Shown: piece after piece, positions 1-64,000 of the stretch
How positions within the stretch are numbered: the stretch's first letter is position 1
Layout of the letters: every line of letters starts with the position of its first letter
Origin: Methanobacteriota archaeon
GTDB taxonomy: Archaea > Thermoplasmatota > DTKX01 > VGTL01
DNA: 64,000 bases
Assembly: GCA_016874675.1 (NCBI GenBank)
Contig: VGTL01000001.1
Span: 1 to 64,000 of the forward strand
Reading direction: 5' to 3'
The notes under the pieces: generated by a model
What the model saw: the letters and a program-made list of their open reading frames with translations, nothing else
Told to the model about the DNA's origin: nothing
Database searches by the model: none
Made by a program: the position numbers and the translations under genes

Positions 1-1
1 C

Positions 2-133
2 GACACGAGCACCCGGACCGTCAAGGTCCGCGGCCCGGACACCCAGTCGACCCCCGGCTTCGGGGGCGCCTTCGCCCTCCTGTCGGCCGGGCTCGCCCTG
101 GCACTGGCGCTCTGGAGACGGAGACGGGGCTAG
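2..133 (+). CDS. C-terminal fragment of a PGF-CTERM surface protein (5' end outside window)
   Basis: The reading frame is open from the left edge and stops at TAG 131-133. Its last residues run Thr-Pro-Gly-Phe-Gly-Gly, then about 18 hydrophobic residues (Ala/Leu-rich), then Trp-Arg-Arg-Arg-Arg-Gly. That is the three-part PGF-CTERM signal: PGF motif, transmembrane stretch, basic tail. In archaea this signal is processed by archaeosortase A, which trims S-layer and other exported glycoproteins and attaches them to lipid. Nothing of the functional domain is visible, so only anchoring can be stated. Being the end of a protein on the left edge, its strand and stop are certain; its identity is not. 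Confidence 0.8.
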   Translation, partial: DTSTRTVKVRGPDTQSTPGFGGAFALLSAGLALALALWRRRRG

Positions 134-168
134 AACGCCTGGCCGCCGGTCAAACGGACGTGTTGGCG

Positions 169-465
169 CTACCGGTCAGGGGAGCCCTTGCCCCGCGGTA
201 CATGTATCACGGGGCCGCCGTCGCGCATCATCTTGGTGGCGATGTGCCTCGCCGCGAAGTGCTCGAAGAACGCGCCGACCTGGCGCTCTTGCGGATGCGG
301 GGCACCTTCCCGTTGACCGACACGGCGAGGCCGAATGTGGCCGAGATGGGGTTCCCCATCGCCCGGAGGTCGCGGCAGCGTCGCTCCGTCCGGCGGTGGG
401 GGTGAACCGGGCCCGGGAGCGGGAGGCTGGACGGGCCCTCCTGGTGGGGCGGCGGGCGGTTGCAT
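169..465 (-). CDS. Doubtful small hypothetical protein, possibly frameshifted
   Basis: A 98-codon reading frame starts at ATG 465-463, 24 bp downstream of a good minus-strand TATA box (489-497), so the region is probably transcribed. The first 35 residues are Pro/Gly-rich low complexity. The last ~35 residues look like real protein (FFEHFAARHIATKMM followed by GGPVIHVPRGKG). Between them, a different frame near 300-360 reads NPISATFGLAVSVNGKVPRI, which also looks coding. A single indel joining the two would make one sensible protein. I do not recognise the family. It could be a frameshifted gene, a pseudogene or chance; confidence is low. Confidence 0.35.
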   Translation of the reverse strand: MQPPAAPPGGPVQPPAPGPGSPPPPDGATLPRPPGDGEPHLGHIRPRRVGQREGAPHPQERQVGAFFEHFAARHIATKMMRDGGPVIHVPRGKGSPDR

Positions 466-488
466 CGGATGATGGTCGGTCCCTGGAT

Positions 489-497
489 GTATATAAA
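489..497 (-). promoter_or_regulatory. TATA box for the small minus-strand gene at 169-465
   Basis: Minus strand reads TTTATATAC, centred about 28 bp upstream of the ATG at 465, the usual spacing for an archaeal leaderless or short-leader transcript. It lies just after the stop codon of the isomerase gene at 516, so it serves the next gene downstream on the same strand. Confidence 0.55.
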
Positions 498-515
498 TGG
501 AATGAAAGAACCGGC

Positions 516-1145
516 TCAGCCGAAGAGGCGGTTCTCGACCAGCTCGCAGATTATGTGGCCCATCGTGATGTGGACCTCCTGGATGCGGGGCGTCTTGTGG
601 GACGGGGCGGTCAGGCACAGGTCCACTACCTTGCGGAGCGGCTCGCCGGCAAGCCCGGTCATGCCTATCGTGCGGGCGCCCCTCTCCCGGGCGGCGCGCA
701 CGCCCTCCAGGACGCTGGGCGACCGGCCGCTGGTGCTTATGGCCACGGCGACGTCGCCGGGCGCCGCGAAGGCCTCCATCTGCCTGGCGAAGACCGCCTT
801 GTACTCCACATCGTTGGATATCGACGTGATGACCGAGGTGTTCACGCTGAGGGCGATGGCGGCCAGGGCCGGCCGCTCCCGCCCGAATTTCCCCACGAGC
901 TCGGCGGCGATGTGCTGGGCGTCGGCCGCGGAGCCGCCGTTCCCGAAGAGGATGACCTTCCGGCCCTGCCGGAAGGCCGCGACCATCATCGAGGCGGCCA
1001 GGGCGATGCGCCCGGCCTCCTGGGGCGAAAGATCGATTTTGGCCCGGGCGCTCTCCTGGAGGGCCGCAAGCACCAGCTCGACGTCGTTGCGGTCGGGCCG
1101 CCCGCCCCTCGGCCTGCGGGGTCGCTGGCCCCTCATCGGGCGCAC
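516..1145 (-). CDS. gmhA: Phosphoheptose isomerase (SIS domain, GmhA-like)
   Basis: A 209-aa protein that is one SIS (sugar isomerase) domain. GmhA converts sedoheptulose 7-phosphate to D-glycero-D-manno-heptose 7-phosphate in the cytoplasm. The phosphate-binding loop GNGGSAADAQHIAAELVGK and the second SIS loop (AISTSGRSPSVLEGVRAA) are clear, as is the family ending QEVHITMGHIICELVE. A basic N-terminal stretch of about 20 residues (RGQRPRRPRGGRP) precedes the domain. The start overlaps the last 13 bp of the upstream heptose kinase gene, so the two are translationally coupled and share substrate flow. The next enzymes of nucleotide-heptose synthesis (GmhB phosphatase, HddC nucleotidyltransferase) are not adjacent. 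Confidence 0.88.
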   Translation of the reverse strand: MRPMRGQRPRRPRGGRPDRNDVELVLAALQESARAKIDLSPQEAGRIALAASMMVAAFRQGRKVILFGNGGSAADAQHIAAELVGKFGRERPALAAIALSVNTSVITSISNDVEYKAVFARQMEAFAAPGDVAVAISTSGRSPSVLEGVRAARERGARTIGMTGLAGEPLRKVVDLCLTAPSHKTPRIQEVHITMGHIICELVENRLFG

Positions 1146-2164
1146 CTCTCCTTGGTGTTTCCCACTTCCCAGGTGCGGAGCCCCTCGTTGTCGAACCCGA
1201 ACTCCACCACCTCGCCGCCCAGCTTCTCCAGCGCCTCCGTGACCAGGTGCTTCTTCTCGAAGTCGCAGTAGAGGAGGATGTACCCTCCGCCGCCGGCGCC
1301 CAGGATCTTGCCGCCCGCCGCTCCCGTCATCCTCGCCGTCTCGTACAGGCGCTCGATCTCGGGGCTGGTTATCTGGCTCGCCAGCCTCTTTTTGTGCGTC
1401 CAGGCCTCGTGCAGCATCGCCCCGAAGTCGTCGAGCCGGCCGGTGAGCAGGGCGTTCTTCATATCGATGGTCAGCCGCTTCATCTGGTCCAGGGCCTCCA
1501 TGACCTCCGTCTTCCCCCGGCGGTAGGAGTCCACCTGGTCGCGCAGTATGTTGGCCGAAAGGCGGGTCCGGCCGGTGTAGCAGAGGATGAGGTGGTACTC
1601 GAGCTCGTGGAGGGTGTCCGGCGGGATGCGCAGCGGGTTGACGATCACATTGTCGGAGTTGAACTCGATGAAGTTGAACCCACCGAAGGTCGCCGCGTAC
1701 TGGTCCTGCATCCCGCCCTGGATCCCGAGCTCCCGGCGCTCGATGTCGTAGGCCGCCTCGGCTATCTCGTAGTCGGTCATCGGTCTTTTCAGGTAGCGCC
1801 TGAGCAGGCCGACCAGGGCCACGGCCATCGTCGACGAGGAGCCGAGCCCGGAGCCCGGGGGCGCGTCCGTGTGCATGAAGAGCCTGGCCCCTCCCCGGAG
1901 GCCCATGACCTTGAGGGCGGCCTTGACGAGGTCCAGCTCGCCGTTGTACAGCAGGTCGGCCGGGGTGTCGTACTTGGCCACCACGCTGTAGTCCAGCGAG
2001 CGGACGGTGACGCCCTCGTCATCCACCGGGATGAGGGTGGCGTAGGCGTACTTGTTTATGGTCGTGCTGAGCACCACCCCTCCCCGTTCCCGGGGGTAGG
2101 GGGGGACGTCGGTGCCCCCGCCGCAGAAGCTTATTCTCAATGGAGCCCGGCTCCGGACCAGCAA
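1133..2164 (-). CDS. hddA: D-glycero-D-manno-heptose 7-phosphate kinase (GHMP family, HddA-like)
   Basis: A 343-aa GHMP-superfamily sugar kinase. The N-terminus RAPLRISFCGGGTDVPPY is typical of heptose-7-phosphate kinases and related fucokinase-type enzymes. The ATP loop is PPGSGLGSSSTMAVALVG, and the third GHMP motif appears as AAGGKILGAGGGGYILLY. It is expected to phosphorylate the C1 hydroxyl of heptose 7-phosphate, and it overlaps gmhA downstream by 13 bp, which supports that substrate. The likely start is TTG at 2164 with a TATA box 34-42 bp upstream. Some relatives act on mannose or fucose derivatives, so substrate is inferred from the gmhA neighbour. Confidence 0.85.
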   Translation of the reverse strand: MLVRSRAPLRISFCGGGTDVPPYPRERGGVVLSTTINKYAYATLIPVDDEGVTVRSLDYSVVAKYDTPADLLYNGELDLVKAALKVMGLRGGARLFMHTDAPPGSGLGSSSTMAVALVGLLRRYLKRPMTDYEIAEAAYDIERRELGIQGGMQDQYAATFGGFNFIEFNSDNVIVNPLRIPPDTLHELEYHLILCYTGRTRLSANILRDQVDSYRRGKTEVMEALDQMKRLTIDMKNALLTGRLDDFGAMLHEAWTHKKRLASQITSPEIERLYETARMTGAAGGKILGAGGGGYILLYCDFEKKHLVTEALEKLGGEVVEFGFDNEGLRTWEVGNTKERCAR

Positions 2165-2197
2165 TCCCGTTCCCGTCGTGGCGAACGGTATGAACCC

Positions 2198-2206
2198 CTA
2201 TAAAGC
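2198..2206 (-). promoter_or_regulatory. TATA box for the heptose kinase-isomerase operon
   Basis: Minus-strand GCTTTATAG lies 34-42 bp before the TTG start at 2164. It sits back-to-back with the plus-strand TATA box at 2247-2256, making this a divergent promoter region. Confidence 0.5.
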
Positions 2207-2246
2207 TTTCCGGGAGGATACCCCGGAGGGGGACCCGGACGCGCAT

Positions 2247-2256
2247 CTTTTATATC
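2247..2256 (+). promoter_or_regulatory. TATA box for the membrane-anchored disordered protein
   Basis: CTTTTATATC is centred about 35 bp before the ATG at 2287, consistent with a short leader. Confidence 0.6.
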
Positions 2257-2286
2257 CCGCCGAGTCGTATATGCACCAGCATCGCC

Positions 2287-3708
2287 ATGGCGCTTCCCCC
2301 CAGCCTGATTGCGGCCCCGGTGGCCATTCCCGGCCCGGGCATCTACCAGTCGGGCTCCTCTTTCGAGAATGTCGTCTTCTGGCTCCTCGTGGCCATCGCC
2401 ATAATAATGGGTGCCGGCCTCGTGCTCTACCTGTTCGTCGTCCGGGGGAGCTACGAGCGCGAGAGGCAGGCCGCCCTCGCACTGGTGGGCCAGGGCCGGA
2501 GGAGCGCGGCCCCGCCGCCCGCCGACCGGTACCGCAGCGCCTCGTCCTACTCCTACCGGGGCGATGTTCCCGAAGCGGTCGCGGAGGCGATGGTCGGTAT
2601 CGGTGGACACCCGGAAGAGGAGGTGGTGCTTGTCGAGGAGGAGCCACCCGCGCGGCCTGTCGCCCGCCGGGGTGCCGGAAGCGAGTGGTCCCGGCGGCCC
2701 CCGGCCGTCGCGCCACCACGGCCGGCGACCTTCCGCTCCGCCCGCCCCGAGACGCAGGCCGCCTACGCCAGACGGGCCCAGCCCCGCTACGGCGCGCCAA
2801 GCCCTCTCGACGACCTGCTCTCGCCCTCCGGCACGGAAGGCCTCAGGGACGAGGACCGGGAGCTCCTGCGCGAGGAGCAGCTCGAGCCCGAGCCCCGGGT
2901 CCCGGGCCTTGCCGAAGAGGACGAGGAGGTCACGTTCGAGGACGAGCCGGAGCCGGCCTACCATCCCCCGGCCCCGCACCGGGTCAGCACGCGCGAGCGG
3001 CCCGTCTGGCAGAACATCCTCGAGGCACCGGGCGCGGGCAGACCCGCGATCTCGAAGCCCGTCGCGGACGAGCTTTTGCGCGATTCGATAATGAAATCCG
3101 TCAAGCCCGGGGGCCCCGCCTGGACCGAGGGCCGGCCGGTCTTCTCCCGGCCGCTCGAGGAGCCCGACGTTCCCCGAGAGAGGGTGGAGCCTCCCGAATC
3201 CCCGGTGGAGGACGCCCTGGGCGACATATCCCACCGGCTGCACTCCATGGACCGGAGGGCCGGCCCCCGCCTGTCCCCGAAGGCCGAATCGAAGATGGGC
3301 GTCCAGGAGAAGAAGTTCCTCGAGGCGCTGCGGGCGGTGCAGGAGAAGAAGCACGAGGAGGAGCGGGCCCGGGAGGAGGCCGGGGCGCGCCTGCTCGAGG
3401 AGCAGATGCGCGACCTCGAGCGCCGCAAGAGGGAGGGCCATGCCCGGCGGGCCGCCGAGGGAAGCCGCCAGCAGCAGCCCCGGACCCCGTCAGGCGCCGG
3501 CCCCGACGCGCAGATGAGGCGCTGGGAGCAGGCCCGGCGCGCCACGCAGGAGAGGATGGGGCCCCCGGACGGCCGCCGCCCCTCCGAGGGCGCTCCCCGC
3601 CCGGGCCAGCCGGCGCGGCCGGAAGCCGGCCGGCGCCAGCCATCCAAGCCCGCCCCCGAGGAACCGTCCTCGGTCGACGAGGTCCTGTCGCGAATCGGGA
3701 TCAAGTGA
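2287..3708 (+). CDS. Single-span membrane protein with a long disordered, charged cytosolic tail
   Basis: A 473-aa protein of unknown function. Residues about 1-24 are a short outside segment. Residues about 25-52 form one membrane helix (NVVFWLLVAIAIIMGAGLVLYLFVV). It is followed by Arg-Gly-Ser-Tyr-Glu-Arg, giving an N-out, C-in topology. The remaining 420 residues are low complexity: Pro/Arg/Glu-rich, with an acidic patch near 205-235 and a probable coiled coil near 335-400 (AESKMGVQEKKFLEALRAV, then Glu/Lys/Arg-rich). The protein ends in a short predicted helix, SSVDEVLSRIGIK, preceded by Glu-Glu-Pro. A similar end (SLSLDDILNELEK) occurs on the giant membrane protein at 28401-33959, so the tip may be a docking motif. 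The coiled coil suggests a scaffold or adaptor role, which is inference. Confidence 0.65.
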   Translation: MALPPSLIAAPVAIPGPGIYQSGSSFENVVFWLLVAIAIIMGAGLVLYLFVVRGSYERERQAALALVGQGRRSAAPPPADRYRSASSYSYRGDVPEAVAEAMVGIGGHPEEEVVLVEEEPPARPVARRGAGSEWSRRPPAVAPPRPATFRSARPETQAAYARRAQPRYGAPSPLDDLLSPSGTEGLRDEDRELLREEQLEPEPRVPGLAEEDEEVTFEDEPEPAYHPPAPHRVSTRERPVWQNILEAPGAGRPAISKPVADELLRDSIMKSVKPGGPAWTEGRPVFSRPLEEPDVPRERVEPPESPVEDALGDISHRLHSMDRRAGPRLSPKAESKMGVQEKKFLEALRAVQEKKHEEERAREEAGARLLEEQMRDLERRKREGHARRAAEGSRQQQPRTPSGAGPDAQMRRWEQARRATQERMGPPDGRRPSEGAPRPGQPARPEAGRRQPSKPAPEEPSSVDEVLSRIGIK

Positions 3709-3710
3709 CG

Positions 3711-3784
3711 GCAGGGTGCGGGGTGCCGGGCTGTCTGATTTCTACTGTTGACCCCTGACCCGGCACCCTGCACCCGGCACCCTG
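3711..3784. repeat. Inverted tandem-word array (GGGTGC/GCACCC), likely bidirectional terminator
   Basis: Between two convergent genes. The left arm CAGGGTGCGGGGTGCCGGG is mirrored by the right arm CCCGGCACCCTGCACCCGGCACCCTG, around a short AT-richer loop that includes TGATTTCTACTGTTGA. It is the smallest member of the family described at 12041-12204. A strong hairpin at the 3' end of both transcripts would suit a terminator or an RNA-stabilising end. Confidence 0.6.
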
Positions 3785-3789
3785 AGCGA

Positions 3790-4011
3790 CTAGGCGCGCA
3801 TCATCTCCGCGCACTCGAGGGCCTTCACGCACCTCTCCGGGCGGCACACGCCTCGGTCCTTGCAGGGCATGCCCGTCTTGTCCAGCGCGCTCCTCCGATC
3901 GGGTATCTTCTCCGGGTGGCACTTCGGGCACACCCGCTTGCGCGCGTCGGTCACCGGGCGCGTGTAGGTCCCGCACTTGCCGCAGAAGACACTTCCCTTT
4001 ACCGTGTCAAT
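3790..4011 (-). CDS. Small eight-cysteine zinc-ribbon protein, start codon unresolved
   Basis: The frame immediately after the protease gene encodes about 70 residues with a clear zinc-ribbon: VFCGKCGTYTRPVTDARKRV followed by CPKCHP. A second Cys-rich part follows (CKDRGVCRPERCVKALEC), ending EMMRA. Two CxxC pairs probably bind one zinc; the other four cysteines may bind a second. An AAGGAGGAG ribosome-binding site sits at 4012-4020, but no ATG, GTG or TTG follows in this frame before the first CxxC. ATT at 4011-4009 and GTA at 4002-4000 are the only nearby candidates, and an in-frame stop lies upstream. Zinc-ribbon small proteins of this sort often bind nucleic acid or RNA polymerase. The family is not recognised. 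Confidence 0.55.
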   Translation of the reverse strand: MDTVKGSVFCGKCGTYTRPVTDARKRVCPKCHPEKIPDRRSALDKTGMPCKDRGVCRPERCVKALECAEMMRA

Positions 4012-6448
4012 CTCCTCCTTTGACAGCCAACATCAGGATATCCGCCCCATTCACACTTAACCCTTTGCTCTCGGAAACCGACAGCCGCGGCGAATCCGCC
4101 GAGGGTGACGCGCGCCCCGCGGGGGCGTCCCCGTCGGAGATTCCCCCGGCACCCCTCCCCGCGGCGTTGTAGTACGCATCGAGTAACATGTCCCAGGAAT
4201 GCGCCCGGCTGAAGGCGAGATCGCCATATGACGCCCTGTACGCGGAGGACACCGCCGGGAAATAGATGGAGACGCCCCGCGAGAACGTCCGGAGCGAGCC
4301 GTGGGATTCCGCAACGACGGTGGCGTTGATCGCGGCGAGCACTGCCTCGGCGGTCTCGTTGAGGGCGGCCAGGGTGCTCCGGGAGCGCCACCGGGCGACC
4401 AGGTCGTAAAGATCTATGAACTCGGGCTTGCCGAACGACCCGGTACCGGCGCGCGCCGACTGCAGCTCCGGGCCCGCCGTGGACATGTTCCCCGCCGCGA
4501 CCTCGCAGAGCCGGTCCAGGGCCACGGCCAGCGCCTCCAGGCCGGAGGTGTCGACCGCCGAGAGGGTGAACGTGTCGGCCTCCTGGGGCGGGTAAGCGCC
4601 GCCGGAGTACTCCGAGCCGAAGACCTCGACGAGCCGGCGGGCGAGCTCGCGGGGGGAGATGTCGGGCGAGGCGGCCAGGACGCCCAGCGAGCCGTCGTAG
4701 GGTTGCCCGGCGCTGGGGTCTATGTCCTCCGAACCGACGATGAACGAGGCGGTCTCCCGAAGCCCCCAGCCGGTCTCGAGCATGGCCCAGTAGCAGACAT
4801 CGAGCAGGAGTACGTCGGCCGGGGCGCCCCGCGCCTTGGAGAACGCGCCCATCGCCCCGGCCAGCTCCTCGACGGAGAGGCGGTCGTTGCCGTCAGTGAA
4901 GTCCTGGGAGATCCCCTGCCAGCCGTCACCGTGGCCGCTGAGAACGATGAGGAAGCGGCGGGCCGGGAAGTGCTCGAGGCCCCAGAGCAGGAAATCCTGG
5001 AGCGTCCGCCCGTCCCCCATGTCGAGCTCGCCCAGGTCCTCGAGCATGCGGGAGCCCACCAGGCGAGGGTCGTCGTCACTCTCCACCCTGTAGCGCCGCG
5101 TGCCGTTCCAGTCGCCGTCGGTCTTGTCGTACCCGGGGCACCGGTCGGCTTGGACGACGACGCTCAGGTTCGAGGACGAGCCGACTTGCTCCATCTCGTT
5201 GAGGTCCTCGACCAGATACGGCTCCAGGTCGTTGTCGGCGTTCATGTAGACCAGGACCGTCCAGTCGGCGACCGCCCTGGTGACCGTAACGTTCCACGAC
5301 CGGGAGACGGACTCCGTGCCGTCCGAGAGGACCGCCGACACCGTGTGGTTCCCGGCCGAGCCGTAGCCGGGGGTCCAGTTGAACACCGTCCCGGTGGAGG
5401 CGGGCACGGTGCCGTTGTCCACGAACCACGAGACCGACAGGGCGTCATCATCGTCGTCGGCACCGTCCAGCCGGAAGGTCACGGGGCCGAACTCGGTGGT
5501 GGCCGCATCCACGGGCGGCTCGTGGCCGGAAACCCGCGGGGGCCGGTTGAGGTTGTCCACCCTCACGGCCCAGGAATGGCTTGCGGACAGGCGGCCGTCC
5601 CCGGCCTCCACCGAGACGACGTGGTCGCCGGCGGAGAGATAGCCGGTGACGAGCAGAAACGACGGGCCCGTGGTGGCCGGCTCCCCGTCCAATGACCAAT
5701 TCAGGACCACCCTGTCGCCGTCCTCGTCCGAGGCGGTGGCGCAGAACTCCTGCGTGTCGAGCTCCCGGATGTGGATGTCGGACGGGGGGCTCCAGGAGGT
5801 CAGCCGGGGCGCCCGGTTGACGTCGACCACGGTCACGTCCCATGCATGTGAGGTGGTGGAGTTCCCGTCGCTACAGTGGACAGAAACGATATGGGCGCCG
5901 GACTGGCCGAAATCGGGCTCGAAGCGGTACGATGCCCCGCCCTCGAGGACCGTGGCGCCGTCGAGCGTCCAGCGTAGCGAGACCGGGGCGCCCTCCGGGT
6001 CCTTGGCGTTCACCGTGAAAAGGAGGGCGCCACCCTCGTTCACGGCAAGCGGGCCGGACCCCGGCGGGTCCGTCACGATAACGGGGGGACGGTCGACCGG
6101 AAGGACCGTAACCCTCCAGGCCTTCGAGGCGGTCAGGGACCCGTCAGACACGACGGCTCGGACCTGGTGGTCGCCCACGGCCCGTCCGGGCGCGTAGTCC
6201 AGGATGAAGGGGGGCCTGGTGACCAGGCTCTGGTTCCCGTCGACGTACCAGCGGCAGGTGAGGGGCTGGCCGTCCGGGTCGGTGGCCTCGACCGCGAACC
6301 GGAGGGTCCCCCCCTCCGTCATCGTCACCTCGGGGCCGGGCTCCGAGGACGTCACGCTGGGCGGGCGGTTGACGCTCGTTTGGGTGCATCCCGAAAGAAC
6401 CACCGCCAGGGCGAGCATCGCCGTGGCGACCGTCGCCTGATTCTCCAT
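4007..6448 (-). CDS. Secreted lipoprotein with Ig/PKD-like repeats and a clostripain (C11) peptidase domain
   Basis: An 813-aa exported protein. Residues 1-22 are a signal peptide ending in a lipobox (LAVVLSGC), so Cys21 is probably lipidated. Residues about 30-395 hold four Ig/PKD-like repeats of ~95 residues with recurring NRPPxVT, DPDGxPL, WxVDG and SxSWxVTV signatures. From about residue 395 (DWTVLVYMNADNDLEPYLVE) comes a peptidase family C11 domain. Its catalytic His lies in LIVLSGHGDGWQGI and its catalytic Cys in VLLLDVCYWAMLE. C11 enzymes are calcium-activated Arg/Lys-specific cysteine proteases. The ~80 C-terminal residues are low complexity. It likely digests peptides at the cell surface. 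A TATA box lies 25-34 bp upstream of the ATG, suggesting a leaderless message. Confidence 0.9.
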   Translation of the reverse strand: MENQATVATAMLALAVVLSGCTQTSVNRPPSVTSSEPGPEVTMTEGGTLRFAVEATDPDGQPLTCRWYVDGNQSLVTRPPFILDYAPGRAVGDHQVRAVVSDGSLTASKAWRVTVLPVDRPPVIVTDPPGSGPLAVNEGGALLFTVNAKDPEGAPVSLRWTLDGATVLEGGASYRFEPDFGQSGAHIVSVHCSDGNSTTSHAWDVTVVDVNRAPRLTSWSPPSDIHIRELDTQEFCATASDEDGDRVVLNWSLDGEPATTGPSFLLVTGYLSAGDHVVSVEAGDGRLSASHSWAVRVDNLNRPPRVSGHEPPVDAATTEFGPVTFRLDGADDDDDALSVSWFVDNGTVPASTGTVFNWTPGYGSAGNHTVSAVLSDGTESVSRSWNVTVTRAVADWTVLVYMNADNDLEPYLVEDLNEMEQVGSSSNLSVVVQADRCPGYDKTDGDWNGTRRYRVESDDDPRLVGSRMLEDLGELDMGDGRTLQDFLLWGLEHFPARRFLIVLSGHGDGWQGISQDFTDGNDRLSVEELAGAMGAFSKARGAPADVLLLDVCYWAMLETGWGLRETASFIVGSEDIDPSAGQPYDGSLGVLAASPDISPRELARRLVEVFGSEYSGGAYPPQEADTFTLSAVDTSGLEALAVALDRLCEVAAGNMSTAGPELQSARAGTGSFGKPEFIDLYDLVARWRSRSTLAALNETAEAVLAAINATVVAESHGSLRTFSRGVSIYFPAVSSAYRASYGDLAFSRAHSWDMLLDAYYNAAGRGAGGISDGDAPAGRASPSADSPRLSVSESKGLSVNGADILMLAVKGGD

Positions 6449-6472
6449 TACGGAATATCTATCAGGGTCCCA

Positions 6473-6482
6473 TTATAAATAT
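6473..6482 (-). promoter_or_regulatory. TATA box for the clostripain-like lipoprotein
   Basis: Minus-strand ATATTTATAA is centred ~29 bp before the ATG at 6448. The rest of the 225-bp spacer (6483-6673) shows only a G/A-rich then C/T-rich low-complexity stretch (about 6570-6668) resembling the inverted word arrays, and no gene. Confidence 0.6.
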
Positions 6483-6673
6483 TATGTGGTGGATTGATGT
6501 CAAATCCATCGTGCATCTATGCATCATGCCAGGCAGGGCCGGGGCCAGTGACGCGGGGGAAAGGGAATGGACCATCAGGGCGAAAGGCGCAGGGGTGAAG
6601 GCGAAGACAGGAAGGTGCTGAGTGGCAAGGGTGGAACCCCTCCTTTCCCCCCTTGTTCCTTGCGCCTCGCGCC

Positions 6674-8080
6674 CTACTTTTCAAGAACCGACCTCACCAG
6701 GTCCGCGCCGTACTCGGCGAGGTCGCGGGCCGATTGGGGTCTGTCGGCCTCGGCGAAGATGCGCACGAGCGGCTCGGTCCCGCTCACGCGGACGAGCAGC
6801 CAGCTGCCCGGCTTGAAGATCGTCTTGAGGCCGTCGAGCTCGATGAGACGGTCCACCTCGTCGAACGGGTGCGACCCCAGCAGGGCCTTGACGGCCGGGT
6901 AGACCCCGGCTTTCCTCGTGTCCGGGCAGGGGAGCTTGAGCTTGAACTGGGCGGGGAACGGGAACTCGGCGGCGAGCTCCGAGGCGGTCCGGTTGCGCGA
7001 GGCCATCACCTCCAGGAGCTTCATCGTCGCCAGGATGCCGTCGCACCAGAACTCGTCCCGGACGAAGTAGTACTTGCCCGACTCCTCGTACGAGAACACC
7101 GCGGCGTGCGCCTTGATCGCCTCCATCGTTGCCGGCTGCCCGACGCGACAGTAGTGGAGGGGCACGCCCGCCTCGCGGCAGAGCCTCTCAATCAGGATGG
7201 AGGAGTTGATGGGGACCACCACGGGCCCCTTGCGCCGGGAGAGGACGTACTTCGCGAGGATGCATCCGGCGACGTCTTCGGGGATCCCCTCGCCGTTCTC
7301 GTCGAGGAACACCACCCGGTCGGCGTCGATGTCCGTGGCGGCCGCAAGACCGGCCCGGACCTCCCGCGCCCTTTGGGCCGTCGCTCCCAGGGTGGCGGCC
7401 CGGGGCTCGCAGTCCCGGTCGGGCACGGGCTTTTGGTCGCAGTTCAGGCACTCCACCTCGCAGCAAAGGTCGCGCAGGAGCCTGGGCAGGACCGACCCGG
7501 CTGTGCCGTTGCCGGCGTCCACGAGCACCCGGAACCTGCGCAGCGAGATGGTGCGCCGGTTCACCATCTTGCCCACCCGGCCGATGTAGCGCTCCAGGGG
7601 CTTGGAGGCCGGCACGCTGCCGCCCACGCGGTCGTGCGCGGCGACGGCCCGCCTGCCCGATTCGTGGATGGCCTCCACCTGGTCCGAGACGGAGAGGGGC
7701 ACGTAGGCGCCCTCCGAGTTCATCAGGATGAGCCCGATCCGGTCCGGTGGCATGTGGCTGCCTGTGATGAGAACGCCGCCGCCCAGCCTCTCGTTCACTA
7801 TGAACGAGGCCAGGGCGGCCATCGGCACGACCCCGCAGGTCTCCACGTTCACGCCGGCGCTGTTGAGGCCCGCTATCGCCGCCGACTCGAGCATCTGTGC
7901 GCCGTGTCGCGTGTCCCGGCCCGTCGCCACCCCGGTCCCCGCCCCCAGGAGGGTGCCGTACGACTGGGCGAGCTCCATCACCAGCCGGGGGCTCATCTCC
8001 GAGTTGGTGAAACCCCGCGCGCCGGAGGTCCCGAACAGGCGGCCCATGGAACGGGAATCGCGCAAGGTGGCCATAAACAT
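6674..8080 (-). CDS. manB: Phosphohexomutase (phosphomannomutase/phosphoglucosamine mutase family)
   Basis: A 468-aa alpha-D-phosphohexomutase that interconverts hexose 6- and 1-phosphates, feeding nucleotide-sugar synthesis. The N-terminus LFGTSGARG is the family signature. The catalytic phosphoserine loop is VLITGSHMPPDRIG: a TGSH variant of the usual TASHNP, known in a subset of phosphomannomutases. The metal site is DIDADRV (usually DGDADR), the sugar loop is YEESG, and the phosphate-binding loop is RVSGTEPLVRIFAEA. Start ATG 8080 was chosen because it lies ~25 bp after the TATA box; the frame also allows GTG 8101 and ATG 8074. It is divergent from the TPR gene and shares its promoter region. 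Substrate (mannose, glucose or glucosamine) cannot be told from sequence alone. Confidence 0.85.
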   Translation of the reverse strand: MFMATLRDSRSMGRLFGTSGARGFTNSEMSPRLVMELAQSYGTLLGAGTGVATGRDTRHGAQMLESAAIAGLNSAGVNVETCGVVPMAALASFIVNERLGGGVLITGSHMPPDRIGLILMNSEGAYVPLSVSDQVEAIHESGRRAVAAHDRVGGSVPASKPLERYIGRVGKMVNRRTISLRRFRVLVDAGNGTAGSVLPRLLRDLCCEVECLNCDQKPVPDRDCEPRAATLGATAQRAREVRAGLAAATDIDADRVVFLDENGEGIPEDVAGCILAKYVLSRRKGPVVVPINSSILIERLCREAGVPLHYCRVGQPATMEAIKAHAAVFSYEESGKYYFVRDEFWCDGILATMKLLEVMASRNRTASELAAEFPFPAQFKLKLPCPDTRKAGVYPAVKALLGSHPFDEVDRLIELDGLKTIFKPGSWLLVRVSGTEPLVRIFAEADRPQSARDLAEYGADLVRSVLEK

Positions 8081-8101
8081 ATCCTTTCCCCAGCCCGACA
8101 C

Positions 8102-8110
8102 GTTTTAATT
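8102..8110. promoter_or_regulatory. Shared AT-rich divergent promoter for phosphohexomutase and TPR gene
   Basis: GTTTTAATT is the only AT-rich stretch between the two divergent genes. It is about 26 bp from the GTG of the TPR gene and about 25 bp from ATG 8080 of the mutase, so one element may serve both directions. Confidence 0.5.
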
Positions 8111-8132
8111 CTGGCTTGCAGGTACGTGTGAC

Positions 8133-11100
8133 GTGCCCGGAACCGGGGATAGCGACGAGCGCGTCCTCGAGCAGCTGCGCGAGATGCCCCCCGAGCGGTT
8201 CAACGAGGTGGTCATCGCGCTGTTCGAGGCGATGGGCTTCGAGCTCGACGATGCCACCGTCACGGAGGGCCGGCTGGTCCTGCGAGCCCGGCTGGACGGT
8301 AAGGCCTACCTGGCGAGCGCCCGCCACGGCGAGGGGATAATCGAGGAGCTGCGGGCGCTCGGGGGCTCCCTCGAGGGCGGTTCGGGCATCTACATCGCGC
8401 TCGACAGCTTCGACGACCCGCTGCGCGAGGAGTGGGGCGGAAGGAACGTGGAGCTTTTGGACTCGAAGGACCTGGTGCTGGGGGTCTCCGCCTACAAGAT
8501 CCTCGGCAAGCTCGAAGGGATGGAGAAGGACATCGAGTCCGAAAGGGAGTCCCAGCGGGCGGCGGTGGCGGCCGCCGCGGCCGCCGGGCAGCTCCCGGGA
8601 GGGCCCGACGGGGCCGGGGCGGAGGCGGGCTGTGGGGTCGAATCCGGGCTCGGCCAGCTCCCGCCGGAGCTTCAGCACGAGGTGAGAAAGCACCTGCTCC
8701 AGGCACGCGAGCTGGGCGCGCTCGGCGACCACCGGGGCGCGGCGGACCGCTGGGCGCGCATCATCGGCCTGGCCCCAGACCTCCCCGGCGCGCACTTCGA
8801 GCTGGGAAACGAGCTCTACGCCCTCCACGACCACCACGGCGCGGTGCGCGCCTACAACACGGAGCTCCGGACGAGCCCGGCGAGGGCCGAGGTCTGGTAC
8901 AACAAGGGCGTCGCCTACGCCGAGATAGGCAACCTCGACAAGGAGGTGGAGAGCTACCGGCGCGCCATCGATCTGGAGCCCTCCCACGAGAAGGCCCTGA
9001 ACAACCTGGGCGTGGCCTACTACAACGCCGGCCGCTACGACGACGCGCTGGCCACCTACGACCGCCTGCTCGCCGTCCGGCCCAACTCGGGGCGCGCCAA
9101 GAACAACCGCGGCGCCGCCCTCAAGATGTTGGGGCGGCTGCAGGAGGCCCTCGATTCGTTCAATGCCGCGCTGACCGCCGACCAGGACCGCCCGGTCTCG
9201 CTGCACAACAAGGCCGAGGTGCTCTCGCTCCTGGGCCGGCACCGGGAAGCGGCCGAGTCCTTCGAGCTACTGATGGGCATGGGCCGGCCAGACGAGAGGC
9301 TCTGGCACGCCTACGGGGTGGAGCTTGCGGGGCTGGGGCGCAACTGGGAGGCTGTCAAGGCGTTCACCGAGGCGGTGCGGCTCAACCCCAACTTCTCCGA
9401 CGCCTGGGACCGGATGGAGGACCTCGTGGAGCCCTCCAAGATCCCCCAGATGCTCGCCGAGTGCGACCGGGCGCTCTCCACCGACCCCAACGACATGTTC
9501 GACCTCTACACCAGATCGCGCCTGCTCCACCGCCAGGGAATGACGCCGGACGCCATCTCGGCGCTCCGGCGCGTCGTCGAGCTCAACCCCTACTTTGCGC
9601 TGGCCTGGCGCGACCTGGGCAGGATCTACTACACCCTCGGCCGGCCGGCCGAGGCCGCCGAGGCCCTGGAGAAGGCCACCGAGTTCGAGCCCGCCTCGGA
9701 GGCGGGCTGGAGGGACAAGGGCAACGCCTACTTCCTCCTGGGCCGGTTGGAGGACGCGGTCGCCTGCTACGACAGGGTGAGGTCGGCCGGCGGCGAGTTC
9801 GAGGAGGTCTGGTTCAACAAGGGCAAGGCGCTGTCGCGCCTGGGGCGGGAGGACCAGGCGCTCGCAAGCTACGAGAAGGCCCTGGCCTTCCGCAAGGAGC
9901 ACGCCGAGCTCTGGTTCCGCATGGGCATCGCCAGGCGCCGCCTGGGCCGCCACGCCGAGGCCCTCCGGGCCCTGGACCGGGCCATACAGATCAAGGTGGA
10001 CTACCACGAGGCCTGGTACGAGAAGGGCAACCTGCTTTGCGAGATGGAGCGCTTCGAGGAGGCCGTGCCCTGCTTCGACCGGGCGATGGACCTCAACCCG
10101 GGCAGCGAGGAGGCCTGGGCCGCCCGGGGAGCCGCGATGCACGTGCTGGGCAAGACCTCCGAGGCCATCGAGTGCTACGACAGGGCCATCGAGCTCAACG
10201 GGGACTATCTCGAGGCCTGGTACCGCAAGGGCAACGTGCTGAGCTGGGCCGGCCGCTACTCCGAGGCCCTCAAGTGCTACAACAAGGTGCTGGAGAGGGA
10301 CCCCTACCACTCGGAGACCTGGAACTGGAAGGGCACCGCCCTCTACAACCTGGGCGACCGGGAGGGCGCCAAGGAGGCCCTCGGCCGGGCGCTCGCCATC
10401 AACCGCCACGACGCCAAGGCCTGGAGCAACCTGGGCTCCATCCACAACTCCGAGGGCGGGTTCGCCAAGGCCCTCGAGGCCTACGACAGGGCCATCGCCG
10501 CCGAGCCGGAGTTCGTCCACGCCTGGGTGGGGAAGGGCAACGCCCTCTTCGGCCTGAACCGGCCCAAGGAATCCATCGAGTGCTACGACCGGGCGGCGGC
10601 CATCAACCCGGACCACCTGGCCTCCCTGCGCAACAAGGAGGCGGTGCTCGCCTCCGGCGGCCGGCTGGAGGAGGTCATCGCGGTCTGCGACGAGCAGCTC
10701 CGGAAGGCGCCCCGGGACTGGGGGGCCCACGAGCGCCGCGGCGACGCCCTCAACAAGCTGGGCAGGTACGCCGAGGCCTACGATTCCTACAAGCGGTCGC
10801 TCGGGCTCAACGCCGAGAACGCGGGGGCCTGGTGCAAGGTGGGGGACATCGCCCAGGGGCTCGGGCGCCACGAGGAGGCTCTGGAGGCCTACGACCGGGC
10901 GCTGGCGCTGGAGCCGGGCAACGCCGCGGTCATGAACAACCGCGCCACGGTCCTTTTCGCCCTCGGCCGGTTCAAGGAGGCCAAGAAGGCGTTCACCCAG
11001 TCGCTCGAGGCTGACTCGCGGGTCGCCGGCGTTTGGTCCAACAAGGGCAACCTGCTGTTCCGGATGGGCGAGCTCAAGGAGGCCGCCTCGTCCCTCCAGC

Positions 11101-12038
11101 GCTCGCTGGAGCTCAACCCCAACGACCCGGAGGTGTGGAACAACCTGGCCAACGTCCTGGCCGCGCTCAAGCGGTACGAGGACGCCCAGGAGGCCTACGA
11201 CCGGGCGTTCGCCATCAGGCCCTCGGAGATCTACCTCGAGGGCAAGGGGAACATCTACCGGGAGACGGGCGACTACGAGAACGCCCGGGACTGCTACGAC
11301 CAGGCGCTCAAGCTCAAGCCCGACTTCGCCCGGGCCTGGAACAACAAGGGCGCGGTGGCCCTCATGGTCGGCGACCTGCCGGGCGCCGGGGATTGTTTCA
11401 AGAAGGCCGCCGACCTCGACCCGAGGTACGCCGTCCCGTGGAACAACCGCGGCGTGGTCCTCGAGCGCCAGGGGATGATAAAGGACGCGGTGGAGTGCTA
11501 CCGCAGGGCGGTCGAGCTCGAACCGGGCTACGCCGAGGCCTGGTTCAACCTGGGCAACTCGCTGCACGTGCTCGGCGACCTCGAGACCGCCCTCGAGGCC
11601 TACGACAGGGCGCTAGCGAGCTACCCCGACCTGGCGCCTGCGCTCCTGCGCAAGGGCGAGGCGCTGAACATCATGGGTCGCAACAAGGACGCCCTCGGGT
11701 CGTTCGACTCGGTGCTCCGGACGCAGAAGGGGAACGCCCAGGCCTGGCTGGGCCGGGGCAACGCCCTGCTGGACCTGGGCCGCAAGACCGAGGCCATCTC
11801 GGCCTTCGACAAGGTGCTGGAGCTCGGTCCGGAGAGCGCCGAGGCCTGGTTCAAGAAGGGCCACATCCTCGAGAGCATGCGCCACACGGTCAAGGCCCGC
11901 GAGTGCTACCAGAAGGCCGTCACGCTGGAGCCGGTCTACCAGGACATCCTCGACGCCAAGCTCAAGCGCCGCGAGCGCGCCGTCGCCCCCCGGCGCTCGT
12001 TTGCCTCCGAGATAAAGCCGCCGGACGAGGAGGAGTGA
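8133..12038 (+). CDS. Giant TPR-repeat protein with a degenerate Mrr/restriction-endonuclease-like N-terminal domain
   Basis: A 1301-aa cytosolic protein. Residues ~1-125 resemble an Mrr-type restriction-endonuclease fold: PERFNEVVIALFEAMGFEL, a central beta region, then GIYIALDSFDDPLREEWGG and VELLDSKDLV, matching the usual late strands. The expected D-ExK catalytic residues are not visible (KAYLASARH sits where a QxK strand is expected), so the domain is probably a non-catalytic binding fold. From ~185 to ~1280 run about 32 tandem 34-residue TPRs with WxNKGxxL and AxxxYDRAL consensus. TPR arrays form superhelical peptide-binding scaffolds. The end is basic (KLKRRERAVAPRRS). The start is GTG 8133, about 26 bp after the TATA box. 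The partner is unknown. Confidence 0.85.
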   Translation: MPGTGDSDERVLEQLREMPPERFNEVVIALFEAMGFELDDATVTEGRLVLRARLDGKAYLASARHGEGIIEELRALGGSLEGGSGIYIALDSFDDPLREEWGGRNVELLDSKDLVLGVSAYKILGKLEGMEKDIESERESQRAAVAAAAAAGQLPGGPDGAGAEAGCGVESGLGQLPPELQHEVRKHLLQARELGALGDHRGAADRWARIIGLAPDLPGAHFELGNELYALHDHHGAVRAYNTELRTSPARAEVWYNKGVAYAEIGNLDKEVESYRRAIDLEPSHEKALNNLGVAYYNAGRYDDALATYDRLLAVRPNSGRAKNNRGAALKMLGRLQEALDSFNAALTADQDRPVSLHNKAEVLSLLGRHREAAESFELLMGMGRPDERLWHAYGVELAGLGRNWEAVKAFTEAVRLNPNFSDAWDRMEDLVEPSKIPQMLAECDRALSTDPNDMFDLYTRSRLLHRQGMTPDAISALRRVVELNPYFALAWRDLGRIYYTLGRPAEAAEALEKATEFEPASEAGWRDKGNAYFLLGRLEDAVACYDRVRSAGGEFEEVWFNKGKALSRLGREDQALASYEKALAFRKEHAELWFRMGIARRRLGRHAEALRALDRAIQIKVDYHEAWYEKGNLLCEMERFEEAVPCFDRAMDLNPGSEEAWAARGAAMHVLGKTSEAIECYDRAIELNGDYLEAWYRKGNVLSWAGRYSEALKCYNKVLERDPYHSETWNWKGTALYNLGDREGAKEALGRALAINRHDAKAWSNLGSIHNSEGGFAKALEAYDRAIAAEPEFVHAWVGKGNALFGLNRPKESIECYDRAAAINPDHLASLRNKEAVLASGGRLEEVIAVCDEQLRKAPRDWGAHERRGDALNKLGRYAEAYDSYKRSLGLNAENAGAWCKVGDIAQGLGRHEEALEAYDRALALEPGNAAVMNNRATVLFALGRFKEAKKAFTQSLEADSRVAGVWSNKGNLLFRMGELKEAASSLQRSLELNPNDPEVWNNLANVLAALKRYEDAQEAYDRAFAIRPSEIYLEGKGNIYRETGDYENARDCYDQALKLKPDFARAWNNKGAVALMVGDLPGAGDCFKKAADLDPRYAVPWNNRGVVLERQGMIKDAVECYRRAVELEPGYAEAWFNLGNSLHVLGDLETALEAYDRALASYPDLAPALLRKGEALNIMGRNKDALGSFDSVLRTQKGNAQAWLGRGNALLDLGRKTEAISAFDKVLELGPESAEAWFKKGHILESMRHTVKARECYQKAVTLEPVYQDILDAKLKRRERAVAPRRSFASEIKPPDEEE

Positions 12039-12040
12039 GG

Positions 12041-12204
12041 GGAAGGCGCATGGCGCAAGGCGCATGGCGCAAGGGGCGAAGGCGCAAGGCTCGAGGCGCA
12101 AGGGTCAAGGAAAATGGGAGGATATGATCCGATGATCCCCTTGTCCCTTGCGCCTTGACCCTTGCGCCTTCGCCCCTTGCGCCATGCGCCTTGCGCCTCG
12201 CGCC
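12041..12204. repeat. Inverted tandem-word array (GGCGCAAGG / CCTTGCGCC) between convergent genes
   Basis: The left arm (12041-12112) iterates words such as GGCGCAAGG and GGCGCATGG. The right arm (12138-12204) iterates their complements. A 38-nt block at 12052-12089 is perfectly complementary to 12160-12197. The ~25-nt centre is AT-richer. It fills the whole gap between the TPR gene and valS, which converge, so it could terminate both transcripts. Similar arrays with the same word occur at 15958, 18351, 23928 and 53044. Confidence 0.85.
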
Positions 12205-14880
12205 TCATTTGCGCGGCAGCTCCACAAGCACCGTCAGCTCCCCCACCGAGAGGGCCTCCACGCGCATGTTCTCGGCGACGGAGGCGCGCTCGGGCCTGAC
12301 CATGTCCGGGGTGACCTGGACCCTTGCGCCGTCGGGGAGCGCCACCTCGAGCGGGCCCTTCGAGAGGGCCTCGCCCGCGCTCTTCGGGTCCAGATTGCCT
12401 ATCGCGGCCGCCACCTCGCCGGAGCGGGCCTTGAACGCCGGGCCCAGCTTCCGGTTGACCGGCAGCACCCGGATTATCTCCTCGCGCAGCTCCGCCGGCC
12501 GGGACAGGCGGATGCGGTCGGCCTTGAGGGCGCCCCGCATGTCGTCGAGGTAGTCGCGCAAAACCTCGCTCCCCGGGCCGAAGATGTACACCGAGCCCAT
12601 TGGCTGCCCGAGGCGCAGGCCCTTCCCGCCCTTCCAGGCGCGCAACCTCGCCACGACGTCGCGGGCCAGCGCGCCGTCGGCGAGCGCCTTCCCGTCGTCC
12701 AGGACGGGCTCCGGCCAGGCCGAGCGGTGGATGCTTCCCGGGCCCTCGAACGCCCGATAGTGCCTCTCGTAGATCTCCTCCGTGACGTGGGGCATGAAAG
12801 GCGAAAGCATCTTGGCCAGGCCCAGGCCGATGGTGTACAGCGCGTACCTCGAGGACTCGTCGCGGCGGTGCTTGGCGAGCTCGATGTAGTGGTCGGCGAA
12901 CTCGTGCCAGAGGAAACCCTCGACCTCCCGCATCGCCTTGTCGAACTGGTAGTCGTCCATGAGGGCGGTGGCCCGTTTGAGCATCTGCGAGTAGGCCGTG
13001 AGGATCCAGCGGTCGGCGCTCCTGAGCGCGGCCGGCGCGGCGGGCCGCTGCCTCTCCTCCCGGATTGCGGCACCGACGAACTTCCCGACGTTCCAAAGCT
13101 TCGTCGCGAGCTTTCGGCCGTGCACCACCTCCTTGGACTGGAAGGCGTGGTCCATGCCCAGGGTGCAGGAGGCCGCGTAGTACCGGAAGGCGTCAGCCCC
13201 GTGCCTGGCAAGAAGCGGCAGCGGGTCGATGACGTTGCCCTTCGAGGTGTGCATCGGGGCGCCGTCGGGGGCCATTATGAAGCCGTTTATCATGATGTCC
13301 GTCCAGGGCCTCTTGTCGAAGAGGAGCAGGTGGCGGTGGATGGTGTAGAAGGCCCAGGTGCGTATGATGTCGTGGCTCTGGGGCCTCAGCGACATCGGGA
13401 AGAGCCGCTTGAACTTCTCGGGGTCCCTCTGCCAGAAGCAGTTGTAGAGGGGCGTGATGGAGCTGTCCATCCAGGTGTCGAACACGTCCTCCACCCCCTT
13501 GAGCCTGCCCCCGCAGTCGGGGCACCTGTCGACGGGGGGCGGCGTCACCGTCGGGTCGACGTAGCACATGTTGGGCTTGGCGGGCACGGCCTTTCCGCAG
13601 CGCTGGCACTCCCAGACTGGGATGGCGGTGGCGAAGTACCTCTGCCTCGATATGCACCAGTCCCAGGCGAGCGAGTCGGTCCAGTTCTCGAGCCTTATCC
13701 TCATGAAGTCGGGGTGCCACCTCAGCTCGGCGGACTTGCCCTTTATGCGGTCCTTGAACTCGAGCGTCCTGAGGAACCACTGGGGGACCGACAGGAACTC
13801 CACCGGGGTGTGGCAGCGCCAGCAGGTGCCGACGCTCTGAGAGAGGTCCTCCTGCTTGACGAGCAGCCCCTGCCCCTGGAGGTCCTTGATTATTGCCTCG
13901 CGGGCCTCCCGGATGGTCATGCCGGTGTAGATGCCCGCAAGCGAGGTCAGGCGGCCGTCGGCGTCGATGCCCTTCTCGATGGGCAGGTTGTAGCGGTGGA
14001 CCCACTCCAGGTCGTCTTTGTCCCCTATCGTGCATATCATCACGATGCCGGTGCCGAAGTCGGGGTCGACCTTGGGGTCGTCCTGGACCGGCACCCTCCT
14101 CCGGTAGATCGGCGTGAGCAGCCCCTTGCCCAGAAGGTCGCGGTGCCGGGCGTCATCGGGGTTCACGGCGACCATCTGGCAGGCGCAGAGGAGCTCGGGC
14201 CTCGTGGTGGCGATGACCTCGGAGCCCCCGTCCTCGCGCCCGAACCTGACGAAGTTGAGCTTGGTGCCCCGCTCCTGGTACTCGACGTCGGCGCTGGCGA
14301 GGGCCGTCCCGCAGTGGGGGCACCAGGTCACCGGGAACTCCTTTTTGTAAACGAGCCCCAGCTTGAGCATCACGAGGAAGGTGAGCTGGGTGATGCGCCG
14401 GTAGTGGGCGGCGTCCGTCTGGTAGTAAAGGCTCGGGTCCATCGAGTGCCCCAGGATGCAAAACTGCCTGGTCATCTCGGCGATGTTCTCGGCGGCGAAG
14501 GCCGAGCAGAGCTCGATGAGCCTCTGGCGGGGCGTGTTCTTGCGGTTGACGCCGTAGCGCTTCTCGGTGGCCACCTCAATGGGCATGCCGTTGACGTCGG
14601 CGCAAAGGGGGAAGAAGACGTTGAAGCCGCGCAGGCGCTTGTACCTGGCCACGAAGTCTATCTGCGTGTAGCTCGTGGCGTGGCCCAGGTGGAGCGCCGC
14701 GTTGGCGTAGCGCGGCGGGTTGTCGATGCTGAAGACCGGCCGGTCGGACCCCCAGTCGAACCAGTAGGTGTGGTCCTTCGCCCAGCGGTCCTGCCAGCGC
14801 GCCTCGACCTCCTTGAAGTCGTAGTCCGTCGGCGGGAGCGGCGCTTCCCGCTCCTCCTTCGGCCCCTTTCCATCGCGCAT
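12205..14880 (-). CDS. valS: Valyl-tRNA synthetase
   Basis: An 891-aa class I aminoacyl-tRNA synthetase that charges tRNA-Val. The HIGH motif appears as LHLGHA within PPRYANAALHLGHATSYT, and the KMSKS motif as HTSKGNVIDP. The CP1 editing domain follows, with four zinc-type Cys clusters (CPHCG, CWRCH, CQRCG...C, CPDCGG), as in archaeal ValRS. The anticodon-binding domain (RSADRWILTAYSQMLKRATAL) and a C-terminal beta-rich part (ENMRVEALSVGELTVLVELP) complete it. ATG 14880 was chosen over the in-frame ATG six codons upstream because GGGAGGT lies 5 bp before it. Length is normal for the archaeal form. It converges with the TPR gene. Confidence 0.95.
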   Translation of the reverse strand: MRDGKGPKEEREAPLPPTDYDFKEVEARWQDRWAKDHTYWFDWGSDRPVFSIDNPPRYANAALHLGHATSYTQIDFVARYKRLRGFNVFFPLCADVNGMPIEVATEKRYGVNRKNTPRQRLIELCSAFAAENIAEMTRQFCILGHSMDPSLYYQTDAAHYRRITQLTFLVMLKLGLVYKKEFPVTWCPHCGTALASADVEYQERGTKLNFVRFGREDGGSEVIATTRPELLCACQMVAVNPDDARHRDLLGKGLLTPIYRRRVPVQDDPKVDPDFGTGIVMICTIGDKDDLEWVHRYNLPIEKGIDADGRLTSLAGIYTGMTIREAREAIIKDLQGQGLLVKQEDLSQSVGTCWRCHTPVEFLSVPQWFLRTLEFKDRIKGKSAELRWHPDFMRIRLENWTDSLAWDWCISRQRYFATAIPVWECQRCGKAVPAKPNMCYVDPTVTPPPVDRCPDCGGRLKGVEDVFDTWMDSSITPLYNCFWQRDPEKFKRLFPMSLRPQSHDIIRTWAFYTIHRHLLLFDKRPWTDIMINGFIMAPDGAPMHTSKGNVIDPLPLLARHGADAFRYYAASCTLGMDHAFQSKEVVHGRKLATKLWNVGKFVGAAIREERQRPAAPAALRSADRWILTAYSQMLKRATALMDDYQFDKAMREVEGFLWHEFADHYIELAKHRRDESSRYALYTIGLGLAKMLSPFMPHVTEEIYERHYRAFEGPGSIHRSAWPEPVLDDGKALADGALARDVVARLRAWKGGKGLRLGQPMGSVYIFGPGSEVLRDYLDDMRGALKADRIRLSRPAELREEIIRVLPVNRKLGPAFKARSGEVAAAIGNLDPKSAGEALSKGPLEVALPDGARVQVTPDMVRPERASVAENMRVEALSVGELTVLVELPRK

Positions 14881-14970
14881 TGTAACCTCCCCCAACAAAG
14901 CGCTCGGGGCATATCAATATTGTCCAGCTGACGGGGCAGCGGGCGGGGTGCAGGGTGCGTGGACGGACGG

Positions 14971-15918
14971 TCAGACGGAGACGAGGCGGTTCCCGGCCTT
15001 GCGGACGAGCCCCCTGGAGCGGAGGCGCGCGATGTGCTTTCGCACCATGACCTCCTCCCAGAACCGGAAGGGGAGCTTCAGCGCGCCGATGCGGGCGCCA
15101 TAGATGGGGTGGCGCCGGACCAGCTCGTCCAGCGTGGCCGGCGCCCGAAGCACCTCGCGGATGTAGCGGTCGCGCTCTTCGATGCGGGCTTGGTACCTTC
15201 GCAGGATGCCGGCGATGTCTTGGTCGACCGGCCCGGAGTGCGCCGGGACGAGCCTGCTCGGCCCAAGCCGTATTATCCGGTCGATGGAGGAGGCGAAGTC
15301 CTCCGCCGAGGAGCAGGCGTGGCCGTACCAAGGCCCGAAGGCGTCGGGGCAGATGTCCGCCGAGAACAGCGTCCGGCTATCCCGGTGGAAGAAGCCGCAG
15401 TGGCCCGGCGAGTGCCCCGGGAGGTGGACGGCCTCGAGGACCGGGCCCCCCAGGTCGAAGAGGTCGCCGCCCCGGAACGGCCGGACCCTGGGCCCTTGCC
15501 GGTGGGGAATGAACGTCATCGTGAAGCGGCGGATCTCGCGCTCGTCCGGCCGCCCGAGAATCCCCATCTTGCGGAAGTAGACCGCAAGCGAGTTGAGCAT
15601 GGGCGCGTCGCGGACGTGGGCCAGGATCGGGACGCCCCGGAAGAGCCAGTTGCCGAAGTTGTGGTCCCGGTGGTAGTGGCTGTTGAGGACCAGGTGTATG
15701 CGGTGGCTTCGCCGGAGCCGGCGCAGGACATCGAGGCCCGTCCCCGTGTCCACGAGGAGGTTTTGGTCGCCCAGGGCGAGCAGCGAGTGGGCGTACGGGA
15801 TTCGCGCCGAGTTTTGGGCGCGCACGAGATACAGGCCAGGCGAGAGCTCCTCGAGAAGCCCGGCCCGCCCGTCCGCCGCCTGACGATCCCCGCCTTGCGC
15901 TCCCCCGTCAAGCCTCAC
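14971..15918 (-). CDS. MBL-fold metallo-hydrolase (beta-lactamase/glyoxalase II superfamily)
   Basis: A 315-aa metallo-beta-lactamase-fold hydrolase. The binuclear metal motif is SHYHRDH (HxHxDH), with further metal ligands in LPGHSPGHCGF, SADICPDAFG and LVPAHSGPV. Early strands (LLALGDQNLLVDTGTG) are typical. The last ~75 residues form a helical extension with a winged-helix look (VRRHPIYGARIGALKLPF, then HIARLRSRGLVRKAGN), as in LACTB2-like members. Substrate is unknown; relatives include glyoxalase II, thioesterases and RNA-processing enzymes. The start is GTG 15918, about 23 bp after an AT-rich TATA element (15941-15950). It is separated from valS by 90 bp, so co-transcription with it is unlikely but possible. 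Confidence 0.8.
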   Translation of the reverse strand: MRLDGGAQGGDRQAADGRAGLLEELSPGLYLVRAQNSARIPYAHSLLALGDQNLLVDTGTGLDVLRRLRRSHRIHLVLNSHYHRDHNFGNWLFRGVPILAHVRDAPMLNSLAVYFRKMGILGRPDEREIRRFTMTFIPHRQGPRVRPFRGGDLFDLGGPVLEAVHLPGHSPGHCGFFHRDSRTLFSADICPDAFGPWYGHACSSAEDFASSIDRIIRLGPSRLVPAHSGPVDQDIAGILRRYQARIEERDRYIREVLRAPATLDELVRRHPIYGARIGALKLPFRFWEEVMVRKHIARLRSRGLVRKAGNRLVSV

Positions 15919-15940
15919 ACGGCTGGGAAGGGGGTGGGAT

Positions 15941-15950
15941 TATTTAAAAA
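15941..15950 (-). promoter_or_regulatory. TATA box for the MBL-fold hydrolase
   Basis: Minus strand TTTTTAAATA lies ~28 bp upstream of the GTG start at 15918. Confidence 0.55.
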
Positions 15951-15957
15951 GGAAGGC

Positions 15958-16083
15958 CCAGGGCGCCGGGCGCGAGGCGCAAGGGACGAAGGCGCAAGGA
16001 GGAAGGCGCAAGGGGCAAGGAGGGAAAACCCCCTTTCCCCCGTTGTTCCTTGCGCCTTGCGCCCTGCGCCTCGCGCCTTTTTT
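15958..16083. repeat. Inverted tandem-word array (GGCGCAAGG family)
   Basis: The left arm (~15958-16028) iterates GAGGCGCAAGGGACGAAGGCG-type words; the right arm (~16034-16083) iterates CCTTGCGCCTTGCGCCC and ends CGCGCCTTTTTT. Unlike the array at 12041 it lies upstream of a gene (MBL hydrolase) and downstream of the 45-aa candidate gene on the same strand, so termination of the latter is possible. Confidence 0.75.
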
Positions 16084-16141
16084 GAAGAATCCCAGGCCGG
16101 GCTACCTTGGTCGAAGAAACGGGAACCGGGTCCACTGGGCC

Positions 16142-16279
16142 TCAGATGGAGACGCTCGCGGCCAGGGCCATCCGCTTCTTCAGGAAGGTCTGAAGGTCGA
16201 ATGCCCCCGGCTGGGCGCTGGTCCAAGAATCGGGCCCGATGACGACCCACCAGTTGATGCTGCCCGGCCTTTTTTCCAC
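16142..16279 (-). CDS. Candidate 45-aa small protein
   Basis: A short frame that reads like a genuine folded protein, not GC-rich noise: it contains SINWWVVIGPDSWTSAQPG and FDLQTFLKKRMALAASVSI. It starts at GTG 16279 after a purine-rich CAGGGGG stretch, and a minus-strand CTTTTATACC TATA box (16313-16321) lies ~38 bp upstream. Three Trp and a mixed hydrophobic pattern are unusual for random sequence here. No family is recognised. It might be a regulatory or toxin-like small protein. The evidence is composition plus promoter only. Confidence 0.45.
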   Translation of the reverse strand: MEKRPGSINWWVVIGPDSWTSAQPGAFDLQTFLKKRMALAASVSI

Positions 16280-16312
16280 AGGTTTCCCCCTGTGTATTTC
16301 CTGCGCGCCCGA

Positions 16313-16321
16313 GGTATAAAA
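16313..16321 (-). promoter_or_regulatory. TATA box for the 45-aa candidate gene
   Basis: Minus strand CTTTTATAC upstream of GTG 16279. It has no other minus-strand gene to serve in the 490-bp gap between the MBL hydrolase and the first glycosyltransferase. Confidence 0.5.
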
Positions 16322-16372
16322 GGAGTTTGGTTCAAATCTCGAAGGGTCTGAATATATTCAGTCCGGGGCAAC

Positions 16373-16381
16373 CTTTTATAC
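16373..16381 (+). promoter_or_regulatory. TATA box for the glycosyltransferase pair
   Basis: CTTTTATAC lies ~35 bp before ATG 16412, which is itself preceded by a GGAGGAG ribosome-binding site. It is the head of the sugar-nucleotide/glycosyltransferase locus. Confidence 0.65.
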
Positions 16382-16411
16382 GGCCAAACCCCCTTGTCCG
16401 GAGGAGCTCAG

Positions 16412-17476
16412 ATGAAGGTCGTGTTCCTCTACGACGGCCCCCACCCGATGCACCTGGCCTGGGCCCAAAGCGTCGGCGCCGTCCCCGTGGCCAACCGTTT
16501 CAACACCCGGACGGACGCCGCGGCGCTCAAGGCCCGGCCCGACGAGGGCTCGGCGCGCCGGGCGCGGGGGCTGGAGCTCGTCAAGGGCATCTCGCTGCGG
16601 TCGCTGGGACTGCCCGCCTCCTCGTACTTCCAGGGACTGGTGCAGGGCGCCGCCGGCATCCGGGAGCTCGACGCCGACGTCCTGCTGGTCGAGGGTCGGA
16701 TGGGCGTCGTCCCGGGGCACATGTTCAAGAGGCTCCGGGGCGGCAAGGTGGTGCTCATAACCGCCGACCCGTTCATCTGGGAGATGAGGTCGTTTTCGCC
16801 CTGCTGGCGCCGGCGGTTCGACCACATCCTCGAGGGCTTCGATGGCATAATATCCGTCTCGAGGATGATGTACGACCTGCTGCCGGCGAGGGCCCGGCGG
16901 AACGCCCGGGTCGTCCACCCGTCCTTCGAGAGCGGCTACTTCGACATCGAGCCCGACCCGGCCTCCGGCGCCATCGCCTACATCGGCGCGCTGGACGAGC
17001 GGAAGGGCGTCGACCTCTCCGTCGAGGCGTTCAGGAAGGCCCGCCGGTCAGTGCCGGGGGCCCGGTTCGTCCTCATCGGCAAGGGGCCCCTCGCCGAGAG
17101 GTACGCCGGCGTCGAGGGCCTGGAGTTCCCCGGCTTCGTCAAAGACCCGCGGGAGCACCTCGCCCGCTGCGCCCTCTTCCTCCACATGTCGCGCTTCGAC
17201 CCGTACCCCGTGTCGGTGCTCGAGGGCATGGCGGCCGGTCTCGTGCCCGTGGTGTCCGAGATGACGGGCACCCGGGAGCTTTTGGAGAAGATAGACCCGG
17301 GGCTCGTCGCCGCAAACCCGGCGAGGGCGGCCGCCAAGCTGGTGTCGCTCCTGCGGGACCCGGAGCGGATCCGCGCCCTCTCGATCGAGTGCAGGAAGGC
17401 GGTCCGGGGCTGGGACAAGGAGCGGAGCCTTCGGGACTTCCGGGAGGCGTTTTGGCTCATGACGGGGGGCGGGTGA
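16412..17476 (+). CDS. Glycosyltransferase family 4 (GT-B fold)
   Basis: A 354-aa GT-B glycosyltransferase that moves a sugar from a nucleotide donor to a glycan acceptor at the cytosolic membrane face. The N-terminal domain starts MKVVFLYDG. The C-terminal donor-binding half shows AIAYIGALDERKGVDLSVEA (phosphate-loop region) and FVLIGKGPL. It ends in the retaining-enzyme E-x7-E motif within PYPVSVLEGMAAGLVPVVS. ATG 16412 is chosen over an in-frame TTG at 16394 because GGAGGAG sits 6 bp upstream. The next gene, a GT2, begins 13 bp after its stop, so the two form an operon. Donor and acceptor are unknown. Confidence 0.85.
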   Translation: MKVVFLYDGPHPMHLAWAQSVGAVPVANRFNTRTDAAALKARPDEGSARRARGLELVKGISLRSLGLPASSYFQGLVQGAAGIRELDADVLLVEGRMGVVPGHMFKRLRGGKVVLITADPFIWEMRSFSPCWRRRFDHILEGFDGIISVSRMMYDLLPARARRNARVVHPSFESGYFDIEPDPASGAIAYIGALDERKGVDLSVEAFRKARRSVPGARFVLIGKGPLAERYAGVEGLEFPGFVKDPREHLARCALFLHMSRFDPYPVSVLEGMAAGLVPVVSEMTGTRELLEKIDPGLVAANPARAAAKLVSLLRDPERIRALSIECRKAVRGWDKERSLRDFREAFWLMTGGG

Positions 17477-17489
17477 TGTCCTGAGCACC

Positions 17490-18323
17490 GTGAGCGTCTG
17501 CGTCCCGACCTACAAGCGCGCCCGCTCCCTGGAGGCCACCCTCAGGAGCCTGCTGGGCCAGACCGTCTCCGACTTCGAGATACTCGTGGGGGACAACTCG
17601 CCCGACGACGAGTCGGCCCGGGCGGTCTCCGCATTGGGCTCCGGCAGGATACGCCACATACGAAACGAGACCAACGTGGGCATGGTGGAGAACTGGAACC
17701 GGCTGGTCCGCGCCTCGAGGGGCGACTACGTCCTGATAATCCACGACGACGACCGGGCGCTTCCGGGGCTCGTCGAGGCCGAGAGGGGGGCCCTCGACGG
17801 CAATCCCGGGGCGGGCTTCGTCCACACCGCCATCGAGGTGGTGGACGAGGGCGGCAAGGTGGTGGAGCGCCCCCGCCACTACGAGGGCGACCATGCCTTC
17901 GACGCGGTGGCGACGTTCAAGGACCTGTACCTGGACAACAAGGTGTCCTGCCCGACGGTGATGGTCCGCCGGGAGTGCTACGACAGGACCGGCCTCTACG
18001 ACCACTCGCTCCCGTTTGCCGCCGACTGGGACATGTGGCTCCGGATAGCCCTGGCCGGCTACGGCTCGATGTTCCTCTCGAGGCCGCTTCTCCGCAACAA
18101 GGTCCACGCCGGGTCGGCCACCTCGGGCTTCGCCTCCGCCCGGCTGGACAAGCTCGAGCACCTCAAGATGCTCCACAAGACCTACCACTCCCACCTCCCC
18201 GCGCTCCCGGTGGACCGGGCGGAGATGGGCCGGCTCCGCCGCGCGCTCCGGTGGAAGATAGCCAAGGTCTGGACGGCCGAGTACTACCGCAGCCTCCGGG
18301 CGTTCCTCTTCGGGCGCCGGTGA
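17490..18323 (+). CDS. Glycosyltransferase family 2 (GT-A fold)
   Basis: A 277-aa GT-A inverting glycosyltransferase. SVCVPTYKRARSLEATLRSL is the family-2 start, DNSPDDES is the nucleotide-binding region, and the metal-binding DxD motif is present as YVLIIHDDDRALPG. The acceptor-side acidic motif is PFAADWDMWLRIAL. The start is GTG 17490; no closer ATG exists. It follows the GT4 gene by 13 bp. The last ~50 residues are helical and basic, consistent with membrane association but with no clear transmembrane helix. Role: extends a surface glycan (inference from context). Confidence 0.85.
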   Translation: MSVCVPTYKRARSLEATLRSLLGQTVSDFEILVGDNSPDDESARAVSALGSGRIRHIRNETNVGMVENWNRLVRASRGDYVLIIHDDDRALPGLVEAERGALDGNPGAGFVHTAIEVVDEGGKVVERPRHYEGDHAFDAVATFKDLYLDNKVSCPTVMVRRECYDRTGLYDHSLPFAADWDMWLRIALAGYGSMFLSRPLLRNKVHAGSATSGFASARLDKLEHLKMLHKTYHSHLPALPVDRAEMGRLRRALRWKIAKVWTAEYYRSLRAFLFGRR

Positions 18324-18350
18324 CGGGCCGCGGGAAGGGCGAGACAATAG

Positions 18351-18650
18351 GGCGCAGGGCGCAAGGCGCAAGGCGCAAGGGAAGGCGCAGGGCGCAAGGC
18401 GCAGGGCGCAGGGCGCAAGGCGCAAGGCGCAAGGCGCAAGGCCTGAAAGCTAGATACCCCGGAATTCATTCCGGGGTCGTTTCACCATAGCATAGCGTGA
18501 TGCCCCGGACTTCAGTCCGGGGTATTGGAACGCGCAAGGCGCATAGTGGAAGTATCAAGGGAACGACCGTGGATTCCCCCCTTGTCCCTTGCGCCCTGTC
18601 CCTCGCGCCTCAAGCCTTGCGCCGTGCGCCCTGCGCCCTGTGCCTTGAAC
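18351..18650. repeat. Large inverted tandem-word array (GCGCAAGG) with a nested paired-hairpin element
   Basis: The left arm (~18351-18440) is a near-perfect run of GGCGCAAGG/GGCGCAGGG words. The right arm (~18582-18650) holds the complements (CCTTGCGCCCTG words). Between them lie the paired-hairpin element at 18443-18522 and a short GGCGCAAGGCGCATAG remnant. This is the longest array in the window. It separates the glycosyltransferase pair from the RfbF-led operon, and no gene is evident in it. Confidence 0.8.
18443..18522 (+). mobile_element. Paired-hairpin element, copy 1 (IS200/IS605-end-like)
   Basis: Starts CTGAAAGCTAGAT, then hairpin 18456-18477 (ACCCCGGAA TTCA TTCCGGGGT), spacer with TTTCACCATAG and AGCGTG, then hairpin 18503-18522 (CCCCGGAC TTCA GTCCGGGG). 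Copy 2 at 51268-51347 shares the same lead, first hairpin, spacer words and second-hairpin position. Hairpins with TTCA/TTTA-type loops and GCCCC stems resemble the subterminal palindromes of IS200/IS605 elements and REP sequences mobilised by TnpA-like proteins. No transposase gene is nearby. Confidence 0.65.
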
Positions 18651-18663
18651 AAGAATGAAGCAA

Positions 18664-18673
18664 GATTTATATG
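18664..18673 (+). promoter_or_regulatory. TATA box for the RfbF-led sugar operon
   Basis: GATTTATATG centred ~34 bp before ATG 18703. It overlaps an upstream in-frame ATG (18655), which argues that 18703 is the true start. Confidence 0.6.
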
Positions 18674-18702
18674 CGAAGAGGGCGTTCAATCCGGGAAGCG
18701 CC

Positions 18703-19488
18703 ATGGACACCGACATTCCGGTCGTGATATTGTGCGGGGGGTTCGGGTCGCGCCTGGGCTCAGAGACGGAGGGCCGGCCCAAGCCGATGATACCGATCGG
18801 CAACCGGCCGATGCTCTGGCACATCATGAAGATCTACGCCCGCTGGGGATTCCGCAACTTCGTCCTGGCCCTCGGGTACAAGTCCGAGGTCGTGAAGGAC
18901 TACTTCATGTTCTTCCGGGAGTACAACGGGAGCGTGGAGGTGGACCTGCGCACGGGCTCCCGCAAGTGCCTGGGCGGGCCCGACGAGGTCGACTGGAACG
19001 TCAGGCTCATCGACACCGGGGAGAACACCCTCAAGGGCGGCCGGATAAAGCGCGTCGAGCCCCACATCCGGGGCGACCGGTTCATGCTGACCTACGGCGA
19101 CGGCGTCGCCGACATCGATATACCGGAGCTGGTCAGGTTCCACCGCTCCCACAAGAGGATCGGGACCGTCACGGGCGTCAACCCGCCCTCGAGGTTCGGG
19201 GAGCTCGTGGTCAAGGGCAACCGTGTGCTCCTCTTCACCGAGAAGCCCCAGACATCGCAGGGCCTCATCAACGGCGGCTTCTTCGTCTTCGAGCGGGCCA
19301 TTTTCGACCACCTTGCGGCCGACGAGGGCTGCGACTTCGAGAAGGGGCCGCTCGAGGAGCTTGCGGGGAAGGACCAGCTCCGGGTCTACAAGCACCCGGG
19401 CGTGTGGGAGTGCATGGACACCGTCCGGGACATGAACCACCTGAACCGGCTGTGGGCGGAGGGGAAGGCGTTTTGGAAGATATGGTGA
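18703..19488 (+). CDS. rfbF: Glucose-1-phosphate cytidylyltransferase-like sugar nucleotidyltransferase
   Basis: A 261-aa nucleotidyltransferase. The signature CGGFGSRLGSETEGRPKPMI is the NTP-binding loop with the PKP motif. PMLWHIMKIYARWGF and LALGYKSEVVKDYF closely fit RfbF, which makes CDP-glucose from CTP and glucose 1-phosphate. The metal site is TYGDGVADIDI, and the product-side motif EKPQTSQGLINGGFFVFE is also RfbF-like. Start chosen after the TATA box. It is followed 4 bp later by an SDR gene, then rmlC- and rmlD-like genes, an operon for a modified deoxysugar. RfbG (CDP-glucose 4,6-dehydratase) is absent; the SDR downstream may take its place. Confidence 0.82.
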   Translation: MDTDIPVVILCGGFGSRLGSETEGRPKPMIPIGNRPMLWHIMKIYARWGFRNFVLALGYKSEVVKDYFMFFREYNGSVEVDLRTGSRKCLGGPDEVDWNVRLIDTGENTLKGGRIKRVEPHIRGDRFMLTYGDGVADIDIPELVRFHRSHKRIGTVTGVNPPSRFGELVVKGNRVLLFTEKPQTSQGLINGGFFVFERAIFDHLAADEGCDFEKGPLEELAGKDQLRVYKHPGVWECMDTVRDMNHLNRLWAEGKAFWKIW

Positions 19489-19492
19489 GCCC

Positions 19493-20521
19493 ATGAGAAT
19501 CCTGGTCACCGGAGACCGAGGCTACATCGGAACGATAATGGTCCCCTACCTCCTGCACCGCGGCCACGAGGCCGTCGGGCTGGACATCGACTTCTTCTCC
19601 GGCTGCGACCTCTACGACGCCCCCCGGCCGGAGTACCGGTCCCTGGAGAAGGACCTCCGGGACGTCGAGGCCGCCGACCTGCGGGGCATCGACTGCATCG
19701 CCCACCTCGCGGCGCTCTCCAACGACCCCATGGGCGAGATGGACCCGGCCCTGACCGACGAGATAAACCACCAGGCCTCCATGAGGCTCGCCCGGCTCGC
19801 GCGGAAGGCGGGCGTCGGGCGGTTCCTCTACTCGTCGTCGTGCTCCATCTACGGGAAGTCGGGCGGCGACTTCGTCGACGAGACGGCCCAGCAGGACCCC
19901 CTCACCGCCTATGCCCGCTCCAAGGTGGACACCGAGCGGGACCTGCGCGAGCTAGCCGACAACTCGTTCTCCCCGGTCCTTTTGCGCAACTCGACCTGCT
20001 TCGGCCTGTCCCCCCGGTTCCGGTTCGACCTCGTGGTCAACAACCTCGCCGGCTGGGCCTTCACCACCCAAAACATCAAGATCATGAGCGACGGGACGCC
20101 CTGGCGGCCCCTCATACACATCGAGGATGTGTCCCAGGCGTTCTGCCTGGCGGCCGAGGCGGACAGGGAGCTCGTCCACAACCAGCCGTTCAACGTGGGC
20201 GAGAACGACCAGAACTACCAGGTGCGAGCGGTCGCCGACATCGTGAAGCGGGTCATCGGGGACTGCCAGGTCACCTACACCGGGGAGCATGGCGCCGATC
20301 AGCGGACCTACCGGGTGAACTTCGACCGCATCCACGAGCGCTTCCGGGGCTTCCGCTGCGGGTGGGACGTCGAGCGGGGCGTCAGGGAGATAACACAGAA
20401 GTTCAGGGAGGTCGGCCTCGGGCAGGGGGACTTCCAGGGGCCGAAGTTCACAAGGCTCAAGCGCCTCAAGGAGCTCGTCGCCTCGGGGAAGGTGGACGCC
20501 GGGCTCCGGCGGGTCGGATGA
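19493..20521 (+). CDS. NAD-dependent sugar-nucleotide epimerase/dehydratase (extended SDR)
   Basis: A 342-aa extended short-chain dehydrogenase. The Rossmann loop is VTGDRGYIGTIMVPYLL, IDCIAHLAALSNDP is the usual strand-4 region, YSSSCSIYG carries the catalytic Ser, and AYARSKVDTE carries the YxxxK pair. The C-terminal substrate-binding half contains PLIHIEDVSQAF and NVGENDQNYQV. It begins 4 bp after the nucleotidyltransferase stop, so the product of that enzyme is its likely substrate. Whether it is a 4,6-dehydratase, epimerase or reductase cannot be decided from motifs. Confidence 0.8.
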   Translation: MRILVTGDRGYIGTIMVPYLLHRGHEAVGLDIDFFSGCDLYDAPRPEYRSLEKDLRDVEAADLRGIDCIAHLAALSNDPMGEMDPALTDEINHQASMRLARLARKAGVGRFLYSSSCSIYGKSGGDFVDETAQQDPLTAYARSKVDTERDLRELADNSFSPVLLRNSTCFGLSPRFRFDLVVNNLAGWAFTTQNIKIMSDGTPWRPLIHIEDVSQAFCLAAEADRELVHNQPFNVGENDQNYQVRAVADIVKRVIGDCQVTYTGEHGADQRTYRVNFDRIHERFRGFRCGWDVERGVREITQKFREVGLGQGDFQGPKFTRLKRLKELVASGKVDAGLRRVG

Positions 20522-20533
20522 GGAGGACCGGTT

Positions 20534-21094
20534 ATGAAGATTCTGGAGAGGAAGTTTCGGGGCGTGTACGAGATCGACCTTGAGCCGCGCGCGGACCACC
20601 GCGGTTTCTTCATGAGGGTCTACGACGACAAGCTGTTCGGCGAGAAGGGCCTCCACCGCCAGTGGGTCCAGGAGAACCACTCCCTGTCGGTGGCCAGGGG
20701 GGTCGTCCGGGGCATGCACTTCCAGTTCCCGCCCCACGCCGAGACCAAGCTCGTGCGCTGCGTGCGCGGGGAGATACTCGACGCCTTCATCGACCTGCGG
20801 AAGGGCTCGCCCACGTTCGGGAAGTGGGACGCCCTCGTCCTCTCGGCGGACAACAAGAAGGTGCTCTACCTGCCCAAGGGGTTCGCCCACGGGTTCTGCA
20901 CGATAACCGAGAACTGCGAGGTCACCTACAAGGTCGACTCCTACTACGCGCCCCAGTCCGAGGGCATAATCCGCTGGAACGACCCGGAGGTCGGGATAGA
21001 CTGGCCGGTCAGGGAGCCCCAGCTCTCCGACAAGGACGCCAAGGCCCCGGGGATACGCGAGTTCATCGAGAAGCACAAGGGGCTGGATGTCTGA
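20534..21094 (+). CDS. rmlC: dTDP-4-dehydrorhamnose 3,5-epimerase family protein (RmlC-like cupin)
   Basis: A 186-aa RmlC-type cupin that epimerises C3 and/or C5 of a 4-keto-6-deoxy nucleotide sugar. The family start is DLEPRADHRGFFMRVY. The catalytic-base His lies in VVRGMHFQ, the DxR-type pair in FIDLRKGSPTFGKW, and the catalytic Tyr region is CEVTYKVDSYYAP. YLPKGFAHGF is the signature loop. Length matches the family. It lies 12 bp after the SDR and overlaps the next gene by 8 bp, so it is in the same operon. Because the upstream nucleotidyltransferase is RfbF-like, the carrier may be CDP rather than dTDP. Confidence 0.88.
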   Translation: MKILERKFRGVYEIDLEPRADHRGFFMRVYDDKLFGEKGLHRQWVQENHSLSVARGVVRGMHFQFPPHAETKLVRCVRGEILDAFIDLRKGSPTFGKWDALVLSADNKKVLYLPKGFAHGFCTITENCEVTYKVDSYYAPQSEGIIRWNDPEVGIDWPVREPQLSDKDAKAPGIREFIEKHKGLDV

Positions 21095-21962
21095 AATGGA
21101 GAAAGTTGCGATAATCGGGGCGGACGGGCAGCTGGGGTCGGACCTCCGGCTGGCGTTCCAGGGGCGCGCCGAGACCGTGGGGCTTGCGCACTCCGACATA
21201 GAGATAACCAGGAAGGACTCGGTGGATTCGTGCCTCAACGGGCACCGCCCCGGGATCGTCGTCAACACGGCGGCCTGCCACGACCTGAACAGGTGCGAGG
21301 GCGACCCGGTGCTCTCGTTCGCCATAAACGCCGCCGGGGCGCGCAATCTGGCCCTGTGGTGCCGGGACAACGGGGCCCTGCTCGTTCACGTGAGCACGGA
21401 CTACGTGTTCGACGGCAGGCGCGACACCCCGTATGTCGAGGGCGACTGCCCGGCGCCGCTCAACCAGTACGGCATCACCAAGCTCGCCGGGGAGCTCTCC
21501 ATCGCCTCGGTGACGGACCGGCACGCCATCGTCCGCACCGGCGGCCTCTACGGGACGCACCCCTGCCGCGGCAAGCCCGCCCGCAACTTCGTGGAGATGT
21601 TTTTGGGGCTGACGAAGGGCAAGGAGGTCCAGGACTTCGGCGGCGACGAGGTCAACACGCCGACCTTCACCGAGCCCCTGGCCGCCCAGCTGGTCGCCCT
21701 GGCCGGAAGCGGCGCCACCGGGCTCTTCCACGCCACCTGCGAGGGCGCCTGCAGCTGGTTCGAGTTCGGAGAGGAGATACTCCGGCAGACCGGGTCCCCG
21801 ACCAGGCTGGTCCACCGGCCCCCGGCACCGCCCAATCCGGCGGCCGTCAAGCGCCCCGCCTACACCGTCTTGGAGAACCGGCGCCTCAAGGAGCTGGGAT
21901 TGGACCGGATGCCCGACTGGAGGGAGGCGCTGCGCGGCTACCTCGCCAAGAGGTCGCCCTGA
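21087..21962 (+). CDS. rmlD: dTDP-4-dehydrorhamnose reductase-like (RmlD family SDR)
   Basis: A 291-aa RmlD-type SDR. The NAD(P)H loop is IIGADGQLGSDLRLAF. The HVSTDYVFDG motif with the catalytic Thr/Tyr region is diagnostic. PLNQYGITKLAGE carries YxxxK. GEEILRQTG and RPAYTVLENRRLKELGL are typical of the RmlD C-terminus. It reduces the C4 keto group of the epimerised sugar nucleotide, finishing a rhamnose-like donor. It overlaps rmlC by 8 bp (ATGTCTGA), so it is translationally coupled. RmlA and RmlB are not in the window; RfbF and the SDR occupy their positions in the operon. Confidence 0.85.
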   Translation: MSEMEKVAIIGADGQLGSDLRLAFQGRAETVGLAHSDIEITRKDSVDSCLNGHRPGIVVNTAACHDLNRCEGDPVLSFAINAAGARNLALWCRDNGALLVHVSTDYVFDGRRDTPYVEGDCPAPLNQYGITKLAGELSIASVTDRHAIVRTGGLYGTHPCRGKPARNFVEMFLGLTKGKEVQDFGGDEVNTPTFTEPLAAQLVALAGSGATGLFHATCEGACSWFEFGEEILRQTGSPTRLVHRPPAPPNPAAVKRPAYTVLENRRLKELGLDRMPDWREALRGYLAKRSP

Positions 21963-21973
21963 GGGCCGAAGGC

Positions 21974-22429
21974 TCAGGTGCGCTCGCTCCTCCGCTTGCT
22001 GTAGTAGATTATGTCCTCGTGGCGGACGTAGCCCATCTTGGCAAAGAAGGCCATGGATTCCTGGTTGTAGGTCTCGACGAGGCCGCACACGATGTCCGGG
22101 CCCAGCCGCCGGAAGCGCCTCTCGAGCTCCCGCACGAGGAGCGTGCCCAGGCCCCGTCGCCGGTGCCCCGGCAGCACCGCCAGCCGGTTTATCCAGCCCT
22201 TGCGGCCGTCGTGCGTGCCCAGGACGACCGCGACCATCCGCTCACGGCCATCCTCCCTCAGGACAGCCTTCAGGTAGATGGACGTGCCCAGCCCGACCTG
22301 GCGTGCCATCTCCGGACGGCTGTCGCGGCCCCGGGGGCGGGCGGGCAGGCCGGCCCTCTTCCAGACCGAAAGGAGCTCGTCGTAGTCGGAGGGGCGGAGC
22401 CTTTGAATCCTGTACCGGCGGGCGCTCAT
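21974..22429 (-). CDS. GNAT-family N-acetyltransferase
   Basis: A 151-aa acetyltransferase using acetyl-CoA. The acetyl-CoA pyrophosphate loop is LPGHRRRGLGTLLVRELERR (Q/RxxGxG/A motif A). It is preceded by strand AVVLGTHDGRKGWINRLAV, and CGLVETYNQESMAFFAKMGY is motif B. The N-terminus YRIQRLRPSDYDELLSVWKR is standard. It may acetylate a protein N-terminus, an amino sugar or a small molecule; nothing visible decides. It converges with rmlD, with only an 11-bp gap, and its own TATA-like GTTTAAAT lies upstream near 22452-22460. Confidence 0.8.
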   Translation of the reverse strand: MSARRYRIQRLRPSDYDELLSVWKRAGLPARPRGRDSRPEMARQVGLGTSIYLKAVLREDGRERMVAVVLGTHDGRKGWINRLAVLPGHRRRGLGTLLVRELERRFRRLGPDIVCGLVETYNQESMAFFAKMGYVRHEDIIYYSKRRSERT

Positions 22430-22565
22430 GCCGGCAGGTGATGGACCGGGAGGGATTTAAACGGTTGCGCCCCCGTTCCACCCCGCGTGCCGGATTGGCA
22501 GGTATGCCGGAACTGCACATAATCTATTAATAGCGACCCGGGTTCTCCGGGTGGGAGGAATCCCA

Positions 22566-23066
22566 GTGGCTGAGGAAGGAAGAATCAAACTGAAGAAACC
22601 GAAGTTCCTGGACGAGTTCAAGGACTTCATAAACAAGGGCAACGTGTTCGGAATGGCCGTCGGCATAATAATAGGCATAGCGTTCGGGACCGTGGTGAAC
22701 TCGATGGTCAACGACGTCATCATGCCTCCGGTCGGACTGGCCACGGGGGATGTCGATTTCAAGGAGCAGTTCGTGGTGCTCAAGCCCGGCCACGACGCCA
22801 ACGGGACCGAGGTGTCGTCGTTCAAGAGCGTGGACGAGGCGAAGGCCGCCGGGGCCATCACTCTCAGGTACGGGATGTTCATCAATGCGCTCATAACCTT
22901 CCTCATCGTCGCCTTCGTCATATTCGCCATGGTGAAGGCCATGGCGATGATGAAGAGGGAGAAGCCCAAAGACCCCACCACAAAGGCCTGCCCGGAGTGC
23001 GACAGCCAGATACCGATAAAGGCGAAGCGCTGCCCCAACTGCACCACGCAGCTTGAGGGCAAGTAG
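22566..23066 (+). CDS. mscL: Large-conductance mechanosensitive channel with C-terminal zinc ribbon
   Basis: A 166-aa MscL homologue. Amphipathic N-helix, then the pore helix GNVFGMAVGIIIGIAFGTVVNSMVNDVIMPP with the conserved Gly/Ala packing and Asn residues. The periplasmic loop spans roughly residues 60-95. TM2 is GMFINALITFLIVAFVIFAMV, followed by a basic cluster. Instead of the usual helical bundle end, the last ~28 residues are a zinc ribbon (CPECDSQIPIKAKRCPNC). MscL opens under membrane tension to save cells from osmotic downshock. GTG 22566 was chosen because GGGAGGA precedes it; an in-frame GTG lies at 22551. A TATA-like CTATTAATAG lies at about 22523-22532. Confidence 0.92.
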   Translation: MAEEGRIKLKKPKFLDEFKDFINKGNVFGMAVGIIIGIAFGTVVNSMVNDVIMPPVGLATGDVDFKEQFVVLKPGHDANGTEVSSFKSVDEAKAAGAITLRYGMFINALITFLIVAFVIFAMVKAMAMMKREKPKDPTTKACPECDSQIPIKAKRCPNCTTQLEGK

Positions 23067-23202
23067 CGGCCGGGGCGCGCGTCCCGGGGAGAGGCCGCCG
23101 GCGGGGGCGTTTTTTGGCCCCGCCGGCATCCGGGGCCCATCGAAAGCTTAAATAGAGGGTAAAGGTTTGGGCCCTCAAGCAGGCTGCATCGAGGGGGAGG
23201 GC

Positions 23203-23493
23203 ATGATAGACATCACGAGGGAGCTCCGGACGCTGGTCACCACCGGAAAGGTGGCGCTGGGTGCGGAGCAGGCCAAGAAGGCCCTGAAGGCCAAGAGCGC
23301 CAGGCTGGTCATCGTGGCCGCCAACGTGTCCAGGGGGAACGCCGAGGCCATCTCCAGGTTCGAGAACGCCCCCGTGTACAGGTTCCCGGGGACGAGCCTG
23401 GAGCTGGGCTCAGCCTGCGGGAAGCCCTTCGCCGTGTCGGTCCTCACGGTGCTTGCGCCCGGCGAGTCGGGCATAATGAGCCTTCTCAAGTGA
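23203..23493 (+). CDS. rpl30e: Large-subunit ribosomal protein L30e
   Basis: A 96-aa L7Ae/L30e-fold RNA-binding protein. The sequence MIDITRELRTLVTTGKVALG and the K-turn-binding face (KSARLVIVAANVSRGN, VYRFPGTSLELGSACGKPF) match archaeal L30e. Length is normal. A GGGGGAGGG ribosome-binding site lies 1-9 bp before ATG 23203, and an AT-rich AGCTTAAATAG element lies near 23144-23155. nusA follows 8 bp downstream, so they are co-transcribed. In many archaea this pair sits inside the RNA polymerase-ribosomal protein operon; here no rpoA or rps12 gene flanks it. Confidence 0.95.
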   Translation: MIDITRELRTLVTTGKVALGAEQAKKALKAKSARLVIVAANVSRGNAEAISRFENAPVYRFPGTSLELGSACGKPFAVSVLTVLAPGESGIMSLLK

Positions 23494-23501
23494 GGCCGGC
23501 A

Positions 23502-23927
23502 ATGGAGATAAGGCTCGACGAGGGCACCATCAAGCTCATCGCCCTATTCGAATCGGTGACCCGCGCCGAGGTGCGCGACTGCATTCCCTCCGACGAGCGG
23601 GTGGTGTTCATCGTCGGGAAGGGGCAGGCGGGCGCGGCCATAGGTGAGCGGGGCGAAAACATCCACAGGCTGCGGGAGCTTTTGCGCAAGAACGTCGAGA
23701 TAGTCGAGTGGGCCGAGGTCGCGGAGGCGTTCGTGCGCAACATCTTCCACGCCTTCAGGGTCTCCGAGGTGAAGATAGAGCGCCGGAAGGGCCGCAACAC
23801 GGCCGTCGTCACCGTCGCCCCGGGCGAGAAGGCCCGCGCCATCGGAAGGGAGGGCCGCAACCTCCGGCAGGCCCGGAACATACTGGCGCGCCACTTCAGG
23901 GACATCGAGGCCGTGGTGATCGCGTAG
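23502..23927 (+). CDS. nusA: Archaeal NusA-like transcription factor (two KH domains)
   Basis: A 141-aa protein made of two KH RNA-binding domains and no S1 or N-terminal RNAP-binding domain, as usual in archaeal NusA. KH1 carries GKGQAGAAIGERGENIHRL and KH2 carries APGEKARAIGREGRNLRQA (GxxG loops). Proposed to bind nascent RNA and affect termination or elongation. ATG 23502 follows the L30e stop by 8 bp. An inverted word array immediately follows its stop codon. Confidence 0.93.
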   Translation: MEIRLDEGTIKLIALFESVTRAEVRDCIPSDERVVFIVGKGQAGAAIGERGENIHRLRELLRKNVEIVEWAEVAEAFVRNIFHAFRVSEVKIERRKGRNTAVVTVAPGEKARAIGREGRNLRQARNILARHFRDIEAVVIA

Positions 23928-24081
23928 GGGAAGGCGCACGGCGCAGGGCGCAAGGCACGAGGGGCGAAGGCGCAAGGAGGAAGGCGCAAGGGCCGGGGGG
24001 AATGTGACCCGCCCGGGTGCCTTGCTTCCCGTGCCTTCCTCCTTGCCCCCTCGCCCCATGCGCCCTGCGCCCTGCCCCTTC
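23928..24081. repeat. Inverted tandem-word array (GGCGCAAGG family) after nusA
   Basis: Begins right after the nusA TAG. The left arm (23928-23996) iterates GGCGCACGG, GGCGCAAGG and GAAGGCGCA words; the right arm (~24006-24081) iterates CCTTGC, CTCGCCCCATGCGCCCTGC words. It lies between two same-strand genes, so it would act as a terminator/insulator before the downstream sugar operon. Confidence 0.75.
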
Positions 24082-24118
24082 AGTAACAATTTTATGATAG
24101 AACCCGGATAATGCCCCG

Positions 24119-25069
24119 ATGGCCATGCGGCACTTCGTGACCGGCGGCGCCGGTTTCATAGGGAGCCACCTCGTGGACAGGCTCCTCCGGGACGGGGAGG
24201 ACGAGGTGACGGTCTACGACAATTTGTCCTCCGGGAAGGAGGAGTTCCTGAAGCACAATCTGGGGAACCGGAGGTTCAGGTTCGTCAAGGCGGACCTCCT
24301 GGACCCCCCGGCGCTCAAAGAGGCCCTCCGGGGCCACGACCTCGTCCACCACCTGGCGGCCAACCCGGACATCCGGCTGGGCACCGCAGTGCCGGAAACG
24401 GACCTCCGGCAGGGGACCCTTGCCACCTTCAACCTGCTCGAGGCGATGCGCGCCACGGGCGCGCGGAGGCTGGCGTTCTCCTCGAGCTCCGTCGTCTACG
24501 GCGAGGCCGCAAGGATTCCCACGCCGGAGGACTACGGGCCCCTCGTCCCGATCTCCCTTTACGCCGCGGCCAAGCTCGGGGCCGAGGGGCTCATCACGGC
24601 CTACTGCCACTCGTTCGACATGCAGTGCTGGATATTCCGCTTCGCGAACGTCATCGGGTCGCGCTCCACCCACGGGGTCATCTTCGACTTCATCAACAAG
24701 CTGCGGCGGAATCCCTCGGAGCTCGAGATACTGGGGAACGGCCGGCAGAGCAAGGCCTACCTGACCGTCTCGGACTGCGTGGACGCCATGCTCTTCGTGA
24801 TAGGCGCGGCAAAGGAGACCGTCAACATCTGCAACCTCGGCTGCGAGGACCAGGTGAACGTGGCGCGCATCGCCGAGATGGTGAGAGAGGAGATGGGGCT
24901 CCCCGGGGCCCGGTTCCGGTTCACGGGCGGCGAGCGCGGCTGGAAGGGCGACGTGCGGGCGATGCTCCTGTCCATCGACCGGCTCAAGGCGCTCGGCTGG
25001 AGGCCCACCACGACCTCGGAGCAGGCGGTGAGGCTGGCGGTGAGGGCCGGTCTGGGCAAGGGGGCCTGA
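24119..25069 (+). CDS. NAD-dependent epimerase (UDP-glucose 4-epimerase family)
   Basis: A 316-aa extended SDR. The NAD loop is FVTGGAGFIGSHLVDRLL. AFSSSSVVYGEA carries the catalytic Ser, and SLYAAAKLGAEGLI carries YxxxK. FRFANVIGSRSTHGVIFDFI and LGNGRQSKAYLTVSDCVDA are the GalE/GalE-like substrate loops. Likely interconverts UDP-glucose and UDP-galactose (or the N-acetyl forms), although similar proteins act as 4,6-dehydratases or UDP-glucuronate epimerases. A TTTTATGAT TATA box ~25 bp upstream of ATG 24119 suggests a leaderless transcript. A GT2 gene follows 12 bp downstream, and GalU, which makes UDP-glucose, lies two genes on. Confidence 0.82.
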   Translation: MAMRHFVTGGAGFIGSHLVDRLLRDGEDEVTVYDNLSSGKEEFLKHNLGNRRFRFVKADLLDPPALKEALRGHDLVHHLAANPDIRLGTAVPETDLRQGTLATFNLLEAMRATGARRLAFSSSSVVYGEAARIPTPEDYGPLVPISLYAAAKLGAEGLITAYCHSFDMQCWIFRFANVIGSRSTHGVIFDFINKLRRNPSELEILGNGRQSKAYLTVSDCVDAMLFVIGAAKETVNICNLGCEDQVNVARIAEMVREEMGLPGARFRFTGGERGWKGDVRAMLLSIDRLKALGWRPTTTSEQAVRLAVRAGLGKGA

Positions 25070-25081
25070 GGGGAGCGCCCC

Positions 25082-25999
25082 ATGCTCGTGAGCGTCGTCA
25101 TCGTCAACTGGAACCGCAGGGACGACTGCCTCAAGGCCATCCAGTCGCTCGTGGACCAGACGCACAAGGAAATCGAGATAATCGTGGTGGACAACCACTC
25201 CGACGACGGCTCCCAGCAGGCCATCCGCGAGAAGTACCCGCAGGTGGTGCTCATCGAGATGCCCCACTCGAAGTTCAGCGCCTGCAGGACATTCAACATC
25301 GGCATGGAGGCGGCGCGGGGCGACATCGTCGCGATAATGGACAACGACGCCGCGTTCGAGAAGGACTGGGTCCGAAACTGCATCCGGCACTTCGAGGAGG
25401 ACCCCGGCGTCGGCGCCGCCACGAGCAAGATAGTGAACGTCTACAAGGAGCACTTCCTCTTCCAGTACGAGACCTGGCCCGACTACTACGACGAAAGGGA
25501 ATACGACATCTACACCTTCCGCGGCTGCGCGTTTGCGGTCCGGGGCGACCTCCTCCGGAAGATAGGCTACTACCCGGAGGAGTTCGAGATATACGCCAAC
25601 GAGGACGACCTGGCGGCCCGCATCTGGGCCGCCGGCCTCAGGATACGGTACTACTCGGACCTGTCGGCGAACCACTACACCTCGAAGGTCCAGCGGCCCG
25701 GCTGGCGCATGGTGTACTACACAACACGCAACCGCATCTGGACCTACCTGCGGTACCTTTCGCCCTCGATGGCGATGGTGCACATCCTCTGGGCCCTCTA
25801 TGTCGAGGGACCGCTCTGCATCAGGGCGGGGCAGGCGAGGCATCTATTCAAGGGCGTGTGGGACGGGTTCAAGGAGCTTCCGCGCCTGGGGGGGAAGCGC
25901 CGGTTCGTTCCGCGGTGGCAGCAGATCATGTGGAGGAACGAGCGGGACGGCCAGAGGAGGCGCCGGACCGCCGCCCCCGCCGCCCCGGAGGGGAAGTGA
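25082..25999 (+). CDS. Glycosyltransferase family 2 (rhamnosyltransferase-like)
   Basis: A 305-aa GT-A transferase of the WbbL-like group. VSVVIVNWNRRDDCLKAIQS is the typical start, VVDNHSDDGS the nucleotide-binding strand, and VAIMDNDAAFEKDW supplies the DxD metal motif. FRGCAFAVRGDLLRKIGYYP and IYANEDDLAARIWAAG carry the acceptor-side ED motif. A hydrophobic helix near residues 230-250 (MVHILWALYVEG) and a basic tail (QRRRRTAAPAAPEGK) suggest peripheral membrane binding. It is 12 bp from the epimerase and 45 bp from galU, in one operon. The acceptor is unknown. Confidence 0.85.
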   Translation: MLVSVVIVNWNRRDDCLKAIQSLVDQTHKEIEIIVVDNHSDDGSQQAIREKYPQVVLIEMPHSKFSACRTFNIGMEAARGDIVAIMDNDAAFEKDWVRNCIRHFEEDPGVGAATSKIVNVYKEHFLFQYETWPDYYDEREYDIYTFRGCAFAVRGDLLRKIGYYPEEFEIYANEDDLAARIWAAGLRIRYYSDLSANHYTSKVQRPGWRMVYYTTRNRIWTYLRYLSPSMAMVHILWALYVEGPLCIRAGQARHLFKGVWDGFKELPRLGGKRRFVPRWQQIMWRNERDGQRRRRTAAPAAPEGK

Positions 26000-26044
26000 G
26001 GTGCCGGCGTCGTTTTTAAGTACGGACCCGACAATCCGGAGAGG

Positions 26045-27052
26045 ATGAAGGCCGTCATCCCCGCCGCCGGCTTCGGCACGAGGTTCCTCCCGGCGACCAA
26101 GTCCCAGCCCAAGGAGATGCTGCCCGTCGTGGACAAGCCCGCCATCCAGTACGTCGTAGAGGAGGCGGTGGAGTCCGGGATAGACGACATCCTGATAATC
26201 ACCGGCCGGGGCAAGCGCGCCATCGAGGACCACTTCGACCGGGCGGGGGAGCTCGAGCACCACCTCCGGGAGAGCGGCCACCCCGAGTTGCTGGGGGCCC
26301 TGGAGGCCATCACCGAGCTCGCCGACCGGGGCCACATACACTACGTCCGCCAGAAGGAGCCCCTGGGCCTGGGCAACGCCATCGCCTGCGCCCGGATGCA
26401 CGTCGGCCGGGAGCCGTTCGCGGTCCTCCTCGGGGACGACATAATCGACGCCCCCCGGCCGTGCACCCGGCAGCTTTTGGACATTTTCGAGAAAGAGGGG
26501 TGCTCCGTCATCGCCGTGGAGCGGGTCCCCCGGGAGAGGCTGGGCTCCTACGGCGTGGTGGCCGTCGAGCCCTCGGACGGGCCGCTCCACGAGGTGCGCG
26601 GCCTGGTCGAGAAGCCCGCCCCGGCGAGGGCGCCCTCCGACCTGGCGGTCATGGGCCGCTACGTGCTGACCCCCGCGGTCTTCGGGTGCCTGGACCGGAC
26701 CGCCCCCGGGAAGCACGGAGAGGTCCAGCTGACGGACGCTCTGGAGCTCCTGCGGAAGAGGGAGCGCATCGTCGCCGTGGAGTTCGAGGGGAGGCGCTAC
26801 GACATCGGGAAGAAGCTCGACTGGCTCAAGGCCACGGTGGAGCTCGCGCTAAAGCGGCAGGAGTTCGGAGACGAGCTCGTCACCCACCTGGGCGGGCTGC
26901 TCGAGGGCATGGGAAGGAGGGCGGGATGGCGGGATGGCGGGAAGGGAGGGGGGCAGGAAGGCAGGAAGGCGGGAAGGCAGGAAGGCAGGAAGGCGGAAAG
27001 GGGTGGATCGGGGGCAGGAATGCGCAGAGGGCGTGGAGGCGGGAGGCGATGA
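26045..27052 (+). CDS. galU: UTP-glucose-1-phosphate uridylyltransferase with a repeat-derived C-terminal tail
   Basis: A 335-aa GalU that makes UDP-glucose from UTP and glucose 1-phosphate. AVIPAAGFGTRFLPATKSQP is the NTP loop, KEMLPVVDKPAIQYVVEEAV the sugar-binding start, and VLLGDDIID the metal site. LVEKPAPARAPSDLAVMGRY and FEGRRYDIGKKLDWLKATVE complete the family pattern. The normal enzyme ends near residue 285. The last ~45 residues are translated from a G/A-rich repeat (26911-27003) and read Gly/Arg/Lys/Glu low complexity. The stop overlaps the start of the next gene as ATGA. A TTTTTAAGT TATA-like box lies ~30 bp upstream. Confidence 0.92.
   Translation: MKAVIPAAGFGTRFLPATKSQPKEMLPVVDKPAIQYVVEEAVESGIDDILIITGRGKRAIEDHFDRAGELEHHLRESGHPELLGALEAITELADRGHIHYVRQKEPLGLGNAIACARMHVGREPFAVLLGDDIIDAPRPCTRQLLDIFEKEGCSVIAVERVPRERLGSYGVVAVEPSDGPLHEVRGLVEKPAPARAPSDLAVMGRYVLTPAVFGCLDRTAPGKHGEVQLTDALELLRKRERIVAVEFEGRRYDIGKKLDWLKATVELALKRQEFGDELVTHLGGLLEGMGRRAGWRDGGKGGGQEGRKAGRQEGRKAERGGSGAGMRRGRGGGRR
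26911..27003 (+). repeat. Purine-rich tandem-word run inside the galU 3' end
   Basis: Repeated GGCGGGATGGCGGGAAGG and GGCAGGAAGGCGGGAAGG-type words, G/A only apart from single C and T per word. It resembles the left arm of the intergenic word arrays but lacks the pyrimidine arm and is translated as the C-terminal tail of GalU. Confidence 0.7.
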
Positions 27053-28374
27053 TAGGGATCCTGGGCGGGGGGCTTGCGGGGCTCAGCGCGGCCTACCACC
27101 TGGAGCGGGCCGGGCGGACGGACTACGTCGTGCTGGAGAGGGAGGACCGGCCGGGGGGGCTCTCGCGCTCGTGGTCGGCGAAGGGCTACACGTTCGACTC
27201 CGGCCCGCACATCATCTACACCCGCGACGAGTACGCCATGGGGCTTATCCGCACGTTCCTCCGGGGGAACCTGGCGAGGAAGCGCAGGGAGAACTGGATC
27301 TGGCTTTGCAGGACCCTGGTCAAGTACCCGTTCGAGACCTTCCTCCACGGGCTGCCGCCGAAGGTCATCATGGATTGCCTGGAGGGCGTCCTCGACGCGC
27401 GCAAGTGCGAGCCGGGCACCCGCCCTGCGAACTTCAGGGAGTGGATCCTCCAGACGTTCGGCGAGGGCATCGCAAGGCACTACTTCATCCCCTACAACCA
27501 GAAGGTGTGGAAGTACCCCCTCGAGAGGATGGGCATCGACTGGATCCAAGGCCGGGTGCCCAGCCCCGACATCCGGGACATGATGAGGGGCGCGCTCGGC
27601 ATACAGGACCGGGACTTCGGGCCCAACGCGATGTTCCACTACCCTGTGCGGGGGGGCATCGGCAGCCTGCCGGCGGCGATGGCCGCCACCATCGGGAACC
27701 TGCGCACGGGCTGCACCGTGACCGGCATAGCGAGGTCCCCGGGCGGCCTGGACGTGGATTTCCTGTTCCGGGGCAGGGAGAGCTCGATGACCTTCTCCGG
27801 GCTCGTCTCCACCATACCGCTGCCCGACCTGGTCCCCCTGATACACGACGCACCCCCGGAGGTGCGCGCCGCGGCGCGCTCACTTGTGTTCACGAGGCTG
27901 CTTTGCATGGGCATCGGCGTGGAGCGCGCCGGCATCTCCGACAAGCACTCGATCTACTACCCCGAGAAGGGGCTGCTATTCAACCGCATCAGTTTCCCGA
28001 TGAACATGGCGCGCTCGACAGCCCCGCGCGGCAAAAGCTCCATCCTGGTCGAGGTCACCTTCCGCAAGGGCGAGCGCCCCGATACTGGGAAGACAGCCGC
28101 CCGGATAGTGGACGACCTGCGCTCGGCCGGTGTGCTGGGGCGCAATGACCGTCTCGACCACCGGGAGGTGCGGACCTGCGACCACGGCTACGTCGTTTAT
28201 GACCTCGACCACCGCAGGAACGTGGACACCATCCACCGCTGGCTCGGGGAGGCGGGCATCCTCCCGGCCGGGCGGTTCGGCGAGTGGGAGTACCACAACA
28301 TGGACCGGTCCATCCTGAGCGGCCGGCGCGCGGCGGAGGAGGCGCTGCGTCCGCGCGGCCCGGCGGCGCAGTAG
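27049..28374 (+). CDS. FAD-dependent oxidoreductase/mutase-like protein of the amine-oxidase family
   Basis: A 441-aa Rossmann flavoprotein. The dinucleotide loop is IGILGGGLAGLSAAYHLERA, followed by VVLEREDRPGGLSRSW (the second FAD motif) and FDSGPHIIYTRDEY. The central NQKVWKYPLERM and YPVRGGIGSLPAAMA regions match the group that includes UDP-galactopyranose mutase, protoporphyrinogen oxidase and related flavoproteins in polysaccharide loci. The start ATG 27049 overlaps the galU stop (ATGA), indicating translational coupling. Next to GalE- and GalU-like enzymes, a role in isomerising or oxidising a nucleotide-linked or lipid-linked hexose is plausible. The exact reaction is not decided. Confidence 0.75.
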   Translation: MIGILGGGLAGLSAAYHLERAGRTDYVVLEREDRPGGLSRSWSAKGYTFDSGPHIIYTRDEYAMGLIRTFLRGNLARKRRENWIWLCRTLVKYPFETFLHGLPPKVIMDCLEGVLDARKCEPGTRPANFREWILQTFGEGIARHYFIPYNQKVWKYPLERMGIDWIQGRVPSPDIRDMMRGALGIQDRDFGPNAMFHYPVRGGIGSLPAAMAATIGNLRTGCTVTGIARSPGGLDVDFLFRGRESSMTFSGLVSTIPLPDLVPLIHDAPPEVRAAARSLVFTRLLCMGIGVERAGISDKHSIYYPEKGLLFNRISFPMNMARSTAPRGKSSILVEVTFRKGERPDTGKTAARIVDDLRSAGVLGRNDRLDHREVRTCDHGYVVYDLDHRRNVDTIHRWLGEAGILPAGRFGEWEYHNMDRSILSGRRAAEEALRPRGPAAQ

Positions 28375-28400
28375 GCACGCGGTCTTGGGGCGGGGCGGGC

Positions 28401-31400
28401 TCATTTCTCGAGCTCGTTCAGGATGTCGTCCAGCGAGAGGGAGCCCTCCGGCTTCTTCGGCTCGGGCCTCTGCTCCTCGGCGGGAGCCGGAGGGGGCGCC
28501 GGCGCGGGCGCGCTCGGTGCCTTCGGCCGGGTGTGGGTGGTCTCGAGCTCCTTCTTGAAGTCCTTGAGCATGCCCCACTCGGTCGTGGAATCGATGCCCT
28601 TTCCCTCGCCGGCACCGCTCTCGCGGCGCTTGAGGAAAGACGAGATGAAGTCCATGTCCTCCGAGACGCCCGAGGCCGGCGGCGCTTGGGCCGGGCCCTC
28701 CGCCGGGGCCCCCGCCCCGGCCGGCATCGCCGTCGGGGCGGGCGGGGAGGGCTCATCGGGCGCGGGCGCGGGTTCGCCGTAGGGTCCCGGTATCGGCTTG
28801 TAGAGCTCCGGCTCCCCGGGCTTGCCGGCCGGCGGCGCCGCGGGCCGGGCCGGCCTCGACAGGGTGGGCGCCGGGGGCGGAAGCCTCACCGCTACCGCAA
28901 AATCGCCCGCCTGGGGCGCCGCCTGGGCCAGGGTGGCAGGTGCGGGCGCGCCGGAAGCGGGAGCCCCGGCACCTTCCGCCGGCGCCGGCGAGGGCGCCCC
29001 GGCGGCCGTGGCAGGGCCCGGCGGGGCCGTCGCGCCCGGCTGGTCCATCGGGGCGACCACGGCCACCTGGACCTCCCTGTACCCGGCCCCGGTGGGCTTC
29101 ATAGGCTCGGCCTCCGCGGAGGCCGCCGGCTCCGGCGGGGGCAGGTCCGACCTGGCCGCCGTCGGTTCCGCCGCCGCGCCCGGAGGTGGAACCCATCCCG
29201 GGCCGCTGGCCGCCGTGCCGCCGGTCGCGGGCGCGCTGTCGACCTCTCCGGGTCCGGGCTCGACGGCGGGCGGTCCGCCGGCCTCGCCGGCCGGCCGTCG
29301 GCGACGTGACATTGTGGAGGCCACGGCGGCCCCCCCGACGACGAGCACCAGGAGGACGATGATCACGAAGCCGTACTGTCCGAAAAAGTCCTGCTGGGCG
29401 CCGGTGCCCTCGACGAAGAGCGTGAAGTTCAGGTGGGTCCGGGCGTACCCGTCAGAGACCACCACGCTGACCAGGTACCTCCCGGAGAGGGAGGATGCCG
29501 GTGTCCAGGTGAGGACACCTGTTTCCGGGTCTATCGACATCCCGCCCGGCTTCGACTCCAGCGTGTAGGTCAGCGGGTCGCCGTCGGAGTCCGACGCCCG
29601 GGCGTGGAACGTCCAGGCGCTCCCGGCCCGGACCCTGAGGAGGTCCGGCTTGCCCAGGAATATTGGCGGGTGGTTCGGGCCCGTCACCCTTATTGTGAAG
29701 TTGAACAGGGAGAAGCCCTTGTTGTCGGAGACGCGGACGACCACCCCGTGCGTGCCGGTCTCGGTCGCGGCCGGAACCCACTCGAACCGGCCGCCGGGCG
29801 AGAGCGTGGCGTTCGGCGGCCCGGTGACCAGGCCGAAGGTCACGGCGTCGCCGTCCGGGTCCGTGGCGGTGAGGTCGTGCCTGTAGGGCAACTGGGCCCG
29901 GGCCGTGCCGGGGGGGACAGACGTGACGGCCGGCAGTCCGTTGGCGCCCTCGGAGGAGACGTTGACCGAGAAGCCGTTCCAGACCGTGTCGACCCCGTCG
30001 GAGGCGAGCACCCTGAAGGTGACAAATCCCGCCTGGTTCTGGGCCGGGATCCACACGAGCCTTCCGGTGCCCTCGTCGATGGCGGCGCCGGCCGGCGACA
30101 CCGACGAGAGCGAGAACCTCACCCGGTCCCCGTCCGGGTCCGTGGCGCAGAACGAGCAGGAGTACTCGTACCCGACGGTCGCGCGGGCGGCCGGCGAGCC
30201 GGACAGGTGCGGGGGATTGTTCACCGGGCTCGTGGACACCGTGAGCACGTAGCCCTGGGATGCGCTCGCCGTGCCGTCCGACACCACGATGCTGACGTTA
30301 TGGTAGCCGATGTGGTCGGCCGTCGGTTGCCAGGTGAGCTCGCCCGTGGTCCCCGAGAGCGTCATGCCGCCGGGAGCCTCGTCCAGGATGTACGACAGGC
30401 GGTCGCGACGGTCGGGGTCCCGGCCGTCCACGATGTAGATGTAGAGCTCGTTGATTATCGCCCGCAACGGGGGCTGGCTGTCTATCCGGGGCGGGTTGTT
30501 GGGGTACGTGACAGGGGTCCATCCGACCTGCAGCGATGAGACGCCGACCGCGCAGGACGTTGCCGAGGAGAACGACAGGGGCACGAGCCGGCTGTCACCC
30601 GCATCATTGCGATGGGCGTCCAGGTAGGCGTTCATGGCGGCTTCCAGGTTGCCGGTCCGGACGCCGGTGGTGAATATCCCCAGGTGGGCCCAGTCGGTGC
30701 GGCCGTCGGCGCCGACGTCCAGCGAGCAGTCGAGGGGGAATGTCCTGAACGTGTAGGACCGGGCCAGGCCGCCGAGCGCCGGGGTCGTGGTGTGGTCCCC
30801 GACGAGCAGGGCCCGGAGCAGGAGGGAGCTCCCCGAGGCATTGGTGGGGACGTCCGGCACCAGGGGGGACCAGGAGGCGCCCCGGTCCACGGAGTACAGG
30901 ACCGTCACCGTTTTTCCCGAAGAGGAGGGCGAGGCGAGGACCGACGCGAGCTCCTCGCCGGTCTGCAGCGACACGGCGGGGAGGTCGACCTGGCCGCGCC
31001 CGCGGAAGTAGTCGAACTCCGCGTTGATACCCGTCAGGACCGGCGTGGAGTCGTTTTGGCCGGTCGCCAGCGTGGCGGTCCACTGCAGGTAGCGGCCCGG
31101 CGGGACGGACGCGGGTGTGCCGGTGAGGTTCGTCCAGTGGGAATAGGGGACGGTGCCCGGGGCCGGGCTTGTCCGGACCCGGACCGTGACGCTGGTGTTG
31201 GGGGGCGCCCTCGCTGAGGCCGACATCCGCAGGTTGGCCGGGCTCACGCCCAGATCGACGTCGCCGGCGGGAGCGATGGTGCCGTCGGGGAAATGGCCGG
31301 CCCGGGCGGAGCCGATGCGCCACACCGTGCCGTTGAGCGCCGAGTAGTACATCGAGTAGTTGCCGGCAGCGGGGTCCTCCGGCGGGACACTGTCCAGGCC

Positions 31401-33959
31401 GCGGAACACCACCGCCGGGAAGCCCGCGCCCGACCGGTCGAATGCGTTACCGGCCCCGTTGACGATCAGCGGGTTCTGGCCGGTCCTCTGCCAGCCCGTG
31501 CCACCGTCGGATACAGCCAGGCCCACCCCTGTGACGGTGGCGTTGAAGCCGGTGTACCACATCCGGTCGCGGCCGTCGGCGGACAGGCGGGACACTCCCC
31601 CAGGCAGGACCCCGGCCGAGTCCCAGCTCCCGGCCTGGGGCCCGAGAACGGGGTTGTCCGGGAACGGCGTCCAGGCGATCCCGTCGTCGGAAGTGGCATG
31701 ACCGATGCTCGTCGCGGTGGAGTTTCGCCCGGCGAACCACATTGAGAGGCCATCCTCCGAGAGCCGGGGGGCGAAGACCCCGCCGGCGCACCAGGTCCCC
31801 GGGCCCCCGCCGGCCAGCACCGGGTTGCCCTGGTGCTTGGTCCAGGTGACGCCATCGTCCGACCAGGCATAGCCTATGGCGAACGTGGCCCCGTTGTCGG
31901 CCGAGCCGGCGTACCACATCCGGAAGCCGACGGCGTCCCTGACGACATAGGGCCAGTCGACCTGCGATGATTCCCACCCGGTGCCGGCGATCAGAACGGG
32001 ATTGTCAGGGTGGCGGGTCCAGAGGTTGCCGTCCGGGGAGGTGGCGAGGCCTATCCTCCAGCGCGCGCCGTCGTAGCCGGCGTAGTACATCCAGTACTTC
32101 CCGTCGACGAAGAGCACGCACGGGTGGCTGACGCCGGCGTCGTCGAACGTGGAGGCGACGCCGAGGTTGAGGGCCGGGGAGGGCGACTTGGTCCATCTCT
32201 CCGGCGAGCGGGCAAGGAGAAGACCGTCCGCACCGGCAGCCAGGTTGGAGCCCGAGCCGGCCCGGTACTCCGAAACGAGGCCGGCGGTCCAGAGGTCCCC
32301 GATTCCCCAGCCGGAAAGGCGCGGTGTGGAGGCCGGGTCCGGGGATTCCAGCACGGCCCGGAGCCTCACGGCGGGATGGTCGTCCGGGGAGAGGTTGACG
32401 GCCTCGCCGCTCCGGAGGGGGCCGGCCAGCGTCCCGTTGTCGGGCCCCAGGATGTCGAGCCTGATGTCGTCCCCCGCCCCCTGCTCCAGCCAGACCGTCC
32501 CGTAGGGCAGCCGCTTGGCGTTCTCGATGAGCGGCGAGGTCAGGGTGGCGCTCCCGCCGAAACCCGCCGTCTCCCGGGCTCCGGGCTGCACCGCCGGGAC
32601 AGGGTCCAGGAAGGAGACCTGCGAATAACCGGTGGAGGCCAGGACCAGGTCGAACGAAACATCCATCGAGTCGCCAATCGCCCTGGTGGCCGCCGATAGG
32701 CGTATGCGCGGGTCGCTCAGGGAGATGTCCACTGCGCCCAGGAGGTTTCCGTCGACATACGCCGTGAATGTGCCCGATGAGTAGACCCCCCTGAACAGTC
32801 GCGGCGCCCCCGGGAGATGGGCACTGGTGACGTTGTCCACCGTGGTGCTCCCGGAGACCGTCCTGCCCAGAATGTACTTTGCCGGGTCAAGGAGCGGGAC
32901 GGCGGCGTCGTACTCTATCCCGAAGTTGACGGCGGTCCGGGCGTCCTGGAACACCGACACGAGGGCCAGATACCCCGTCCCGCTCGCGCCCGAGAGGTTG
33001 AGCTCGGCCTGGACCTCGAAGGACCCCGGCAGGGCCTGCGAGTGCTCGAATGACACCCCCTTCCAGAACTCGGAGGTGGAGGTCCCCTGGACCCGGAGGC
33101 GCCCTCCGGCGGAGTAGGTCAGGCCGTCGAGGTTGGAGACCGTCCAGCCCGGCGGCAGGCCGCCCGAGCCGAACGTCTCGGCCACGAGGACCTGCTGACC
33201 GTACGAGGGAGGGGTGGCCTTCGGGTTGTCGAAGTAGACGTGGAAAGTGGCGCTCGACAGGGCCGAAAGCGCCGGCACCACGAAGATGAGGTCGGCGCCG
33301 GTGCACTGCCGGCCGGTGTAGGAGGCGTTCCACACGAACGCCGTGACCTCGGAGCCTGCCTGGTCCGTCACCCGGAGCTCCCGTTTCGGGTCGGAGACGG
33401 AGCCGGCCGGAAAATCGATGTGGGCGCACACGGACTCGTTGGTGCGGTCCAGCCCGCCGGTTTCCTGCACGGTCAGCGGGATGCGGTAGGCCCACACACC
33501 GCCGCCGGCGGCGGAGAGCGCCGGGTTGGAGTGGGCGATGCGGAAGCCGCCGTCCAGCTCGCCGCCCTGGACAGTGCAGTCGGTCCCGAGGTCCGGGCCG
33601 GCCTGGCTGAAGTTCCAGCTCCCGCGGGCAAGCTGCAGTCCGTTGCCGGAGAGCGTCAGGTTCTCGTTTTGGAGGGAAAAGAGGTCCAGGGCGGTGTAGC
33701 TCGAGGTGTGGGTGACGCGGCGGTCGGCCGGCGCTATGTCCATGTAGGCTTCCTGGACGGTGGCGTTCCAGGGCAGCGCGAGCGACAGCGAGCGGTTGAA
33801 GGAAGGCCTGGGCTCGAGGTGGACCTCGGCTCTGGCGCGGCCGTCCGAGAACGTGGTGAGGGTGCCGTCGGCGCGGCCCTCCGAGGCGGCCAGCGGCACG
33901 GTCGGCAGCGATATCATCAGCGCGCACGCGAACACAATCAGGGGAAGGGACCGTGGCAT
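28401..33959 (-). CDS. Giant type I membrane surface protein: DUF2341, lectin-like, beta-propeller, cadherin-like repeats, long cytosolic tail
   Basis: An 1852-aa protein. Signal peptide at 1-25 (LPLIVFACALMISLPTVPLAAS). Residues ~150-260 resemble DUF2341, and ~270-450 a LamG/concanavalin-like fold. Residues ~590-890 form propeller blades with repeated WYAG/WFAG, IGYAxSDDGVTW and HPDNPVL signatures like GH43/32-type propellers. Residues ~1160-1520 hold four Ig/cadherin-like repeats (NPPxL, DPDGDxVxF, GxLxWxP). The membrane helix is YGFVIIVLLVLVVGGAAVAS, followed by SRRRRP. The ~320-residue Pro/Ala-rich cytosolic tail ends SLSLDDILNELEK. Many N-x-S/T sequons occur outside. It probably binds carbohydrate or partners at the surface; no catalytic residues can be assigned. 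Confidence 0.8.
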   Translation of the reverse strand: MPRSLPLIVFACALMISLPTVPLAASEGRADGTLTTFSDGRARAEVHLEPRPSFNRSLSLALPWNATVQEAYMDIAPADRRVTHTSSYTALDLFSLQNENLTLSGNGLQLARGSWNFSQAGPDLGTDCTVQGGELDGGFRIAHSNPALSAAGGGVWAYRIPLTVQETGGLDRTNESVCAHIDFPAGSVSDPKRELRVTDQAGSEVTAFVWNASYTGRQCTGADLIFVVPALSALSSATFHVYFDNPKATPPSYGQQVLVAETFGSGGLPPGWTVSNLDGLTYSAGGRLRVQGTSTSEFWKGVSFEHSQALPGSFEVQAELNLSGASGTGYLALVSVFQDARTAVNFGIEYDAAVPLLDPAKYILGRTVSGSTTVDNVTSAHLPGAPRLFRGVYSSGTFTAYVDGNLLGAVDISLSDPRIRLSAATRAIGDSMDVSFDLVLASTGYSQVSFLDPVPAVQPGARETAGFGGSATLTSPLIENAKRLPYGTVWLEQGAGDDIRLDILGPDNGTLAGPLRSGEAVNLSPDDHPAVRLRAVLESPDPASTPRLSGWGIGDLWTAGLVSEYRAGSGSNLAAGADGLLLARSPERWTKSPSPALNLGVASTFDDAGVSHPCVLFVDGKYWMYYAGYDGARWRIGLATSPDGNLWTRHPDNPVLIAGTGWESSQVDWPYVVRDAVGFRMWYAGSADNGATFAIGYAWSDDGVTWTKHQGNPVLAGGGPGTWCAGGVFAPRLSEDGLSMWFAGRNSTATSIGHATSDDGIAWTPFPDNPVLGPQAGSWDSAGVLPGGVSRLSADGRDRMWYTGFNATVTGVGLAVSDGGTGWQRTGQNPLIVNGAGNAFDRSGAGFPAVVFRGLDSVPPEDPAAGNYSMYYSALNGTVWRIGSARAGHFPDGTIAPAGDVDLGVSPANLRMSASARAPPNTSVTVRVRTSPAPGTVPYSHWTNLTGTPASVPPGRYLQWTATLATGQNDSTPVLTGINAEFDYFRGRGQVDLPAVSLQTGEELASVLASPSSSGKTVTVLYSVDRGASWSPLVPDVPTNASGSSLLLRALLVGDHTTTPALGGLARSYTFRTFPLDCSLDVGADGRTDWAHLGIFTTGVRTGNLEAAMNAYLDAHRNDAGDSRLVPLSFSSATSCAVGVSSLQVGWTPVTYPNNPPRIDSQPPLRAIINELYIYIVDGRDPDRRDRLSYILDEAPGGMTLSGTTGELTWQPTADHIGYHNVSIVVSDGTASASQGYVLTVSTSPVNNPPHLSGSPAARATVGYEYSCSFCATDPDGDRVRFSLSSVSPAGAAIDEGTGRLVWIPAQNQAGFVTFRVLASDGVDTVWNGFSVNVSSEGANGLPAVTSVPPGTARAQLPYRHDLTATDPDGDAVTFGLVTGPPNATLSPGGRFEWVPAATETGTHGVVVRVSDNKGFSLFNFTIRVTGPNHPPIFLGKPDLLRVRAGSAWTFHARASDSDGDPLTYTLESKPGGMSIDPETGVLTWTPASSLSGRYLVSVVVSDGYARTHLNFTLFVEGTGAQQDFFGQYGFVIIVLLVLVVGGAAVASTMSRRRRPAGEAGGPPAVEPGPGEVDSAPATGGTAASGPGWVPPPGAAAEPTAARSDLPPPEPAASAEAEPMKPTGAGYREVQVAVVAPMDQPGATAPPGPATAAGAPSPAPAEGAGAPASGAPAPATLAQAAPQAGDFAVAVRLPPPAPTLSRPARPAAPPAGKPGEPELYKPIPGPYGEPAPAPDEPSPPAPTAMPAGAGAPAEGPAQAPPASGVSEDMDFISSFLKRRESGAGEGKGIDSTTEWGMLKDFKKELETTHTRPKAPSAPAPAPPPAPAEEQRPEPKKPEGSLSLDDILNELEK

Positions 33960-33997
33960 CTTCCTGCACCTGCTTTCAGATAGTTATTGACGTGTTG

Positions 33998-34006
33998 TAT
34001 ATAAAA
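33998..34006 (-). promoter_or_regulatory. TATA box for the giant surface protein
   Basis: Minus strand TTTATATAC, 40-48 bp before ATG 33959, which is preceded by GCAGGAAG. Confidence 0.6.
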
Positions 34007-34039
34007 CGTGTCTGTCGGAACTCGACAGTACAATAATGG

Positions 34040-34170
34040 AAGGGGAGCGGGCAGCGGGCAGCGGGGGCAACTGGGAGCAGGGAGCGGGGAGCGGGGGGCG
34101 ACTGGATCCGTTTCGTCACCAGTGCCCGCTGCCCGTTGCCCGCTGCCCCCCGCTGCCCGCTGCCCCTGGC
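34040..34170. repeat. Inverted tandem-word array (GGGCAGC / GCTGCCC)
   Basis: The left arm (~34040-34101) iterates GGGAGCGGGCAGCGGGCAGC-type words; the right arm (~34120-34170) iterates GCCCGCTGCCC. It lies downstream of the DUF131 gene and upstream of the giant surface-protein gene, both on the minus strand. It uses a different word from the GGCGCAAGG arrays but has the same architecture. Confidence 0.78.
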
Positions 34171-34677
34171 CTATAGCAATGCGAGCGCCAACAACGCCAC
34201 CAGCAGCGCCGCCATCAGTGAGAGCGCCATGTAGAACATCGTCCGGGAGATGCCCGGGTCGGAGCCGAAGACGATGGGGACTGGGCCTATCAGGACGACC
34301 CCGCCGGCGCGGGCGCGAGGGGCTGGGGCCCTCGCGCTGTGGGCAATGGCGCTGGCGGAGCCCTCCGGCGGGCCGCCGGGGCTCTCAGGAGCGGCGTCGG
34401 TGCCGTCCGGAGCGCCGCCGGACCCCGGGGCGGGCCCGGTTCCGTCCGGTCCCGCAAGCTCCCAGGGGCCCCGCAGAAGCCCCAGGAAGAGCAGGACCAT
34501 CCCCCCGAAGAAGCACAGCACGCCCAGCGATGAGAAAAGCCCCGTCCCCCAGAAGAACGGGACGCATATCGCGATGCCGGCGCTACCCTCGCCGCGCAGG
34601 ACGCTCAGGGCGACCAGGGCGAGGCCCAGGGCGAACAGGCCGGCGGCGGCGGCCGTGAAACGGTTGAGCACGGTCAT
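34171..34677 (-). CDS. DUF131-family membrane protein
   Basis: A 168-aa integral membrane protein. Helices: FTAAAAGLFALGLALVALSVL, then GLFSSLGVLCFFGGMVLLFLGLL, and near the C-terminus MFYMALSLMAALLVALLALALL. Between them is a Pro/Gly/Ala/Ser-rich loop of ~55 residues and the conserved GGVVLIGPVPIVFGSDPG motif, which is the hallmark of archaeal DUF131. The family is widespread in archaea and its function is unknown. Start ATG 34677 was chosen because GGAGGTG precedes it. The extended Pro-rich loop is longer than I would expect for the family. Confidence 0.85.
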   Translation of the reverse strand: MTVLNRFTAAAAGLFALGLALVALSVLRGEGSAGIAICVPFFWGTGLFSSLGVLCFFGGMVLLFLGLLRGPWELAGPDGTGPAPGSGGAPDGTDAAPESPGGPPEGSASAIAHSARAPAPRARAGGVVLIGPVPIVFGSDPGISRTMFYMALSLMAALLVALLALALL

Positions 34678-34796
34678 TATCAAGCACCTCCGGGCTCAAA
34701 ACCCTTTTGCCCGCCCCCCGGGCGCCCCTCGCCTGCCCGGGCGCTCCCCGGCAGTTCCAAATAGCCCGGAGGGCATCATCGGACCGGAGGACCGCC

Positions 34797-35387
34797 ATGC
34801 CCACGCCCCCGGCGCCCGAACCCAGGCTCCGCCGATTGTACATCGAGAACTGCGAGAGGTACTCGGAGTGGCTCATGCTCGAATACCGGCACTGCATCCA
34901 GAGCTGGCCGGGCGCGGTGTTCACGAACGTGGGGGACCGGCGTCTCTTCGAGGCCCTCTCGCCGCTGGCCGAGACCCGCCGGTCCAGCCTGTCGCGGCTG
35001 GCCTCGTTCGCGCCGCGCAGCACCATCGTCCTGGACCCGGCCGCCAGCGCGCCTCTCACCACGGGAGACCTGGACCGGGCGGGCGCGCTCGTAGTCGGCG
35101 GCATCCTGGGCAGCGAGGGATTCACCGGCAAGACCGGCCGGCTGCTCACCGGCCGGCTGGGGTGCCGGGCCAGGAATCTGGGCCCGACCCAGCTTTCCAT
35201 CGACAGCGCCGTGGTGGTGTGCCGGCTCGTGGCGCTGGGATTGGGGCTGGGCAGGATACGGCTCTCCACCGAGCTCGAGATAGAGCACGGAGACGGCCAC
35301 AGCACGGTGCTGCCCTACGGGTATCCGGTCCTGGACGGCAAGGTCATATTCACGCCGGGGCTCCGGGAGTACCTGAGGAAGCGCTGA
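34797..35387 (+). CDS. SFM1-like SPOUT methyltransferase (DUF431)
   Basis: A 196-aa SPOUT-class methyltransferase. The start RLYIENCERYSEWLMLEYRH is the signature shared with yeast Sfm1, an arginine methyltransferase that modifies ribosomal protein uS3. The SAM-binding knot is seen in ALVVGGILGSEGFTGKTGRL and ARNLGPTQLSIDSAVVVCRL. Archaeal members have no proven substrate; uS3 or RNA are the candidates. ATG 34797 follows GGAGGACCGCC. The transporter gene begins 9 bp after the stop, so the two are co-transcribed although unrelated in function. Confidence 0.8.
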   Translation: MPTPPAPEPRLRRLYIENCERYSEWLMLEYRHCIQSWPGAVFTNVGDRRLFEALSPLAETRRSSLSRLASFAPRSTIVLDPAASAPLTTGDLDRAGALVVGGILGSEGFTGKTGRLLTGRLGCRARNLGPTQLSIDSAVVVCRLVALGLGLGRIRLSTELEIEHGDGHSTVLPYGYPVLDGKVIFTPGLREYLRKR

Positions 35388-35396
35388 GGCGGCAGG

Positions 35397-36308
35397 ATGC
35401 GGGACCGGGGGCGGGTGCAGCGGGTGGAGAACGGGGACCGCGGGAGGCTGGCGATCGCCGTGGCCGTCGTCGCGGTCGGCACCTCGGCCATCCTCATAAT
35501 GTACGCCTCCTCCGGCCCCCTGACGATCTCGTTCTACCGCCTGCTGTTCACCACCCTGATGCTGGTCCCGTGGGTTCTCCTGTTCGAGCGGGAGGCCCTC
35601 GCCAGGCTGCAGCGGGCCGACCTGCTGCGCCTGGCGGCGGTGGGGCTCGTGCTCGCGTTGCATTTCTCGCTCTGGATAGCCTCGGTGAAGCTCACCTCGG
35701 TCGCCAACAGCGTGGTGCTCGTCACGACCCACCCGCTCTTCGTGGCCGCGATCTCGGCTACGTTCCTGGGGGAGCGCTCGCCCCGGTACGCCCTGCTGGG
35801 CGGCGTGGTGGCCGGGACGGGCGTGCTGGTCATGTTCGCCGGGGACCTCTCCACGGGCGGGCTCCTCGGGGGCGTCCTGGGCGACCTGCTGGCCTTCGGG
35901 GGCGCCATCGCCGCCGGGATCTACATCGTCGCCGGACGCTCCGAGCGGAGGAAGCTGCCGACGGGCACATACTGCGTCGTGGTGTACGCCTTCACCGCGC
36001 TCTTCCTGCTCCCGGGGGCGTTTTGGGAGTCGCACCTGGTCCCGGCGGCCGCGCTCGACTGGCCGCTCTTCCTGGCGATGGCGGCGGTGCCCGGGATACT
36101 GGGGCACACGCTCTACAACTACGCGCTGGGGCACGTCTCCGCATTCGTGGTCTCCGCATCGCTGCTAGGCGAGCCGGTGCTCTCGTCGCTCCTGGCGGCC
36201 GTTCTCTTCGTACAGCTGCCGCCGGCATTGAGCATCGTGGGGATCCCGCTCGTCCTCGGCGGGATAGTGCTTGCGGCCTGGGCGTCGGGGAACCGGGCTG
36301 CGGGCTGA
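35397..36308 (+). CDS. EamA/DMT-superfamily transporter
   Basis: A 303-aa ten-helix transporter made of two EamA repeats. Repeat 1 begins LAIAVAVVAVGTSAILIMYA with the family SFYRLLFTTLMLVPWVL; repeat 2 includes GDLLAFGGAIAAGIYIVAGR, TYCVVVYAFTALFLLP, and ends EPVLSSLLAAVLFVQLPPAL, followed by LVLGGIVLAAWA. The YNYALGHVSAFVVSASLLGEP segment is typical. The family moves amino acids, nucleotide sugars, nucleobases or other metabolites; substrate cannot be told. It is co-transcribed with the methyltransferase gene and converges with the papain-like surface-protein gene 50 bp away. Confidence 0.85.
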   Translation: MRDRGRVQRVENGDRGRLAIAVAVVAVGTSAILIMYASSGPLTISFYRLLFTTLMLVPWVLLFEREALARLQRADLLRLAAVGLVLALHFSLWIASVKLTSVANSVVLVTTHPLFVAAISATFLGERSPRYALLGGVVAGTGVLVMFAGDLSTGGLLGGVLGDLLAFGGAIAAGIYIVAGRSERRKLPTGTYCVVVYAFTALFLLPGAFWESHLVPAAALDWPLFLAMAAVPGILGHTLYNYALGHVSAFVVSASLLGEPVLSSLLAAVLFVQLPPALSIVGIPLVLGGIVLAAWASGNRAAG

Positions 36309-36358
36309 GCGGCGCCACTGGCCCCGGAGCGCCCGGCGGCGGCAGGGCCGGCGCGCCC

Positions 36359-39300
36359 TCAGGCCTGGGGCGGCGGCTGGGTGGGCGGCGGCGCCTGGGA
36401 GCCGGGAGGCGGCGGCACGGGGGCGGGCAAGGGAGGTGGGGGCGGCGCCTGGGAACCGGGCGGCGGAGGAGGCCCGCCCGCCTGGCCGGGCAAGGGCGGG
36501 GCGGGTGGCGGAGGGGCCGGCCGCGGCACCCTGGGCATGTCGGGACGGGGCGGCGGGTTCTCGTACACCGGCGGGGGCACCTTCGCCGATACGGCCGAGG
36601 GGGCGGCCGGGGGCTTGCGCCGCATCGCCAGGGCCGCTCCGGCCACGACCAGTATCATCACCACCACGATGGCCGCGACGAGCCATATAGGGATGCCGCC
36701 CTCCGCCGGCGTCCCCTTCCTGGGAACGGTCGCCGCCAGGGCCTCCGTGGCGTTGCTCCCTCCCACCGAGTTGCGCGCCAAGACGGCGTAGTAGTACTTC
36801 GTGCCGGCCTTGACGGCGGTGTCGACGTACGAGGTGACGTTCCCAAGCGTCGCGAGGGGCGACAGGTTGGCCGCGCTGTCGCCGCGCATCACCACATAGG
36901 CCGTCACCGGGCTCCCGCCGTCGTCCAGCGGCGGGCTCCAGGTCACCCTGACCCTGTCATGCGAGGCCGCCACGTTGATGTTTATCGGGGAGCGGGGCTC
37001 CCTCGCCACCGTCTCTCCCTCGATCAACACGGTGGAGTTCCAGAGGTTGAGCCAGTCGGTGGGCCGGATCACCATCTTCTGGTACGGGCCGATGGTTATC
37101 CCCTTGCGGGTGACGTTGGGCAGCCCCGTGGGCCGGAGGCTCGAGTTCCACACCTCCTCCGATACGACGTTGCCCTGGAACTCCACGTCGAACTGGAAGC
37201 CGTGCGGGCCGTTGTTGAAGAACACGAGCGAGTTGAGATCGGCGGAGGCGTTGACCACCGCCTCCGAATCGCCGTACAGGTCGGCGTTCTGTATCTTGTA
37301 AACGCGCGTGCGCGGCCGGTCCGGCTCGGTGCCCATCTTCTTGGCCATCGAGAGGTTGTAGACCTTGGTGGCGTCCGAGGTCTTGTACGACATTTGGCCC
37401 TGCAGGGGGTTGCCGCCGTCGTAGGTGATGCTGACCGTGTCACGTGTCCCGTCCCTCACGCCGGCGTTCTCGAGGAAGAAGGTGGCGTTGCCGTCGGAGA
37501 ACTGGGTCCAGTTGTAGGAGCCTTCGGCGATGCCCCTCATCCGGGTGGTGTAGTTGCCCTGCGGAAGGAAATAGCCCATGCCCTGGTAGTCTGGTCCCTC
37601 CGACACCGGGATCATCGTGGCGTCGGGTATCTCGGCGGTCCAGGTGCCGTTGTCCTCGATGGCCAGCCGGCGGCCGGCCCCGTCCTCGACGGCCGTGGTC
37701 GCCGAGCCCGTTATCCAGTCGAATATGCCCTCTATAGAGAGGGGCAGGCTGCGGTCGCCGTTGACCTTGTCGAACGGGATGAAGACCATGCCCTGGGTGC
37801 CGCCCCACCTCGTGCCGCCCTCGTGGACGAACTCCCAGTCCCAGTAGCCGCTCCCCTTCGTGATGAGGATGTAGGGCGGGTGGTTGTCCTCGCCCCCGTG
37901 GTTGAGCAGGGCGTACGTGGCGCAGGCCGGGGTCGAGAAGTAGGGACGGTTGCAGTCGTAGACGTAGACCCTTGTATGGGTGGTGTCGATGTCCTCGATG
38001 AGGTAGGGGACCATGGCGTGGCCCTCGGCGCCGTCCATTATCGAGACGATTCCATACTCCCCGCGCGCTATTGAATCCCGCATGGAGTCCAGGCAGTTCC
38101 TCATGCCGTCCGTGCCCCAGTTGCCGATGTGGTGCGTTATGAAGTAGCCCAGCTGGAGCGACGACATCTGCGAGCCGTGCATGAAGTCTATGCGCCTCTC
38201 CGTCCCCCCGGTCAGGGTGAGGTTGGCGGTATGATAGACCCCGGATTGGAGTTCCTGGGGCGCCACGACCCCGTTCTCGAGCTGCAGGCAGGTGGCGCTG
38301 TAGCCGTAGCAGCGGCCGTTGCGCGCCAGCCACCAGTAGCCTGCCCCGTAGATTATCGCGGCGAACGGGTCCGGCGCGAAGGGCTGGTCGATCTCGTAGC
38401 CCAGGCACTCCCAGCCGTCCCAGGGGGTCCAGTAGGGGATGCCGATGCATATCCAGATGCTGATGGTCACCGCGTCCTCCCCGAAGCAGTCCTTGTAGCA
38501 ACCGTCGTTCCAGAAGTCCCACGGGTAGGACAGCGAGCTCTTGCCCCGGTTGTCGAATGAAAAGCCCCACCGGTAGCAGAACTCCGGCACCGGGTAGACG
38601 GCTATCTCGTCGGCGGTCGAGCACTGGCCGGCGGTGGTCCGGACGGTGATGCGGCCGCTCTTGTGCGGGGGGATGTCGGGCAGCGTGAAGTTGAACCATT
38701 GGTCCGGGTCCGGGTTGTCCGGCGTGGGCGCGGTGAGCACCGTGCCGTGGCGGACGTCCCCTATGAGGATCTCCGCCCCCCGGAGGTTGGTGCCCCGTAT
38801 GCTCAGGTTCATGCCGGGCATTATCCTCGGCGGCCAGAACGAGGTGATGACGGGCGGGCCCGGATTGACCTTCACGGTGACAATGGAGATGTTCTGCAGC
38901 ATGTCATCCGTGGGCTCCATCCCGTCCCACACCGAAAGCTCGAACATGAAGTACACGACGTAGTCCCGGATGTCGGGGACGAAGGTCGCACGCGCGGTGG
39001 TGTCGCCGGACAGGCTGACCAGGAAGCCGGGCGGCCCGGTCTGCCTCCATTTGTAGGTTATTCTGTCCCCGTCCGGGTCGGAGCTCCGGCTGCCGTCCAG
39101 GGTGACCCTTGCGCCCTCCATCACCTCCTGGTCCGGCCCGGCGTCGGCCACCGGGCCGCGGTTGAAGGGGATGGTGGTGTAGATGCAGAACGGGTTGACG
39201 CTCTGCGAGTACTTCTTGGAGGTGTCGGTCTTGACGAGCTCGATGCGTATCCGGGCCTCCTCGGTGTCGATGAGCGGGGCCGTCCAGGCCTTCGTCGTGG

Positions 39301-40513
39301 CGGTGTTGGTGGCGTTGAGGATGTTGGCCCAGGTGGAGCCGTTGTCGATGGAGAGGTGGATTTTAAAGGTCGAGATCTCCGAGACGGAGCCGGTGATGCT
39401 CCACCGGATGGTGTGGCTCTCCCCCCCTCCGATGATCTGCCCCCGGGGCTCGTCGGGATTGGGGTCCTCGAGGGTCACGGTCTCTATGCTCGGGTCGGGG
39501 ATGATGGTGCAGAAGCCGTCCGAGATGTCCTCCGCCAGGATGGACCATTCTATGTACGTGACGGAAACGTTGACCAGCACCCTCGTGGAATCGATTCCGG
39601 GCGGGACGTTCCATACGTAGCTGAAGCTGTTGGGGGCGCCGGCCGTTATCATCTGCCAGCTGGACCCGCCGTTGGCGGAATAGGCTATCTCCACGCCGGT
39701 GAGGACGCCCTCGGGGTCGGGGGCGACCCACTCGATGGTGTAGGGCCTGCCCGCGACCAGCGTCTCCCCGCCGTTGGGTTTCGTCAGCCGCACGATGGGG
39801 GACTTGATGTGGATCTCGATGCTGTCGTTGTAGGCGAGCACCGTCCCGGTCTGCGAAAGCGCCCGGACGCGCAACTGGAGGTGGGCCTCCTCGTAGTACG
39901 GTGGGTTCCACCAGAGCCCGCCGAGCCTGGGCGAGATGCCGTCGTACCTGCCCCCCAGGTCCTGCCAGGTCGTCCAGGTGGTGTTCTGCTTCGCCCGGAG
40001 CTGGAGGTCGACCGACCGGACGGACTGTGTGCCGTCGTAGAGGAACCAGTTCAGCGGATAAAAGCGCGCAGAGCTAACGGAGTCCGGCACCTTGGTGAAG
40101 TGGAGCACCACGGCGGGCCGGACGGTGAAGTTGCGGTCGCTCTCGTCGGACGCCTGGAGCAGCGAGAACATGCCCGCGCTCCACCACTCGAGCCTGATGC
40201 GCACGGTGGTCGAGTTGAGCGGGAGCGGAACGGTCCAGGTGCGGTCGCCCTTGGCGCCGTTGTCGAACGAGCCGATGTAATTGGGGTAGGTCTCGCCCCC
40301 GTTCGTGGAGTAGTAGGCCTTGACGCGCCCGGTGTTCTCCGTGGTGGTCCATTCCAGCGTGACCCGCCTCCCGCCGGAGAATGTCTCCCCGCCGTTGGGG
40401 GCGTCCACGGTTATGGTCTCGCCCTTGGCATCGACCGGGAGGACCGGAAGGGTCAGGAGCAGTCCCAGTGCCAGCGCCGCCAGCCGCGCGAAAGAAGCTT
40501 TGCGCAATCCCAT
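36359..40513 (-). CDS. Large type I membrane protein with PKD/Ig-like repeats, papain-like peptidase domain and FnIII domain
   Basis: A 1384-aa exported protein. Signal peptide 1-30 (LAALALGLLLTLPVLPVDA). Three to four Ig-like repeats with VxxPNGGETxxxG starts (~32-450) are followed by a PKD domain (ADAGPDQEVMEGARVTLDGS, with SSDPDGDRITYKW) and an IPT-like segment. A C1/C39-like peptidase domain follows: nucleophile Cys in NGRCYGYSATCLQ, His in EGHAMVPYLIED, and Asn/Asp in VYVYDCNRPY. An FnIII domain (VRVTWSPPLDDGGSPVTAYV), a membrane helix (IPIWLVAAIVVVMILVVAGA) and a ~95-residue poly-Pro tail end the protein. ATG 40513 was chosen because a signal peptide follows directly. Likely a surface protease; substrate unknown. 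Confidence 0.82.
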   Translation of the reverse strand: MGLRKASFARLAALALGLLLTLPVLPVDAKGETITVDAPNGGETFSGGRRVTLEWTTTENTGRVKAYYSTNGGETYPNYIGSFDNGAKGDRTWTVPLPLNSTTVRIRLEWWSAGMFSLLQASDESDRNFTVRPAVVLHFTKVPDSVSSARFYPLNWFLYDGTQSVRSVDLQLRAKQNTTWTTWQDLGGRYDGISPRLGGLWWNPPYYEEAHLQLRVRALSQTGTVLAYNDSIEIHIKSPIVRLTKPNGGETLVAGRPYTIEWVAPDPEGVLTGVEIAYSANGGSSWQMITAGAPNSFSYVWNVPPGIDSTRVLVNVSVTYIEWSILAEDISDGFCTIIPDPSIETVTLEDPNPDEPRGQIIGGGESHTIRWSITGSVSEISTFKIHLSIDNGSTWANILNATNTATTKAWTAPLIDTEEARIRIELVKTDTSKKYSQSVNPFCIYTTIPFNRGPVADAGPDQEVMEGARVTLDGSRSSDPDGDRITYKWRQTGPPGFLVSLSGDTTARATFVPDIRDYVVYFMFELSVWDGMEPTDDMLQNISIVTVKVNPGPPVITSFWPPRIMPGMNLSIRGTNLRGAEILIGDVRHGTVLTAPTPDNPDPDQWFNFTLPDIPPHKSGRITVRTTAGQCSTADEIAVYPVPEFCYRWGFSFDNRGKSSLSYPWDFWNDGCYKDCFGEDAVTISIWICIGIPYWTPWDGWECLGYEIDQPFAPDPFAAIIYGAGYWWLARNGRCYGYSATCLQLENGVVAPQELQSGVYHTANLTLTGGTERRIDFMHGSQMSSLQLGYFITHHIGNWGTDGMRNCLDSMRDSIARGEYGIVSIMDGAEGHAMVPYLIEDIDTTHTRVYVYDCNRPYFSTPACATYALLNHGGEDNHPPYILITKGSGYWDWEFVHEGGTRWGGTQGMVFIPFDKVNGDRSLPLSIEGIFDWITGSATTAVEDGAGRRLAIEDNGTWTAEIPDATMIPVSEGPDYQGMGYFLPQGNYTTRMRGIAEGSYNWTQFSDGNATFFLENAGVRDGTRDTVSITYDGGNPLQGQMSYKTSDATKVYNLSMAKKMGTEPDRPRTRVYKIQNADLYGDSEAVVNASADLNSLVFFNNGPHGFQFDVEFQGNVVSEEVWNSSLRPTGLPNVTRKGITIGPYQKMVIRPTDWLNLWNSTVLIEGETVAREPRSPININVAASHDRVRVTWSPPLDDGGSPVTAYVVMRGDSAANLSPLATLGNVTSYVDTAVKAGTKYYYAVLARNSVGGSNATEALAATVPRKGTPAEGGIPIWLVAAIVVVMILVVAGAALAMRRKPPAAPSAVSAKVPPPVYENPPPRPDMPRVPRPAPPPPAPPLPGQAGGPPPPPGSQAPPPPPLPAPVPPPPGSQAPPPTQPPPQA

Positions 40514-40598
40514 CCATCTCACCCCGCCGCGCGCCGTATCCACCCGGGGACGGTTACCCGGTGGCCGACGATGCGGCACCCGGTAGATACCCGACCGG

Positions 40599-40637
40599 CA
40601 TATTAAGGTTTTACGGGGCCGGCTTGACAATATTTAA
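40599..40637. promoter_or_regulatory. Divergent promoter region for papain-like protein and the small type I protein
   Basis: Minus-strand CCTTAATATG at 40599-40608 would serve the gene starting at 40513, with a ~60-nt leader. Plus-strand AATATTTAA at 40629-40637 lies ~30 bp before ATG 40663, giving a leaderless or nearly leaderless message. Confidence 0.5.
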
Positions 40638-40662
40638 GTGTGCGGACGGAATTTCCTCTCGC

Positions 40663-41322
40663 ATGAGATCCGGCTGGACGCTGGCCCTCTGGTTGCTCTT
40701 CGTGTCGGCGTCGGCCCTGCCGGCCTCCGCCGAGCTATTCACCGCCGACGTGCACACCACCGTGACCGTCTATGACACCCACTACTGGAGCGGCATAGAG
40801 GTGGAGGACGGCGGGTCTGTGACGTACACGGTCAGGCTGCTGAGCGGCGACCTCGTGAACGTGCACCTCATGGACGACGCCCGGGTGGCCCCGTTCCTTT
40901 CGGGCTCGGTGGTGCCGACCGTCAACTCGGAGGAGGACACCTCGAGCTCATCGTACACACACTCCTCGGCGGGCAGGTATGCCCTGATGATCGACAACGG
41001 GTACGGCGAGAGCGTGTGCAAGGTGGACATCGTCGTTCGCTCTCCCGACTCCTCGTGGGTCGTTTGGGTCTTCGTCGCCCTGGTGATCGTGGTGATCGCG
41101 GCGGTGGCGGTCGTGGTGGTCATGCAGCGCCGGAGGCCGGCCGCCCGGCCGCAGGACCAGCCAGGCGGTCCCCAGCAGTACCCGGCACAGCCGGCCCAGT
41201 ACCCCGCCCAGCCACCCGCGGGGCCGCCCTCTGCCCCCGCGCAACCGGCCCAGTGCAGGTACTGCGACTTCCTGATGCCCGCCGGGACGCAGATTTGTCC
41301 GCGGTGCGGTGGGTTCAATTGA
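40663..41322 (+). CDS. Exported type I membrane protein with beta domain and cytosolic zinc ribbon (paralogue A)
   Basis: A 219-aa protein. Signal peptide LALWLLFVSASALPASAE; extracellular ~110-residue beta domain (ELFTADVHTTVTVYDTHYWS, ending AGRYALMIDNGYG and CKVDIVV). Then a membrane helix (VVWVFVALVIVVIAAVAVVVV), RRRP stop-transfer, a Pro/Gln-rich linker, and a terminal zinc ribbon CRYCDFLMPAGTQICPRCG. The extracellular domain is paralogous to that of the next gene (41469-42044). Function unknown; an outside sensing domain joined to an inside zinc ribbon suggests a signalling or anchoring role, which is inference. Confidence 0.78.
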   Translation: MRSGWTLALWLLFVSASALPASAELFTADVHTTVTVYDTHYWSGIEVEDGGSVTYTVRLLSGDLVNVHLMDDARVAPFLSGSVVPTVNSEEDTSSSSYTHSSAGRYALMIDNGYGESVCKVDIVVRSPDSSWVVWVFVALVIVVIAAVAVVVVMQRRRPAARPQDQPGGPQQYPAQPAQYPAQPPAGPPSAPAQPAQCRYCDFLMPAGTQICPRCGGFN

Positions 41323-41323
41323 G

Positions 41324-41397
41324 GGCAGGGGGCAGGGTCAAGGGGCAAGGGGACGAACGACGGTCGTCGTCCCCTGACCCTTGCCCCTTGCCCCTTG
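41324..41397. repeat. Inverted tandem-word array (GGGGCAAGG / CCTTGCCCC)
   Basis: GAGGGCAGGGGGCAGGGTCAAGG-type words, then the loop stem GGGGACGA/TCGTCCCC, then TGACCCTTGCCCCTTGCCCC. It sits between the two tandem paralogues and is nearly perfectly self-complementary over 70 bp. Confidence 0.75.
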
Positions 41398-41468
41398 TAT
41401 TCGTCGCATTTCGCGCCGCCCGCTCGAACGACGAAACGCTTATGCCGGGCTACGGCGTATCGGCCAGC

Positions 41469-42044
41469 ATGAAATCCACCTGCCTGCCAGCGCTCATCAT
41501 CATCGGTCTGGCCATGTCCGCGGTCCCAGCCCCCGCCGAGACCTTCGTCAACGAGGTCCACAAGACCGTCCACGTGAGCGGGTACCATTACTTCACCGAC
41601 ATTAAGGTCGGGGCCGGCCAGATGGTCGAGTACAAGGTCAAGGTGAATGACGGCGACGAGGTCTGCGTCAACCTCATAGCCAATTCCTCGCTGAACTCGT
41701 TTTTCGGCGGCAGCAGCGTCACGACCTACTGTTCGAACAAGGACGTCAGGGAGGCGGGCAACAGCCATCGGGAGGCGGGCAACTACGCCCTGGTCATCGA
41801 CAACTATCCGGGCTACAGCACCTGCAAGGTCGACATCTCCGTGCGCGGCGCCGGGTTCCAGTTCACGGACCCGGGCTGCTGCACCGTGGGCGTCATAGTC
41901 GGCATCCTGCTGGGAGTATCGGGGGCCCTGTTCTACCGGGGGATGAGGACCCGGCCCATGACCATGCAGCCGCCCATCCAGCCGCGGCCCCTGCAGGCCC
42001 AGCCCCCGCCTCCGCCGCCCCAACGGCCCCCGCCCGGCCACTGA
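41469..42044 (+). CDS. Exported type I membrane protein with beta domain (paralogue B)
   Basis: A 191-aa protein. Signal peptide CLPALIIIGLAMSAVPAPAE; extracellular domain starts ETFVNEVHKTVHVSGYHYFT and ends AGNYALVIDNYPGYSTCKVDI, aligning with paralogue A across its length. It differs in having extra cysteines (DEVCVNL, TTYCSN). Membrane helix: VGVIVGILLGVSGALFY. The tail is short and Pro/Gln-rich, without the zinc ribbon. ATG 41469 follows a GCTTATGC TATA-like element by ~30 bp; an in-frame ATG 41442 overlaps that element. A tandem duplication followed by loss or gain of the zinc ribbon is the simplest history. Confidence 0.75.
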   Translation: MKSTCLPALIIIGLAMSAVPAPAETFVNEVHKTVHVSGYHYFTDIKVGAGQMVEYKVKVNDGDEVCVNLIANSSLNSFFGGSSVTTYCSNKDVREAGNSHREAGNYALVIDNYPGYSTCKVDISVRGAGFQFTDPGCCTVGVIVGILLGVSGALFYRGMRTRPMTMQPPIQPRPLQAQPPPPPPQRPPPGH

Positions 42045-42081
42045 GGCCGGGGGGTTTTGGAAAGCGCTCCGGGCCGGGGCC

Positions 42082-42984
42082 TCAGCGCACGTACCCTTCC
42101 TTCTCCGCCATCCTCTGGAGGCGCCTGATGCGCTCCTTCACCGGCGGGTGGGTGGAGAAGAGGCTCACGAACGTGCCGCCGGAAAGGGGCTTGACGATGA
42201 ACAGCGAGGAGTGCGCCGGGCTGGAGTGGCCGAAGCGCATGGGCCGGCGCTCGTTGGCCGACTCGAGCCGGGAAAGCGCCCGGGCGAGCGCCAGGGGCTT
42301 CATCGTGGTCCGGGCGCCGACCCGGTCGGCCTTGTACTCCCGGTTGCGCGAGATCGCGAACTGGACCAGCATGGCGGCGATTGGCGCCGTTATGGCCGCC
42401 CCCAGGAGCACCAGCGGGTTGACGTTCTGGCGCCGGCCCCCGAACATCGCCTGGTAGATGACCACCCGCGCTATGATGGAGATTATCGCCGCGGCCGAGG
42501 ACACCACGGTCATGACCAGTATGTCGCGGTTTTGGACGTGGGCCATCTCGTGGCCTATCACGCCCTCCATCTCCTCGTCGTCAAGGGTGTTCAGGAGGCC
42601 CTCGGTGACCGCCACCACGGCGTGCTCCGGGTCGCGGCCGGTGGCGAAGGCGTTGGGCGTCTGGGAGGGCACTATCGCCAGCCGGGGCATGGGGAGGTTG
42701 GCCTGGGTCGCGATACGCTGGACTGTCCGGGCCAGCCTCGGCGCGGACCGCTCGTCGACGATGCGGGCCTCGTAGGCCGAAAGCACCATCCGGTCCGAGA
42801 AGAAGTAGGTGATGATGTTGAAGAGCAGGAGGACGGGCACCATTATCGCCAGGACCCAGTAGTAGCCGCTCCCCGGCGGTATGTACCCGGCCCAGAGCAG
42901 CGCGTAGAAGATGCCGTAGGCTATGCCGATGAACACGAACCACAGCAGGGCGAAGACGAGGAATACCTTGAGCCTGGCTCCCAT
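42082..42984 (-). CDS. htpX: HtpX-like membrane metalloprotease (family M48)
   Basis: A 300-aa zinc protease of the HtpX family that degrades misfolded membrane proteins. Two N-terminal helices (FLVFALLWFVFIGIAYGIFY, YYWVLAIMVPVLLLFNIITY); HExxH in EGVIGHEMAHVQNRDILVM; third zinc ligand region in REYKADRVGART; two further helices around it. The FSTHPPVKERIRRL motif near the C-terminus is typical. A CTTATATACG TATA box centred ~27 bp upstream suggests a leaderless ATG at 42984. It converges with paralogue B. Confidence 0.93.
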   Translation of the reverse strand: MGARLKVFLVFALLWFVFIGIAYGIFYALLWAGYIPPGSGYYWVLAIMVPVLLLFNIITYFFSDRMVLSAYEARIVDERSAPRLARTVQRIATQANLPMPRLAIVPSQTPNAFATGRDPEHAVVAVTEGLLNTLDDEEMEGVIGHEMAHVQNRDILVMTVVSSAAAIISIIARVVIYQAMFGGRRQNVNPLVLLGAAITAPIAAMLVQFAISRNREYKADRVGARTTMKPLALARALSRLESANERRPMRFGHSSPAHSSLFIVKPLSGGTFVSLFSTHPPVKERIRRLQRMAEKEGYVR

Positions 42985-43006
42985 CGGACATACCTATTCA
43001 GGTAAC

Positions 43007-43016
43007 GTATATAAGG
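43007..43016 (-). promoter_or_regulatory. TATA box for htpX
   Basis: Minus strand CCTTATATAC, about 27 bp before ATG 42984. Confidence 0.65.
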
Positions 43017-43051
43017 ATTTTGAGTAATCCCGCCCGATTCCGTACGGCCAA

Positions 43052-43060
43052 GATATATCT
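43052..43060 (+). promoter_or_regulatory. TATA box for cytidine deaminase
   Basis: GATATATCT, ~35 bp before ATG 43091. An in-frame ATG at 43073 would be only ~17 bp away, which argues for the later start. Confidence 0.55.
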
Positions 43061-43090
43061 TTCCCCACCCGCATGGAGGGCGGGGGAGCC

Positions 43091-43519
43091 ATGCCGAAGG
43101 GTCCATCGAGGCGGGTCCGGGAGATGCTGATGACCGCCGCCCGGCGGGCCGCCGGCAACGCCCACTCGCCCTGCTCGGGCATCCGGGTCGGGGCGGCGGT
43201 GCTGACGGGCCACGAGCGCGTCTTCGTGGGCTGCAACGTGGAGAACGCCTCGCTGGGGCTCACCACCTGCGCCGAGCGCGTGGCCATCCAGAGCGCGGTG
43301 GCCGCTGGCGAGAAGGAGCTCGTGGCGGTGGCGGTGTTCTCCCCGGAAATCGAGGGCATCACGCCCTGCGGCGCCTGCCGGCAGGTGATGGCCGAGTTCC
43401 GGGCCCCGGCCCCGCCGGGGCTTCTGGTACTGGTGCAGGGGAAGAGGGGGACGGAGGCGATACCGCTCTCGAAGCTCCTTCCGAGGGCGTTCACCGGGAG
43501 CAAGGGGGGTGGGGGCTGA
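43091..43519 (+). CDS. cdd: Cytidine deaminase
   Basis: A 142-aa zinc deaminase converting cytidine/deoxycytidine to uridine/deoxyuridine for pyrimidine salvage. [20 protein letters not shown] contains the substrate loop and the CAE zinc/proton-shuttle motif; [10 protein letters not shown] supplies the PCxxC zinc ligands. [15 protein letters not shown] is the conserved N-terminal strand. Length fits the tetrameric class. ATG 43091 follows GCGGGGGAG. The gene lies 65 bp before metK, which has its own TATA box. Confidence 0.93.
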
Positions 43520-43548
43520 TTTGTAGCCCCCACGACAACAAAACCCTT

Positions 43549-43557
43549 ATTATACCC
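43549..43557 (+). promoter_or_regulatory. TATA box for metK
   Basis: TTATTATAC-type stretch ~30 bp before ATG 43585 in the 65-bp spacer after the deaminase gene. Confidence 0.5.
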
Positions 43558-43584
43558 CGATTCTTTGGGGCCCACGAAGGTAGG

Positions 43585-44745
43585 ATGATGAAGCGCTTCG
43601 TTACCAGCGAGTCCGTCACCGAGGGGCACCCCGACAAGATCTGCGACCAGATATCCGATGCAGTCCTCGACGCGATCATCAAAGACGACCCGGACGCCCG
43701 CGTGGCCTGCGAGACCATGACGACCACGGGCCTCGTGACCATCGTGGGCGAGATAACCACCAGGACCTACGTCGACTTCCAAAAGCTCGTCCGCGACACC
43801 ATCCGGGAGATCGGCTACACCAAGTCCGACTACGGCCTTTCGTGGGAATACTGCTCCGTCCTGGTCTCCATCCACGAGCAGAGCCATGACATCGCCCTGG
43901 GCGTGGACGAGGCCAAGGGGCACGAGCAGGGCGCCGGCGACCAGGGCATGATGTACGGCTACGCCTGCAACGAGACCCCCCAGCTCATGCCGCTTCCGAT
44001 AATGCTCGCCCACGGCCTGACGCGGAGGCTCTCCGAGGTGCGCAAGCGCAGGGTGCTCCCCTACATCCGGCCCGACGGGAAGTCCCAGGTCACGGTGGAG
44101 TACGACAGCGGCAAGCCCAAGCGGGTGGACGTCATCGTCATCGCCGCCCAGCACGACCCGGACATCCCCCGGGAGCAGATAATCAAGGACCTGCGCCACG
44201 AGGTCATCGAGCCCGTCTGCGGCAAGTGGATGGACGAGAAGACCAAGGTGCACATAAACTCCACCGGCCGCTTCGTGGTCGGGGGCCCGCAGGGCGACTC
44301 GGGCGTCACCGGGCGCAAGATAATCGTGGACACCTACGGCTCGGTCGGCCGCCACGGCGGGGGAGCGTTCTCCGGGAAGGACCCGAGCAAGGTGGACCGC
44401 TCGGCCGCCTACTACGCCCGCTACATGGCCAAAAACATCGTGGCCGCGGGAATCGCCGACCGCGTCGAGATCCAGCTCTCGTACACGATCGGCGTGGCGG
44501 AGCCCACGAGCATCTACGTCGACACCTTCGGGACCGGCAAGATCCCCGACGAGAAGATAGAGCAGCTCCTGCGCAAGCACTTCAAGGCCTCCCCCAAGAA
44601 CATGATAGAGGAGCTCAAGCTCAAGCGGCCCATATTCCGCAAGACCGCCTCCGGCGGCCACTTCGGGCGCGAGGACGACCCGGACTTCACCTGGGAGCGC
44701 ACGGACAAGGCGAAGCTCCTGCGCCGGGACGCCGGGCTCAAGTGA
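43585..44745 (+). CDS. metK: S-adenosylmethionine synthetase, bacterial type
   Basis: A 386-aa enzyme making SAM from methionine and ATP. It is the bacterial/eukaryotic form: [20 protein letters not shown], the [17 protein letters not shown] hexapeptide region, and [15 protein letters not shown]. The P-loop-like [20 protein letters not shown] and [19 protein letters not shown] are also present. Most archaea instead carry a distinct archaeal MAT family with little similarity. All catalytic motifs are intact, so it should be active. Presence in an archaeal context suggests lateral gain of metK. Start could be 43585 or 43588 (ATGATG). Confidence 0.95.
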
Positions 44746-44842
44746 AGCGGCCCTTCGCGATTGGCAAGGCCGTTTCACCCATCGGTCAGAGGGCCCGTCC
44801 GGGAAATAGCTTTATTACGGGCCAGGCAAATGCATTTCCCGG

Positions 44843-45180
44843 TTGACCGAGGCGCCCGGGAAAGTGATATTCGTATCGAAGCCGCCGAGGCTCATCCAGG
44901 GCATGTTATTGGGCATATTGGGCATGATGATGATCGCACTCGGCATTCTGGGCGCGGTCTTTCAAAGACCGGATGCGCCACCCGAGATCAGGTCGCTCAT
45001 CCTGGTCGCCGTCCCTTTGGCCATATTGAGCGCCACTCTGAACATATTCGCCTTTCTGGTGTTCCGGCGGGCGGTCATCCATGAAAAAGGACGGTGCAGG
45101 TCAAATTGCTGCCCTTCGATGAAGGGGTCCGGCCCAGGGACCTGCCGGGGCTTTGGAAAAAGATGCAGCTTGAATCTTGA
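44843..45180 (+). CDS. Small two-helix membrane protein with an apparent frameshift at an A5 run
   Basis: From TTG 44843 (about 30 bp after TAGCTTTATTA) the frame encodes VIFVSKPPRLIQG and two membrane helices: GMLLGILGMMMIALGILGAVF and SLILVAVPLAILSATLNIFAFLVF, ending RRAVIHEK. At the AAAAA run 45084-45088 the sensible reading moves to another frame. That frame gives RTVQVKLLPFDEGVRPRDLP, then GLWKKMQLES and TGA at 45178-45180, just 6 bp before the convergent gene ends. The original frame instead runs antisense into that gene for 170 bp. A one-base indel (assembly error, true mutation or programmed slip) is the best explanation. About 112 residues; family unknown. Confidence 0.6.
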
Positions 45181-45186
45181 ATGCGC

Positions 45187-48100
45187 TCAGCGCTCGGCCT
45201 GGTCGGCCTCCGCCTGCTCCCGGACGGCCCGGCCGCCGCGCTTAGCCATGAGACGCGACGTGACCACCGCCGCCAAGACCGCCGCGGCGGCGCCCACGGC
45301 GATGAGGGCCACCGGGGGCTCCTCCCCCGCAGGCGCCGGCGGCCCCGCCTCCTTGTAGACCTCGACCGTCAGGCTGGCCTCGGCCGAGGCGCCCTCGTCG
45401 TCCGTGACCTTGACGCTCACCGTGTAGTTGCCGGGCGCCTCGTACACCCGGCTCGTGTTCTGGCCGGTCCCGGTGGAGAGGTCCCCGAATCTCCACTCGT
45501 ACTTCATCGTCCGGATGTCGCTTTCCGTGTCCCGGGCCTCGGCGCTGAAGTTGAAGCGCGTCCCGACCGGCCCGCGCGCGCGGTCCGCCGAGACGTTGAC
45601 GGTCGGCGCCACGTTGGAGGCCCTGACCGTCAGCTCAGCGGTGGAGGTCGCCCCGTCGTTGTCGGTCACGGTGAGGACCACCGAATAGGTCCTCTGCTTG
45701 GTGTAGGAGTGCTCCGCCGCCGGCCCCCGGCCGGCCTTCCCGTCCCCGAAGTCCCAGGAGAACGACAGCGAGCCCAGGTCCGAGGGGGTGTCCGAGCTGC
45801 CGGAGGCGTTGAACACCACGGGCGTGTCCTCGTCCACCGTGGTCCTGGAGGCCTTCGCCCTCGCCACCGGCGGGAGGTTGTCGACAGTCACCTCGAAACC
45901 CGCCCGGGACTCGGCCCCGTCGTCGTCGCGGACTACCAGGGCGCCCCGGTACAGGCCCTGCTGCGCGTAGGAGTGCGAGGCCGGCGCCTCCGGTGACCAG
46001 CCGGACTGGTTCCCGTCGCCGAAGTCCCAGCGGTAGAGCAGCGAGCGCGCGTCCGTGGGGGTGTCCCGGCCGGTGCCGTCGAAGAGCACCTCGGCGTCCT
46101 CGTCGGCCCGCTGGTCGCCGGTGGTGGCGGTGCACGTGGGCGGCAGGTTGCGCACCGACACGTCCATGGTCGCGTTGGCGGTGGCGCCGTCGTTGTCACG
46201 GACGAAGAGCACCGCGGTGTAGTTGCCGGACCTCGTGTAGGTGTGGACCGTCGTCGGGTCGGGCATCCAGTCCGTGGTGTTGCCGTCGCCGAGGTCCCAG
46301 CGGAAGGCGAGTGTCCCGATGTCCGAGGGGGTGTCGGTCCCCGTCCCCGTCAGGGTGAGCGGCGAGTCCTCGTCCGTCCTCACCGACGGGAACTCGACGG
46401 TCCCGGAAGGCGGGAGGTTGGCGACCGTGATGTCTATCGAGGCGGAGGCGGTGGCCTTGTCGTCGTCCGTCACGGTCAGGGTCGCCCCGTAGACGCCAGA
46501 CCTCGTGTAGGTGTGCTTCCACCCGGGCCCGACCAGGACGGGGGACCGTTCCGTCCCGTCGCCGAAGTCCCACTGGTAGCGCAGGAACGGCCGGTCGGGC
46601 CCGGTGTCGCTCCCGGAGCCGTCGAACTGGAGCGGGGTGTCCTCGACGGCGAGGTCGCCCATCGAGATCGCAACGGTGGGCGGCAGGTTGAGCACCGTTA
46701 CCGCTATCGTGTCGTTGGAGGTGCCGTTCTCGTCGTCTCGGACGGAGAGGGTGGCGCTGTAGGCGCCGCTCTGGTTGAAGGAGCGGACGGCGAGCGGGGA
46801 CGGCTGCCAGCCCGTGGTCCAGCCGTCGTTGAAGGTCCATTTGTAGGTGAGGTTTGGGACGTCGCAGGCCGCCCCCGTGCTGGCGCTCCCGTCGAATGTG
46901 GTGGGTTCCGTCTCGTTGGCTGTCCGGTCGCCGCCGGCGTTCGCGGTCGGGGGCACATCGGTGGCGACGATGTAAAGGCTCTCCCAGTCGCCCAGCTTTC
47001 CGGCGGCGTCCATCACCTTGAGCGACGGGTAGAAGCGGCCGGGCCGGGGCATCGATACCGTCACCGGCTGGTAGCTGTTCCGGACGAGGTCGAACCTCCC
47101 GTCGCCCTCGAGGTCCCAAAGGAACCTCGAGGGGGAGCCGGTGAAAGTGGCGGCCAGGGTGACCTCCTCCCCCTCCGCCGGCGTCTGGCCGGTGGAGGTG
47201 AGCGAGAGGATCTTGGGGCCCGAGCCGTCCTCGACGACATTTATCGTCTGGTCCAGCAAGACCCCGGTGATGTTCTGGACGATGCCGCTGGGCCAGCGTA
47301 TCTCGACCGTCACGGTCCCGGTGTAGGCCCCGAACCCGAACATCTGCGTGAGGGAGTTCTGGTGGGCGTGCCCGCCCGTGCCGCCCTCGACCTCGCGTAT
47401 CTGGGCGCGGGCGCCGTCCGTGACGGTGACGCGGGCCCCGATTCCCGCCCGGTTGCTCACCGTGCCGGAAAGATGCACCTTGAGCCAGTGGTTCTTCGTC
47501 CCCTCGTTTTTGAAAAGGTGGCACTCGCGCGGGCCCTGGTACGGGTAGGTGCCCTCGGTGATGTGGTCCGGCTGGCCGTCGTTGTTGTAGTCGGCCCAGG
47601 CGCAGCCGATGCCCGCCCAGACGCGAATGCCGGCGTCCAGGCCGACGTCGGTGAATGTGCCGTCCCCGTCGTTGCGCCATAGGTGCGAGTAAGCCCACGA
47701 GTGGTAGCCCTTGACCTCCGGGACGTAGAGGTCCAGCCAGCCGTCGTTGTCGAAGTCGCACCAGGCCCCGCCGAAGGTGTCGTCGTCGCGCCACTGGCTC
47801 TCCTGGACGGTGCCGTCGGGGATGTTGGGCATGCCGGCGCGCTCCTTGTAGTCCTCGAAGACATAGGGGAACCCGAGGTTCCGGAGGAGCATCGGGTTGT
47901 CGCAGATGACGGCGCGCTGGGTGCTGCCGGTGTCCTTGTGGGCGAGGTTTCCCACCCACAGATCGAGCAGGCCGTCGTTGTCGTAGTCGCCCCAGCAGGA
48001 GCCGGCCGTGTGCCCGTAGTACGGCCCGGAGCCGTCGAGCGGGTAGTGGTCCGGGTCCCCGGATGTGTTGGTCTCGTCGCCCAGGTTGGTGAACGTGCCG

Positions 48101-48882
48101 TCGTGGTCGTTGTGCCAAAGATCGTTTTGGCCCAAAAGGTAGTTCCCGGCGTAGATGTCGGGCCAGCCGTCGTTGTTGTAGTCGGCGCAGCCCACCCCCA
48201 TGCCGGCGTTGGGCCGGCCGGTGACCGGGTTGCGGTCGACGATGCCCGCCGCGGCGGTGGTCTGGGCGAAGGTGCCGTCGCGGTTGTTTCGCCACAGCAC
48301 GTCGGCGTAGCAGGTGCCGGCGGCGTCGCGCCAGTTCATCACGTAGATGTCAAGGAAGCCGTCGCGGTCGTAGTCCGTCCAGGCCGGCGCGAGAGAGGGC
48401 CTCAGGCCGTCGTCCATGCCGCCCGCCGCCACCGAGACGTTGGTGAAGTTCCATCCCGGGGGGCCGTTGTTGCGCCAAAGCGAGTCGCGCTGGCTCTCGT
48501 CCTGGCCGCAGCAGAAGAAGTCGAGGTAGCCGTCGTTGTTGTAGTCGCCCCAGACCGAGTAGCCGTAGGCGCTGCCGAGGCCGGCGGCCTTGCTCACGTC
48601 CGAGAAGGTGTACCCGGGCGGTCCGCTGTTGCGGAAGAGCCTCCGGCCCTTGACGAGCAGGTCCTCGCAGCCGTCGTTGTCGTAGTCGCCCCAGGCGTAG
48701 GAGTCCGCAAGCAGGCCTCCCAGGCCGGCGGAGACCGTGACGTTGGTGAAGACGGCGGGGGAGGGACGGGAAACCGCCGGCGGCGGTACCGCGGGCGCGC
48801 CGGCCTCTAGCGCCGGGAGGGGCACGGCGGGCAGGCAGACCAGCAGGGCGAAAGAGACGGCGAGCAGGCGGTTCATCGGCAT
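45187..48882 (-). CDS. Large surface protein: FG-GAP/VCBS propeller, ASPIC/UnbV domain, six PKD domains, C-terminal anchor
   Basis: A 1231-aa exported protein. Signal peptide (RLLAVSFALLVCLPAVPLPA). Residues ~40-440 carry FG-GAP/VCBS-type repeats with calcium-binding-like DYDNDG, DYNNDG and DFDNDG loops and WRNNxDGTF linkers. An ASPIC/UnbV domain follows (HWLKVHLSGTVSNRAGIGAR, RWPSGIVQNITGV). Then about six PKD domains, each with YxWDFGDG and HxYxxxGxYxAxLxVxDDDGA signatures. A membrane helix (VALIAVGAAAAVLAAVVTS) and a basic tail end it. The repeated Asp/Gly loops imply calcium-dependent rigidity. Probably an adhesive or structural surface protein. ATG 48882 (or 48876) lies ~30 bp after a CATATATCA TATA box. 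Confidence 0.85.
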   Translation of the reverse strand: MPMNRLLAVSFALLVCLPAVPLPALEAGAPAVPPPAVSRPSPAVFTNVTVSAGLGGLLADSYAWGDYDNDGCEDLLVKGRRLFRNSGPPGYTFSDVSKAAGLGSAYGYSVWGDYNNDGYLDFFCCGQDESQRDSLWRNNGPPGWNFTNVSVAAGGMDDGLRPSLAPAWTDYDRDGFLDIYVMNWRDAAGTCYADVLWRNNRDGTFAQTTAAAGIVDRNPVTGRPNAGMGVGCADYNNDGWPDIYAGNYLLGQNDLWHNDHDGTFTNLGDETNTSGDPDHYPLDGSGPYYGHTAGSCWGDYDNDGLLDLWVGNLAHKDTGSTQRAVICDNPMLLRNLGFPYVFEDYKERAGMPNIPDGTVQESQWRDDDTFGGAWCDFDNDGWLDLYVPEVKGYHSWAYSHLWRNDGDGTFTDVGLDAGIRVWAGIGCAWADYNNDGQPDHITEGTYPYQGPRECHLFKNEGTKNHWLKVHLSGTVSNRAGIGARVTVTDGARAQIREVEGGTGGHAHQNSLTQMFGFGAYTGTVTVEIRWPSGIVQNITGVLLDQTINVVEDGSGPKILSLTSTGQTPAEGEEVTLAATFTGSPSRFLWDLEGDGRFDLVRNSYQPVTVSMPRPGRFYPSLKVMDAAGKLGDWESLYIVATDVPPTANAGGDRTANETEPTTFDGSASTGAACDVPNLTYKWTFNDGWTTGWQPSPLAVRSFNQSGAYSATLSVRDDENGTSNDTIAVTVLNLPPTVAISMGDLAVEDTPLQFDGSGSDTGPDRPFLRYQWDFGDGTERSPVLVGPGWKHTYTRSGVYGATLTVTDDDKATASASIDITVANLPPSGTVEFPSVRTDEDSPLTLTGTGTDTPSDIGTLAFRWDLGDGNTTDWMPDPTTVHTYTRSGNYTAVLFVRDNDGATANATMDVSVRNLPPTCTATTGDQRADEDAEVLFDGTGRDTPTDARSLLYRWDFGDGNQSGWSPEAPASHSYAQQGLYRGALVVRDDDGAESRAGFEVTVDNLPPVARAKASRTTVDEDTPVVFNASGSSDTPSDLGSLSFSWDFGDGKAGRGPAAEHSYTKQRTYSVVLTVTDNDGATSTAELTVRASNVAPTVNVSADRARGPVGTRFNFSAEARDTESDIRTMKYEWRFGDLSTGTGQNTSRVYEAPGNYTVSVKVTDDEGASAEASLTVEVYKEAGPPAPAGEEPPVALIAVGAAAAVLAAVVTSRLMAKRGGRAVREQAEADQAER

Positions 48883-48910
48883 CCCCGCGATGCTATCGAT
48901 TGCGGGATGA

Positions 48911-48916
48911 TATATG
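48911..48916 (-). promoter_or_regulatory. TATA box for the FG-GAP/PKD surface protein
   Basis: The minus-strand CATATA core (within CATATATCA) lies ~30 bp before ATG 48882. On the plus strand a separate GATTATTAAT at ~48951-48960 precedes the PQQ-propeller gene, so the two promoters are divergent. Confidence 0.55.
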
Positions 48917-48982
48917 TTTTGGAGAAGGGGGGTCCCGGATGGAAGCAAAGGATTATTAATCCCTGTCGCCCTGTGGGGCTGG

Positions 48983-50728
48983 ATGATTCATCCAGCCCAT
49001 TGGGGAAGCCGCCCGAGAACGCATTGCAACGCCCGCCTGGCGACATTCCTGACCGCGCTCCTCCTCCTGGCGGGGATTCCTCCGGCGTCTGCGGCCACCG
49101 GCGGCGACCCCCAGGCGAGGGCCGCCGTGCTGATCTTTCTGGACGATTCGGACTACCACTGGGCCGATGTCGGTCTGGGAACGGACCCCTCCGCCCTGTG
49201 CGCCACGGTCTCGGCCTGCGGGCAGCTGGGCATCGCCCTGAACTACTCGATGAGCCAGTGGGGCGCGTTCGTGACCGGGATAGGCGGGCTGAAGGCGCCG
49301 GAGGACTTCTCGTGGTGGTGGTACCTGCTTCTCTGGAACGGCACGAAGGGCGCCTGGCAGGAGGCGCCGGTCGGGGCGGGCGACCTCCGGCTCTCGGCGG
49401 GTGACAGCATCTGCTGGTGCCCCAACTCGTCGGCGCCGCCGGTGCCCAACCCGGTGACGAGGTACCCGTGGCCGTGCTTCCGGGGGAACCTCAAAAACAG
49501 CGGCATCGCCCCCGGGAACACCACCGTTTTGGACGACCTGAAATGGACCGCCGACCTGGCCAACGGGCCCGTGGACACCACGCCTGCGATCGCCGGCGGC
49601 CGCGTCTTCGTCTCGACGGGCGGGATATACAACTGGACCACGATGAGCTACGACCAGCCTCCGCACCTCTACGCGCTGAACGCCACGACGGGGGAACGGC
49701 TCTGGTCCGCCCAGACCTCGGCGGCCGGCTGGCAGGTCTCCTCGCCGGCGGTGCGCAACGGCCGTGTTATAGTAGGCACATCGGACGGGAAGGTGCTGGC
49801 GTTCTCGGTTGAGACGGGAACGCCCCTTTGGTCGTTCTCGACCGGGCCCAGCCCCACGGGCGTCACCGCCTCGCCGGTGGTTACGGCGGGCGCCATCCAT
49901 ATCGCCGCCGGCGACGGCAACCTCTATGCAATATCGCATGACGGCAAGCAGATGTGGAGCTTTCCGCTGGGCGGGCCGGCCTACATGTCGACGCCCGCGT
50001 TGTGGGACGGGAAACTGTTCGCGGGCACGGACAACGGGACGTTCTGGTGCCTGGGGCTCAACGGGACGCCGGTCTGGAATCTGACGGTGGACGGGAAGAT
50101 CCGCTGTTCCCCCGTGATAGCTTCGGGCAAGGTCTACATCATCGCCACCATCTATGAAGGCTGGAATGCCAAACGGAGTCTCTTGCACCTGCGCTACTGC
50201 ACCAACGGGAGCCAGTCGTCGGCCCCGGTAGTTCTTCCCGCGACCACTTCGAGCCCGGTGGTCTTTGGTGGCCAGATATATGTCGGGGACAATTCCGGGC
50301 TCCGGGTGTACATGGCGGACGGTGCTCAGATCCGGGTGACCCCCACAGAGGGGCCGGTCCAGGCATCCCCCGTCATACATGGAGGCGAGCTATTCTTTTT
50401 GGAGAATTCATGCAACGGTACGCTTCATGTCATTGGCGCTGACACGCGAGGGGAAAACAGTGGAAGAGCTTTCTGGAACTTCACGCCTGAACCGCGCCAG
50501 TATATCCTCGGCTCTCCGGCAATAACGGACGGCTTCCTGTTCTTCGGCTCGGACAACGGGAGGGTCTACTGCCTCGGCGGCCCCGGGGCGGACGCCACCG
50601 GGCCGTCCGGGGAGAGACAGCCATTCCAGGCGTCGGCGGCCTTCATCGCGACCGGTCTTTTGATGGTGGCGGTGCTGGCCGTCGCGGTCGTCGCCCGCCG
50701 GCGCAGGGGCGCCAGGGGGCCCCGATGA
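48983..50728 (+). CDS. Exported PQQ-type beta-propeller with N-terminal DUF4430-like domain and C-terminal anchor
   Basis: A 581-aa protein. Signal peptide LATFLTALLLLAGIPPASA. Residues ~40-145 resemble DUF4430 (transcobalamin-like): AVLIFLDDSDYHWADVGLG, WWWYLLLWNGTKGAWQEAPV. Then a seven-blade-type PQQ propeller with repeated GRVFVST, LYALNATTGERLW, GxVxxFSxETGTPLWSF and SPVVTAGAIHIAAGDGNLYA blades. A membrane helix near the end (AFIATGLLMVAVLAVAVVARR) anchors it. No PQQ-dehydrogenase catalytic residues can be assigned, so a binding role is likelier. ATG 48983 lies ~28 bp after a TATTAAT box. The next gene, also DUF4430-like, overlaps its stop (ATGA). Confidence 0.8.
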   Translation: MIHPAHWGSRPRTHCNARLATFLTALLLLAGIPPASAATGGDPQARAAVLIFLDDSDYHWADVGLGTDPSALCATVSACGQLGIALNYSMSQWGAFVTGIGGLKAPEDFSWWWYLLLWNGTKGAWQEAPVGAGDLRLSAGDSICWCPNSSAPPVPNPVTRYPWPCFRGNLKNSGIAPGNTTVLDDLKWTADLANGPVDTTPAIAGGRVFVSTGGIYNWTTMSYDQPPHLYALNATTGERLWSAQTSAAGWQVSSPAVRNGRVIVGTSDGKVLAFSVETGTPLWSFSTGPSPTGVTASPVVTAGAIHIAAGDGNLYAISHDGKQMWSFPLGGPAYMSTPALWDGKLFAGTDNGTFWCLGLNGTPVWNLTVDGKIRCSPVIASGKVYIIATIYEGWNAKRSLLHLRYCTNGSQSSAPVVLPATTSSPVVFGGQIYVGDNSGLRVYMADGAQIRVTPTEGPVQASPVIHGGELFFLENSCNGTLHVIGADTRGENSGRAFWNFTPEPRQYILGSPAITDGFLFFGSDNGRVYCLGGPGADATGPSGERQPFQASAAFIATGLLMVAVLAVAVVARRRRGARGPR

Positions 50729-51171
50729 ACCGGAGCGCCCTCGCCCTCGCCGCCGTCGTCGCCGGCTCCGTGCTTGTGGCGGCCCTGCTCGTCCTGGCGG
50801 TGCCCTGGAGCCCGCCGGAGAAGAAGGGCCCGGCGGTCGTGTCGGTGGTCATAGACTTCGGCGGCCGGGCGCCCGCCGAGAGCGGGCCCGGGACGGCCGC
50901 GCCCTGGAACGTCTCGGTCCGTTTGAACAACGGGACGGTGTTCTCCGCCCTCGAGAAGGCCGCCTCCTCGGCGAACTTCACATTCAAGTCCGACTGGTAC
51001 CCCAACTTCCGCTCCCACCGCGTGACCGAGATAGCGGGCGTGCGCGACGGGACGGACAACCGCTTCTGGCAGTTCCACGTCAACGGCGTCTACGTCGGCA
51101 CCGGGGCCGACAACACGGCGCTCTCGGACGGCGACACGGTGCGATGGGAGTTCAGGAGCGCTTTGCAATGA
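50725..51171 (+). CDS. DUF4430 (transcobalamin-like) domain protein, membrane-anchored
   Basis: A 148-aa protein. N-terminal signal anchor LALAAVVAGSVLVAALLVLAV, then one DUF4430 domain: VSVVIDFGGR, VFSALEKAASSANFTFKSDW, and the diagnostic WQFHVNGVYVGTGADNTALS, followed by DGDTVRWEF. In animals this fold caps cobalamin carriers; in prokaryotes it is a common surface module with unknown ligands. Translationally coupled to the PQQ-propeller gene (ATGA overlap), whose own N-terminus carries a related domain, so the two proteins probably act together outside the membrane. Confidence 0.82.
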   Translation: MNRSALALAAVVAGSVLVAALLVLAVPWSPPEKKGPAVVSVVIDFGGRAPAESGPGTAAPWNVSVRLNNGTVFSALEKAASSANFTFKSDWYPNFRSHRVTEIAGVRDGTDNRFWQFHVNGVYVGTGADNTALSDGDTVRWEFRSALQ

Positions 51172-51176
51172 TACGA

Positions 51177-51240
51177 ATGGGCAGCGGGCAGCGGGGAACG
51201 GCAGGGTGCAGGGGGCGGGGTGCAGGGGGCGGGGAAGAGG
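51177..51240 (+). repeat. Purine-rich tandem-word run (GGGCAGC, GGGTGCAG), single arm
   Basis: GGGCAGCGGGCAGCGGGG then GGGTGCAGGGGGC twice. It matches the left arms of the arrays at 34040 and 3711 but no complementary right arm follows; instead the paired-hairpin element starts at 51268. It may be an array whose second half was lost or replaced. Confidence 0.6.
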
Positions 51241-51267
51241 ATGCATGGGTTGAGGGGGGAAAGGGGT

Positions 51268-51347
51268 CTGAAAGCTAGATACCCCGGACTTCAGTCCGGG
51301 GTATTTCACCATAGGGAAGCGTGGAAGCCCCGCACTCCAGTGCGGGG
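51268..51347 (+). mobile_element. Paired-hairpin element, copy 2 (IS200/IS605-end-like)
   Basis: CTGAAAGCTAGAT lead, hairpin 51281-51302 (ACCCCGGAC TTCA GTCCGGGGT), spacer TTTCACCATAG...AAGCGTG, GGAAGCCCC, hairpin 51328-51347 (CCCCGCAC TCCA GTGCGGGG). It aligns end to end with copy 1 at 18443-18522, with stem changes that keep pairing. Like copy 1 it sits beside a G-rich word run. It lies just before the TATA box of the next gene. Confidence 0.65.
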
Positions 51348-51395
51348 ATGAGGAAAAAACGGATAAATATGGAAAAGGATACGGAGGCGGTAGAT

Positions 51396-51992
51396 ATGTC
51401 TGAGAAGTACTGGAAGATGCTGGGTGCGGTGGCTCTGATCGTCCTGGGCGTGGTGGGAAGGCTGGCCCTGAAGCCCTTCGTCCCCGCCGGGAACGCCCTA
51501 ATCGCGTTCGACCTGTTCGCGGTGATAGGCATCCTGGCGGTCCTCTCGGGGCTGCTCCTGGGCGGGTACTACTCGCTCGCGGTCCCGCTCTCGGCGATGG
51601 CGGTGTCCGATGCTATACTGGGCAACGGCCTGATTCTCGTTTTCACCTGGTCCGGGTTCGCCCTGATGGGCTATCTCGGGCTCCGGGCGCGCCAGTCCCG
51701 GGCCCCGACCGCGACCTTCGGCCTCCGGCTCACCGGCATCGGCGTCGCCGGCATCCTGGCGTTCGATGTCTGGACGAACGTGGGTTGGTGGCTTGTCAGC
51801 CCCATGTACCCCCACACGCTGGCGGGGCTGGGGGCCTGCTTCGCCATGGCGACGCCCTTCATCGTCGGGCACCTTCTCACCACCGCGGCGCTGCTCCCGA
51901 CGGTCTCCCTGGCGGCCCTGTACACCGTCGAGAACCGGGCGCGGCTCGTGGCGGCCGTCCGGGCCCGGCTGGGAATGCCCGTTACGGCCTGA
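51396..51992 (+). CDS. Integral membrane protein, possible DUF6580/ECF-S-like
   Basis: A 198-aa protein with five or six membrane helices: MLGAVALIVLGVVGRLAL, IAFDLFAVIGILAVLSGLLL, YYSLAVPLSAMAVSDAILG, LILVFTWSGFALMGYLGL, TGIGVAGILAFDVWTNVGWW, MATPFIVGHLLTTAALLPTV. The FDLFAVIG...GGYYSLAVPLSAM...VWTNVGWWL...PF layout resembles DUF6580 and ECF-transporter substrate-binding subunits. No ATPase partner is nearby. ATG 51396 was chosen because TAAATATGG, a TATA box, lies ~30 bp upstream and overlaps the earlier in-frame ATG 51369. fen1 starts 19 bp after its stop. Confidence 0.65.
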   Translation: MSEKYWKMLGAVALIVLGVVGRLALKPFVPAGNALIAFDLFAVIGILAVLSGLLLGGYYSLAVPLSAMAVSDAILGNGLILVFTWSGFALMGYLGLRARQSRAPTATFGLRLTGIGVAGILAFDVWTNVGWWLVSPMYPHTLAGLGACFAMATPFIVGHLLTTAALLPTVSLAALYTVENRARLVAAVRARLGMPVTA

Positions 51993-52011
51993 GCGCCCGT
52001 GCGGGTGACCG

Positions 52012-53043
52012 ATGGGCGTCGACCTCTCCGAGCTGGTCCCGAAGCAGCCCAAGCTCATCCGGGACTTTTCGGGGCAGACGGTGGCGGTCGACGCCTACAA
52101 CACCATCTACCAGTTCCTGGCGATAATCCGCCAGCCCGACGGGTCGCCCCTGATGGATTCCCGAAAGAGGGTGACCTCCCACCTCTCCGGCCTGCTCTAC
52201 CGCAACTTGAACCTGCTCGAGGCCGGCATCCGGCCGGTGTACGTCTTCGACGGGAAGCCCCACGAGCTCAAGAAGGGCACCATAGAGGAGCGGGCGGCGA
52301 TAAAGGAGAAGGCGCAGGCGGAGTACGAGGCGGCGCTGGCCGAGGGCGACCTGGAGAGGGCGCGCTCGAAGGCCCAGCAGACCTCCCGCATCACGAAGGA
52401 CATGGTGGAGGAGGCAAAGAGGCTCCTTGGGCTCATCGGGATACCGGTCGTGCAGGCGCCCATGGACGGCGAGGGCGAGGCGGCCTTCCTCGTGCAGAGG
52501 GGGCACGCCTCGGCGGTGGCGTCGCAGGACTTCGATTCGCTTCTCTTCGGCTCGCCCGTCCTGGTGCGCAACCTGACCGTAACGGGAAGGCGCAAGCTCC
52601 CGCGCAAGCAGGTCTACATCAACGTCGAGCCCGAGAGGATGGAGCTTCCGGCCGTGCTGTCGGCGCTCTCCCTCACCCGGGAGCAGCTCGTGGAGATGTG
52701 CATCCTGATGGGCACGGACTTCAACGAGGGCATCCGGGGCATCGGCCCGAAGAAGGCCCAAAAGCTCATGTCGGAGCACGGGACCCTCGAGAGGGTCATC
52801 GCCGCGAAGAACTACGACATCCCTCAGTGGCAGGAGGTCCGGCGGATATTCCTGGAGCCGGCCGTGGAGGACCCGGGGCCGCCCGCGTTCGGCGAGCCTC
52901 AGGTGGAAAGGATCGTCGACCTCCTCGTCGGCGAGCACGATTTTTCCAAGGAGCGGGTGGAGAGCCCGCTCAGGCGCCTGGTCGAAATGCGCAAGGAGCA
53001 GAAGAGGCAGGGCTCCCAGCTCCGGCTGGACAAGTGGTTCTAG
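52012..53043 (+). CDS. fen1: Flap endonuclease 1
   Basis: A 343-aa structure-specific nuclease that removes 5' flaps in Okazaki-fragment maturation and repair. N-block: MGVDLSELVPKQ, AVDAYNTIYQFL, YVFDGKPHELK. I-block: PVVQAPMDGEGEAAFLVQRG and VASQDFDSLLFG carry metal-binding acids. MGTDFNEGIRGIGPKKAQKL is the H2TH/metal region. The C-terminal QLRLDKWF is a PCNA-binding PIP box. All key residues appear intact and length is normal. It follows the membrane-protein gene by 19 bp and is followed by a large word array. Confidence 0.96.
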   Translation: MGVDLSELVPKQPKLIRDFSGQTVAVDAYNTIYQFLAIIRQPDGSPLMDSRKRVTSHLSGLLYRNLNLLEAGIRPVYVFDGKPHELKKGTIEERAAIKEKAQAEYEAALAEGDLERARSKAQQTSRITKDMVEEAKRLLGLIGIPVVQAPMDGEGEAAFLVQRGHASAVASQDFDSLLFGSPVLVRNLTVTGRRKLPRKQVYINVEPERMELPAVLSALSLTREQLVEMCILMGTDFNEGIRGIGPKKAQKLMSEHGTLERVIAAKNYDIPQWQEVRRIFLEPAVEDPGPPAFGEPQVERIVDLLVGEHDFSKERVESPLRRLVEMRKEQKRQGSQLRLDKWF

Positions 53044-53285
53044 AAGGCGCAAGGCGCGAGGCGCAGGGCGCAAGGCGCAGGGCGCAAGGCTTGACCGCAG
53101 GCGAGCAACGCTCGCCTAGGCAAGGACGACCGAAGGTCGTCCGGGGGCGCAAGGGTGAAGGCGCACGGGACAAGGGGATTTGCGGGCCGGATGGCTTCCC
53201 TTCCCCCGAACCCTTGACACCTGATCCTCGACCCTTGTGCCCTGTCCCTTCGCCCCTTGCGCCTTGCGCCCTGCGCCTTGCGCCT
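53044..53285. repeat. Inverted tandem-word array (GGCGCAAGG family) with nested double hairpin
   Basis: The left arm (53044-53092) holds GGCGCAAGGCGCGAGGCGCAG-type words; the right arm (~53200-53285) holds CCCTTCGCCCCTTGCGCCTTGCGCC. Inside lies the double hairpin 53099-53142. It separates fen1 from the convergent membrane-protein gene, so bidirectional termination is plausible. Confidence 0.8.
53099..53142 (+). repeat. Double hairpin nested in a word array (REP-like)
   Basis: Hairpin 53099-53117 (AGGCGAG CAACG CTCGCCT) and hairpin 53124-53142 (GGACGACC GAA GGTCGTCC), 6 bp apart. The layout, two compact hairpins inside a word array, echoes the element at 18443-18522, but the sequence is different. 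Confidence 0.55.
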
Positions 53286-53290
53286 TCCCC

Positions 53291-55021
53291 TCATTTCTTC
53301 TTCTTCTTGTCCAGGCTCTCGGCGAAGAGGCTGTCGAGGATCGCCTTGACGTCCAGGAGGCGCTGGGTGGTGCCGTCCCAGCTGACCAAGACGTTCTCGA
53401 AGCCCTCGGTGATGTCCTCCAGGGCCTGGCGCATGCGCCCCCGGAGGTCGGGGGGCTCCGGCCCTGAGACGAGCACCGCCAGGTAGCACACCGGGCCGTA
53501 CTCGAGAAGGATCTTCCAGTTCCCGTACGGGATCTCCGAGATGGACGCCGTCTGGAGGGAGGAGGTGCTCTCGCCCACCCGGCGCCGGACCTCCTCGAGG
53601 TACTGGGCGAGCAGGGTGTCGTCGACGTCGGGCTGGCCCCTCTGGGACAGGTGCATCATGAAGCGGTTGTCCCGGTAGAGGAGCAATATCTCCTCGATCA
53701 CCCCGCGGAGCCTCTGCTTCTCCTCGGGGATGAGCATCCCCACGTGCCTCTTGAGGACCCGGAGGGTGCCGGTGTCGCCGTCCCAGTCGTCGAGGATGTG
53801 CATGTACCTGTCGTGTATGCCGGAAAGGAGGGTCCTCATGTTGTGCCGCAGGGTCGGCGGCTCCACGCCCGACAGGACGACCGCGAGGTTCGCGCGCGGC
53901 CCGTTCTCCATGAGTATCTTGAGGTTGCCGTACTTGAGCTCGTTGAGGTGCCCGCTCTCCTCCGAAAACGAGTCCTTGACGAAGTTCTGGACCGCGGTGA
54001 GCATGCCGGTGAGCACGTCCTTGTCCATGTCGGGCTTCAGGCGCCGGGTGTTGTGCACGATGAGCCGCCCGTCCTTGTAGATGAGGAAGACCTCCTCTAT
54101 CGTGTAGTTCCTCATGAGCCGCAGCTGCTCCCGCTTCACGAAGTCGGAGACGTAGCGCCGCTTCAGTATGACGAGGGTCAGGGCCCAGGCCAGGTTGTAG
54201 GCGAAGAAGAGGAGGCTGAAGAAGACCAGGTTCCCGAACATGGCGCGCGAGAGCTCGTTTCTCACCTCGTAGTGGACCGACGCCGAGGTGTTCCCCGGGT
54301 TGAAGATGACCAGCGCCAGCTGCTCGCGGTACATCCGGGGGGAGTCCAGGGTGATCGCGGCGGAGCGGGTGTATTCCGACAGCCAGATGAGCGTCCGGTT
54401 GGCCTCCGGGTCGGTGACGCAGAAGCCGGCGTCCTCGAGCCTCTGGAAGTCGCGCTCCCGAACGACCATCACCGTGACCTCGCGGTCGCTTTGGACGCTC
54501 ACCGGGCCGACGAAGGAGAACTCCAGCGGGTCCGACGGGGCGAAGTTGACGCGATAGGAGGAGTTGTCCTCCACCCTCTCGTCGCCGGCGGAGGTGCCCA
54601 GGTCCTCGAGGACCCCGACCACCACCGGGTTGACGAAGAGTATCCCGATGATGAGCGCCACTGCCGCGATGGGCCGGGCGTTCGACAGGAAGTCCTCGCA
54701 GCGCCAGACGCGAATCTTGGGGTCGGGCTGCCAGAGGAGCTCCAGGGCGTCCATCGCAACGATGGCGATGTTGAATATCACGAGGAAATAGAGCAGCGGC
54801 AGGAGCACGGCCGAGAAGTCGAGATGGAAGGGGGCTCCCGTGGGCCCGGACTCCCGCACGGACTGGAGGATCCCTATCAGCATGAACACGAATAAGATGA
54901 TATTGACGTACCTGGAGTAGGTGCGAAGGCGGAAGACTCGGTCCTCGCGCTCCAGCCCCGCCTGAAAGCCCCCGGCCATGGTCTTTGACCCCGCCCCCAT
55001 CTCCCCGCGCGACCCCGGCAT
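53291..55021 (-). CDS. Membrane protein with extracellular domain and two tandem roadblock/longin-like cytosolic modules
   Basis: A 576-aa protein. Helices at ~39-55, ~70-92 and ~117-138; an extracellular domain ~140-260 (Asn-x-Ser/Thr sites present); helix ~265-290 (FGNLVFFSLLFFAYNLAWAL); then a cytosolic half. That half holds two copies of a ~125-residue module. Copy 1 starts EEVFLIYKDGRLIVHNTRR and has YGNLKILMENGPRANLAVVL plus MRTLLSGIHDRYMHILDDWD. Copy 2 starts EEILLLYRDNRFMMHLSQRG and has YGNWKILLEYGPVCYLAVLV plus MRQALEDITEGFENVLVSWD. The strand pattern resembles roadblock/longin folds that bind small GTPases. The end is poly-Lys. Function unknown; a signalling receptor is plausible. 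Confidence 0.7.
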   Translation of the reverse strand: MPGSRGEMGAGSKTMAGGFQAGLEREDRVFRLRTYSRYVNIILFVFMLIGILQSVRESGPTGAPFHLDFSAVLLPLLYFLVIFNIAIVAMDALELLWQPDPKIRVWRCEDFLSNARPIAAVALIIGILFVNPVVVGVLEDLGTSAGDERVEDNSSYRVNFAPSDPLEFSFVGPVSVQSDREVTVMVVRERDFQRLEDAGFCVTDPEANRTLIWLSEYTRSAAITLDSPRMYREQLALVIFNPGNTSASVHYEVRNELSRAMFGNLVFFSLLFFAYNLAWALTLVILKRRYVSDFVKREQLRLMRNYTIEEVFLIYKDGRLIVHNTRRLKPDMDKDVLTGMLTAVQNFVKDSFSEESGHLNELKYGNLKILMENGPRANLAVVLSGVEPPTLRHNMRTLLSGIHDRYMHILDDWDGDTGTLRVLKRHVGMLIPEEKQRLRGVIEEILLLYRDNRFMMHLSQRGQPDVDDTLLAQYLEEVRRRVGESTSSLQTASISEIPYGNWKILLEYGPVCYLAVLVSGPEPPDLRGRMRQALEDITEGFENVLVSWDGTTQRLLDVKAILDSLFAESLDKKKKK

Positions 55022-55134
55022 ATGTAAAGGAAGTGAAGTCTAATAATAGTGACGGTGACCGGCCGGTGCGGTTTGCGCGCCGGGCGAAATCTAATTATCC
55101 GCAAAGGTCGTTCCCGTGCCGGCGGTAGGGGCCC

Positions 55135-55887
55135 ATGGCGCGCATCCTCTTCGACGATTCCCACGGCGAGAACCTGGTAATGGAGGAGGGCTCTGGCTCG
55201 GCGCTCTCCAAGCTCTCCGGAGCGCTGCGCGCCGCGGGCCACGCCCTCAACCTCATACACCGGGAGCAGGACTTCTGCCCCCCGACGCTCCAGGGGGCCG
55301 ACATCCTGGTGATAGCGTTCCCCTCCCGGCGCTTCTCCGACCGCGACGTCGGGGCGATCCTCGGCTTCGTGGAGAAGGGCGGCGGCCTTCTCCTGACGGG
55401 CGAGTGGGGCAACCTCCACGGAAGCGCCGACATCCTCAACACGGTCTCCCAGTGCTTCAAGGTGGTGTTCAACAAGGACCGCATAACCGACCAGCGCAAC
55501 ATCCACGAGGAGGAGGTGCGCGTCATGGGCCAGAGGGTCGGGATGCGCAAGGAGCCCACCTACGCCATGATTCGCCGGTTCCGCTCCCACCCGATAACCC
55601 GGGACATAAGCGAGGTGGGCCACATCTCCGGCTGCTCCCTGAGCGCCCCCAAGCATTCGGTGCTGGCCTGGTCCGACGAGCAGTCGTTCTCCGACCTGGA
55701 CGGCGACGGCGAGCTGGACCCCGACGAGCTGGTGGGCTCTTTCGCCACGGCCGTGACGCCCGAGCTCAAGCGCGGACGGGTGGTGTGCATCGGCGACACG
55801 AGCATCCTCACCGACCGCTACTTCGACCAGGCCGACAACCGGGCGTTCCTGCTCAACACCGTCCACTGGCTCGCCGGAAGGCTCTGA
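55135..55887 (+). CDS. GATase1-like (DUF4350/GldG-type) protein with an EF-hand loop
   Basis: A 250-aa protein without signal peptide. MARILFDDSHGENLVME and ADILVIAFPSRRFSDRDVGA, then FVEKGGGLLLTGEWGN, match the class I glutamine-amidotransferase-like fold seen in DUF4350 and ABC-associated GldG/IFT52 proteins. The usual catalytic Cys is absent (GEWGN at that elbow), so it is likely a binding domain. Inserted near residue 185 is DLDGDGELDPDE, a perfect EF-hand/dockerin-type calcium loop. The last part (CIGDTSILTDRYFDQADNRA) is typical of the family. The promoter lies in the divergent gap (AATCTAATTATCC). A 52-aa gene follows 21 bp on. Confidence 0.72.
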   Translation: MARILFDDSHGENLVMEEGSGSALSKLSGALRAAGHALNLIHREQDFCPPTLQGADILVIAFPSRRFSDRDVGAILGFVEKGGGLLLTGEWGNLHGSADILNTVSQCFKVVFNKDRITDQRNIHEEEVRVMGQRVGMRKEPTYAMIRRFRSHPITRDISEVGHISGCSLSAPKHSVLAWSDEQSFSDLDGDGELDPDELVGSFATAVTPELKRGRVVCIGDTSILTDRYFDQADNRAFLLNTVHWLAGRL

Positions 55888-55908
55888 GGTGGGCCCCCGG
55901 CCCCGCCG

Positions 55909-56067
55909 ATGGACGAGACGGACCCCTTCCGCAACGACTTCGCGACGATGCTCCACGTGCTCGGCGCCCAGGCCACTGACTCCTTCCTGGAGCTCAAGCG
56001 CAAGGAGTGGCGCAGCTTCAGCGGCTCAGTCACCACTTGGGAGCACGCGATGTACTTCCATGTCTGA
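55909..56067 (+). CDS. Small hypothetical protein (52 aa)
   Basis: ATG 55909 to TGA 56065-56067. The sequence, including DPFRNDFATMLHVLGAQATD, then FLELKRKEWRSFSGSVTTWE, is well balanced and helix-prone, unlike GC-rich noise. It begins 21 bp after the GATase-like gene and may be its operon partner. No family recognised. Confidence 0.5.
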   Translation: MDETDPFRNDFATMLHVLGAQATDSFLELKRKEWRSFSGSVTTWEHAMYFHV

Positions 56068-56078
56068 CGACGCCGCGC

Positions 56079-56335
56079 GGTTGATTGGGGGGACGTGTTG
56101 GTGCTGTTGGTTAGGGGGACGTGTTGGTCCTGTTGGTCAAGGGGGACGACGATGGGAAGCGGAAGCCCTTTTGAGTATCATGTCCCTTGCCAATTCCATC
56201 AAATTCAGTCAAGAAATATCAACAGTACGTCATCCTACTCAATCGTATTGATACACCCCCGTACCAATTTCATCAATACGTCCCCCCAACCAATCGCACC
56301 AACACGTCCCCCGAACCGATATGACCAACCGTCCC
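56079..56335. repeat. Inverted array of 26-bp tandem units around an AT-richer core (MITE-like)
   Basis: The left arm (~56079-56150) reads, on the plus strand, GGTTGATTGGGGGGACGTG..., GGTTAGGGGGACGTGTTGG... in 26-bp steps. The right arm (56229-56335) carries about three units of the same word on the minus strand (GGTTCGGGGGACGTGTTGG, GGTTGGGGGGACGTATTG, GGTACGGGGGTGTATC; spacing 26, 26, 25). The core (56151-56228) is unusually AT-rich for this window and has no ORF. It fills most of the 337-bp gap before the CDF gene. It may be a non-autonomous element or a longer-word member of the inverted word arrays. Confidence 0.7.
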
Positions 56336-56404
56336 GGACCTGCGGTTTAAGGTTTTCCAAGAACCCCCATATACTGATTACGCATATGGTATGGGGAACA
56401 GCAA

Positions 56405-57649
56405 ATGGTCAGCGCCACCCAGCGGAAGAACCTAGAGAAGATAAAGTGGGCCAGGATATCGATTTGGTCCAACACTGCCCTTACAGTGCTCAAGCTCGTG
56501 GTGGGGCTGGCGATGTTCTCGGTCTCGGTGCTCTCCGAGGCCATCCACTCGGGGATGGACCTTCTGGCGGCGGTCATCGCCAATGTGGCGGTCATGATCA
56601 GCGCCCGACCCCCGGACAAGGAGCACGCCTACGGGCACGGCAAGTACGAGAACCTCTCGGCGGTCGCCGAGGCCATCCTGATATTCATCGCGGCGGCCAT
56701 TATTATTATAGAATCGATTCGCAAGATCCTGGACCCGGCCGAGATAGGCTATCTCAACGCCGGCATCGCCGTGATGGGCATATCGGCCCTGGTCAACATC
56801 GCCGTCTCCCGCAAGCTGTGGAAGGTGGCAAGGGCAACTGAGTCGGCCGCCCTGGAGGCGGACGCCCTGCACCTCAGCACGGACGTCTGGACATCGGTGG
56901 GGGTGATGCTCGGGCTCGTGCTCATCCGGTTCACCGGCCTGCAGATACTCGACCCCCTCATCGCGATAGTGGTCGCCCTGGCCATCATCCACGCCGGGTG
57001 GGAGCTCGTGCGCAGGAGCGCCCGGGACCTGGCCGACACCAGCCTGCCGGAGCCCGAGCTCGAAAAGATACGGTTGGTCGTCGCCCGGCACCGGGACAGG
57101 TACGTCGAGTTCCACGGCCTGCGGGCCAGGCGGGCGGGGGCCCAGCGCCATATCGACCTCCACCTGGTGCTCGCCCGCGACACCCATGTCGAGGACGCCC
57201 ATGACCTGTGCGACCTCGTCGAGAAGGAGATCGAAAAAGATATCGACGGCTCGGAGGTCATGGTCCACATCGAGCCCTGCGCCCGCCGCTGCGAACTGTG
57301 CGCCACCCGGCCGGGCTGCAAGGCGGCGATGGAGGACTCCCTCTCGGGCGGGCTGGCCGAGGGGGACTGGAAGGTCATAAGCCGCGCGCTGGAGCGCCAC
57401 CGCGGGAGCTTCGCCGGCTACGGGAACCTCAGGATGCGCCGCGAAGGCAAGCTCCGGCGCCTCAAGCTCGAGCTCGAGGTGGCCCGCCACGCCAGCATCG
57501 ACCGGCTCCACGAGCTCACGGGGAGGCTGACCTCCGAGCTCCAGGAGGGACTGGACGGCACGGTGGTGAACCTGCAGCTCAAGCCGTGCAAGGTGCCCTG
57601 TTCCGACTGCGAGCGGCAGGAGAGCTGCGACGCGCGCGGCCCGGACTGA
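56405..57649 (+). CDS. Cation diffusion facilitator with two C-terminal dimerisation modules and duplicated Cys4 motifs
   Basis: A 414-aa CDF exporter that expels divalent metals (zinc, iron, manganese or cobalt) in exchange for protons. Six helices over residues ~15-210. Metal site A: LSEAIHSGMDLLAAV on TM2 and LEADALHLSTDVWTSVG on TM5; HAYGHGKYENL is the TM2-3 loop motif. Residues ~210-310 form the usual cytosolic ferredoxin-like dimerisation domain, and ~320-414 a second copy. Each ends in a cysteine cluster with identical CX3CX2CX5C spacing (CARRCELCATRPGC and CKVPCSDCERQESC). Most CDFs have one such domain and no Cys4. The pair may sense metal. A CATATGG promoter-like stretch lies just upstream. 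Confidence 0.85.
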   Translation: MVSATQRKNLEKIKWARISIWSNTALTVLKLVVGLAMFSVSVLSEAIHSGMDLLAAVIANVAVMISARPPDKEHAYGHGKYENLSAVAEAILIFIAAAIIIIESIRKILDPAEIGYLNAGIAVMGISALVNIAVSRKLWKVARATESAALEADALHLSTDVWTSVGVMLGLVLIRFTGLQILDPLIAIVVALAIIHAGWELVRRSARDLADTSLPEPELEKIRLVVARHRDRYVEFHGLRARRAGAQRHIDLHLVLARDTHVEDAHDLCDLVEKEIEKDIDGSEVMVHIEPCARRCELCATRPGCKAAMEDSLSGGLAEGDWKVISRALERHRGSFAGYGNLRMRREGKLRRLKLELEVARHASIDRLHELTGRLTSELQEGLDGTVVNLQLKPCKVPCSDCERQESCDARGPD

Positions 57650-57768
57650 GGCCGCGCCCGCGCCGTATGCCGTCCGCGCTGTTAGCATTTTCGCAGGGGG
57701 GTCGTCCCCGAGAGCAAAAAGCTATAAGACAGTAACTGAATCGGAAGGCGTATTTCGGGCGGCCTTGC

Positions 57769-59121
57769 ATGGTCGATGTGAAGGAGGTCTGGAAGCACAA
57801 GCTGGCCGGGGGCGTGCAGGCGCTCGCCCTCTCCATAGACGGGCAGGTCATCGTCGCCGCGGACGCCGGCGGCACCCTCCATGTCTTCCACCAGGACGGC
57901 ACCCTGGCCTGGAGCCGGCCGCTGGGCGGCCCGCTGGCGGCCCTGGACATAAGCTCCGCCGGGGACCTCGTGGCGGCCGGTCTGCGCTCCGGGACGGTCA
58001 TCCTGCTGGACCGCACCGGTCGGACCCTCTGGACGCGGGAGTCCGGCTGCGCGCTCCATGGCATCTCCCTTTCCCGCAACGGGAAGTACCTGATGACCGG
58101 TACGGCCGACGGGGGCATCCACCTGCTCAACATCCGCGGGGAGCCCATCTGGGAGCGCAAGGCGAGGGGCCCGGTGCCTGCCGTGGCCGTCTCATCCTCC
58201 GCCAACTTCGCCGCGGCCGGTTCCGAGGACGGGAGCATCTACTTTTTGGACAACTACAGCACCAACATGGGAGGCAAGATAACCTGGAGCCTCCCCACCC
58301 GAGGGAAGGTCCGGGAGGTCGTCATCTCGAGCGACGGGTTCTACACAGCGGCCTCCACGAGCGATTCCAACGTGCACTTCCTCGACAAGCTCGGAAAGCT
58401 CTACTGGAGCAACCGGGTGGACAACACCCCCGCCTCCATGGCGATGTCCTCCTCCGGCGACCTCGTGGCGGTCGGCATTGAGGGCGGGGCGCACCCGGGC
58501 GCGGTGAGCCTTTTCCACCGAAACGAGGGGCTGCTCTGGCGCTACCACACGGGCGACGCCACGGTGGGAGCGCTGGATATGACGGCCAACGGGGCCTTCC
58601 TTGCCGCGGGCTCCCAGAACGGGGAGATCTACCTCTTCCACCGGGAGCAAAAGCTACTCTGGAAGCGGCCCGTCGACGGCTGGGTGGACGCCCTGGCCCT
58701 GAGCTCGGACGGGAACTACACGGTCGCCGGGACCCGAAAGGGCAACGTGTACCTTTTCGACAACCGGGCGGCCGTCGGGGAGTTCCGGCCCAAGACCCGC
58801 GACGAGCTCGAGCTCGAGGTCAGCCTCTTCAGGCCGATGAGGACCGCCCCGGCCGCCGCGCCGGAGGGGCCCGCCCCCGCGGCCGCCCGGCCGGAGGGCG
58901 CATCGCGCACGGCAATGGAGATCGTGGTCGCCATCTGCCTGCTCGTGGTGCTGGGCCTGCTCGCAACGGTGTACATTCTCATGGTCATGGGCACCATAGG
59001 CCAGGTGATGGGAGTGGCCCTCCTGATATTCCTTCTGGTCGTGATGGTGATCCTGATCGGGGTATTCTACAGGTTCGTGCTGAGCCGGGGCGGGCAATCC
59101 AAGAACAGGTCCTTCTACTGA
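57769..59121 (+). CDS. WD40/PQQ-like beta-propeller with C-terminal membrane anchor
   Basis: A 450-aa protein without signal peptide. Residues ~1-345 form seven or eight propeller blades with alternating ALALSxDGxxxVAA and GxxxLFxxxGxLxW motifs, e.g. VQALALSIDGQVIVAAD, ISLSRNGKYLMTGTADGG. Residues ~350-385 are a Pro/Ala linker. Two helices end the protein (MEIVVAICLLVVLGLLATVY, MGVALLIFLLVVMVILIGVF) with a short basic tail. The propeller therefore faces the cytosol, unlike the PQQ protein at 48983. Probably a scaffold on the inner membrane face. A GCTATAAG TATA box lies ~35-40 bp upstream. Confidence 0.75.
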   Translation: MVDVKEVWKHKLAGGVQALALSIDGQVIVAADAGGTLHVFHQDGTLAWSRPLGGPLAALDISSAGDLVAAGLRSGTVILLDRTGRTLWTRESGCALHGISLSRNGKYLMTGTADGGIHLLNIRGEPIWERKARGPVPAVAVSSSANFAAAGSEDGSIYFLDNYSTNMGGKITWSLPTRGKVREVVISSDGFYTAASTSDSNVHFLDKLGKLYWSNRVDNTPASMAMSSSGDLVAVGIEGGAHPGAVSLFHRNEGLLWRYHTGDATVGALDMTANGAFLAAGSQNGEIYLFHREQKLLWKRPVDGWVDALALSSDGNYTVAGTRKGNVYLFDNRAAVGEFRPKTRDELELEVSLFRPMRTAPAAAPEGPAPAAARPEGASRTAMEIVVAICLLVVLGLLATVYILMVMGTIGQVMGVALLIFLLVVMVILIGVFYRFVLSRGGQSKNRSFY

Positions 59122-59131
59122 GGCCGGCGCC

Positions 59132-60205
59132 TCAGCGTGGCTTCAGGGCGTCCTGCATGATCTCGGCAAACGCGCCGGCGTCCAGCACCTGCCGCCAGTG
59201 GGGCATGCAGGAGCAACCGGCCGACAGGACCTTCTCGAGGTGCAAGACGTCTTGGGAGACGGAGAACTCCTCCAGGGCCGAAAGCACGGAGGCGTCGCAC
59301 CCGCCGCAGTTTTGCGGCCCCCTGCGCCTGCCCGCTCCCGAGGGAGCGCAGACCAGCCGGGCCCCGGGCGCCGCCTCCCCGAGCCCCCGGCGCACGCGCA
59401 GCAGCGCCTCGGCGGCGCTCCAGAGCCAGGGGGGCCGGTAGAGACCGCGCCTCCAGAGCCGGTCCACCAGCGTGCCCCGCTGGACGTTCACCGGGTTCAG
59501 GGACACCGTGTCGCTGAGCGGCGCCGCCCGGAGCGCGCTGGCCACCGCGTCCTCGACAGCCTCGCGCTCGGTGAGGAAGGGGGGCTTGAGCAAAAGGTAG
59601 GTCCGGACGCGGCCGCCCAGCCTGCGGACGAGGGTGGCCCCGTCGGCATAATCCGAGAACGTGAAGCCCTTCCTCACGGACCTCTCCAGCACGCGGGGGG
59701 AGGCGCTCTCGAGGCCCAAAGCGACCTCCAGGCCCGGGCAGGAGGAGAGCGCGTCGCTGACGGCGCCCTCGGTCAGGAAGACTGGGCGGGACTCGATCAC
59801 CACCCGTCCGAACGCGCCGGAGAGCTCCCCCAGGATGCGCGCCCGGATGCCGGGAGGGACCTCGCCGTCGTCGAAGAAGGAGCCGGAGGTGTAGACCTTC
59901 GCGATCCGCTCGCCCCGGCGCCTTTGCAGGGCCTCTCCGAACTGGTGCAGGAGGTCCTCCCCGGACGCCGGGGCGGCCTCGTCGTGGTAGCCGCACATCG
60001 CGCAGCGCGCCCAGGAGCATCCCCGGGTCCGCAGGACGAGCACCCAGGCGCGGCATTCGTTCCCATCGAGCGAATCCCTCTCGGACCAGCAGGCGACGAA
60101 GTGGCGCCGGTCCCTCTCCGCCCTCCCGGGTCGCCCTGCCTCCGGTTCCTCGTCCTCCTGCGCCGGACCGTCCTCGTCCCCCGGGGGCCCGCTCCCGCCG
60201 CTCAG
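59132..60205 (-). CDS. Archaeosine synthase radical-SAM subunit (RaSEA), start unresolved
   Basis: The partner of ArcS that turns a lysine adduct on preQ0-tRNA into archaeosine at tRNA position 15. The radical-SAM cluster is CSWARCAMCGYH, with the later SGSFFDDGEVPP and LGLESASPRVLERSVRKGF typical of RaSEA. A C-terminal NCGGCD and CSCMP may bind a second cluster. The first canonical start in this frame is GTG 60043, but it would cut off a conserved-looking N-terminus (HFVACWSERDSLDGNECRAW) that continues upstream to the arcS stop. No ATG, GTG or TTG exists there; CTG 60205, right after a GGGGGGAGGGGG stretch, or an indel in that G-run could explain it. Confidence 0.85.
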   Translation of the reverse strand: MSGGSGPPGDEDGPAQEDEEPEAGRPGRAERDRRHFVACWSERDSLDGNECRAWVLVLRTRGCSWARCAMCGYHDEAAPASGEDLLHQFGEALQRRRGERIAKVYTSGSFFDDGEVPPGIRARILGELSGAFGRVVIESRPVFLTEGAVSDALSSCPGLEVALGLESASPRVLERSVRKGFTFSDYADGATLVRRLGGRVRTYLLLKPPFLTEREAVEDAVASALRAAPLSDTVSLNPVNVQRGTLVDRLWRRGLYRPPWLWSAAEALLRVRRGLGEAAPGARLVCAPSGAGRRRGPQNCGGCDASVLSALEEFSVSQDVLHLEKVLSAGCSCMPHWRQVLDAGAFAEIMQDALKPR

Positions 60206-62040
60206 CCCCCTCCCCCCCTGGTGGAGACATGGTGCCTCATCCGGACCGCCCCGCCCCTCCCGGCGCGCTCCATCTCCGCCGCCGACATCAGCGCCACCCC
60301 CACGCCCCGCAACTCGCCCCCGCGGGTCACCAGCACCTCGTCCCCCGGCCGGATGTCGGCTCCGGCCCGGACGACGCCCGGCGCGAACACCGTCCCCGAC
60401 GGACGGAAGTCGCCTATCTCCACCTCGTAGGCCGTGCGGCCCAGAAGCCTCCGTGCCCCCTCCATCGTCAGGGAGAGCAGCCCGCGCTCGCGGCCGAGCA
60501 GGGCGAGCTGGGTCCTCTGCCCGTCGGTGACGCGCAGGTCAATCCCGCGCCTGCGCACCTCGCAGCGTTCGGCCAGCGCCTCTCCGCCGGGGCCGAACTG
60601 GAACCGGGCCAGGGAGGCGAACCGCTCGCGGGATGCCTCGCGCCGGCCGACGCGCCCGTTCTCGTTCGACAGCGGCCGGAGCGCCCGGGAGAGCGCCGAG
60701 AGCGAGGCGGGCGAGGTGGCCCTCCGCCCTGCCGTGAAGACCGTGCCCGGCGGAAGGGCGCCGGCCAAAAAGTCCATGCCCGGAAGGTGGCACACCACCG
60801 CCGAGTACCCGCCCCGCCGGACGAAGTGCTCGAGCTGCCCCGAGACCATCCGCCTCTCGGTCTCGTCCCAGTCGCCGGTGACGGGGACGTCGTAGCTTCC
60901 GGCGGGATAGATGCTATCGAGCTCCAGGGGCACGATGCCCAGTGGCGAGGTCACCACCGCCTCGTGCACCGCGCCCGGGTTGCCGGCCCGGTCGGTGGCG
61001 GCCCGGAAGGCCCTGTGGGAGAGCGAATCCGAGTAGGGCTTCCGGGCGGAGCAGGGCAGAAGCAGCAGCACCGGCGAAGAGGGTGGCCGGCGGTAGCGCT
61101 CGAGCACCCGCCGCCGGAAGCGGACCACCTCCGGCCGGGAGAGCGAGGCGAGACCCAGCGCGTCCAGGCCGGCCGCCGCGGGCCGGGCGACCGGGAAATA
61201 GCGCTCGCAGAAGTCGTGGTGGTGCAGGTCGAGGTGGCGAAGCAGCGAGACCTGCCAGGCCTCGGAGAGGCGGCCCTCCACGAGCTCCCTCAGCCGCCCG
61301 CGGCGGACGGCGGCCCGGACGGTGCGGACCTCGGAGAGGGCCGCAAAGCAATTGTGAAGGTAGACCGCCTCCGGCCCCAGGGCGCCGCCCTCGCAGGCGG
61401 GGCAGTGGCAGAGCCCCTCCTCGGCGGCGTGGGCCTTCCATCCCGGAAAGAGCCGGACCCCCAGCCGGGCCGCCGCGAGAAGGGGAGCCGAGTCGAGAAG
61501 GTCCACGCCGCAGTAGGCCAGCAGGGCGATGTGGGCCGGGTCCCCCAGCCCCGGGGCGTAGACTAGCCGGCCGAATCCGGCGGCCTGCTTGAGCCGGACC
61601 AGGTCCGCCGCCAGCCCTCGCGGGCGCAGAGTCCCCCCCAGCGCGCCCGGGAAGAGCAGGAGTTCGGAGAGGGCCTCCTCGATGCGCTCCGGGAACTCGC
61701 CCGGGACCGGGAGCACCGGGCCGCCCGACCGGCGGAAGCCCTCCAGGGCCGCCTCGAAGGATTCGCCCGGGCGCGCCTCCAGCCCGGAGGGGACGTTGGG
61801 AAAGGCCGGGATGGCCGGGGCCGGCCCGCTGGCCTCCCGTTCCAGGAACCACGACCCGCCGGAGGAGAGCGTGAACCTTCCCCCGACCGGCCCCCCGGCC
61901 GAAAGATAACACTCCCCGCGCTCGAAGAGGGGCAGTCCCCCGGACCGCAGGAAGAGGATGTTGGGCGTGACGGCGGAGAGCCCGTCGCAGGTCCACCTCG
62001 CCTCCCGGGCGAGGCCGTCCCGGGCCAGTATCTCTATCAT
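60202..62040 (-). CDS. arcS: Archaeosine synthase ArcS (TgtA2)
   Basis: A 612-aa protein that attaches lysine to preQ0-15 of tRNA. N-terminal degenerate TGT-like part; the ArcS hallmark LLLLPCSARKPYSDSLSHRA (PCSxxKPYxxSxxH) near residue 340; zinc-type cysteines CHCPACEGG; and a C-terminal PUA domain (VFAPGVVRAGADIRPGDEVL, RGGELRGVGVALMSAAEMER). ATG 62040 follows the scpB stop by 12 bp, and the RaSEA gene overlaps its 3' end, giving an arcS-RaSEA unit. Both proteins form the two-step archaeosine synthase known in Euryarchaeota, supporting that placement. Confidence 0.92.
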   Translation of the reverse strand: MIEILARDGLAREARWTCDGLSAVTPNILFLRSGGLPLFERGECYLSAGGPVGGRFTLSSGGSWFLEREASGPAPAIPAFPNVPSGLEARPGESFEAALEGFRRSGGPVLPVPGEFPERIEEALSELLLFPGALGGTLRPRGLAADLVRLKQAAGFGRLVYAPGLGDPAHIALLAYCGVDLLDSAPLLAAARLGVRLFPGWKAHAAEEGLCHCPACEGGALGPEAVYLHNCFAALSEVRTVRAAVRRGRLRELVEGRLSEAWQVSLLRHLDLHHHDFCERYFPVARPAAAGLDALGLASLSRPEVVRFRRRVLERYRRPPSSPVLLLLPCSARKPYSDSLSHRAFRAATDRAGNPGAVHEAVVTSPLGIVPLELDSIYPAGSYDVPVTGDWDETERRMVSGQLEHFVRRGGYSAVVCHLPGMDFLAGALPPGTVFTAGRRATSPASLSALSRALRPLSNENGRVGRREASRERFASLARFQFGPGGEALAERCEVRRRGIDLRVTDGQRTQLALLGRERGLLSLTMEGARRLLGRTAYEVEIGDFRPSGTVFAPGVVRAGADIRPGDEVLVTRGGELRGVGVALMSAAEMERAGRGGAVRMRHHVSTRGGGG

Positions 62041-62052
62041 GGGACCGCGCGC

Positions 62053-62763
62053 CTACTCTTCCTCGCCCTCGCCGTCTGTCGGACCTTCCCCGCCGGTGGA
62101 CGCGGCCCCGGGCGCGCCCGCTCCGGCGGCCCGTCCCTTGCCCTCGCCTGGCCGTTCCGGCCCGGCCCAGTCGCTCCCGCCGGCCCCGGGGGCCTCCTCG
62201 AGGGTCCTCTGGGTGGACAGTATCTCGGGCGCGATCGTGGCCCCCGAGGAGCTCCCGTCGACCTTGATGCCGATCTTGTCGGCCATCCATTTCTTGATGT
62301 CCTCGCGGCGGGTGGTCTTTATGCCGAAGTACTCCGGGAAGCGGCCGGAGGTGCTCAGTATCTTGGTCTGGCCCTGGGGGCTCTCGAGGATCATGCCCAG
62401 CCGGTGCAGCTCCTTGACGTGGTCGTAGATTTTGGGCCCCACCATGTCCAGCAGGGCGCTCTGCTTGACCGGCTGGTGGTAGGCGATCAGGGCCAGGGTC
62501 TTGAGCAGCCGGCGGGGGATGTCCATCTGCGCGAGCTTCGCCGCGGCGCTCACGAGCTCCGACTTGAGCCGCATCGCGTACTTGGCCCCGGCCTTGGTCA
62601 CCTCGAGCGAGGTGTCGCGCTTTTTGGACGAACGGATGAGCTTGCGCAGTGTCTGCCGTATCACCTCCGCATCCAGTCCGGTGGCCTCCTGAAGCTCCTC
62701 CACGCTTATCGGCCTCCCGGCCGAGAAGAGCGCCGCCTCCACCACTCGCTCGGGTTTGGGCAT
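62053..62763 (-). CDS. scpB: Segregation and condensation protein B
   Basis: A 236-aa ScpB, the winged-helix accessory subunit of the SMC-ScpAB chromosome-compaction complex. First winged helix: RVVEAALFSAGRPISVEELQ; second: LLKTLALIAYHQPVKQSALL with VGPKIYDHVKELHRLGMI and STSGRFPEYFGI. The last ~60 residues are an acidic Gly/Glu-rich tail. ATG 62763 was chosen because AAGGAGA precedes it; an in-frame ATG 62796 lies upstream. An AATTTAAAAT TATA-like box occurs near 62805-62814. Neither scpA nor smc is adjacent; arcS follows instead. Confidence 0.88.
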   Translation of the reverse strand: MPKPERVVEAALFSAGRPISVEELQEATGLDAEVIRQTLRKLIRSSKKRDTSLEVTKAGAKYAMRLKSELVSAAAKLAQMDIPRRLLKTLALIAYHQPVKQSALLDMVGPKIYDHVKELHRLGMILESPQGQTKILSTSGRFPEYFGIKTTRREDIKKWMADKIGIKVDGSSSGATIAPEILSTQRTLEEAPGAGGSDWAGPERPGEGKGRAAGAGAPGAASTGGEGPTDGEGEEE

Positions 62764-62833
62764 CGTGTCCAGTCTCCTTGCGGCACCGTATGTCATACCT
62801 GGATTTTAAATTTCATTTTCGGCAGATATACCA

Positions 62834-62846
62834 CAATATATATATA
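62834..62846 (+). promoter_or_regulatory. TATA box for the right-edge propeller gene
   Basis: CAATATATATATA, centred ~25 bp before ATG 62865. It lies back-to-back with the AT-rich promoter of scpB. Confidence 0.6.
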
Positions 62847-62864
62847 TGATCGGCCCCCAACCCG

Positions 62865-64000
62865 ATGGTGATGAAGGTCCTGGTGGCGGCCGCGGCCATC
62901 ATCATGCTGTCCTCCGTCGGCATGGGGGTCATCCTCTCCTCGGGCCCGCACATACGTTCCGTGCAGTGGACCGGCATCGAGGCCAGCTCCTCCGACCTCT
63001 GGTCACCCGACACCAGGCTGACGATGTCGCCCCTTCCGTCCGAGTGGCCGGCCGTCGCCACCGGTCCCGACGGAAACCTCAACATCGTGTGGACGGACTT
63101 CCGGGCCGGGGAGCCGGACATCCACTACATGAAGGTCGACCCCCGGGGAGAGCGGCTCGTGCCCGAGACGCGGATCTCCTCGAGCCTGTCCCAGTCCAAG
63201 TACCCCGCGATCGCCACCGACGGGGCGGGCTTCGTCCACGTCGCCTGGCTCGATGACCGCGGCGGCGTCTGGAACGTCTACTATGCGCGCCTCGACGGCA
63301 ACGGGGCGGTGGTGGTCACCGACCTCCAGCTTACGGACATCGGGCCGGGCCTTCAGGACGCGGGCGGGCGGCTGCCCGTCCCCGGGGTCCAGCGCGTGGA
63401 CCATTTGTCGACGTTCCTGGACATCGAGGGGCGCCGGCCCTCGGTCGCCGTGGACGAGCGAATGAACGCCCACATCGCCTGGTGCGACTTCCGGGACGGG
63501 GAGTCCAACGTGAGGTACACCGTTCTGGGCGCCGGCGGGAGCATCCTGACCGACCAGGCGCGTATCTCGGAAGGCCCGAACGACGCCACCAACGCCGTAG
63601 TGCGCGTCCGGGGGCAGGAGACGGCTGTCTTCTGGGCCGAGCGGTCGGGCGAGACCTCGAGCTTATACTACACCCGGGTGGACTATTCGGGGAACATCCT
63701 GGTCGAGCCGATGGCGGTCGCTTCCGAGCGCTCGAGCGGCCTTGCGCTGGACGCGGCGCTCGACGCCGACGGGAACGCCCGGCTGGCCTGGTCATTGTCC
63801 GACGGCTTGAACTGCCACGTCCGCTACGCCCGGGTCGACGCCTACGGCTCCCTCATGGGCCCCGTCACGGACGTCGCTTCAACGCGGCTCGAGTCGGGCC
63901 ACCCCTCCATAGCGGTCGAGCCCACTGGCGCTATCCACCTGGCCTGGACCACCGAGCCCGAGAGGCTCCAGCGCGTGGACCTTTCGGGGATATTCTACAC
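62865..64000 (+). CDS. Exported beta-propeller protein (sialidase/BNR-like), 3' end outside window
   Basis: Open frame from ATG 62865 (or 62871) to the right edge, about 378 residues. Signal anchor KVLVAAAAIIMLSSVGMGVI. Then repeated blades with alternating WPAVATGPDGNLNIVWTDFR, YPAIATDGAGFVHVAWLDDR, PSVAVDERMNAHIAWCDFRD, and later LDADGNARLAWSLSDG. The recurrent HVAW/IVWxDxR and YYxRVDxxG units mark a six- or seven-blade propeller like BNR/sialidase or GH-type surface proteins. No catalytic residues can be assigned from the visible part. Confidence 0.75.
   Translation, partial: MVMKVLVAAAAIIMLSSVGMGVILSSGPHIRSVQWTGIEASSSDLWSPDTRLTMSPLPSEWPAVATGPDGNLNIVWTDFRAGEPDIHYMKVDPRGERLVPETRISSSLSQSKYPAIATDGAGFVHVAWLDDRGGVWNVYYARLDGNGAVVVTDLQLTDIGPGLQDAGGRLPVPGVQRVDHLSTFLDIEGRRPSVAVDERMNAHIAWCDFRDGESNVRYTVLGAGGSILTDQARISEGPNDATNAVVRVRGQETAVFWAERSGETSSLYYTRVDYSGNILVEPMAVASERSSGLALDAALDADGNARLAWSLSDGLNCHVRYARVDAYGSLMGPVTDVASTRLESGHPSIAVEPTGAIHLAWTTEPERLQRVDLSGIFY

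Follow-up and report, generated by a model that had tools for sequence, protein, structure and literature searches.

The intergenic region at position 12041 raises the question of what kind of element has two long mirrored arms that are each a tandem run of a short word, and how these arms come to match. It lies in the window, by which we mean the whole 64,000 nt stretch analyzed here (C1:1-64000 of a 3.36-Mb archaeal genome, a draft in 189 contigs), between the convergent genes 8133-12038(+), encoding a TPR protein, and 12205-14880(-). Its purine arm of GGCGCAA words (12044-12110, plus strand) is located 5 nt past the stop codon of the first gene, and a 28-nt loop (12111-12138) separates it from the pyrimidine arm (12139-12205, minus strand). 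Both arms are 67 nt long, and the second is 93% complementary to the first. The exact complementarity of the 38-nt block 12052-12089 to 12160-12197, described in an initial sequence-only reading, was verified. The core TATGATCCGATGATCCCCTTG (12123-12143), which extends from the loop into the inner arm, had one other copy in the genome at up to 3 mismatches (C7:2519-2539).

That reading had listed nine spacers of the window with inverted tandem-word arrays, and all nine loci were present. Inverted arrays of GGGTGC words (3710-3786) are found between a convergent gene pair, and GGCGCAA-type arrays (15953-16079) between the divergent genes 14971-15918(-) and 16412-17476(+). The element that follows has plus-strand genes on either side and is composed of a purine arm of about 13 GGCGCAR words (18349-18442, plus strand), the core GGAACGACCGTGGATTCCCCCCTTG (18560-18584; 7 genome copies with up to 3 mismatches) and a pyrimidine arm (18580-18647, minus strand). 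The inverted arrays at 23930-24081 are positioned immediately 3' of a NusA-like KH gene, 23502-23927(+). This gene is adjoined by what we take, by eye, to be an L30e gene; we base the archaeal assignment of the genome on this pair and on a TGT/DUF5591/PUA protein. GGGCAGC/GGGGAGC arrays (34042-34166) carry a class-B core in their loop (for core classes see below), and GGGGCAA/GGGCAGG arrays (41323-41398) have the loop region GGGGACGAACGACGGTCGTCGTCCCC; the latter locus was left out of the scored set, the called gene start at 41388 cutting the array. Between another convergent gene pair, a purine arm of GGCGCAR words (53043-53090, plus strand) faces a pyrimidine arm at 53252-53287 (minus strand). 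The last element has a class-D core, a purine-richer arm (0.59 purine) of 26-bp units (GGGGGACGTGTTGGT...) at 56080-56148 (plus strand) and its complementary arm at 56256-56335 (minus strand).

Other repeats were also observed in the window. A second palindrome, CCCCGGANTTCANTCCGGGG, is present at 18457-18476 and 18503-18522; the genome has 11 exact copies and 20 with at most 1 mismatch. It forms six pairs 46-47 nt apart (e.g., C34:1942/1988 and C8:7923/7969), some of them within array-bearing spacers. The pairs resemble a BIME-type double hairpin, for which the arrays may serve as sites of entry. Inside an array loop (53099-53117), next to a second hairpin, GGACGACCGAAGGTCGTCC, lies a third palindrome, AGGCGAGC-N3-GCTCGCCT, with 17 places in the genome. 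Within the called gene 26045-27052, an 8-bp tandem repeat, AGGAAGGC, with about 10.6 copies (26915-26998) resembles the GGCAGNAA array words.

The genome sample for the spacer scan was 810 kb of the 3.36 Mb. Genes were called with a home-made codon-score script (573 genes, 88% coding), and inverted repeats were scored in 337 spacers of at least 40 nt, longer spacers being cut at 900 nt. Triplet-shuffled versions of the same 337 spacers served as chance control. A score of at least 18 was reached in 90 of the 337 spacers of these 810 kb (about a quarter) and in none of the shuffled spacers; at a score of at least 15, the numbers were 106 and 1. Seven of the nine window loci scored at least 18, and the locus at 3709 scored 15.0. 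For the locus at 41323, the score was only 14.0, its right arm being truncated by the called start of the following gene. In this genome, tandem runs of G-rich words, about 7 nt in length, are chiefly intergenic; 24 lag-7/8 tracts also lay within coding sequence. RNA of the arrays, expected beforehand to form long hairpins, had predicted folds more stable than mononucleotide shuffles at all nine loci (z values of -3.8 to -14.0); for the 12041 locus, the predicted fold had -146.8 kcal/mol compared to a shuffle mean of -70.6.

Inverted repeats are a known class of artefacts, and the arrays were found in a metagenome-assembled draft. Nevertheless, it is hardly conceivable that they result from assembly or amplification. 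A single word pattern gave 219 and 200 matches (partly overlapping) on the two strands of the genome but 0 for the reversed control, and the units occur in many different spacers, sited by stop codons. Furthermore, five related archaea analyzed with the same pipeline (15-160 kb each, 121 spacers) showed no arrays, the one match in G001 being a run of N. The arrays were confirmed as real and as present genome-wide.

The word was thought to differ by locus. Several words do indeed exist, but they are not private to single loci: 82 of the 101 scored loci fell into three word classes (38 GGCGCA, 31 GGCAG and 13 GGGCAGC), and whole units recur. C3:24323 and C5:37318 have 172 nt in common at 98%, including the arms, the loop and some sequence past the right arm. 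For C11:23024 and C11:30995, 176 nt are common at 95% (arms and loop). The farther flanks of these pairs differed when compared by eye. The 12041 unit could be aligned to C7:2438 and C7:17207 throughout its arms and core, with a mean column identity of 81%. All 7 genome copies of the core of the 18349 element were accompanied by purine-first inverted arms (scores 16.5-32.5) and had different flanks. REP, BIME and MITE elements are characterized by a unit that is scattered in numerous copies among unrelated flanks, and this was observed here as well, the flanks being judged by eye.

The cores showed a similar picture. Four core classes (A-D) were set up after viewing the loops; 37 of the 101 loci could be classed and 64 fitted none. 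The core class followed the word class in 10/10 loci for B (GGGCAGC), 8/8 for C (GGCGCA), 5/5 for D (26-mer) and 13/14 for A (GGCAG). An expectation-maximization motif search on the loops returned array words and not the core. ACGAC/GTCGT was present at the loop center of 40 of the 101 loci, whereas the mean was 6.8 for dinucleotide shuffles and 8.8 for random array-free spacer pieces. Units with common arms and loop in different spacers strengthen the earlier suggestion of a mobile (dispersing) family. We lean towards the view that the arrays are copies of one loosely related, non-coding palindromic family that spread through the gaps between genes, with the arms re-copying each other.

Each unit starts with a series of purine-rich words, mostly 7 or 8 bases long, continues with a loop or a short core and ends with the mirrored series. 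If such a family spread, new copies would mainly land close to stop codons or between promoters, which would be harmless spots, and slippage of the words would let the arms grow or shrink. Hairpin template switching during DNA replication would rewrite one arm from the other, keeping the arms matched while the words drift. If the arrays have a host function, for instance assistance in 3'-end formation, it would be a secondary one.

Traces of the spreading process itself were also sought. At the 101 loci, we found no target-site duplication of constant length; the flank match was 3.52 versus 3.28 expected (sd 0.09), and 3 of the 101 loci had at least 6 nt. No empty site was seen among the relatives compared, none of which belongs to the same genus. 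A search for Y1 transposase and reverse transcriptase revealed no mobilizer tied to the arrays. For the Y1 (IS200/RAYT-type) transposase, we detected one whole gene (L195 = G000:C71:475-819) and a further match split into two pieces (G000:C5:7669-7973), and no array was present in the 2.3 kb around the whole gene. Both are candidate movers of the short palindromes described above. A reverse transcriptase, by eye of the group II intron type, is encoded in L198 (G000:C8:36670-40266). Contig C8 had a sampled GC of 0.54 versus 0.65-0.69 for the other sampled contigs, yet it harbors the same arrays.

The matching of the two arms was followed with rare 14-mers. At 60 tract-defined loci, rare left-arm 14-mers recurred in the right arm of the same locus in 158 of 3169 cases and in the right arms of other loci in 506 of 186971 cases, a difference of about 18-fold. 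The two arms of one locus had a mean 14-mer sharing of 0.165, as opposed to 0.045 for arms of different loci, and sharing with the own partner exceeded the mean of the others in 45 of the 60 loci. The own partner was the single best match at only 9 of these loci, and 11 of the 60 shared no 14-mer with it. For loci picked by inversion, the own partner was best in 30 of 88 and among the top four in 52 of 88. The arms are often imperfect mirrors, with the own partner not the best match at most inversion-picked loci. Since rare 14-mers were shared about 18 times more within a locus than between loci, the arms likely re-copy each other, and the local homogenization or fold-back copying proposed before gained support.

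The 12041 locus provides an example. The mark GGGGCGAAGG or its mirror was found in 11 spacers, and both together only in the 12041 spacer. At C7:2438 the mark is present in the left arm only and at C7:17207 in neither arm, so that the 38-nt perfect mirror at 12041 likely arose when the right arm was recently rewritten from the left. Template switching can make and maintain hairpins, according to the available part of a published report (PMC8794818). The sharing between arms would be an expected product of hairpin template switching, and is not a proof of it.

We also analyzed the placement of the arrays between genes. Inverted repeats with a score of at least 18 were present in 30 of 58 convergent spacers, in 23 of 101 spacers between two plus-strand genes, in 16 of 91 between two minus-strand genes and in 21 of 87 divergent spacers. 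The preference for convergent spacers (30/58 versus 60/279 for the others, Fisher p 7e-6), the closeness of the outer arm edge to a stop codon (no more than 20 nt away in 70 of 112 cases with a score of at least 15) and the very stable predicted RNA folds would be in agreement with two-way transcription terminators or 3'-end processing hairpins that end both transcripts, a role already suggested for the window loci. In tandem spacers, moreover, a T5 run up to 80 nt past the stop codon was seen in 14 of 142 spacers without arrays but in 0 of 50 with them (p 0.023), although spacer length confounds this comparison. However, confinement to the 3' sides of genes was not observed, as 21 of 87 divergent spacers, in which no transcript need end, were positive (39 of 192 for tandem spacers; at 150-250 nt, 2/15 divergent and 17/46 tandem). 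Among spacers of 250-400 nt, 41 of 56 held inverted repeats, whatever the gene orientation. T5 runs in convergent spacers were alike (3/66 versus 1/50), and archaeal termination generally depends on T-runs rather than hairpins. The presence of arrays in divergent spacers and in most long spacers of every kind weakened the terminator suggestion, and we now regard this role as quite unlikely. After removal of the array, the median leftover spacer was 43 nt for convergent pairs (25 nt when array-free) and 157 nt for divergent pairs (136 nt when array-free). The leftover was longer in tandem spacers (102 versus 27 nt), perhaps due to the sparing of operon-internal gaps. The median distance of the arrays to start codons was 65-90 nt (score at least 18). 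This placement fits insertion into tolerant sites better than a terminator role. Recurring units, a core that follows the word where it could be classed, near-normal leftovers in convergent and divergent spacers, and the divergent sites themselves all argued for a dispersed palindromic element over a terminator.

The arrays could also have grown at each locus without any spread, if G-rich words slip and the G-rich nascent strand snaps back and copies itself, with the purine-rich arm first every time. Such local growth would account for the rare variants common to both arms of a locus and for the same polarity, with partly other words, in the sampled bacteria (see below). A stem made of heptamer motifs is also known from the tRNA-Leu intron of Nostoc (PMC4476775). 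We nevertheless consider growth without spread unlikely, given that loops and cores common to different spacers imply copying between sites and that convergent and divergent leftovers are of near-normal length. For the heptamers of Xanthomonas and Nostoc, a nature as G-quadruplex elements was proposed, and Xanthomonas oligonucleotides fold into quadruplexes in vitro (PMC4692102, available part). In our set, an arm with the canonical three-tetrad motif, defined as four GGG runs with loops of 1-7, was present at 24 of 101 loci. The 77 others had none; they include 62 of 69 loci from the two most frequent word classes, where GGG stems from variants such as GGCGCAG. The mirrored arm would, in addition, compete as duplex. 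Because 77 of the 101 loci are without the canonical motif, a quadruplex role is not the conserved property, and it is highly improbable that the arrays are quadruplex elements.

A spreading palindromic family also has to be reconciled with the order of the arms. From the window it had been claimed that the G/A-rich arm always precedes and that the reverse order never appears. Among the 90 spacers with a score of at least 18, 88 were purine-first, none was pyrimidine-first and 2 were neutral. At scores of 15-18 there were 13 purine-first, 2 pyrimidine-first and 1 neutral case, and at scores of 12-15, which shuffled spacers also reach, 10, 6 and 1, respectively. The 2 pyrimidine-first cases at a score of at least 15 have arms without tandem words, so the claim is not valid for every inverted repeat, but it held for all those with tandem arms (92 purine-first, 0 pyrimidine-first at a score of at least 15). 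A search for tracts of tandem words that is blind to inversion gave 35 purine-then-pyrimidine and 0 reverse cases at the cut of 16 used first, and 60 versus 0 at the laxer cut of 12 used later. Equal frequencies of both orders, defined beforehand as the outcome that would speak against the rule, were not observed in the 810 kb. Lone purine or pyrimidine tracts were directed away from the nearer gene in 43 cases and toward it in 11.

The arm order holds no strand information, because an inverted repeat reads alike on both strands. Turning a palindrome around leaves it unchanged, so the polarity within this genome can be explained by common descent alone, if the founder was purine-first. The element would be identical whichever way it lands, its descendants would keep the founder order, and presumably no strand-specific process is needed.

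In bacteria, regions were picked mainly by a match to a GGCGCA-type pattern. Among the matches listed for the GGCGCAR pattern (79 stretches), 4 lay in an inverted repeat with a score of at least 15, and all 4, from Bacteroidetes, Chloroflexi, a Deltaproteobacterium and Nitrosomonadales, were purine-first. The tandem-armed inverted repeats of the sampled bacterial regions comprised 13 purine-first, 2 pyrimidine-first and 6 neutral cases, with one Nitrosomonadales place (L096 = L176) counted once. In the same stretches, the polarity was mixed for those inverted repeats whose arms are not tandem words (12 purine-first, 4 pyrimidine-first, 20 neutral). The two pyrimidine-first tandem-armed cases (L157 2901-2961 and L217 18946-19020) are from Deltaproteobacterium SM23_61 and have CCCTCCC-like arms; they are possible exceptions to the polarity rule. 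Long purine-first inverted arrays of the GGCGCAA type were seen in Chloroflexi Centralia_MAG_115 (L187, L188, L199, L203, L205; scores 38-71.5), which has more matches near contig ends and is a bacterial look-alike of the archaeal arrays.

Common descent leaves the same polarity in bacteria unaccounted for. Tentatively, and with less than even confidence by a clear measure, we suggest that a newly made G-rich 3' end may snap back where it meets a short palindromic core, and then copy itself, in archaea and bacteria alike, and that the resulting hairpins then spread. The G-rich arm would come first in such a fold-back reaction because the nascent G-rich strand is made before its copy. If this is true, purine-first word palindromes in unrelated genomes are footprints of one universal reaction. 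An origin from telomere fusion, with G-rich strands face to face, was considered and set aside.

Among archaea, 59 relatives had no match to one GGCGCA word pattern, and 193 relatives had none to a CAAGG-type pattern. Among the archaea compared, none of them of the same genus, the arrays were found only in this genome. REP/BIME elements and MITEs are dispersed intergenic non-coding palindromes and resemble the arrays in this respect. In contrast to these elements, the arms of the arrays are tandem words of varying length. Neither a link to the Y1 transposase genes nor a consistent target duplication was found.

Published repeat systems were compared on the basis of the available parts of the respective articles. 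The intrastrand triplex motif TM-ECO (Holder et al. 2015, PMC4666352) is, like the arrays, a repeated foldable G/C-rich motif. However, it has a C-rich segment first, followed by two G-rich segments, with 9-nt stems, while the arrays are made of tandem words and were purine-first in 92/92 tandem-armed cases. The TAACTGA repeats of Beggiatoaceae (MacGregor 2015, PMC4679880) are likewise abundant intergenic heptamers, but are described there as direct repeats located mostly upstream of start codons, with one inverted repeat only, whereas the archaeal arrays are inverted. The tRNA-Leu intron of Nostoc has a P6b stem formed, like the arrays, by heptamer motifs that are complementary between its two sides, and it shows insertions of 7 or 14 nt; the Nostoc heptamers occupy one intron site, and the archaeal arrays are genome-wide and intergenic (PMC4476775). 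Cyanobacterial heptamer repeats are also named in PMC4692102.

The closest likeness was to the GGGAATC heptamers of Xanthomonas campestris and X. axonopodis (Rehm et al. 2015), for which the available text reports 70 and 75 convergent array pairs, that is, pairs with the G-rich arm first (PMC4692102). These arrays are closer to the 5' neighbouring ORF, and their role is said there to await elucidation (PMC4692102). Both systems have G-rich 7-nt words that vary within an array, are mostly intergenic and have the G-rich arm first. The direction of the G-rich word away from the nearer gene, a further property of the Xanthomonas type, was likewise seen here for lone tracts (43 versus 11). Judged by the same text, Xanthomonas has one word type, GGGANTN, while the archaeon has several 7-8-nt words and a 26-mer. 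Loop cores in common and dispersed whole units were demonstrated here, in an archaeal host; divergent gaps, where the Xanthomonas type is under-represented, are not clearly avoided, and the canonical quadruplex motif is restricted to the 24 loci mentioned above. Xanthomonas massiliensis had 0 matches to GGGAATCGGGAATC. Going by this comparison with open-licence PMC literature, in which we make no claim to a first archaeal case, the archaeal arrays appear to be a multi-word variant of the Xanthomonas-type kind. The archaeon allows spread, arm-to-arm copying and polarity to be separated and counted. A repeat class without explanation thereby becomes testable, by asking whether units insert, whether arms convert each other, and for what reason the G-rich arm comes first in unrelated lineages.
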